Positions 1-32,617 of a stretch of DNA of 32,617 nt are shown piece after piece. Source of the stretch: Rikenellaceae bacterium (GTDB taxonomy: Bacteria; Bacteroidota; Bacteroidia; Bacteroidales; Rikenellaceae). Below the pieces are notes generated by a model. That model was not told the origin of the DNA and did no database searches. It saw nothing but the letters and a program-made list of their open reading frames with translations. The stretch is from contig JAIECQ010000123.1 of the NCBI GenBank assembly GCA_029068395.1, positions 1 to 32,617 on the forward strand, written 5' to 3'. Each line of letters starts with the position of its first letter. Position 1 is the first letter of the stretch. The translations under genes were made by a program, and so were the position numbers.

Positions 1-139
1 CGCCATACCGCTATGAAAAGCGGGCATACGCCCCTTTTGCCACCCCCCCTTTTTATTATCATGCCGCTTGCCCCCTTTTGCAGTTTTTTGCCCTTCCTTT
101 TTGTACACCCCCATTTTATTGCACCCCGTGTCGAAGCGG

Positions 140-1153
140 TCAGGCCTTAAGCACGCCGCGCTCTATCAGCAGCTCGGCAATCTGCACCGCATTGAGGGCG
201 GCACCCTTCTTGATCTGGTCGCCGACGCACCAGAAGGTCAACCCGTTGGGATTGGATATGTCTGCGCGTATGCGTCCCACATATACAGGCTCTTTGCCCG
301 CAACATGCAGCGGCATGGGATATTGCCCTGTTCCGGGGTCGTCGACAACCACAATGCCCTTGCCGGCAGCGAAGGCCTCACGCGCCGCGCTCACGCTCAC
401 AGGCTTCTCGGTCTCGACCCACACAGACTCCGAATGGGCGCGCATGACCGGCACACGCACGCATGTGGCGCTCACCTCTATATCAGAGTGCATTATCTTG
501 CGTGTCTCGTGATACATCTTCATCTCCTCTTTGGTGTAGCCGTTGTCGGTGAATACATCGACGTGGGGTATGAGGTTGTAGGCCAGCTGATGGGCAAACT
601 TCTCGACAGTGGGAGTCTCGCCCTGTGTTATCTGACGATGCTGGTTTTCCAGCTCGGCCATGGCCTGCGCGCCCGCTCCGCTGGCAGCCTGATAGGTGGC
701 CACATGCACACGTTTTATGTGCGAGAGGCCCTCTATGGCCTTAAGGGCCACAACCATCTGTATGGTGGTGCAGTTGGGATTGGCTATTATGCGGCGCGGC
801 GTGTCAAGCGCATCTTCGGGATTGACCTCGGGCACCACCAACGGCACGGCGGGATCCATGCGGAAAGCGCTCGAGTTGTCTATCATTATGGTGCCGTGCT
901 TGGTTATGGTGTCGGCAAACTCAACGGAGGTAGAGCCTCCCGCCGACACGAAGGCCACGTCTATGCCCTTAAAATCATCATTATGGCACAAGCGACGCAC
1001 TGTGTACTCTTTGCCGCCAAACATGTACGAGCGACCCTCGCTCCTCTCGGAACCGAACAATACAAGCTCCGTAACAGGAAACCCATGCTCTTCCAACACT
1101 CGGAGGAACTCCTGCCCCACGGCACCGCTCGCTCCAACAATTGCAACTCTCAT
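140..1153 (-). CDS. asd: aspartate-semialdehyde dehydrogenase
   Basis: 337-aa ORF; N-terminal [22 protein letters not shown] Rossmann motif, [10 protein letters not shown] active-site Cys motif, full-length architecture of ASADH. Confidence 0.95.
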
Positions 1154-1310
1154 CTATCTCTTTTTTATTTGTTTTACCATATCACCATCCCCCCACTTTT
1201 TTAACTCTCCCATCTCAAAAAGGAATCCATGCTCCCTCTGACCACACTGCGCCCACTCTGCACCCCCTCCGTGACCTCTCTGCCCCACTATGCGCCCCAT
1301 CTGCGACTCC

Positions 1311-3683
1311 TTACATGTCGAAGAAGCCGTCGCTGTCGTTCTTGGTGCGGTCTACGTCAACCTCGTCAATAAACTCGGGCGCCTCTTCGAGCAGCCCCGG
1401 ACAGTCGTGACGCTGCACGCCAACCGGCTTTACAAAGGTGTCGCTCTCGCTTATACCCAAAGAGGTGTCTTTATATATCTTCTGCATGAATAGGGCATAT
1501 GCAGGCAGCGCCATGACACTACCCTCGCCGCGTGACTCGGGGTGTATGCTACGGTCTTCGCCGCCCACCCATACGCCGGCCACTATCTTGGGTGTAACCC
1601 CCATGAACCAGGCGTCTGAGTTGTTGTTGGTGGTACCCGTCTTGCCGCCCATCTCGCCGGCAAACTGATAGACGCGCCTAAGCCTTATGGCAGTACCTCT
1701 GTTGACCACATTCTGCAACAGCTCAAGCATATTGAAGGCGCTCTGCTGCGATATGGCATCATGGCTCTGAGGAGCAAAGGTAGCCAGAATGTTGCCGTGG
1801 CGGTCTTCTATGCGGGTGACGAATATAGGCTCTATGTGCACGCCCATGTTGACAAAGTCGGTATATGCCCCCGTCATCTCCAGAAGCGACACGTCGGCCG
1901 TACCCAGACATAACGACGGCGTAGGGTTGATGTAACTCTTGATGCCTAACTTGTGTATGAAGTCGGCCACGGCGGCAGGCTGACCCGCCTGCTGCATTAT
2001 CCATGCCGAGAAGTTGTTGCGGCTCAGGGCCATACCCCACCACAAAGGACGCAGCTCGCCCTCCTGAGGCACAGGACCCGCCTCCTTGGGACTCCACCCC
2101 TCTATGTTGACGGGCGAGTTGGGCACCGGCGAACAAGGCGTCAGGCCCACCTGGTCTATGGCGAAGGTATAGACATAGGGCTTGAACGTAGAGCCTGCCT
2201 GACGCCGTCCCTGCGAAGCCATGTCGTACATGAAATAGCGATAGTTGACCCCGCCGACATAGGCCTTGAGATAACCCGACGACGGCTCTATGGCCACAAG
2301 GCCCGAACGCAGGAAGCGCTTGCTGTACAATATCGAATCGCGCGGAGTCATGACAGTGTCGCGACCGTTACGGTTGTCATAGGTAAAGACGGTCATGTCT
2401 ACCGGCGTGTTGAAGTTTTTGGTTATAGCCGCCTCGCTGGCGCCGCTGTTGCGCAGACGGCGGTAACGGTCGGTCTGCTTTATGGCGCGTTTGATTATGT
2501 CGGCCTCCTCTTCAGGGGTAAGCCCTACAAATATGCTGTGGTTGGCCTTGGCCTGAGCGTCGAAGTTGGGCTGCACATTGTTTTTCATGTTCTCAATGAC
2601 AGCCTCTTCGGCATATTTCTGCATCTTGTAGTTGATGGTGGTATATATCTTAAGGCCGTCCTTATATATATTATAAGGTGTTCCGTCGGCCTTTTTGTTT
2701 TTGTTGCACCATCCGTACAGGGGGTCTTCGTTCCACTGCTTGACAAGCTGCTTATAGTCCCACACCGTTATGAACGGGGTCTTCTTGGGCTCGGTGGCCG
2801 TCATGTAAAGGCGCAGCATGGTGCGGAAATAGGTGGCCACGCCCACATCGTGCGATATGGGCTGATAGGTGAGGTTTATCTTTATGCGCTTTAACGAGTC
2901 AAGCTCTTTCTTTGATATGAACCCGTGCTGCTCCATGCGCGAAAGCACCGTGTTACGCCTCTTGAAGGCATTTTTGTAGTTGCGCACGGGACTGAAGCGG
3001 GTGGGTGCGTTGACCACGCCCACAAGCATGGCCGCCTCTTCTATGGTAAGCTCGCGCGGCGTCTTTCCGAAAAAGGTCTGCGAGGCCGACTTTATGCCGT
3101 ATGCGTTGCTGCCATACTCCACCACGTTGAGATACATCACTATTATCTCCTCTTTGGTGTAGTTGTGTTCGAGCATCACGGCCGTTATCCACTCTTTGAG
3201 CTTGGCAATGACAAGGGCCGAGTGGCGGCTTATGTTAGAGTCGTAACGGGTGGTGTCGCGCGGATAGAGGTTCTTGGCCAGCTGCTGCGATATGGTGGAG
3301 CCGCCGCCCTGGTTCTGCGCCAGTAGCAGGGTCCTGAAAGCCACGCGGAAAAGGCTGGGTATGTCCACCCCCGAGTGACGGTAAAAACGGGCATCCTCGG
3401 TAGATATCAGCGCCGCCACCAGATAGGGAGACAGGTCGTCATAGTCGACAAACGAACGGTTCTCGACAAACAGGCTGCCCAGCAGCTGGCCGTCCTCAGA
3501 TATTATGTCGGTAGCCAGGTTGCTGCGTGGATTCTCCAGCTCTTCAAAGGTGGGCAACGTGCCGAAGTGACCGTTTGCTATAAGGGCAAACAGCACCACC
3601 GCCCCTATGATGGGCAAAACGAGAATGCTCCAGAAAACAATAAGAAATCTCTTTTTATTCTTAATCTCAAATCTCCTTTTCAT
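1311..3683 (-). CDS. mrcA: penicillin-binding protein 1A-type bifunctional transglycosylase/transpeptidase
   Basis: ~790-aa ORF; N-terminal TM segment, GT51 motifs (EDARFYRHSGVD, GGSTISQQLAKNLYP), transpeptidase motifs (GSTFKPYVYTFAID, GGKTGTTNNNSDAWFMG). ORF track opens at a GTG (3701); ATG at 3683 preferred. Confidence 0.93.
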   Translation of the reverse strand: MKRRFEIKNKKRFLIVFWSILVLPIIGAVVLFALIANGHFGTLPTFEELENPRSNLATDIISEDGQLLGSLFVENRSFVDYDDLSPYLVAALISTEDARFYRHSGVDIPSLFRVAFRTLLLAQNQGGGSTISQQLAKNLYPRDTTRYDSNISRHSALVIAKLKEWITAVMLEHNYTKEEIIVMYLNVVEYGSNAYGIKSASQTFFGKTPRELTIEEAAMLVGVVNAPTRFSPVRNYKNAFKRRNTVLSRMEQHGFISKKELDSLKRIKINLTYQPISHDVGVATYFRTMLRLYMTATEPKKTPFITVWDYKQLVKQWNEDPLYGWCNKNKKADGTPYNIYKDGLKIYTTINYKMQKYAEEAVIENMKNNVQPNFDAQAKANHSIFVGLTPEEEADIIKRAIKQTDRYRRLRNSGASEAAITKNFNTPVDMTVFTYDNRNGRDTVMTPRDSILYSKRFLRSGLVAIEPSSGYLKAYVGGVNYRYFMYDMASQGRRQAGSTFKPYVYTFAIDQVGLTPCSPVPNSPVNIEGWSPKEAGPVPQEGELRPLWWGMALSRNNFSAWIMQQAGQPAAVADFIHKLGIKSYINPTPSLCLGTADVSLLEMTGAYTDFVNMGVHIEPIFVTRIEDRHGNILATFAPQSHDAISQQSAFNMLELLQNVVNRGTAIRLRRVYQFAGEMGGKTGTTNNNSDAWFMGVTPKIVAGVWVGGEDRSIHPESRGEGSVMALPAYALFMQKIYKDTSLGISESDTFVKPVGVQRHDCPGLLEEAPEFIDEVDVDRTKNDSDGFFDM

Positions 3684-3697
3684 CAGACCCTTTTTTA

Positions 3698-5131
3698 TCA
3701 CAACCTACCCATTGCCAACTGTTCGAGCATGAACACACCTATGCCGGCAAGATAGCCTATCAACGCCATGTACGACACATTTTTAAGATACCAGCCGAAG
3801 CTTATGCGCTCGATGCCCATTATCACCACGCCCGACACCGAGCCTATGATGAGTATGCTGCCGCCCACACCGGCGCAATAGGCCATAAGCTGCCAGAATA
3901 TGCCGTCGGGCATGAATGCCGACATATACTCGGGGTCGACCGCCGCACTCACCGACACGGCATCGGCCAACGGATACATGCCTATGGCCGCAGCCACCAA
4001 CGGCACGTTATCGACCACCGACGACATGACGCCCGTCAATGCGTTTATAAGGTAGACGTTATGCACGTTGTCGTCGAGCATCTTGGCAAACGAAGCCAGC
4101 ACGCCGGTCATCTGCAACGCCCCCACGGCCAGAAGTATGCCGAGGAAGAATAGCACCGTGGGTATGTCTACACGTCTTATCACGCGTGGCACGCGATGTT
4201 TGAGCGCCTCATCGACACACACTTTGTGCTTGTACATAATCTCGGTATAGAGCCACATTATACCCAGCGCCATCAGTATGCCCATAAAGGGAGGCAGATG
4301 GGTCACGCTCTTGAACACCGGCACCGCCACAAGACACCCCACGCCAAGCAACAATATCGAGGCCCGCTCCTTGCGCGTTATTATCTTGAGCCACGAACCC
4401 GAAGCCTCGCTGCCGCTGCCCGAGGCGGTGACTATGCCGTGCAGAAGTCGCGACGAGATGAACATAGGTATCAGCATAGATACTAAGCTGGGCAGGAATA
4501 TGGGCATAAGCCCCGGAGTGGTGACATTGCCGCGCACCCACAGCATTATGGTGGTTATATCGCCTATGGGCGACCAGGCACCGCCGCTGTTGGCCGCAAT
4601 TATTATCATGGAGGCATACACCCAACGCTCCTTGTAGTTTTTTATTATGCGACGCAGCAACATGACCATCACTATAGAGGTGGTCATGTTGTCAAGCAGG
4701 GCCGACAGGAAAAAGGTGATGAAGCATATTATCCACAACAGCTTGGTTTTGTTGCGTGTGGTGATGCGGTTGGTTATTATGGCAAAGCCGCCGTGAACAT
4801 CTATAAGCTCGACGATAGTCATGGCCCCTATGAGAAAGAACAGCGTCTCTGATATCTCGCCCAACTGCTCTATTATCTGCACGTCGACAATATATTTGAC
4901 GCACTGCTCGATAGCCGGAAGCTGGGCGATGGCCGGGTGGGTGTCGATAAAATGCAACAGCTCTTCGGCATTGTAGCGCGGCACTATATCGGCCCCGTAC
5001 ATTGCATAGATAACCCACAAAAGCGTGCCTGTAATCAGAGCCACACAAGCCTTGTCTATCTTAAGGGGATGTTCCAGCGCTATTATCAGATAACCGGCAA
5101 GAAAGATTCCGACAATTAATTCCGTAACCAT
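3698..5131 (-). CDS. nhaD: NhaD-type sodium:proton antiporter
   Basis: 477-aa polytopic membrane protein; EHPLKIDKACVALITGTLLWV start, LLDNMTTSIVMVMLLRR and NSGGAWSPIGDITTIMLW motifs typical of NhaD/ArsB-like transporters. Confidence 0.88.
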   Translation of the reverse strand: MVTELIVGIFLAGYLIIALEHPLKIDKACVALITGTLLWVIYAMYGADIVPRYNAEELLHFIDTHPAIAQLPAIEQCVKYIVDVQIIEQLGEISETLFFLIGAMTIVELIDVHGGFAIITNRITTRNKTKLLWIICFITFFLSALLDNMTTSIVMVMLLRRIIKNYKERWVYASMIIIAANSGGAWSPIGDITTIMLWVRGNVTTPGLMPIFLPSLVSMLIPMFISSRLLHGIVTASGSGSEASGSWLKIITRKERASILLLGVGCLVAVPVFKSVTHLPPFMGILMALGIMWLYTEIMYKHKVCVDEALKHRVPRVIRRVDIPTVLFFLGILLAVGALQMTGVLASFAKMLDDNVHNVYLINALTGVMSSVVDNVPLVAAAIGMYPLADAVSVSAAVDPEYMSAFMPDGIFWQLMAYCAGVGGSILIIGSVSGVVIMGIERISFGWYLKNVSYMALIGYLAGIGVFMLEQLAMGRL

Positions 5132-5241
5132 GTCTATGGATTTTTTTATTGACCCTGCCCCTGCCCAGACGTATCTGAACCCGAAAGCGAAACACCATTT
5201 CAGTACCTTTGGTCAAAGGGCTTCTGATGAGATTTCATGTG

Positions 5242-5313
5242 TACTCCCGATGAGAATCGAACTCATATCTTAGGAACCGGAATCCTAAATTTTATCCATT
5301 AAACTACAGGAGC
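5242..5313 (-). tRNA. tRNA-Arg (anticodon CCG)
   Basis: Reverse complement GCTCCTGTAGTTTAATGGATAAAATTTAGGATTCCGGTTCCTAAGATATGAGTTCGATTCTCATCGGGAGTA folds as a cloverleaf by eye: acceptor GCTCCTG/CGGGAGT, anticodon stem TAGGA/TCCTA with loop TTCCGGT, T arm ATGAG-TTCGATT-CTCAT. Confidence 0.9.
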
Positions 5314-5407
5314 GTCAACCACCCCGCAAAAGGCAAAAGCCCTCACGGTGCAGTCTATATGTCGGCCTGCCGACAGACGTTGCAAATGTAAAAAAATTCC
5401 ATGACAT

Positions 5408-5443
5408 AAAAAAACAGGAGGATTTTTTTCAAAATCCTCCCTT
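5408..5443 (-). terminator. intrinsic terminator for the nucleoid-associated protein gene
   Basis: Inverted repeat ggaggatttt...aaaatcctcc; on the minus strand it is followed by tgttttttta. Confidence 0.75.
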
Positions 5444-5655
5444 TGGCAACCCTCTTTTATATCCGGTTACCGGGATACCTAGCACAAACAAAATTAATCT
5501 AATTTATCGAAATTACAATATATTCGCCTCATTTTTTTCGCTGTCCGCACGCCCTTGCGCCGCACCCTGTTCACTTTTAATCGACGTCTATTGAGGGTAT
5601 GGCCAAAACAGCGTCGGACGCATTCACTTAAAAGTGAAACAAGCGGCATGCCATG

Positions 5656-6684
5656 TTACTCCTCTTCCTTAAAGAAGAGCTGATAATAGTGCATCCCCAC
5701 CTGGTCGTCATACCCGCGTCTCAGATATTTGTTGTCGCCATGCACATATACATGAAAATTGCGGTCTAACTTTATGACGCTCTTGAAAGAGCGCGACTGT
5801 TTCTTTACCGCCTCGCAAGATATGTCGAACGTGTCGGCTATCTCAACATCGCGCTCCTGCTCATAGTCAGACTTATAGCGGGTAAAACTCTCTATCACCT
5901 CGGGCTGCATTATCACCTGCTCTGAAAACTGGCCGATATCGAAATTGTCATTGTCCTTGAAATATTGCACCGACCTGTTGAGCATCTCGGCCTGGTCGGC
6001 CTTGGTCACCTCGAACTGCTCGGGCAGCTCTTTGGTCACGAAATCGCGGCACAACGACAGCACGTTGCTGGTGTTGTAATGGTCGTCACGCTTGGGTGCC
6101 GCCACCAGAAAGTCGTCTATCCAGAACGACGCCTCCTGCCCACGGCCCTCCTCTACGGCAAGCACATAACCGTCAGCGCGGTCTATGTTGAATATAAGGC
6201 ATGCCCGCTCCAACCTGTCTAACGCAACGCCCTGGTCGCATTCGAGAGTCAGACCGCTCTCAGATGGCACAAGACGCAGAAAGGTCTCGGTGCTCTCGGC
6301 CTTGAAAAGACCCACGGCATCGGCCACCTCGCCATCTATGACAGCCTCGCTGAAATAGGCCACGTAAAACGCTCCCGCACGCACCTTGGGATGGGTGCTC
6401 TGGTCATAGAGGTGGCGGGCTATATCAAGCGAGCGTTCATAAAGGGTGTCTGGATTGTCGAATATTGACGACACCGCATCGTAAACCTTATTGGGGGCAC
6501 CATCGCAACGTAAGGCGTAATGCCCGCCGCCCTTGAACCGGTTTATGAAATAGCTGTGCAATACCGACTCCACCTGCTCGTCGGTCTTGAGCAGCCCCTG
6601 CGAGAGGAGGCACCCGTCATCGGCCGATTTGTTACCCACGCGGTGGAGGGCTATGCCGCCGAACGACTCGATATGATAACTCAT
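5656..6684 (-). CDS. nucleoid-associated protein (NdpA / 37-kDa nucleoid-associated protein family)
   Basis: 342-aa from internal ATG (MSYHIESFGGIALHRVGNKSADDGCLLSQ...); overall NdpA-like architecture. ORF track extends 36 aa upstream into the divergent promoter region. Confidence 0.75.
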   Translation of the reverse strand: MSYHIESFGGIALHRVGNKSADDGCLLSQGLLKTDEQVESVLHSYFINRFKGGGHYALRCDGAPNKVYDAVSSIFDNPDTLYERSLDIARHLYDQSTHPKVRAGAFYVAYFSEAVIDGEVADAVGLFKAESTETFLRLVPSESGLTLECDQGVALDRLERACLIFNIDRADGYVLAVEEGRGQEASFWIDDFLVAAPKRDDHYNTSNVLSLCRDFVTKELPEQFEVTKADQAEMLNRSVQYFKDNDNFDIGQFSEQVIMQPEVIESFTRYKSDYEQERDVEIADTFDISCEAVKKQSRSFKSVIKLDRNFHVYVHGDNKYLRRGYDDQVGMHYYQLFFKEEE

Positions 6685-6780
6685 AACACTTTCAATATAA
6701 CAGTTGAATGCACAAAGATAGTCAATATAGGCAAACCGGCAATCTGGACGCATATTCGTTGCAGAAACGGATATTTGCCC

Positions 6781-6790
6781 TATCTTTGCC
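6781..6790 (+). promoter_or_regulatory. Bacteroidota-type promoter -7 element upstream of the sirtuin gene
   Basis: TATCTTTGCC matches TAnnTTTG; upstream TTG in cgttgcagaaacgg at about the expected spacing. Confidence 0.6.
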
Positions 6791-6806
6791 ACAAACCCGC
6801 ACTAAC

Positions 6807-7505
6807 ATGAAAAAGATAGTCGTATTCACCGGCTCGGGCATAAGCGCCGAAAGCGGACTTGCCACATTCAGAGGCGACAGCGGCACATGGGCCGAACATA
6901 AGATTGAAGATGTATGTACCCCCGAGGCGCTGGTGCGCAACAGAGCCGGGGTGATAGACTTTTACAACCGTAGGCGCCAGGAGATATTCGCCGCCGCACC
7001 CAACCCCGCCCACATGGCGGTACGTCGTCTGGAAGAGTGCTTCCGCGTCACTGTCATAACCCAAAACATAGACAACCTGCACGAGAGGGCCGGCAGCAGC
7101 GATGTAATACACCTGCACGGAGAGATAACCAAGCTATGCAGCTCTCTTGACAAAGAGCTGACCATAGAGATAGGAGGCCGAGACCAACGCTACGATGAGT
7201 GCCACCCCGCCGACGGCTCTCCGCTCAGACCCTTCATAGTATTCTTCGGCGAACCGGTGCCTTTAATGGAGAGGGCCGTAGACGAAGTAGCCTCGGCAGA
7301 CATACTTATTGTGGTGGGCACATCGCTTCAGGTATATCCTGCCGCCTCGCTGATTCGTTACGCACCCCAAAAGACACGTATATATCTGATAGACCCCGTA
7401 AGGCCCTGTGCCGGCAATGTCGACTACATAGAGGCCACGGCAGCCATCGGACTGCCCGCCCTGGCCGACAGACTCATTAAGGAGGAGGGCGGCTATGGAA
7501 GATAA
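6807..7505 (+). CDS. cobB: SIR2-family NAD-dependent protein deacylase (sirtuin)
   Basis: MKKIVVFTGSGISAESGLATFRG, TQNIDNLHERAGSSDVIHLHGE and GTSLQVYPAASL motifs. Confidence 0.92.
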   Translation: MKKIVVFTGSGISAESGLATFRGDSGTWAEHKIEDVCTPEALVRNRAGVIDFYNRRRQEIFAAAPNPAHMAVRRLEECFRVTVITQNIDNLHERAGSSDVIHLHGEITKLCSSLDKELTIEIGGRDQRYDECHPADGSPLRPFIVFFGEPVPLMERAVDEVASADILIVVGTSLQVYPAASLIRYAPQKTRIYLIDPVRPCAGNVDYIEATAAIGLPALADRLIKEEGGYGR

Positions 7506-7589
7506 CAGAAATTCTTACGCCACCCATAAAAAAATTACCTTATTTTCTTTTTTATTTCAAAAAATAGAGGTATTTTGTCTTTATATTAA

Positions 7590-7598
7590 TATCTTTGC
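7590..7598 (+). promoter_or_regulatory. promoter -7 element for the putative non-coding RNA
   Basis: TATCTTTGC matches the Bacteroidota TAnnTTTG -7 motif and precedes a non-coding structured region; the -33 element is not clearly placed. Confidence 0.55.
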
Positions 7599-7601
7599 AT
7601 T

Positions 7602-8040
7602 TGGCCGCTCTGCTGTCGTTGGTAGTGTCTTTTAGAGTAAAACCCTATCAGCGAGCACTATAGGGCGGCACAACTTATGGCTATTATAGATTATTGTATA
7701 GGGTTGTATAAATTTTACATCTGATTGATGTCTGGGGTGTCGCAACCATATCTCGGCGCCCTTTTAGAGGATGGCTCTTGTTCGGACTTGTCAAGAGCAT
7801 CCGATTAAACCATGAAAAGTCCGTGGATAGGTAAAAATTGCGTTTTCGTTTTTTGTCGCCACACGGCGGCACTTCGAGCCATTCAGCCATTGAGCAAAAG
7901 CAAGAACAAGGGTATCGGCGAAGATTTTAGTAAAGGATGATATGCAATTTTCACTTCCGATAGAGCATCTTTACCGGAAGATCGGGAACCGTAACGGCTC
8001 TTCGACAAAACAGGCGACTAAACATCGCCTGTTTTTGTTT
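7602..8040 (+). ncRNA. putative structured non-coding RNA, family not identified
   Basis: No convincing ORF; bounded by a TATCTTTGC element and an intrinsic terminator; strong hairpin 7769-7780/7792-7802 whose loop (CGGACTT 7783-7789) can pair with AAGTCCG 7817-7823 (pseudoknot). Confidence 0.6.
8007..8040 (+). terminator. intrinsic terminator
   Basis: AAAACAGGCGA-ctaaaca-TCGCCTGTTTTTGTTTT. Confidence 0.85.
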
Positions 8041-8122
8041 TACCACACGCCCTGTCTTTCAACCCTGCTATCTGCGGCCTGGCAGTTCTTGCCGCAAAAG
8101 CTCGACACAGGGCAATCGTTTT

Positions 8123-8800
8123 TTAAAGCAATCCCCGTTTAAGAAAGCTCCAGTGCTCATTATGACCTATTATTATATGGTCCAACAGCCTTATGTCGAA
8201 CAGAGAACATGCCTGCGCGAGTTTTTGGGTCAGCTCCGTGTCGTCACCGCTCGGCTCCGCATTGCCCGAGGGATGGTTATGCACTATTATCACCGCAGCA
8301 GCAAGCAGCTCTACGGCACGGCGAACCACAATCTTGACATCAGACACCACGGCCGACGTGCCACCCACCGATATGCGTCGTTTCTCTATCAGGCGGTTGC
8401 CGCCCGTGAGATAAAGGGCCCACAGCTCCTCCTGGCTCTTGCCGTAGAAGTCGTCTGCCATAAGAGACTTGACATCCATGTCGGTCTTTATCTGATCTGG
8501 CGGTGACGGCCTCTGCGGAGCCATCCGTCCCACCAGCATCATGGCGGCGGCCACACGCGCCGACTGTCGTTTGCCCATACGTCCCGCCTTGGATATGGCA
8601 TCGCCGCTCTTGCCTGCCAGCGACGACAGGTCGCCACTGCAAAAGTCGTACAGACGCTCAAGCGGGCATACGTCGTCATAACCCGCCACCACCGCAAGCA
8701 GCTCCCTGTCTTCAAGACGCGAGACCTCTCCGAGCATCACCTTGTCATAAAGCGTCATTCCGGCCACCGGCTCTATTCTCTTGTACATAAATAAGCTCAA
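8123..8800 (-). CDS. radC: RadC/JAB-domain DNA repair protein
   Basis: 225 aa; HNHPSGNAEPSGDD metal-binding motif, LLDHIIIG and HWSFLKRGLL C-terminus. Confidence 0.93.
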   Translation of the reverse strand: MSLFMYKRIEPVAGMTLYDKVMLGEVSRLEDRELLAVVAGYDDVCPLERLYDFCSGDLSSLAGKSGDAISKAGRMGKRQSARVAAAMMLVGRMAPQRPSPPDQIKTDMDVKSLMADDFYGKSQEELWALYLTGGNRLIEKRRISVGGTSAVVSDVKIVVRRAVELLAAAVIIVHNHPSGNAEPSGDDTELTQKLAQACSLFDIRLLDHIIIGHNEHWSFLKRGLL

Positions 8801-8835
8801 ATATATTACCCCCCCTGACAGCCCGCACCGTCATT

Positions 8836-8873
8836 AAAAAAACAGGGGGAACTCATACGGAAGTCCCCCCTGC
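8836..8873 (-). terminator. intrinsic terminator downstream of tsaB
   Basis: Inverted repeat caggggga...tccccctg; on the minus strand followed by a T tract (ttttttt). Confidence 0.75.
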
Positions 8874-9590
8874 CTACACCTCAAGAGGCTGTTTTTTCGG
8901 CACGCCGGCAACAAACTCCTTAAGATAGAAAGGCTCGAAGTATGCCACATCTTCAAACCGTCCCGCCTCAAACTGCCGCTCGGCTAAAAGAGCCATGCCA
9001 CGGGCCGACGGCGCCACCGACACGAAACTGAGCCCGGGACGCCTCATCACATCACGACATTTGAAGGCGCCGCCTCCGAATATCAGCATGGGAGCCTCGG
9101 CCATAAAGCCGGCAAACGAATGCTCGTCTATTATGCGGGCCTCAACGGGTGACAGCTCGTTACCCTTGCTGTCGTATATGGCGGTATATACCTCCATGCG
9201 CCGCGCATCTATCATGGGACACAGCAGTGTGTGCTCTATGTCGTCGCACTCTATCAATCCTGCCTTGTGGTCTTCGACCGCAGCCATCACAAGGCTCTGA
9301 AGCGAGCTTATACCCATCAGGGGCTTGGAAGCGCCGTAACAGATACCCTTGGCCACAGAGGTGCCTATACGCAAGCCTGTGTAAGAGCCGGGGCCCATGC
9401 CCACGGCTACGGCATCGAGGTCGGCGGCGTCAATGTCGTTCTCTTTGAACAACTCGTCTATAAACGAGGCCAGCTTGCGTGAGTGGTCGCGACCCTCTTC
9501 GCTCTCGCGCAATGACAACAGAGCACCGTTATGCGACAGGGCAACCGAACATATATTGGTGCCCGTTTCAATACAGAGTATGAGCGACAT
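8874..9590 (-). CDS. tsaB: tRNA threonylcarbamoyladenosine biosynthesis protein TsaB
   Basis: MSLILCIETGTNICSVAL start, MGPGSYTGLRIGTSVAKGI motif. Confidence 0.93.
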   Translation of the reverse strand: MSLILCIETGTNICSVALSHNGALLSLRESEEGRDHSRKLASFIDELFKENDIDAADLDAVAVGMGPGSYTGLRIGTSVAKGICYGASKPLMGISSLQSLVMAAVEDHKAGLIECDDIEHTLLCPMIDARRMEVYTAIYDSKGNELSPVEARIIDEHSFAGFMAEAPMLIFGGGAFKCRDVMRRPGLSFVSVAPSARGMALLAERQFEAGRFEDVAYFEPFYLKEFVAGVPKKQPLEV

Positions 9591-9593
9591 TGC

Positions 9594-10070
9594 CTATTTG
9601 GTTTTGGCCGTACCCACGTTTACCTGACGCTCGAACGACTGGTACAACGAAAGGAAGGTTTCTGTTTGCGTGACACCCGGAATGCCCTGTATGGTATTTA
9701 TTATCACGTTCATAAGATGTTCGTTGTCGGTGCAGAATATCTTAAGGAACAGTGTGTACTTGCCTGTTATGAAGTGGCACTCCACAATCTCGGGTATGCT
9801 TTTGAGGCTGTCGACCACCGAACTTATGATGTTAGGCTCAGAGATGCGCACCCCCACATAGGCACACACGTCGTTACCCAATGCCTTGGGATTGATTTCC
9901 AGACGCGAACCCGTTATTATGCCCGCCTCCTCTAATTTCTTGACCCTTTGGTGTATGGCCGCTCCCGATATGCCGCACTCACGCGCTATCTCCAGAAAAG
10001 GCATACGGGCATTGCTTATCAAGTGCATCAGAATCTTCTGATCTATCGCATCAATATGGTATTTTGCCAT
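9594..10070 (-). CDS. Lrp/AsnC family transcriptional regulator
   Basis: 158 aa; IDQKILMHLISNARMPFLEIARECGISGAAIHQRVKKLEEAGII HTH followed by a RAM-type domain. Confidence 0.92.
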   Translation of the reverse strand: MAKYHIDAIDQKILMHLISNARMPFLEIARECGISGAAIHQRVKKLEEAGIITGSRLEINPKALGNDVCAYVGVRISEPNIISSVVDSLKSIPEIVECHFITGKYTLFLKIFCTDNEHLMNVIINTIQGIPGVTQTETFLSLYQSFERQVNVGTAKTK

Positions 10071-10224
10071 AGTTGTTGTTTTATGTTTTACTTCCCTTGC
10101 TTAGGGCGCAGCGTTCAAATGGCAGACACGAGCAGCAACAGCGGCCCGGTCTCCTCTTCGAACGACAACCCTGAAAATCATTCCCGCATCAGGGTTGCCC
10201 GATGCGGTAATAAGATTGACGACT

Positions 10225-11415
10225 CTACTTTATAACACCCAGCTGACGTCCCACCTTGGTAAAGGCAGCCACGCACTTGTCTAAGTGCTCTCTTTCATGA
10301 CCTGCCGACACCTGCACGCGTATGCGGGCCTGGTCTTTGGGCACCACCGGATAATAGAAGCCCGTAACGTATATGCCCTCTTCCAGAAGCTTGGCGGCGA
10401 AATCCTGCGACAGCTTGGCATCGTAAAGCATCACGGCACATATTGCAGACTGGGTGGGTTTGATGTCGAAACCTGCGGCTATCATCTTGTCGCGGAAATA
10501 CTCCACGTTGGCCACCAGTTTGTCGTGCAACGCGTCAGACTCGCCGAGCATCTTGAACACCTCAAGCGATGCGCCCACCACTGCGGGAGGCACCGAGTTT
10601 GAGAACAGATAGGGACGCGAACGCTGACGGAGCATGTCTATAATCTCTTTCTTGCCGGTGGTGAAACCGCCTATGGCGCCGCCGAAGGCCTTGCCAAGGG
10701 TACCGGTTATTATCTCTACCTTGCCGCGCAGGTTGTAAAGCTCGGTCACGCCGCGGCCCGTCTTGCCCACGACACCTGCCGAGTGGCACTCGTCCACCAT
10801 GACCATGGCGTCATATTTCTCGGCCAAGGCCACTATCTTGTCCATGGGGGCCACATTGCCGTCCATAGAGAAGACGCCGTCGGTGACTATGATACGGAAA
10901 CGCTGAGCCTGGGCCAGTTTGAGGCACTCTTCAAGCTCGGCCATGTCGGCGTTGGCATAACGGTAACGCTTGGCCTTGCACAGGCGCACGCCGTCTATGA
11001 TGGATGCGTGGTTGAGCGAGTCTGATATTATGGCGTCCTGCTCGGTGAGAAGAGGCTCAAACACACCGCCGTTGGCATCGAAGCATGCGGCGTAAAGAAT
11101 GGTGTCCTCGGTGCCGAAATAGTCGGCTATGCTCTTCTCAAGCTCTTTGTGTATGTCTTGTGTTCCGCAAATGAAACGCACCGACGACATGCCGTAACCG
11201 CGCAGGTCCATCATCTTCTTGGCAGCCTCAACCAGGCGGGGATGATCTGAAAGACCCAGATAGTTGTTTGCGCAGAAATTGAGCACTTCGGTACTGCCGC
11301 CCACCTGTATGTCGGCACGCTGCGGCGATGTTATAATACGTTCGTTTTTGTAAAGACCGGCCTCTTTGATAGACTGAAGCTCTGCGGTTAGATGTTTTTT
11401 GATTTCGGAATACAT
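10225..11415 (-). CDS. kbl: glycine C-acetyltransferase (2-amino-3-ketobutyrate CoA ligase)
   Basis: 396 aa; FCANNYLGLSDHP, VDECHSAGVVGKTGRG, GTLGKAFGGAIGGFTTG (PLP Lys) motifs. Confidence 0.93.
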   Translation of the reverse strand: MYSEIKKHLTAELQSIKEAGLYKNERIITSPQRADIQVGGSTEVLNFCANNYLGLSDHPRLVEAAKKMMDLRGYGMSSVRFICGTQDIHKELEKSIADYFGTEDTILYAACFDANGGVFEPLLTEQDAIISDSLNHASIIDGVRLCKAKRYRYANADMAELEECLKLAQAQRFRIIVTDGVFSMDGNVAPMDKIVALAEKYDAMVMVDECHSAGVVGKTGRGVTELYNLRGKVEIITGTLGKAFGGAIGGFTTGKKEIIDMLRQRSRPYLFSNSVPPAVVGASLEVFKMLGESDALHDKLVANVEYFRDKMIAAGFDIKPTQSAICAVMLYDAKLSQDFAAKLLEEGIYVTGFYYPVVPKDQARIRVQVSAGHEREHLDKCVAAFTKVGRQLGVIK

Positions 11416-11715
11416 AGATTATTATTTTTAGTTTTTTATCTTATCCGCAACACGTTTTAGCATTTTAACCGACTCTGTCAAGCACACACTAAGCCTCCCC
11501 CTCAGACGTCGGCACAATGTCTTCGCGCCGTTCTTAGGCCCGATGCGGTATGTCTGCCTATTGTCATAATTTGGGTTTCCACCTAACAAAGATAAAGTTT
11601 TATATTTTAAAATGAAAATAAAAATGCGCATTTCGATACGAAATTATAAAATTCCATACTGACAACCGCAACTTTTGCCTCTTGCAGGCCAATGTATGCC
11701 ATGTATTCAAACAGA

Positions 11716-11748
11716 TTGCGGGTGCCGGCATCAGGTCGGCACCCGCAA
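11716..11748 (-). terminator. probable terminator hairpin downstream of fhs
   Basis: Perfect 11-bp stem TTGCGGGTGCC / GGCACCCGCAA; T tract weak. Confidence 0.5.
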
Positions 11749-11767
11749 GACATCACGGCAGACTGTT

Positions 11768-13438
11768 CTACGACAGGCCCGTTATGCGCCCCTGGTCATC
11801 TATGTCTATGCTCTCGGCGGCGGGCACCTCGGGCAGACCCGGCATGCGCATCATGTCACCGGCAATGGGAATTATAAAGCCCGCCCCTGCGGCCAGCTCC
11901 ACCTCGCGCACCTTAAGTATGAAACCCTCGGGACGCCCTAACTGCTTGGGATCGTCAGAAAGCGACTTCTGCGTCTTGGCCATGCAGATGGGCAGCTTGT
12001 CATGTCCCAACGAATATATGCGCTTTATGTCGGCCACCGCCTTGCCGGTATATTCGACGCCGGCGGCACCGTATATCTGACGGGCTATTATATCTATCTT
12101 CTCCTCAATGGGGCGGTTGCACCCATAGAGCTTTATGCACTCGACGGGATTGCGTCTTATGGCCTCCACCACCTTCTCGGCAAGATCCAATCCACCCTCT
12201 CCGCCCTTGGCCCACACCTCGCACAGAGAGACGGGCACATCCTTGGTGCGGCAGAACTCCTCTATCAGCTCTATCTCTTCGGGCGAGTCGGCCGTAAAGC
12301 GGTTTATGGCCACTATGGGGTTGGCATCGAAGCGGCGTATGTTCTCGATGTGCTTTTCAAGGTTGGCCATGCCGCGACGCAACGCATCGACATCGGGCTG
12401 CGACAGCTCGTCCAACGGCTTGCCTCCGTGATATTTGAGAGCCTTTATGGTGGCCACCAGCACCACCACCTTGGGATAGACGCCCATGCGGCGGCACTTT
12501 ATGTCGATGAACTTCTCGCCTCCCAGGTCGAAACCGAAGCCCGCCTCGGTGACGGCATAGTCGGAGAGGCTCATGGCCATACGTGTGGCCACTATGGTGT
12601 TGGTACCCTGGGCTATGTTGGCAAACGGACCGCCGTGTATTATGGCGGGGGTGTGCTCGATGGTCTGCACAAGGTTGGGTTTGAGCGCCTCTTTAAGTAT
12701 CACCGCCATGGCTCCCTCGGCCTTGAGGTCGCGAGCATAGACAGGCTTGCGGTCGAAGGTGTAACCGACGAATATGCCGCCAAGCCGCTCCTTAAGCTCT
12801 TTCATGCTCTCGCTCATGCACAGTATGGCCATCACCTCAGAGGCCGCCGTTATATCGAAGCCCGTCTCGCGGGGACGCCCTCCCGCGACACCTCCCAAGC
12901 CCACTATGATGTTGCGCAGGGCGCGGTCGTTCATGTCCATCACCCGCTTCCACACAACGGTACGGGGGTCTATGCCCAAGGTGTTGCGCTTGTTTTGTAT
13001 ATTGTTGTCTATAAGTGCCGACAGCAGGTTATGGGCCTTGCTCACGGCATCGAAGTCGCCAGTGAAGTTGAGGTTTATATCCTCCATGGGCAACACCTGC
13101 GAGTAACCTCCGCCGGCCGCGCCCCCCTTGATGCCGAACACCGGACCCAGCGACGGCTCGCGCAAGGCAACCACCGAACTGTAGCCCAATCGGTTCAGCG
13201 CCTGCGTCAGACCTATCGACACGGTGGTCTTGCCCTCGCCGGCGGGGGTGGGCGATATGGCCGACACCAATATGAGGTTGCTGCGGCCTATCTTGTTATG
13301 GTCTATGAGACTAAGCGGCAGTTTGGCCTTGTAACGGCCATAGCTTTCGAGGGTATGGGCGTCGATACCCAAACGCGCAGCCACATCAACTATGGGTTCA
13401 AGCTCAACCGAGTGAGCGATACGCAAATCTTCATTCAT
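11768..13438 (-). CDS. fhs: formate--tetrahydrofolate ligase
   Basis: 556 aa; PTPAGEGKTTVSIGLTQAL P-loop, REPSLGPVFGIKGGAAGGGYSQVLPMEDINLNFTGD motif. Confidence 0.96.
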   Translation of the reverse strand: MNEDLRIAHSVELEPIVDVAARLGIDAHTLESYGRYKAKLPLSLIDHNKIGRSNLILVSAISPTPAGEGKTTVSIGLTQALNRLGYSSVVALREPSLGPVFGIKGGAAGGGYSQVLPMEDINLNFTGDFDAVSKAHNLLSALIDNNIQNKRNTLGIDPRTVVWKRVMDMNDRALRNIIVGLGGVAGGRPRETGFDITAASEVMAILCMSESMKELKERLGGIFVGYTFDRKPVYARDLKAEGAMAVILKEALKPNLVQTIEHTPAIIHGGPFANIAQGTNTIVATRMAMSLSDYAVTEAGFGFDLGGEKFIDIKCRRMGVYPKVVVLVATIKALKYHGGKPLDELSQPDVDALRRGMANLEKHIENIRRFDANPIVAINRFTADSPEEIELIEEFCRTKDVPVSLCEVWAKGGEGGLDLAEKVVEAIRRNPVECIKLYGCNRPIEEKIDIIARQIYGAAGVEYTGKAVADIKRIYSLGHDKLPICMAKTQKSLSDDPKQLGRPEGFILKVREVELAAGAGFIIPIAGDMMRMPGLPEVPAAESIDIDDQGRITGLS

Positions 13439-13574
13439 TATCTTATCGTTTTATCGTTTGACTCTCATGTGCCACATACGCCCTTGGCGTGCCCTCTGCA
13501 TTGCCGTCCTGGCCGCCCCCGCAAAAGCACAGACAAATTCCGTGCCGCATGTCGCTGTGCCGCCGGGCATGCCG

Positions 13575-15011
13575 CTACAGTGCTTCCATCAACGCATCCG
13601 AGAGGCGGCGGGCAATAACCGATGCACCCCGGGCCGAGACGTGGGTATAATCTTTAGACGCCCAGTTCTTGTCTACAAACTCGGTCATGCTGTTCTCGCC
13701 ACCCATTGCGGTGAAGGTGTCCCAGTAAGCCACCCCTGCCTTGCGTGCTATAGCGCGCTGATGCCTTATCATGGCCTTGACCTCGGGCATGGTGCGATAG
13801 TCGCCGTCCTGGTTGCTGCTGCGGTCGCTAAGGCCCATTATTATGACCGAGGCACCCGGATAGCATCTCTTTATATTGGCGACGATAGCACTCATGCGGT
13901 CTTCAAAAGAGGTGTAGCGCATCGTTCCCGTGGCCACCACATTCAAGCCATACTCTATTATTATAAGGTCGTAAGGATTGATGTCGTTGAAACGGTTGTT
14001 TTGCGTCACTGTCAGCTTGGACATCTGCAACCCCGAGCTGCCGCGGTCGGCGAAGTTGTCGACCTGCACGCCGTAAGGGCCATGCAACGATGCGCCATAG
14101 GCATAAAAGCCCTCCACGTCATCAAAGTCAAAGCTGATGGTTGAGACCGCAACGGGCGACGACACGGTGATCTTCTGTATCATGGGGTCTGACGGCGGCA
14201 TAAACGTCATTACCATAGAGTCGTTGACGGTGGCATATATAACGGTGCTGCCTCTGTTTATGAAAAAGAAGTCAACTTGGCGTACATTCTTAAGGCAGCT
14301 CTTGGCGTTGGTCACACGATAGGCTACGGTGGCATTGTCGTCGACAGGCACCGATATGGAGCCGGAGAGCATGAAGCAGGTGTCGAGCGCCGCACCGTTG
14401 CGCCTCTTCACCGAATAGCTTTTCCATCCCGAATATGTATGCCCCACAGTACGCCTTAACTTCGAGACGGGCGATGTGACAGGCACGAATCCCACCCCGG
14501 TGCCGCCACAACGACGTTGCAGATATTCGCGCAGGTCGCCGGTCAGCAGGTCGCCCTCTATGAACGAGTCGCCCACGAAGCCTATGCGCACCACCCTGTT
14601 CTTGCACTCCGACATGGCGGCACGAAAGGCGTCGAGCGCGCTGCCGTCAGCAGAGAAATCTTCTATAGGGGTCACCTTGGGGAGCTTCTTGGCGGCAGCA
14701 CCCTTGACTGACGAGGTGTCGCCCCTGACAACCTTGACAGGTGCCGGCATAACCCTCGGCAGGGTGTCGCCCTTGCCATTTGAAGGCATGGTCCTGCCAT
14801 CGGCACGCCCTGACGCCACAACCGCATGAGAGACAACGGCAGCGGTGTCAGAGCCCCCCTTCGACACCACGTCAGAGACAATGTCGGCACGACGAAGCCC
14901 ATGACCTCCAAAATCGAATGACGGAATAAGGCGTATGACCATAAGTATGGCAATCACCATAAAAGTGATAAGAGTGGTGTGAAAAATATAGTTTCGATTG
15001 CCTCGATACAT
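13575..15011 (-). CDS. membrane-anchored SGNH/GDSL-family hydrolase
   Basis: 478 aa; N-terminal TM helix, VRIGFVGDSFIEGD (block I), IIEYGLN (block III), DYTHVSARG (block V DxxH). Confidence 0.75.
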   Translation of the reverse strand: MYRGNRNYIFHTTLITFMVIAILMVIRLIPSFDFGGHGLRRADIVSDVVSKGGSDTAAVVSHAVVASGRADGRTMPSNGKGDTLPRVMPAPVKVVRGDTSSVKGAAAKKLPKVTPIEDFSADGSALDAFRAAMSECKNRVVRIGFVGDSFIEGDLLTGDLREYLQRRCGGTGVGFVPVTSPVSKLRRTVGHTYSGWKSYSVKRRNGAALDTCFMLSGSISVPVDDNATVAYRVTNAKSCLKNVRQVDFFFINRGSTVIYATVNDSMVMTFMPPSDPMIQKITVSSPVAVSTISFDFDDVEGFYAYGASLHGPYGVQVDNFADRGSSGLQMSKLTVTQNNRFNDINPYDLIIIEYGLNVVATGTMRYTSFEDRMSAIVANIKRCYPGASVIIMGLSDRSSNQDGDYRTMPEVKAMIRHQRAIARKAGVAYWDTFTAMGGENSMTEFVDKNWASKDYTHVSARGASVIARRLSDALMEAL

Positions 15012-15224
15012 ATTTGCGTTTTTTAGATATGCGGGTCGACAGCCCCGTCATGCGCAGTGCTGCCATATGACCGGGGTCTGTAGGCAAAGACAAAGATAGT
15101 CCGATTTTTTCTTCCAAAGAAAAATTTATTACTTTTGTTTCTATAATTTTCAGGACTCGGCAAGCCGCCCGCACCTATTGCCGTCAGGGCGACAAAGAGC
15201 CACCTGCATAACACAACACCAATT

Positions 15225-16046
15225 ATGCCAAGTTTGACAAGACACATAACCACAAGTGAAGTCACCCGTACCATAGAGGCGGCCGAAAGGTTGTCGCACG
15301 ACATGCTCACGTCAGGGTCTCTATTAGGCATGGTGCCTCTTATAGACCACACCACCCTGTCGGTAACCGACTCTCACGAGAGTGTGCGCGCCTTCACCGC
15401 CGACATGCTTGCAAGGTGCCGCAAGGCCGGCGTGATGCCCGCCTCGGTGTGCACATCACCCCTCTTTGTCGAGAGCGTGGGCATAGAGCTTGGCGACGAG
15501 CCTGTGGCCATATGCTCGGTGGCGGGAGGCTTCCCATCGGGTCAGACATACCCCGAGGTCAAGATGCTCGAATGCTCCATGGCCATGGAGAACGGCGCCG
15601 ACGAGATAGACATGATAATAGATTTGGGGGCGGTGCGCATGGGTCGCCATGACGAGGCTTCGAGCCAGGTGCGCATAATAAAGGAGGAGCTTGACGACGA
15701 TGTCACCCTCAAGGTTATCGTAGAGACAGCCTCTTTCGAGAGCCTCGACGAGATATACAACGCCTGTATGGTGGCGCTCGAAGGAGGAGCCGACTTCGTA
15801 AAAAGCTCCACCGGCAAGAACACTGGCGGAGCCACCTATGAGGCCGCCGTGGCCATGTGCCTGGCAGTCAAAGACTACCACGAGGCATCGGGACGCATGG
15901 CGGGAGTCAAGTTTGCCGGAGGCATATCGTCACCCGAAGATGCCATGCCCTACATTGCCATCGCACGCCTTATCTTGGGTGCCGACTACATCACCCCCGA
16001 GTTTTTCAGAATAGGCTCAAGCTCTCTACTGAACAAGCTGGTATAA
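15225..16046 (+). CDS. deoC: deoxyribose-phosphate aldolase
   Basis: 273 aa; LIDHTTLS, EIDMIIDLGAV, DFVKSSTGKNTGGAT (Schiff-base Lys), GVKFAGGI motifs. Confidence 0.93.
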   Translation: MPSLTRHITTSEVTRTIEAAERLSHDMLTSGSLLGMVPLIDHTTLSVTDSHESVRAFTADMLARCRKAGVMPASVCTSPLFVESVGIELGDEPVAICSVAGGFPSGQTYPEVKMLECSMAMENGADEIDMIIDLGAVRMGRHDEASSQVRIIKEELDDDVTLKVIVETASFESLDEIYNACMVALEGGADFVKSSTGKNTGGATYEAAVAMCLAVKDYHEASGRMAGVKFAGGISSPEDAMPYIAIARLILGADYITPEFFRIGSSSLLNKLV

Positions 16047-16156
16047 GTGCCTTTTATTCTGCCCTTATTTTGCTGGCACTGCCTCCGGCGGCCCTTCCGG
16101 GGGAGGGGTCGCGGACCCCGTTTTGATATTTTTGAGGGCAAACTAAGCGGATAAGT

Positions 16157-16217
16157 ACGAAAAAGAGGAGTAAAGGTGTTTCGACTTGGGTCTCACACCT
16201 TTACCCCTCTTTTTCGT
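16157..16217. terminator. long near-perfect inverted repeat downstream of deoC, probable bidirectional terminator
   Basis: Arms ACGAAAAAGAGGaGTAAAGGTGT (16157-16179) and ACACCTTTACcCCTCTTTTTCGT (16195-16217): 22/23 paired, 15-nt loop, followed by tttt. Confidence 0.75.
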
Positions 16218-16299
16218 TTTTGCCCCTTGGACTGAGTGCCTGGAAGATATTCAACATGGGCCATGACTCTCAACGGAAAAACGTGGAAGCAAAACAGAA

Positions 16300-17300
16300 A
16301 CAATAACAGCAGAGCGGCAACCATAAAGGCAGCGTGGCAGCCACAGGCGTGACGGAGAGCGGCGCGGAGCCTGCGGAGGGCACAGCAAGAAAATGATGAG
16401 CATCACTGCCGTGACTAATTCACCGCCCTACATATTATTCACCGATTTGCGGCCCTCCGTTGGGCGGAGGCTCCGGGCCGCTCGGGACTCGTTGCCTCGT
16501 CCCGGTCATAAGGAATTCTTGCTTACGGCATACTTCGTAATGCCGGGCATAAGGAATAGTGTGCGGTTTCGTTACACTCAGACCGCGGTGCCGGGTTTCC
16601 TGCCGGAGCGGGGTGGGCCGGCACCAGCGCCGACCTCAGCGGAGAGGATTTCAAGAGTGTGGTGAGATTCGTCCGTGAGGTTTGAAACAGGCGGGACGCT
16701 TTAGCTGTTGCTTTTGTCAAGGTTTTGTTGCTTGTGGTTTGGCTTTGTGCCTGTGCTGGCGGGGCGGCTGTTTTGGCTGCGCACCTAACGCCCCTTTTAG
16801 CGTGAAGGAGCCACGGGCCGAGCCTGCGGGGGGCAAAGCGTGAAAGTGACGCACATAACCGCCGTGACTTAGTCTCTGCCTACAATTGCGTGGCGGGATT
16901 ACGGGCCTCCGCGGGGGGAGGCGAGGCCCGTTGCGGCTCGTACCTCGCCGCCCTGCCGGCGCGGAATGGGGCGTGATGAAATTCGGCCGTGAGGCGTGAA
17001 ACAGGCGGGGCGTTTTGGCTGTATTTCGGCAAGGCTTTGTAGCTTTTGGCAATGCTTTGCAACTTGCGGTTTGGCTTTATGCCTGTGATGGCGGGGCGGC
17101 TGCTCGGGCTGCGCACTTAACCCCCCTTTAGCATGAAGGAGTCACGGGCCGAGCCTGCGGAGGCAAGCATGAAAGTGACGCGCATCACCGTCGCCCCTTA
17201 GTCACTGCCTACAATTACGTGACAGGATTACGGGCCTCCGCGGGGGGAGGGTCGGCCCGTTGCGGCTCGTGCCTCGCCGCCCTGCCGGTGCGGAAAGCCA
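16300..17300. repeat. GC-rich imperfect tandem repeat array, ~330-bp unit, about three copies
   Basis: Copy at 16736-17067 and partial copy at 17068-~17297 begin with GGTTTGGCTTTRTGCCTGTG and share GCGGGGCGGCTG, CACGGGCCGAGCCTGCGG, GATTACGGGCCTCCGCGGGGGGAGG, CTCGCCGCCCTGCCGG; a more diverged copy lies at ~16300-16735. Confidence 0.8.
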
Positions 17301-17379
17301 TGCGGTGCAAATCTTCCCGAAACAAAAAACACCTAACCTCGAAACCCTACCGCCCAACCAATAACACTTCTCTTATTCC

Positions 17380-17577
17380 GTGAAGTTTCCCGCTGTCGGT
17401 TACCGCTACTACTCGTCCGGTTCGTTGAACCTCGCGGGTACGCGCGGGGACTATTGGCCGTCAGTTGCGAGCAGTTCTGGCAACGCGTACTACCTGTACT
17501 TCGTTAGCGGTAGTTTGAATGTGACCAATGGCTACGGTAAGCAGCGCGGTTTTAGCGTGCGTTGTGTCCGCTAAATA
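17380..17577 (+). pseudogene. orphan C-terminal fragment resembling a DGR target variable region (CLec/FISUMP-type domain)
   Basis: Translated ...FPAVGYRYYSSGSLNLAGTRGDYWPSVASSSGNAYYLYFVSGSLNVTNGYGKQRGFSVRCVR*; in-frame stop just upstream (17362-17364), no N-terminal part. Confidence 0.6.
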
Positions 17578-17633
17578 TTAATATTTCAGGTAGAATATCT
17601 TGTTCGGACACACAGTGTTTCTTGAATTTTCCG

Positions 17634-17642
17634 TATCTTTGC
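17634..17642 (+). promoter_or_regulatory. promoter -7 element upstream of the membrane protein gene
   Basis: TATCTTTGC matches TAnnTTTG, 48 nt upstream of the ATG. Confidence 0.5.
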
Positions 17643-17689
17643 AACTTGAAAATATCTATCTGTAATAGAAGATTGAAATATTATATGTT

Positions 17690-18439
17690 ATGACAAATAA
17701 AGAAAAAGCGATATCATTCCTCTGGCAACATCTCCTGCTCCTGATTTCATTGTATCTGATGACATTGGGAGTCGTTCTATGTGTAAAATCATCTTTGGGC
17801 AGCAGCGTAATCTCCTCGCTGCCGTTCGTCTTTTCGCTGGCGGGACCGATAAGCCGTGTCCCCGAATGGACAATCGGCGGGTACACGATTGCGATGAACT
17901 TTATCCTGGTATTTTGCCAGATACTCATCCTGCGCCGCAATTTCGACCCCATGCAGCTCTTCCAGCTTGTTATCGGATTCGTATTCGGCTGGCTAATAGA
18001 CATTAACATGGCATTGACAGCCGGTCTGGAATGCACGACCTTGCTTTCGCAAATATTCGTCCAGTTCGCAGGATGTACCATCATGGGCATCGGCATTGCC
18101 TTCGAGGTGCGGTGCGGCTCGGTAACCATGCCGGGTGAGGGCATTTCCATTACCGTCAGTCAGGTAACGAAGCGTCCTTTCGCCAAAGTAAAGATATGGG
18201 TGGATACGACCCTCGTACTGCTTGCCGTTGCCGGATGTTATCTCTTTTTCGGAAGCTGGCAATGGAATGTTATCGGTATCGGAACGCTTTTCGCCATGAT
18301 ATATGTCGGACTGGTAGTGAAATTCATTGCTCCGCATCTAAGTTGGTTCGACCGCCTGCTGACCTATCGTCCGGGCTTCCGGCGTTACCTGTTTGGATTG
18401 GCCCGATTCCTGTATCGTCGCGGCGGAGCGAAAGAATGA
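17690..18439 (+). CDS. YitT/YczE-like integral membrane protein
   Basis: 249 aa, multiple hydrophobic helices; MTLGVVLCVKSSLGSSVISSLPFVFS, GEGISITVSQVTKRPFAKVKIWVD as in the YczE/YyaS/YitT group. Confidence 0.7.
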   Translation: MTNKEKAISFLWQHLLLLISLYLMTLGVVLCVKSSLGSSVISSLPFVFSLAGPISRVPEWTIGGYTIAMNFILVFCQILILRRNFDPMQLFQLVIGFVFGWLIDINMALTAGLECTTLLSQIFVQFAGCTIMGIGIAFEVRCGSVTMPGEGISITVSQVTKRPFAKVKIWVDTTLVLLAVAGCYLFFGSWQWNVIGIGTLFAMIYVGLVVKFIAPHLSWFDRLLTYRPGFRRYLFGLARFLYRRGGAKE

Positions 18440-18481
18440 AAATAGCCGTTCATCATTGCAATGATGAACGGCTATTTTCAT
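18436..18481. terminator. perfect 46-bp palindrome between convergent genes, probable bidirectional terminator
   Basis: ATGAAAATAGCCGTTCATCATTG|CAATGATGAACGGCTATTTTCAT, 23-bp arms without spacer; overlaps the stop codon of the upstream CDS. Confidence 0.7.
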
Positions 18482-18522
18482 AACTCTGCTCTTTGCATCG
18501 AAGAGCAACGGTCGGATGTCGT

Positions 18523-18969
18523 TTACTTCTGCTCTTCGGCAGGCAGCACCTCGCCTTTTTCGTTGAAGAGCACGTCCGAAGTCTTCCCTTCAGCATCGGC
18601 CATGGTTACCTTGTAGGTCTTGACGCCTTCTTCCTCTTTTACATAGGCCGCCTTGTTGGTCTCTCCCCACGCAATCATGGCATCGAGGATAGGCAGGAGT
18701 GATCGTCCCAGTTCCGTGATGGAATATTCCGAACGCGGCGGCAGTTCGGGATAAATGGTCTTGGTCACGAGACCGTCATCCACCAACTCTTTCAGTTGCA
18801 GGTCGAGCACGCGTGGCGCAGCCTCGGGTAGCGCCTTGTGCAACTCGCTCGGGCGCATGGGAGCATCGCGCAATTCGTCCAAAATACAAGACTTCCATTT
18901 GGAATCGATCAGGCTCATCGTCAGCCGCAAAGGGCAACTCAAATCAACGGGTATCTTTCTTTCGTACAT
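18523..18969 (-). CDS. HxlR-family winged-helix transcriptional regulator
   Basis: 148 aa; CPLRLTMSLIDSKWKSCILDELRDAPMRPSELHKALPEAAPRVLDLQLKELVDDGLV, SEYSITELGRSLLPIL. Confidence 0.9.
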   Translation of the reverse strand: MYERKIPVDLSCPLRLTMSLIDSKWKSCILDELRDAPMRPSELHKALPEAAPRVLDLQLKELVDDGLVTKTIYPELPPRSEYSITELGRSLLPILDAMIAWGETNKAAYVKEEEGVKTYKVTMADAEGKTSDVLFNEKGEVLPAEEQK

Positions 18970-19020
18970 CTCTTTTTGTTGTTATAAGTGCAAAGGTAAA
19001 CATAATCATCCGTAATGAGG

Positions 19021-19062
19021 ATATACTGAAAAATAATTCGGTATATGAATAATTTTTCGGTA
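19021..19062. promoter_or_regulatory. candidate HxlR operator region
   Basis: Imperfect palindrome ATATACTGAA-aaataa-TTCGGTATAT (19021-19046) and a second TTCGGTA half-site (19056-19062), 19 bp from the first. Confidence 0.5.
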
Positions 19063-19120
19063 CTTGCAGACATTGTCATTACCATATAACTTTGCGGGAA
19101 ATTAACAGAAACAAAAAGTT

Positions 19121-19507
19121 ATGAGAGCAAGTATTGAAGAATACAAAGCAGTGGAAGCCGCTGCCATGAAGTTCGTAAAGAGCGTCGCCGAAGGCGACAG
19201 CTGTTATGCGAAAGAGTTGTTCACCGACGAGGCCGTTCTGTTCGGCTATCTGGACGGGAAACTGGAGCACGGAAGTATCGAACAGTTCTACCGCAATGTC
19301 GATTCGGTCGCCGCAGGAGAGAAGTTCAAGGCGCGGATCGACGTGGTAGCCGTCGAGGAGACACTGGCTGTCGTCCGCGTACTCGAAGAGAGCTGGGGAG
19401 GCCGTATCGACTTCACCGATTATCTGTTGCTGCTGAAAATCGACGGCGAATGGAAATGCGTCGCCAAAGCCTACAATCAGAATTCGAATACGATTCAAAA
19501 AAGATAG
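19121..19507 (+). CDS. NTF2-like / putative lumazine-binding family protein
   Basis: 128 aa; SIEEYKAVEAAAMKFVKSVAEGD...DFTDYLLLLKIDGEWKCVAKAYN pattern of SnoaL/NTF2-like lumazine-binding proteins. Confidence 0.75.
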   Translation: MRASIEEYKAVEAAAMKFVKSVAEGDSCYAKELFTDEAVLFGYLDGKLEHGSIEQFYRNVDSVAAGEKFKARIDVVAVEETLAVVRVLEESWGGRIDFTDYLLLLKIDGEWKCVAKAYNQNSNTIQKR

Positions 19508-19512
19508 GAGGC

Positions 19513-20067
19513 ATGGGAAAGAAAATAGTCATACTCAACGGAAGCCCCCGGCAGAAAGGCAATACGGCAGGACTGGTGGACGCCTTCAAGCAAGGCGCGG
19601 AAGAGGCTGGACATACGGTAGAGGTATTCGACCTGCAACGAATGGACATCCATCCCTGTCTGGGGTGTCTGGGCGGCGGACGCGATGCGCAATGCCCATG
19701 TGTGCAGAAAGACGACATGGCGATGATCTATCCGTACTACGAAACGGCTGACGTGCTGGTGCTTGCCTCGCCGATGTATTACTGGAGCATCACGGCACAA
19801 CTTAAAGCCGTCATCGACCGTTTGTTTGCCGTAACGGAAAAGAGTCCCGAATACCATACGCCCATGCAGCACTGCGTCCTGCTCATGGCGGCAGAAGGTG
19901 ACACGCCGGACAACTTCGAGCCTGTGGAACACTACTATCATGCCTTGCTGCGTCACCTCGGTTGGGAGAATCTGGGTGAGGTGTATGCCGGAGGCGTGAT
20001 GCGGGTGGGCGACATTGCCGGGCATCCCTCGTTGGAGAAAGCATACAATTTAGGTAAGAACATTTGA
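19513..20067 (+). CDS. flavodoxin-family NAD(P)H-dependent FMN reductase
   Basis: MGKKIVILNGSPRQKGNTAGLVDAF, MDIHPCLGCLGG, DVLVLASPMYYWSITAQLKAVIDR. Confidence 0.88.
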   Translation: MGKKIVILNGSPRQKGNTAGLVDAFKQGAEEAGHTVEVFDLQRMDIHPCLGCLGGGRDAQCPCVQKDDMAMIYPYYETADVLVLASPMYYWSITAQLKAVIDRLFAVTEKSPEYHTPMQHCVLLMAAEGDTPDNFEPVEHYYHALLRHLGWENLGEVYAGGVMRVGDIAGHPSLEKAYNLGKNI

Positions 20068-20078
20068 AAGAAACGCGT

Positions 20079-20705
20079 ATGAAAGTCCTGCTCATCAACG
20101 GCAGCCCCAACGAACACGGCTGCACCTACACCGCCCTGCACGAGGTGGAAACGACCTTGCAGCGGCACGGTATCGAAACGGAGCTTCTCTACCTGGGCAA
20201 GAAGCCTGTCGCCGGATGTATCGCCTGCATGAAATGCTTCGAGACGGGGCACTGCTTCCGTGACGATGCGGTCCGCGAGATTCAAGACCGGCTGGCGGAG
20301 TTCGATGCCATCATACTCGGTTCACCCGTCTATTACAGCGGTCCGACAGGACAGATACTCTCCTTCTGCCAGCGTCTGTTCTTCTGCAAGGAGGGCGAAA
20401 TGGCCGGCAAGTTCGGTGCATCGGTCGTATCGTGTCGGCGCGGAGGCGCTTCGGCTACGTTCGAACAGCTCAACCAGTTTTTTACCATTTCCAACATGCC
20501 CGTCGTCTCTTCGCAATACTGGAACTCGGTGCATGGCTTCACTCCCGACGACGTGCGGCGCGACCGCGAGGGATTGCAGACCATGCGAACGCTCGGCGAG
20601 AACATGGCCTGGCTGTTGAAGGGCATGGAAGCCGCCCGACGACAGGGTATCGGAAAACCGGAATACGAACCGAGAGAGAACACTCATTTTATTCAACGCC
20701 AATAA
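20079..20705 (+). CDS. flavodoxin-family NAD(P)H-dependent reductase
   Basis: MKVLLINGSPNEHGCTYTALHEV, CIACMKCFETGHC, DAIILGSPVYYSGPTGQILSF. Confidence 0.88.
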   Translation: MKVLLINGSPNEHGCTYTALHEVETTLQRHGIETELLYLGKKPVAGCIACMKCFETGHCFRDDAVREIQDRLAEFDAIILGSPVYYSGPTGQILSFCQRLFFCKEGEMAGKFGASVVSCRRGGASATFEQLNQFFTISNMPVVSSQYWNSVHGFTPDDVRRDREGLQTMRTLGENMAWLLKGMEAARRQGIGKPEYEPRENTHFIQRQ

Positions 20706-20753
20706 CGAAACCCATGTAGAAGATAAGCCGGCATGACTGCATTGCCGGAATTG

Positions 20754-20785
20754 ACAAGAGCGCACCGGTCGGTGCGCTCTTGTTT
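20754..20785 (+). terminator. intrinsic terminator
   Basis: ACAAGAGCGCACC-ggtc-GGTGCGCTCTTGTTTT. Confidence 0.85.
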
Positions 20786-20894
20786 TCAGCCATTCGGTCA
20801 GTATGCCTGCCGACCACCGGCTATCCGTCGGAAGCGGCTTGTCCGTACAGACCATGATACACGTATTCCGCAGCCGTATCGGGAAGTTCGTCTT

Positions 20895-21728
20895 TTATTC
20901 TGACAGAGATTTCCGGTATTGGGCGGGAGACATGCCTGTGTGTCGGCGGAATACTTTGCATAAATGCGAGGAATCTTCGTAATGGAGTCTGTCAGCAATG
21001 TTCTTGATAGAAAGAGTGGTACTTTTAAGGAGAGCTTTCATTGCCAAAACCAGTTTTTCATCTATGATTTCTTTCGGAGTCTTTCCCATACATTCCTTCA
21101 TCAGTACAGAAAGATAGTCCGAGGTGATACTCAGAGACTCGGCATAAAACGAAACATTATGTCGGGTCATGTAATGGCGTGATAAAAGGGCTAAGAAATC
21201 ACCCAGTAATTTCCATTGGGAACTATACCCTATTACCGCAACATCTTCTTCATTTTTATTTACGACATCTTCCATCACCATGAATAAAGACAGGACAGCA
21301 TTGGCGATTATGGAGTCAGATGTCTGCTTGCAGCAATTTTTGTCGACCCAAATGCACTGTCGCATCCAATGGTCGAATGGCTCTTTGTACAGGTCTTTAT
21401 CTATTTTCAGGACAGGACTCAGATAAAGCTTACTCCATAATTTCTGCGATGTGATTCTTACATATAGCTCGAACACCCTTTCATTGGTAATCGACACATA
21501 TCTGACTGTGAAATCATCGCTCCGCTCACCGAGTTCTATGACCATGTCTTTGAACAGAAATACGACGTCTCCCGGACAGATTTCATATCGTTTGAAATCG
21601 AGAATAAACGATGCGTTCCCGTTCAGACACTGCAATATCATGCAACCTTCGATAAGAAAGGGTGTTCCTGAAGTAAAACAGGGCAGGTATTCGCCCGACG
21701 AGATCGTTTTTTGATTGATCAGTTTCAT
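20895..21728 (-). CDS. AraC-family transcriptional regulator
   Basis: N-terminal cupin-like domain; C-terminal LSIKNIADRLHYEDSSHLCKVFRRHTGMSPAQYRKSL double-HTH signature; ATG at 21728 preferred over ORF-track start. Confidence 0.9.
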   Translation of the reverse strand: MKLINQKTISSGEYLPCFTSGTPFLIEGCMILQCLNGNASFILDFKRYEICPGDVVFLFKDMVIELGERSDDFTVRYVSITNERVFELYVRITSQKLWSKLYLSPVLKIDKDLYKEPFDHWMRQCIWVDKNCCKQTSDSIIANAVLSLFMVMEDVVNKNEEDVAVIGYSSQWKLLGDFLALLSRHYMTRHNVSFYAESLSITSDYLSVLMKECMGKTPKEIIDEKLVLAMKALLKSTTLSIKNIADRLHYEDSSHLCKVFRRHTGMSPAQYRKSLSE

Positions 21729-21731
21729 AAT

Positions 21732-21814
21732 ATACCGCAAAAATAGCCGTAAAACTCCATACTTCAAAGCTGCATATCGGAAATATACCGTAACCGCCGG
21801 AATTCATACCGCAA
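21732..21814. promoter_or_regulatory. candidate AraC-family binding sites in the divergent promoter
   Basis: Three direct repeats ATACCG(C/T)AA at 21732-21740, 21785-21793 and 21806-21814; the last two are spaced 21 bp. Confidence 0.5.
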
Positions 21815-21870
21815 TCGTTCGGAAGAATCGAGCTAAATTTGGCCCGATTTTGAAACAATATTATCACATC

Positions 21871-22983
21871 ATGAATAAACATCATTTTCTATTATCGCTG
21901 ACCGTCTGCTCTGTCATTTTTTCGGGCTGCCGGCAGCAAACCACACAAGAAGAAATACGGGAAGTGCCGGTAATAAGAATTGCCGTCTCCGACTCCGTTT
22001 CGCTGAACGAGCGATTCAGTGCCACCATCGAGGGGCGGCAGGATGTTGAAATCTATCCGCAATTATCAGGCAAACTGACCCGTATCTGCGTAAAGGAAGG
22101 TCAGGATGTAGATGCCGGACAACTTCTGTTTGTAATCGATCAGATGCCATATCAGGCTGCCCTGCGGATGGCCACCGCAAATGTTCATGCCGCAGAAAGT
22201 CAGGTAGCCACAGCCCGGCTCGAACGTGACAGCAAACAGGCTCTGTTCGACGGGGCAGTGATTTCCGAGTATGAATTGCAGACCGCGAAAAACGCCCTTG
22301 CGGTTGCCGAGTCTTCTTTGGAGCAAGCCAAGGCCGCAGAGGTCGATGCCCGCAACAATCTGTCATATACGGAAATCAAAAGTCCTGTGAAAGGTGTGAT
22401 AGGCACGCTGCCGTATCGTGTCGGTGCATTGGTCTCACCTCAGATTGCACAGCCTCTTACATCCGTTAGCGATAACGCCGAGATGTGGGTCTATTTCTCG
22501 ATTTCCGAAAAACAGCTGCAAGGTCTGATGAGGCAGCACGGCTCCAAAAATGCGGCTTTGGCGGCCTTTCCTCCCGTCTCGCTGACCCTCAGCGACGGAC
22601 ATGAGTATCCGCAAATCGGACGTGTGGAGACAATCAGCGGAATGGTGAGTCCTCAGACCGGCGCAGTACAGATAAAATGCGTGTTCCCCAATTCGGAACG
22701 TCTGCTGTTCAGCGGAAGCACGGGCAATGTCGTCATGCCGCACACGGAAAGAAATGTCATGGTAATCCCCAAGAACGCCACCTACGAGATTCAGGATAAA
22801 ATCTATGTCTATAAAGTTGTCGGCGGGAAGGCGGAGTCTGTCGAAATAGCAGTCGCTCCTATGAATGACGGTAACAACTATATGGTACGCTCCGGACTCA
22901 GCAGCGGTGACGTAATCGTGACCGAAGGTGTCGGTTCGCTGCGCGACGGACAGGAAATCAAAATCAGGGAGGGGAAAAGATGA
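21871..22983 (+). CDS. RND efflux periplasmic adaptor (membrane fusion protein), lipoprotein
   Basis: MNKHHFLLSLTVCSVIFSGC lipobox, SATIEGRQDVEIYPQLSGKLTRICVKEGQDVDAGQLLFVID, SPVKGVIGTLPYRVGALVS. Confidence 0.92.
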   Translation: MNKHHFLLSLTVCSVIFSGCRQQTTQEEIREVPVIRIAVSDSVSLNERFSATIEGRQDVEIYPQLSGKLTRICVKEGQDVDAGQLLFVIDQMPYQAALRMATANVHAAESQVATARLERDSKQALFDGAVISEYELQTAKNALAVAESSLEQAKAAEVDARNNLSYTEIKSPVKGVIGTLPYRVGALVSPQIAQPLTSVSDNAEMWVYFSISEKQLQGLMRQHGSKNAALAAFPPVSLTLSDGHEYPQIGRVETISGMVSPQTGAVQIKCVFPNSERLLFSGSTGNVVMPHTERNVMVIPKNATYEIQDKIYVYKVVGGKAESVEIAVAPMNDGNNYMVRSGLSSGDVIVTEGVGSLRDGQEIKIREGKR

Positions 22984-25900
22984 ATCTGAAATTCTTTATC
23001 GACCGGCCGATACTGTCTATCGTCCTATCGGTCTCTATCGTATTGCTCGGCATTGTGGGACTTGCTACTTTGCCGGTGGAACAGTATCCCGACATCGCTC
23101 CGCCCACCGTAAACGTATGGGCAAGCTATCCGGGTGCAAACTCGGAAACAGTGCAAAAGAGCGTAGTCATACCTTTGGAAGAAGCCATCAACGGTGTTGA
23201 GGGCATGACATACATAACTTCCGAAGCCTCCAACGACGGCAACGCATCGCTGATGATATATTTCCGTCAGGGAACGGATCCCGATATGGCGGCTGTGAAC
23301 GTACAGAACCGTGTGGCGACAGCCCAGAGTCTTCTGCCTGCCGAGGTGGTGCGGATAGGCATTACCACCGAAAAACAACAGAACGCCGAGCTGAAGACTT
23401 TTGCGCTCTACGATCCCGAAGGCCGCTACAGCAAGCAGTTCCTCAATAATTATATCAAAATCAACGTCGAGCCACGTATCAAGCGAGTGCAGGGAGTCGG
23501 CAAGGTACAGCTGTTCGGCTCTCCATACAGTATGCGCTTGTGGCTGAAACCCGACCGTATGGCGCAATATCGCCTTATTCCGGACGACATCGCCGCTTTG
23601 CTTGCCGGACAGAATATCGAGGCTGCGACAGGCTCCTTCGGAGAGAACCACGACAACGCCAACGTCTATACGATGAAGTATCGCGGACGCTTTACGACAG
23701 CGGAACAGTTCGGCGACATCGTAGTAAAATCTCTCCCCAACGGGGATATCCTCCGTCTGAAAGATGTGGCCGGCATTGAACTCGGCGACGAGGACTACAA
23801 CTTTGAGAATACCATCAACGGAAAGCCGGCGTCGATGCTTACGATCTACCAGACGGCAGGCTCGAATGCCTCGGCTGTTATCAACGAGATTGACCGTGTA
23901 CTCGACGAATGTGCGAAAGATCTCCCCAAAGGTCTGGAGTTTGTGACGATGAGCGATACTAATCGTTTCCTCTATGCTTCTATTCATGAGGTGGTGTGGG
24001 CTTTGATAGTCTCCATACTGCTGGTGGTGCTGGTGGTGTATTTCTTCCTGCAAGATTTCAAAGCTACCCTGATTCCGACTGTTGCGATATTCGTGTCGAT
24101 CATCGGCACATTCGGCTTCATGGCCGTTGCCGGATTCTCCATCAACCTGCTTACACTGTTCGCGCTTGTGCTCGCAATCGGTACGGTGGTCGATAATGCC
24201 ATTATTGTCGTAGAAGCGGTGCAGTCCAAATTCGATGCAGGTTACAAGTCGACATACATGGCGACAAATGACGCCATGAACGGCATAACCTCGGCGATAG
24301 TGGTTTCCACCATCATTTTTATGGCGGTGTTTATCCCTACTTCCATGATGGGCGGCACGTCGGGCACGTTCTACAAGCAGTTCGGCATCACGATGGCCGT
24401 GGCAGTCGGTCTGTCGGCATTGAACGCTCTCACACTTTCGCCTGCCTTATGTGCGATGATGATGCGTCCTGCCGATGGCGACAAAGGCTTTTCCGCTCGT
24501 GTCCGCAAGGCTTACAACGCCGCATTCAATGCCATGCTTGAGCGTTATAAGAACGGTGTTCTTTTCTTCGTGCGCCGTCCGGCAGTATCCTTTGTCGTGC
24601 TTTTCGTCGGTATCGGTCTGCTGGGATGGTTTATGCGCATCACACCTTCCGGTTTTGTACCCGACGAAGATACGGGAACCGTAATGGTATCACTTAAAAC
24701 AAAACCCGGAACATCATCAAAAAAGACTATGCAGGTCATACGGGATTTTGACAAAAAAATTGCCGAAATCGCCGGAGTAGACTACCGCGGTGCTGTCGTA
24801 GGATATTCATTCTCCGGCACAGGTCCGACTGCCGGTGTGTTCTTCCTTTCGCTGAAACACTGGGACGAACGCAAATCGCCGTTGGAAAGTGCCGATGCGA
24901 TATCGGGTCGGATTTATGCTCTCGCCGATTCCGTGCCGGATGCCAATTTCTTCGTGGCGACGCCGCCGATGATTCCCGGCTATGGTATGAGCAACGGATT
25001 CGACCTATACCTTCAGGACAAAGCAGGCGGCGATCTCAACGAGTTCAAAAAAGTGGCGGAAGAGTATGTGGCGGAACTTAACCGCCGTCCGGAAATCGAA
25101 ATGGCATATTCGGCCTTTGATACCCGGTATCCCCAATATTGGGTTGACATCGACGCTGCGCAGTGTGAGCGTGTCGGGGTGACTCCGGCTCAGGTACTTT
25201 CCACCATGTCGGGATATTTCGGCGGCAACTATGCCTCTAATTTCAACCGGTTCAACAAGCTGTACCGCGTGATGCTTCAGGCAGACCCGTCGACCCGTGT
25301 GACGCCGGAATCCATCCGAAATTTCTATATCCGTACCGGAAACGGCGAAATGGCCCCGCTGTCTCAGTTCGTCACCCTCACCAAGACCTACGGTCCCCAG
25401 TCCATTTCACGCTTCAACCTCTATAATTCCATAGCAGTGAACGGCAGCGCCGCACCCGGATACAGCTCAGGCGACGCACTGAAAGCCATTGCCGAGACTG
25501 CCGAAAAAGTGCTCCCCCGCAACTATGGCTACGAGCTTGGAGGCATAAGCCGCGAGGAGGCATCGACCGGAAACAATGCGATGATCATCTTTGCACTGTG
25601 TGCCATACTCGTATTTCTTATCCTCGCCGGACTTTATGAAAGCCTGCTGTTGCCGCTGGTCGTGATTATCTCGATACCTTGCGGACTGATGGGCAGCTTC
25701 CTCTTTGCCAAACTTTTCGCACTTGAGAACAACATCTATCTTCAGACGGGACTCATCATGCTTATCGGCCTGCTCGCAAAGACGGCAATCCTCATCACCG
25801 AGTATGCGGGCAAACGGCGCAAAAGCGGTATGACGCTCAAACAGGCTGCCGTAGGAGCGGCAAAAGCCCGTCTGCGTCCTATCCTGATGACTGCGTTGAC

Positions 25901-26159
25901 AATGGTGTTCGGCATGTTGCCGCTGATGTTTGCCTCGGGCGTGGGTGCGAACGGCAACTCCACGCTCGGCACAGGTGCCGTAGGAGGTATGATTATCGGC
26001 ACACTGACCCTATTGTTCCTGGTGCCGGCCCTGTGGATGGTGTTCCAGAAGATTCAGGAGCGGTTCCGTCCGGTGGAAAAACAGAAGCCCGACTGGGCAA
26101 TGAGTGTCGAACTCGAAAGTGTAGCTAACCTGAAAAAGCAGAAAGAAGATGAAAAATAA
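22980..26159 (+). CDS. RND (HAE1/AcrB-like) efflux pump permease
   Basis: 1059 aa; FFIDRPILSIVLSVSIVLLGIVGLATLPVEQYPDIAPPTV start and NLLTLFALVLAIGTVVDNAIIVVEAVQ motif. Confidence 0.96.
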   Translation: MNLKFFIDRPILSIVLSVSIVLLGIVGLATLPVEQYPDIAPPTVNVWASYPGANSETVQKSVVIPLEEAINGVEGMTYITSEASNDGNASLMIYFRQGTDPDMAAVNVQNRVATAQSLLPAEVVRIGITTEKQQNAELKTFALYDPEGRYSKQFLNNYIKINVEPRIKRVQGVGKVQLFGSPYSMRLWLKPDRMAQYRLIPDDIAALLAGQNIEAATGSFGENHDNANVYTMKYRGRFTTAEQFGDIVVKSLPNGDILRLKDVAGIELGDEDYNFENTINGKPASMLTIYQTAGSNASAVINEIDRVLDECAKDLPKGLEFVTMSDTNRFLYASIHEVVWALIVSILLVVLVVYFFLQDFKATLIPTVAIFVSIIGTFGFMAVAGFSINLLTLFALVLAIGTVVDNAIIVVEAVQSKFDAGYKSTYMATNDAMNGITSAIVVSTIIFMAVFIPTSMMGGTSGTFYKQFGITMAVAVGLSALNALTLSPALCAMMMRPADGDKGFSARVRKAYNAAFNAMLERYKNGVLFFVRRPAVSFVVLFVGIGLLGWFMRITPSGFVPDEDTGTVMVSLKTKPGTSSKKTMQVIRDFDKKIAEIAGVDYRGAVVGYSFSGTGPTAGVFFLSLKHWDERKSPLESADAISGRIYALADSVPDANFFVATPPMIPGYGMSNGFDLYLQDKAGGDLNEFKKVAEEYVAELNRRPEIEMAYSAFDTRYPQYWVDIDAAQCERVGVTPAQVLSTMSGYFGGNYASNFNRFNKLYRVMLQADPSTRVTPESIRNFYIRTGNGEMAPLSQFVTLTKTYGPQSISRFNLYNSIAVNGSAAPGYSSGDALKAIAETAEKVLPRNYGYELGGISREEASTGNNAMIIFALCAILVFLILAGLYESLLLPLVVIISIPCGLMGSFLFAKLFALENNIYLQTGLIMLIGLLAKTAILITEYAGKRRKSGMTLKQAAVGAAKARLRPILMTALTMVFGMLPLMFASGVGANGNSTLGTGAVGGMIIGTLTLLFLVPALWMVFQKIQERFRPVEKQKPDWAMSVELESVANLKKQKEDEK

Positions 26160-27504
26160 GATCATATTCACGGCTCTTGTAGCATTGCTGCTCGCATCCT
26201 GCGGAGTCTACCGCAAATATCAGCCGACGACCGAGGTAAGCACGGCCTTATACGGCAACGATATTATCGTGACAGATACGGCATCGCTCGCAACAATCGC
26301 ATGGCGTGAGTTTTTTACCGATCCGGCGTTGCAGAGGCTGATCGATTCGGCATTAGTCAAAAATACCGAATATCAGGTAGCCCGGCTGCGCACCGAACAG
26401 GCTCTCGCTTCGCTCGGAGCGGCAAAGCTGGCATATTTCCCGTCGCTCGACTTCGGTGCCGACGGCAACATTACACGTTATGACGGTCTGACAACCAAGA
26501 CATACAACATCGGTCTTAACGCTTCGTGGGAGGTTGATATCTTCGGCAAGCTGACTGCGGCAAAACGTGGAGCGGCTGCTGCGGCAGTATCGGCAGACGA
26601 ACAGGCGCAGGCAGTCCGAACCCAACTTGTCGCCACCGTCGCCACATCGTATTACTCTCTGCTGATGCTTGACCGGCAGATAGAGATTGCCGAAAACACG
26701 TTCGACAACTGGACGCAGACTATCCGCGTGATGGAGTTGCTGAAAACGGCAGGCAGGGCGAATGAGGCGGGCATTTTGCAGACCAAAGCCAACCGCACGG
26801 GGTTGCAGGCGGATATAGCCGCGATGAAAAAGAGCCGTAAGGAGATAGAAAATTCTCTTTGCGGACTGCTCGCCATAACCCCGCGTCCGATTGCAAGAAA
26901 CAAAATTGAAGATGCGGTATTCCCGGATGAGCTTTCAGTCGGACTGCCGGTGCAGCTTCTCGCCAACCGTCCCGATGTCAGGGCTGCGGAAACGGAGCTG
27001 GCAAGGACTCATTACGCACTCGGTGTGGCAAGAGCATCGTTCTATCCCTCGCTGACGCTTGGCGGCACGTTGGGTTTCACCAACAACGGCGGGATCGTGA
27101 TCAATCCCGGCCAATGGCTGCTCAACGCAGTCGGACAGCTCATGCAGCCGATATTCAACCGCGGTCAGCTTCGTGCCGGCTATAAGATAGCCGATGCCGA
27201 CAGGGAGATTGCGCTGTTGCAGTTCAACCAGTCGTTAATTGATGCCGGAACCGAGGTCAACAATGCTTTGACCGACATATCGGCAGCAAGAGAACGTCTC
27301 GTGCTTGTAAAGGAACAGTCGCAACTTCTTGCCGATGCCGTTGCGAAAACCGAACTGCTCATGCGTCATTCCACGACAAACTATCTCGAAGTCCTGACGG
27401 CACAGCAGGCACTGCTCGGCGCGCAGCAGAGCGAGGTACAATGCCGTTATGACGAGATAGCCGGAATAGTGTCGTTATATCATGCGCTTGGAGGTGGGAA
27501 ATAG
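26149..27504 (+). CDS. RND efflux outer-membrane factor (NodT/OprM-like lipoprotein)
   Basis: 451 aa; LLLASCGVYRKYQ lipobox, LLANRPDVRAAETELARTHYALGVARASFYPSLTLGGTLGF. Confidence 0.94.
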   Translation: MKNKIIFTALVALLLASCGVYRKYQPTTEVSTALYGNDIIVTDTASLATIAWREFFTDPALQRLIDSALVKNTEYQVARLRTEQALASLGAAKLAYFPSLDFGADGNITRYDGLTTKTYNIGLNASWEVDIFGKLTAAKRGAAAAAVSADEQAQAVRTQLVATVATSYYSLLMLDRQIEIAENTFDNWTQTIRVMELLKTAGRANEAGILQTKANRTGLQADIAAMKKSRKEIENSLCGLLAITPRPIARNKIEDAVFPDELSVGLPVQLLANRPDVRAAETELARTHYALGVARASFYPSLTLGGTLGFTNNGGIVINPGQWLLNAVGQLMQPIFNRGQLRAGYKIADADREIALLQFNQSLIDAGTEVNNALTDISAARERLVLVKEQSQLLADAVAKTELLMRHSTTNYLEVLTAQQALLGAQQSEVQCRYDEIAGIVSLYHALGGGK

Positions 27505-28870
27505 TATAACAAAAGACCCGAATCTCGACAGGGACAGACTCGACTTCGGCAACGGTAAGATAGGAGTGCTTTTCCGCGCTCTTTTCTTTCCCACGCTGAT
27601 AGGAATGATTTTCAATTCGGTTCTGACGTTGGTCGACGGTATGTTTGTAGGGCATAGCGCCGGAGCTAACGGAATAGCCGCAGTCAACATCGTCGCTCCG
27701 CTGTTTCTCCTGACGACAGGGGTCGGATTGATGCTTGGAATCGGCGCATCGGTTGTCGCAAGCATACGCTTGGCTGAAAATAATGTGAAAGCGGCACGTA
27801 TAATCATTACCCAAGCATACATAGCGGGAGTGGTAATTATCGGTATCCTTGCGACAATGGTATTGATGGGGCCCAAAGCGACAGTTTATATCCTTGGGTG
27901 CAGCCCTGAACTTGAAAGTAATGCGATAAGCTATCTGGTACTGCTTGTTCCCGGCCTGCTTTTTCTTTTGGTCGAGTGTATCGGCATAATGCTTATACGT
28001 ATTGACGGCTCTCCGAAATATGCCATGTGGAGTCAGCTTATTCCGGCATCATTAAATATCGTGTTGGATTATATTATGATATTTCCGATGGGAATGGGTA
28101 TCAGAGGTGCTGCTGTCGCCACATCCATAAGCTGCGGCATCGGCGCGTTTATCGTTTTGGTTTATTTTATCCGGTTTTGCGATAAACTGCGGTTTTATCG
28201 GCTGAAAATATCATTGACAAGTCTGTTACTGACGTTGCGCAATGTCGGCTATATGGCAAAAATCGGTTTTGCCACGTTCCTGACAGAATGCGCCATGGGG
28301 GTTATGATATATGTAGGTAACCATGCTTTCATGCGTCTGCAAGGCGCAGATGGAGTAGCCGCATATTCCATAGCATGTTTCCTTTTTCCTGTGGTGTTCT
28401 CTATAGCCAATGCAGTAGCCCAGTCAGCCCAGCCAATCATAAGTTTCAATTATGGCATACACCGGCAGGAGAGAATATCAAGAGCGTTACGGATTGCTCT
28501 TTATACAGCTGTGTTATGTGGTACATTCGTGACTATCGGGCTTTGGGGCGGAGCCAAGCCTATTGCAAGTGCGTTTCTGTCTTCCGACGAGCCTGCCTAT
28601 ACGCTTGCAGTCGACGGCTTACCCCTGTTCGCCACATGTGCCGTTTTCTTTGCGGTAAACATCACCCTCATCGGTTACTATCAGAGTATCGAGTCGGCAT
28701 GGCGATCAATATGCTACACGATGTTGAGAGGGATAATCTTTATCATTCCGTCGTTTCTCGTACTTCCTTTAATTCTCGGAATCGAAGGCGCTTGGCTGGC
28801 TATACCAATAGCTGAAGCATTGACATTGATAGTTATCGCTCTTCATTATCTATTTAAGGTACAGAATTAG
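27482..28870 (+). CDS. MATE-family efflux transporter
   Basis: 462 aa, 12-TM pattern; LVDGMFVGHSAGANGIAAVNIVAPLFLL, AQSAQPIISFNYG. Confidence 0.92.
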   Translation: MRLEVGNSITKDPNLDRDRLDFGNGKIGVLFRALFFPTLIGMIFNSVLTLVDGMFVGHSAGANGIAAVNIVAPLFLLTTGVGLMLGIGASVVASIRLAENNVKAARIIITQAYIAGVVIIGILATMVLMGPKATVYILGCSPELESNAISYLVLLVPGLLFLLVECIGIMLIRIDGSPKYAMWSQLIPASLNIVLDYIMIFPMGMGIRGAAVATSISCGIGAFIVLVYFIRFCDKLRFYRLKISLTSLLLTLRNVGYMAKIGFATFLTECAMGVMIYVGNHAFMRLQGADGVAAYSIACFLFPVVFSIANAVAQSAQPIISFNYGIHRQERISRALRIALYTAVLCGTFVTIGLWGGAKPIASAFLSSDEPAYTLAVDGLPLFATCAVFFAVNITLIGYYQSIESAWRSICYTMLRGIIFIIPSFLVLPLILGIEGAWLAIPIAEALTLIVIALHYLFKVQN

Positions 28871-28903
28871 CCTGATGTTGCGGGCGATAATCTCTCTCAA
28901 AAG

Positions 28904-28946
28904 AAAAAGCACTATGTTGGGTCAAACCGTACATAGTGTTTTTATA
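28904..28946 (+). terminator. intrinsic terminator downstream of the efflux operon
   Basis: AAAAAGCACTATGT ... ACATAGTGTTTTTAT stem with T tract. Confidence 0.75.
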
Positions 28947-29342
28947 TGTCTTCTGAAGCCAAGGACTTTGAAATCTTTGGCAATGAAAAAGCAAGAAAGA
29001 AAAAAGGTCAGTCAGAATATCCGTTTCAGGAATTGAAAATGTCGCTAAGCGTACAGTCCTGTACATTCTCTGGGTTTTAATTTTGCCATTCAGGGGAAAC
29101 AAATCGGCGAGCATGCTGTCCACGAAATTCTTTTCGGGGGAGCCTAATAGCCCGACAGGCATTCGTCTGTCGTTAGATATACAATGTTAGCAAGCGTATT
29201 ATAGTATTATTGCACAATATTGAATGACTAAAATCAGAGATTCTCAATAAACTCTAATCATGATAATAATACCTATTGATTTTTATCTTTTTATTGCATA
29301 ATATTTTATATCTTTACATCGGAAATATCGAAAGCATTAAAG

Positions 29343-29549
29343 ATGGACAAGCCCAAGAATCGAATAAAAGAGGTGTTGGAAGACAAAGGCATCAAGCAAA
29401 CTTGGTTGGCGGAAAAACTCGGAAAAAGTTTTTGCATCGTCAATTCTTATGTCTGTAACAGACGTCAGCCGAGTTTAGATGTATTGTTCGAAATAGCAAA
29501 CATTTTACAAGTTAATCCGAAAGATTTGATTGATATTAAAAAGGAATAA
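29343..29549 (+). CDS. XRE-family helix-turn-helix regulator
   Basis: 68 aa; IKEVLEDKGIKQTWLAEKLGKSFCIVNSYVCNRRQPSLDVLFEIANILQVNPKDLI. Confidence 0.88.
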   Translation: MDKPKNRIKEVLEDKGIKQTWLAEKLGKSFCIVNSYVCNRRQPSLDVLFEIANILQVNPKDLIDIKKE

Positions 29550-29550
29550 G

Positions 29551-29722
29551 ATGGCAAAAAAGAACATAAAATTAGTTGTACCTAATATTCACAGAATTGG
29601 TTAATGGCTGGCTCAAATCATCCTATAAATCGGGTTACAAATTTGAGCAGAAACCATTGAATGAAGATACACGCAAAGTTCTTGATGATTATTTTTCTAA
29701 TGAATATTTCGGATATGAGTAA
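29551..29722 (+). pseudogene. relic of a gene with an internal deletion
   Basis: ATG 1 nt after the XRE stop encodes MAKKNIKLVVPNIHRIG*; a second frame from 29597 encodes LVNGWLKSSYKSGYKFEQKPLNEDTRKVLDDYFSNEYFGYE*, whose stop overlaps the next ATG. Confidence 0.55.
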
Positions 29723-30881
29723 CAAGAAATATGCTTTTATTGATGAATTCGGTGCGTTCGGATATGATTTTGATAATCCAGGATGTACTACTCATTTTCT
29801 GATTTGTGCAGTCATTGTAGACGAAAGCAATCTTTCGCTTGTAGCGGAGAGCGTAGAAACTATTAGAAAAAAATATTTTCAACAAGGAGAAATCAAGTCC
29901 GGTAAAATAGGAAAGAATCATAAAAGGCGTGTCTCTATCTTGACCGAGCTAAAACAACTCCCCTTTCACATATTTGCATTTGTATGTGACAAACGGAAAG
30001 TATATGAGAATTCTGGCCTCAGATATAAAACATCGTTTTATAAATTCCTGAATAATATAGTACATCAAGAATTAAGAATCTCATATAGTAACTTAACGAT
30101 TACTGCTGATGAAGTTGGAGGTAATGATTATCTTCAATCTTTTGCAGCTTACGTTAGGTCAAAAGAAATACCTCTTGATTTATTTGATAATAGCCTATTT
30201 AGGTTTGAAAATAGTAAACACAGTATAATCATACAAGTGGCAGATATAGTGTGTGGTTCTCTTGCATATAATTATGATATTAGGAAAATCTCAGAATCCG
30301 ATGGCTACAATTATAAATCCATATTAGGAGATAAAATATTAAGAATAAAAGAGTTTCCCGAAACCTTTGATACATTCAATGTTTCTCAGAATGACTTGAC
30401 CCCCGAATATAATTCACAAATTGCAGATATCTGCTATAGAAAAGCCAAACATTTCATAGAAACGCATAATGACACAGACAATGATGAAGTTAAGCAACAA
30501 ATTGCAGTATTGAATTATCTCCTGTTTAGATTTATGAATAAATCGCCCAGGAAATACATGCCCACCCAAGAACTTATTACCCAATTGGTATATTTAGGAT
30601 ATGATAAATTGTCTCTTCAAACATTTCGGAATAAAATCATAGCAAAACTTCGAGATAATGAGGTTATAATATCAAGCAGCTCTGGTGGATATAAGATACC
30701 ATCGACGGAAAAAGAATTGTATGACTTTGTAAATCATGGCAAAAGCATTATTATGCCAATGTTAGCACGATTAAAGACTTGTAACGATGTTATTCGGATG
30801 GGAACGAATGGAGAAATAAATCTATTCGAAAAGGCAGAATATCATTCACTTGCAAAAATGTTTGGGACAACCGAACTGTAA
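29715..30881 (+). CDS. DUF3800-domain protein with C-terminal extension
   Basis: 388 aa; N-terminal KKYAFIDEFG (DUF3800 Y-x-DE-G motif), HSIIIQVADIVCGSLAYNY motif; C-terminal ~130 aa helical/winged-helix-like. Confidence 0.75.
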   Translation: MSNKKYAFIDEFGAFGYDFDNPGCTTHFLICAVIVDESNLSLVAESVETIRKKYFQQGEIKSGKIGKNHKRRVSILTELKQLPFHIFAFVCDKRKVYENSGLRYKTSFYKFLNNIVHQELRISYSNLTITADEVGGNDYLQSFAAYVRSKEIPLDLFDNSLFRFENSKHSIIIQVADIVCGSLAYNYDIRKISESDGYNYKSILGDKILRIKEFPETFDTFNVSQNDLTPEYNSQIADICYRKAKHFIETHNDTDNDEVKQQIAVLNYLLFRFMNKSPRKYMPTQELITQLVYLGYDKLSLQTFRNKIIAKLRDNEVIISSSSGGYKIPSTEKELYDFVNHGKSIIMPMLARLKTCNDVIRMGTNGEINLFEKAEYHSLAKMFGTTEL

Positions 30882-30895
30882 TTAATATCCTATAT

Positions 30896-32023
30896 ATGAT
30901 TGACTTCGACGAATACATCCGCCAAAACGAGCCTCAAAAACGGGAGAAAGGCTATGCGTGGCAAACTGCAATCGGCTTGCAGGCCGTCGATGGACTTAAG
31001 CCATCCCTCTATCTGATTGAAACCGCCCGAAAAGATATTGAGGGCGAAATTACGATTGACGAAGCAGAACAACTCATAAAAAGCTACTACCAGTCGAAAG
31101 AAGCGCGTACACCTGAAGATGTGGAAATGCACGAGGCGGATACGGCATCGACCAACATTCGCCGACTTCTTACCGAAAAAACATTTGCATTTACGCTTGT
31201 CGGACTGACATCGATTCATCGTCGGATATTCGATGGTGTATTCAAGTTTGCGGGAGAGATTCGCGATTACAATATTACCAAAAAGGAATGGGTGCTGCGC
31301 GGCGATACGGTGCTGTATGTTTCTGCGCCCGATCTTCGCAAAGCGATTGAATACGACTTGGAACAGGAACGCCAGTTCGACTATTCAAAAGTGGACCGGA
31401 ATGGATTAGTGAGCCACATAGCCAAGTTTGTGTCGGGACTATGGCAAATCCATCCGTTCGGCGAGGGAAATACCCGAACAACTGCCGTGTTCACGATTCT
31501 CTATCTACGTTCTATGGGCTTTGACGTAACAAATGACCTATTCGCCAATTATTCGTGGTATTTCCGTAATGCGCTGGTACGCGCCAACTACCAAAACGTG
31601 CAAAAAGGCATTATGCGTAATTCCGAATATTTGGAACTATTTTTCCGCAATCTGTTATTGGGCGAAAATAACGAGCTGCGGAATCGGCATATGGTCGTAA
31701 ATACACCGAAAGAACTGGTTACAGAGCAAGCACAACATGATAACCGTACAAGTACCGAACAACCTACCGTACAAGTAACCGAACAAGTTCTCGCTTTGTT
31801 ACTCGCCTTGTCAAACGAACATTTGTCATTGAAAGGACTAATGGAGAAAGTCGGCTTGAAACATCGCCCGACTTTTATAGAAAACTACATAAACCCTGCT
31901 ATAGAGACTGGTATTCTCAAGATTCTATATCCCGATAAACCCAATCATCCGAGACAGAAATATTTGCTGACAGCAAAAGGGCTGGCCTTATATAATGATC
32001 TAAAGATAAAACATAGTATTTAA
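30896..32023 (+). CDS. Fic/DOC-family protein with C-terminal winged-helix-like domain
   Basis: 375 aa; IHRRIFDGVFKFAGEIRDYNITKKE, IHPFGEGNTRTTAVF Fic loop, TEQVLALLLALSNEHLSLKGLMEKVGLKHRPTF wHTH-like C-terminus. Confidence 0.92.
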   Translation: MIDFDEYIRQNEPQKREKGYAWQTAIGLQAVDGLKPSLYLIETARKDIEGEITIDEAEQLIKSYYQSKEARTPEDVEMHEADTASTNIRRLLTEKTFAFTLVGLTSIHRRIFDGVFKFAGEIRDYNITKKEWVLRGDTVLYVSAPDLRKAIEYDLEQERQFDYSKVDRNGLVSHIAKFVSGLWQIHPFGEGNTRTTAVFTILYLRSMGFDVTNDLFANYSWYFRNALVRANYQNVQKGIMRNSEYLELFFRNLLLGENNELRNRHMVVNTPKELVTEQAQHDNRTSTEQPTVQVTEQVLALLLALSNEHLSLKGLMEKVGLKHRPTFIENYINPAIETGILKILYPDKPNHPRQKYLLTAKGLALYNDLKIKHSI

Positions 32024-32063
32024 TAGTTAGATAATCTCAATTATATTACATTTTCTAAGAGAC

Positions 32064-32207
32064 ATGAACTTATTTGATAAAGATACCATTAAAGACATTC
32101 AATATTTAATCGATAATGGGGAAACATCGGATGGTGGATTTAGAAAATATAGTTTTGTCGTTCAAGGTCATAATGAAAGAAGTGACGGAATCATTATACA
32201 AACTTAA
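32064..32207 (+). CDS. small hypothetical ORF (47 aa), possibly a gene relic
   Basis: MNLFDKDTIKDIQYLIDNGETSDGGFRKYSFVVQGHNERSDGIIIQT*; overlaps the listed 79-aa ORF at 32116-32355 in another frame, so one or both may be remnants. Confidence 0.3.
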   Translation: MNLFDKDTIKDIQYLIDNGETSDGGFRKYSFVVQGHNERSDGIIIQT

Positions 32208-32617
32208 CTGTTATATAAATAATCTTGATGGTTCCCTATATAATGTCAAATGGCGCTTAAATCAAGGATGTATTGATACGACTGAACTTTACGAGGATAG
32301 ATTAAAAATATCCGATATGGGAACTTTCCCATTATTTCCTAACGAAATGCTGTAGATACACGACATTTCTATGTCAGAAACTATATCTAACCACAGTAAT
32401 CTTCAAAAACCATCAGAAACCGCATTTTTTATTGACTACTACATTCCGGATACCATAATGCTGCTAAACTATTGCCACCATACTTGATACAAGTTATGAG
32501 TGTAACAATAGGATTACAGGTAAAATGATAGAAATAGAGAATGCAGCAAAAAGAGAAAATATGCAATGGACTTTATTCTCTTTTGGTCTGCATGTTTTGT
32601 GAACAGTCAGATAGCGG

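Follow-up and report, generated by a model that had tools for sequence, protein, structure and literature searches.

The interval 7590–8040 of the window (the whole 32,617-nt stretch of Rikenellaceae DNA analysed here) holds a putative transcript of ~440 nts, RNA1, flanked by a sirtuin gene and radC, and the question it raises is what such an RNA does. The initial annotation saw there a structured non-coding RNA with a pseudoknot, an interpretation that is partly supported. The most informative feature of RNA1 is, rather than the pseudoknot, a segment which that annotation missed, 7684–7735. This exposed stretch mirrors a family of small RNAs whose genes have sigma-54-like promoters, and RNA1 therefore probably captures those sRNAs or is controlled by them.

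The RNA1 locus and its relatives

A search of 268 genomes of the family gave a clear homologue of RNA1 in only one genome besides its own (G000). This is G002, of the same genus, in which a 72% identical sequence (CAMRVW010000026.1) is syntenic, again between sirtuin and radC. Beside radC in G003 there are two collinear remnants, TATAGAGTATTGTATAG and GACAAGTCCGTGGA, and both together were reached by 0/200 shuffles; a chain across the whole region is not significant (9/150 shuffles). No counterpart was seen in G001. The comparison set accordingly comprises the two clear copies of G000 and G002 and the divergent G003 candidate, from uncultured draft genomes. RNA1 appears to be a separate transcription unit with its own promoter and terminator, and has the following features:

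7590–7598, plus strand: −7-type Bacteroidota promoter element TATCTTTGC, nearly identical in G002 across ~40 nt (7560–7601)
7602–8040, plus strand: RNA1, non-coding, its 5′ end inferred from the promoter and its 3′ end from the terminator
7604–7670, plus strand: 5′ hairpin domain, diverged in sequence, a hairpin formable in either species, two of its pairs changed on both sides
7684–7719, plus strand: docking box TATAGATTATTGTATAGG plus TTGTATAAATTTTA, conserved between the species and complementary to the sigma-54 sRNA family
7720–7735, plus strand: second docking block TCTGATTGATGTCTG, co-varying with the partner sRNA between species
7734–7761, plus strand: hairpin GGGTGTCG/CGGCGCCC, which is GATTGCCT/GGGTAATC in G002, compensatory
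7769–7802, plus strand: bulged 11-bp stem, arms GGATGGCTCTTG (7769–7780) and CAAGAGCATCC (7792–7802), loop CGGACTT (7783–7789)
7817–7823, plus strand: AAGTCCG, 3′ arm of a predicted H-type pseudoknot; GACAAGTCCGTGGA also in the G003 candidate ortholog
7833–7957, plus strand: 3′ structured domain, its closing arms AAAAATTGCG/TGCAATTTT invariant
8007–8037, plus strand: intrinsic terminator, stem 8007–8035, T-rich tail

Much of what had been read from the letters holds. The promoter-like element, the bulged stem and the terminator starting at 8007 are where they had been placed, and the promoter stretch and terminator are retained in the G002 ortholog. A TTTG lies 12 nt upstream of the −7-type element, nearer than is usual for a −33 element. 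Downstream of tRNA genes in a different Rikenellaceae genus (L038, L041) there is a nearly identical copy of the terminator, ACAGGCGACTAAA..TCGCCTGTTTTTGTTTT; as relatives of RNA1, L038–L043, from other genera, were rejected, being terminator-only or chance matches. The absence of a convincing ORF over ~400 nts is borne out by the G002 comparison, in which no ORF is conserved: the longest shared frame (from 7942) crosses the terminator and has 10 nonsynonymous against 2 synonymous codon differences. A mobile element or phage origin was also considered and set aside, as plasmids, phages and viral contigs gave no match.

The case for a structured non-coding RNA of ~440 nt draws on synteny, the conserved promoter and terminator, and compensatory change. 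RNA1 folds better than its dinucleotide shuffles (z = −4.5, 0/100); for its G002 counterpart the margin is smaller (z = −1.5). The hairpin at 7734–7761 co-varies (GGGUGUCG/CGGCGCCC against GAUUGCCU/GGGUAAUC in G002), and the 5′ hairpin is maintained by its two double changes. The pseudoknot proposed between CGGACTT and AAGTCCG is correctly positioned and both of its arms are kept in G002, but because they are invariant they provide no covariation. Alternative ACCCTAT/ATAGGG pairings had been proposed as well. ACCCTAT is present at 7642–7648, but the G002 ortholog has GAACTTAA there, so that the alternatives gain no support and a switch built on them was dropped.

As to identity, no Rfam family matches RNA1 at gathering score and up to E = 10 there are only chance-level matches, which leaves the suggested 6S-like or Bacteroidales-1 assignment unsupported. 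Hallmarks of RNase P RNA and tmRNA had not been seen earlier. The former is located elsewhere in the genome, and for the latter ARAGORN finds none in the window and there is no Rfam match.

The proposed docking segment and the putative sigma-54-type sRNAs

The segment 7684–7735 forms the linker between two hairpins of RNA1 and matches, in reverse complement, the 5′ half of the ~105-nt sRNAs of a family encoded on contigs C130 and C96 of G000 with orthologs in G002. Its first part, 7684–7719, is the best-conserved part of the RNA1 5′ half in comparison with G002: identity is 36/38 over 7682–7719 versus 42/89 columns in the 5′ region 7602–7681 (Fisher p about 9e-8). On C130 the copy of 7684–7719 is diverged and in opposite orientation.

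The sRNA genes share a layout, namely a sigma-54-like promoter TTTGGCAC-N6-TGCA, ~25 nt, AAAGCATTTGTCCC or a variant of it, an AU-rich anti-box stretch and a GC-rich terminator. The promoter is of the GG-N10-GC kind (TGGCAC-N6-TGCA) and lies shortly upstream of the putative transcripts; across four genomes the exact pattern has 12 matches versus 1 for its reversed control. Four members align well, A and C in G000 and B and D in G002, each with a sigma-54-like promoter and a terminator. A and B adjoin the same genes in the two species, as do C and D. The family has no match in Rfam, and a covariance model of A–D found members, among the 268 genomes, only in G000 and G002, the two that have a clear RNA1. 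At two further loci, E (L122, G000:C152) and F (L033, G003:C119), an anti-box precedes another terminator and no sigma-54 promoter was recognised; the core of E has a U-U mismatch. These are possible further sRNAs of the family. The minus strand of the RNA1 locus itself was considered as the site of a fourth sRNA gene and rejected: it has no sigma-54 promoter, and G002 has no terminator on that strand.

Some neighbouring observations may be recorded. Next to the C130 copy is a tyrosine recombinase (63–1049 of L003/L119). In a relative with an 83% identical recombinase (L110), the upstream sequence reads, by eye, like a type I restriction specificity gene, which suggests that the C130 enzyme is of the shufflon type, switching HsdS. 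The C130 copy was considered as an attachment site for this recombinase and discarded, the box being absent from the flanks of relatives and the L110 context being shufflon-like. In G001, four sigma-54-like promoters precede short related lipoprotein-like genes (L146–L149).

Predicted pairing and its co-variation

Between the 5′ half of the sRNAs and RNA1, an interrupted pairing of ~50 nts is predicted in which ~45 bp are complementary. It comprises a core of up to 17/18, a second run of 14 (A and B) and a further block of 11–12 nt. Predicted binding in kcal/mol is −42.7 for G000 RNA1 with A, −30.5 for G002 with B, −18.5 for G000 with C and −16.3 for G002 with D; with the docking segment alone shuffled it is −8.3 (A), −8.5 (B), −11.8 (C) and −8.1 (D). 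The values for A, B and D fall outside the range of their shuffled controls, while the −18.5 for C is within its own (minimum −19.5). Against shuffled RNA1 the duplex was equalled in 0/200 cases for A, 0/200 for B, 1/200 for D and 69/200 for C. Over both strands of the window the docking segment is the best site for C (36 versus 29 for the next), as it is for A (38 versus 29). The G003 candidate paired with locus F gives −35.3 versus −22.3 ± 3.4 (0/500 shuffles), and 6 of 1000 shuffles match the pairing outside the core taken by itself.

The second docking block pairs best with the partner of its own species: G000 with A gives −15.6 and G002 with B −18.5, against −9.5 for the swap of G000 with B and −11.8 for G002 with A. 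The last block has changed on both RNAs, being CUGAU/AUCAG in G000 and GGGAU/AUCCC in G002. This docking co-variation amounts in essence to a single event, of a kind that gene conversion could also produce. Of the 25 non-Watson-Crick positions 14 are G-U, where simple divergence of copies would lead one to expect 1/6 to 1/4, an excess that is indicative only because the pairs are related. In sum of computation, the RNA1–sRNA pairing is a well-supported prediction, and the docking segment has one of the traits expected of a sponge such as QrrX, computed conservation and complementarity to trans-encoded sRNAs.

The same data bear on two readings in which no RNA pairing is at work. One operates on DNA: the box would be a dispersed repeat or protein-binding site, with direct repeats TATAGRTTATTG (~12-bp period) that happen to stand in opposite orientation in the two kinds of gene. 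The repeat-like core of the C130 and C96 copies fits this, as does a looser box search of the four genus genomes, which gave 21 matches, some lying in ORFs, where the reversed pattern gave 3. It is nonetheless improbable, since complementarity extends over ~50 nts including a non-repeated, co-varying block, differences tend to G-U rather than to mismatches, and all terminator-associated copies precede the terminator in a single orientation, the opposite sense being found in RNA1 only. The other makes RNA1 a stand-alone structured RNA (6S-like or protein-binding, for instance) whose complementarity is incidental, stemming from an old fragment of an sRNA gene in inverted orientation. The segment does resemble such a fragment, lacking promoter and terminator, and RF00013 gives no 6S match within the group. 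However, that model also misses a Bacteroides control genome, so its silence is uninformative; the supposed relic is the best-conserved part of the RNA1 5′ half; and the layout, of 440 nt and a 5′ hairpin standing apart, differs from that of 6S RNA. This reading seems very improbable.

Which RNA may control which

Sequence and computation establish the RNA1 gene, the sRNA genes, their conservation, their complementarity and its co-variation between species. On these we rate as rather likely a genus-restricted circuit. In it a large, constitutive, structured RNA would either control a sigma-54 sRNA family or be under its control, by way of a dedicated 50-nt docking linker and unusually long AU-rich duplexes that co-evolve in each species.

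That RNA1 is the controlling party, a chromosomal, constitutive-type sponge whose open segment 7684–7735 pairs in trans with the paralogous sigma-54-type sRNAs, has about an even chance of being right. RNA1 would be made from its housekeeping-type promoter and the sRNAs would appear when sigma-54 is active; both would be expressed and would meet. If pairing at 7684–7735 then blocks or destabilises the sRNAs, RNA1 would thereby act as a sponge and fix a threshold that the sigma-54 sRNA response must pass. The conserved 3′ domain and pseudoknot would stabilise RNA1 or bind a protein. For a simple sponge that domain is superfluous; its conservation counts against the sponge reading and speaks for a function of RNA1 beyond titration.

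The main rival turns the direction round, with RNA1 as effector and the sigma-54 sRNAs as antisense regulators that would inactivate, degrade or refold it via the 5′ linker. All the pairing evidence fits this equally, and the long conserved 3′ domain with its pseudoknot, and the existence of several sRNA genes versus one RNA1, are what it would lead one to expect. The 3′ domain, however, has no known function or partner, and the docking segment sits in an inter-hairpin linker away from it; we hold this direction to be possible but on balance unlikely.

Known systems

Qrr sRNAs are sigma-54 dependent. In Vibrio cholerae, QrrX base-pairs with and destabilises Qrr1–4 (PMC9732341). Sponge action by RNA1 would resemble this: in both cases several paralogous sRNAs face one separately transcribed RNA that is complementary to them over a conserved segment. 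The Vibrio system is Hfq-dependent (PMC9732341). RNA1 differs in its length of ~440 nt, its structured 3′ domain and its predicted AU-rich duplex of ~50 nt; no sequence relation between QrrX and RNA1 is expected.

Closer phylogenetically are FopS/GibS of Bacteroides thetaiotaomicron, which are multicopy paralogous sRNAs whose 5′ half is single-stranded and whose terminator forms a hairpin (PMC11697453), all features of the present Bacteroidales family. FopS genes have a canonical sigma-ABfr promoter and the FopS family is in Rfam, whereas sRNAs A–D have a sigma-54-like promoter and no Rfam match, and so are not placed in it; no dedicated antisense partner RNA for FopS is mentioned in the text consulted (PMC11697453). 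Bacteroidales-1 (RF01693), 6S (RF00013) and 6S-Flavo (RF01685) are likewise Bacteroidetes non-coding RNAs, and the Rfam scan of the window, which gives only a tRNA, contains none of them.

No Bacteroidota RNA sponge was found in the open literature searched. RNA1 and its sRNAs would link sigma-54 to RNA control in the group. Another clean target in the genome is rubrerythrin (a gene named by eye), with a sigma-54-like promoter ~45 nt before it on L138 (G000:C31, 1501–2139). No obvious homologue of Hfq or ProQ is present in Bacteroides (PMC7366714), and the RNA1/sRNA gene pairs offer a direct test of sRNA action without Hfq. It has been suggested that AT-rich, unstructured Bacteroides sRNAs may need longer seeds (PMC7366714); a dedicated RNA partner with a co-evolving, AU-rich duplex of ~50 nts would, if true, be a concrete case of this.
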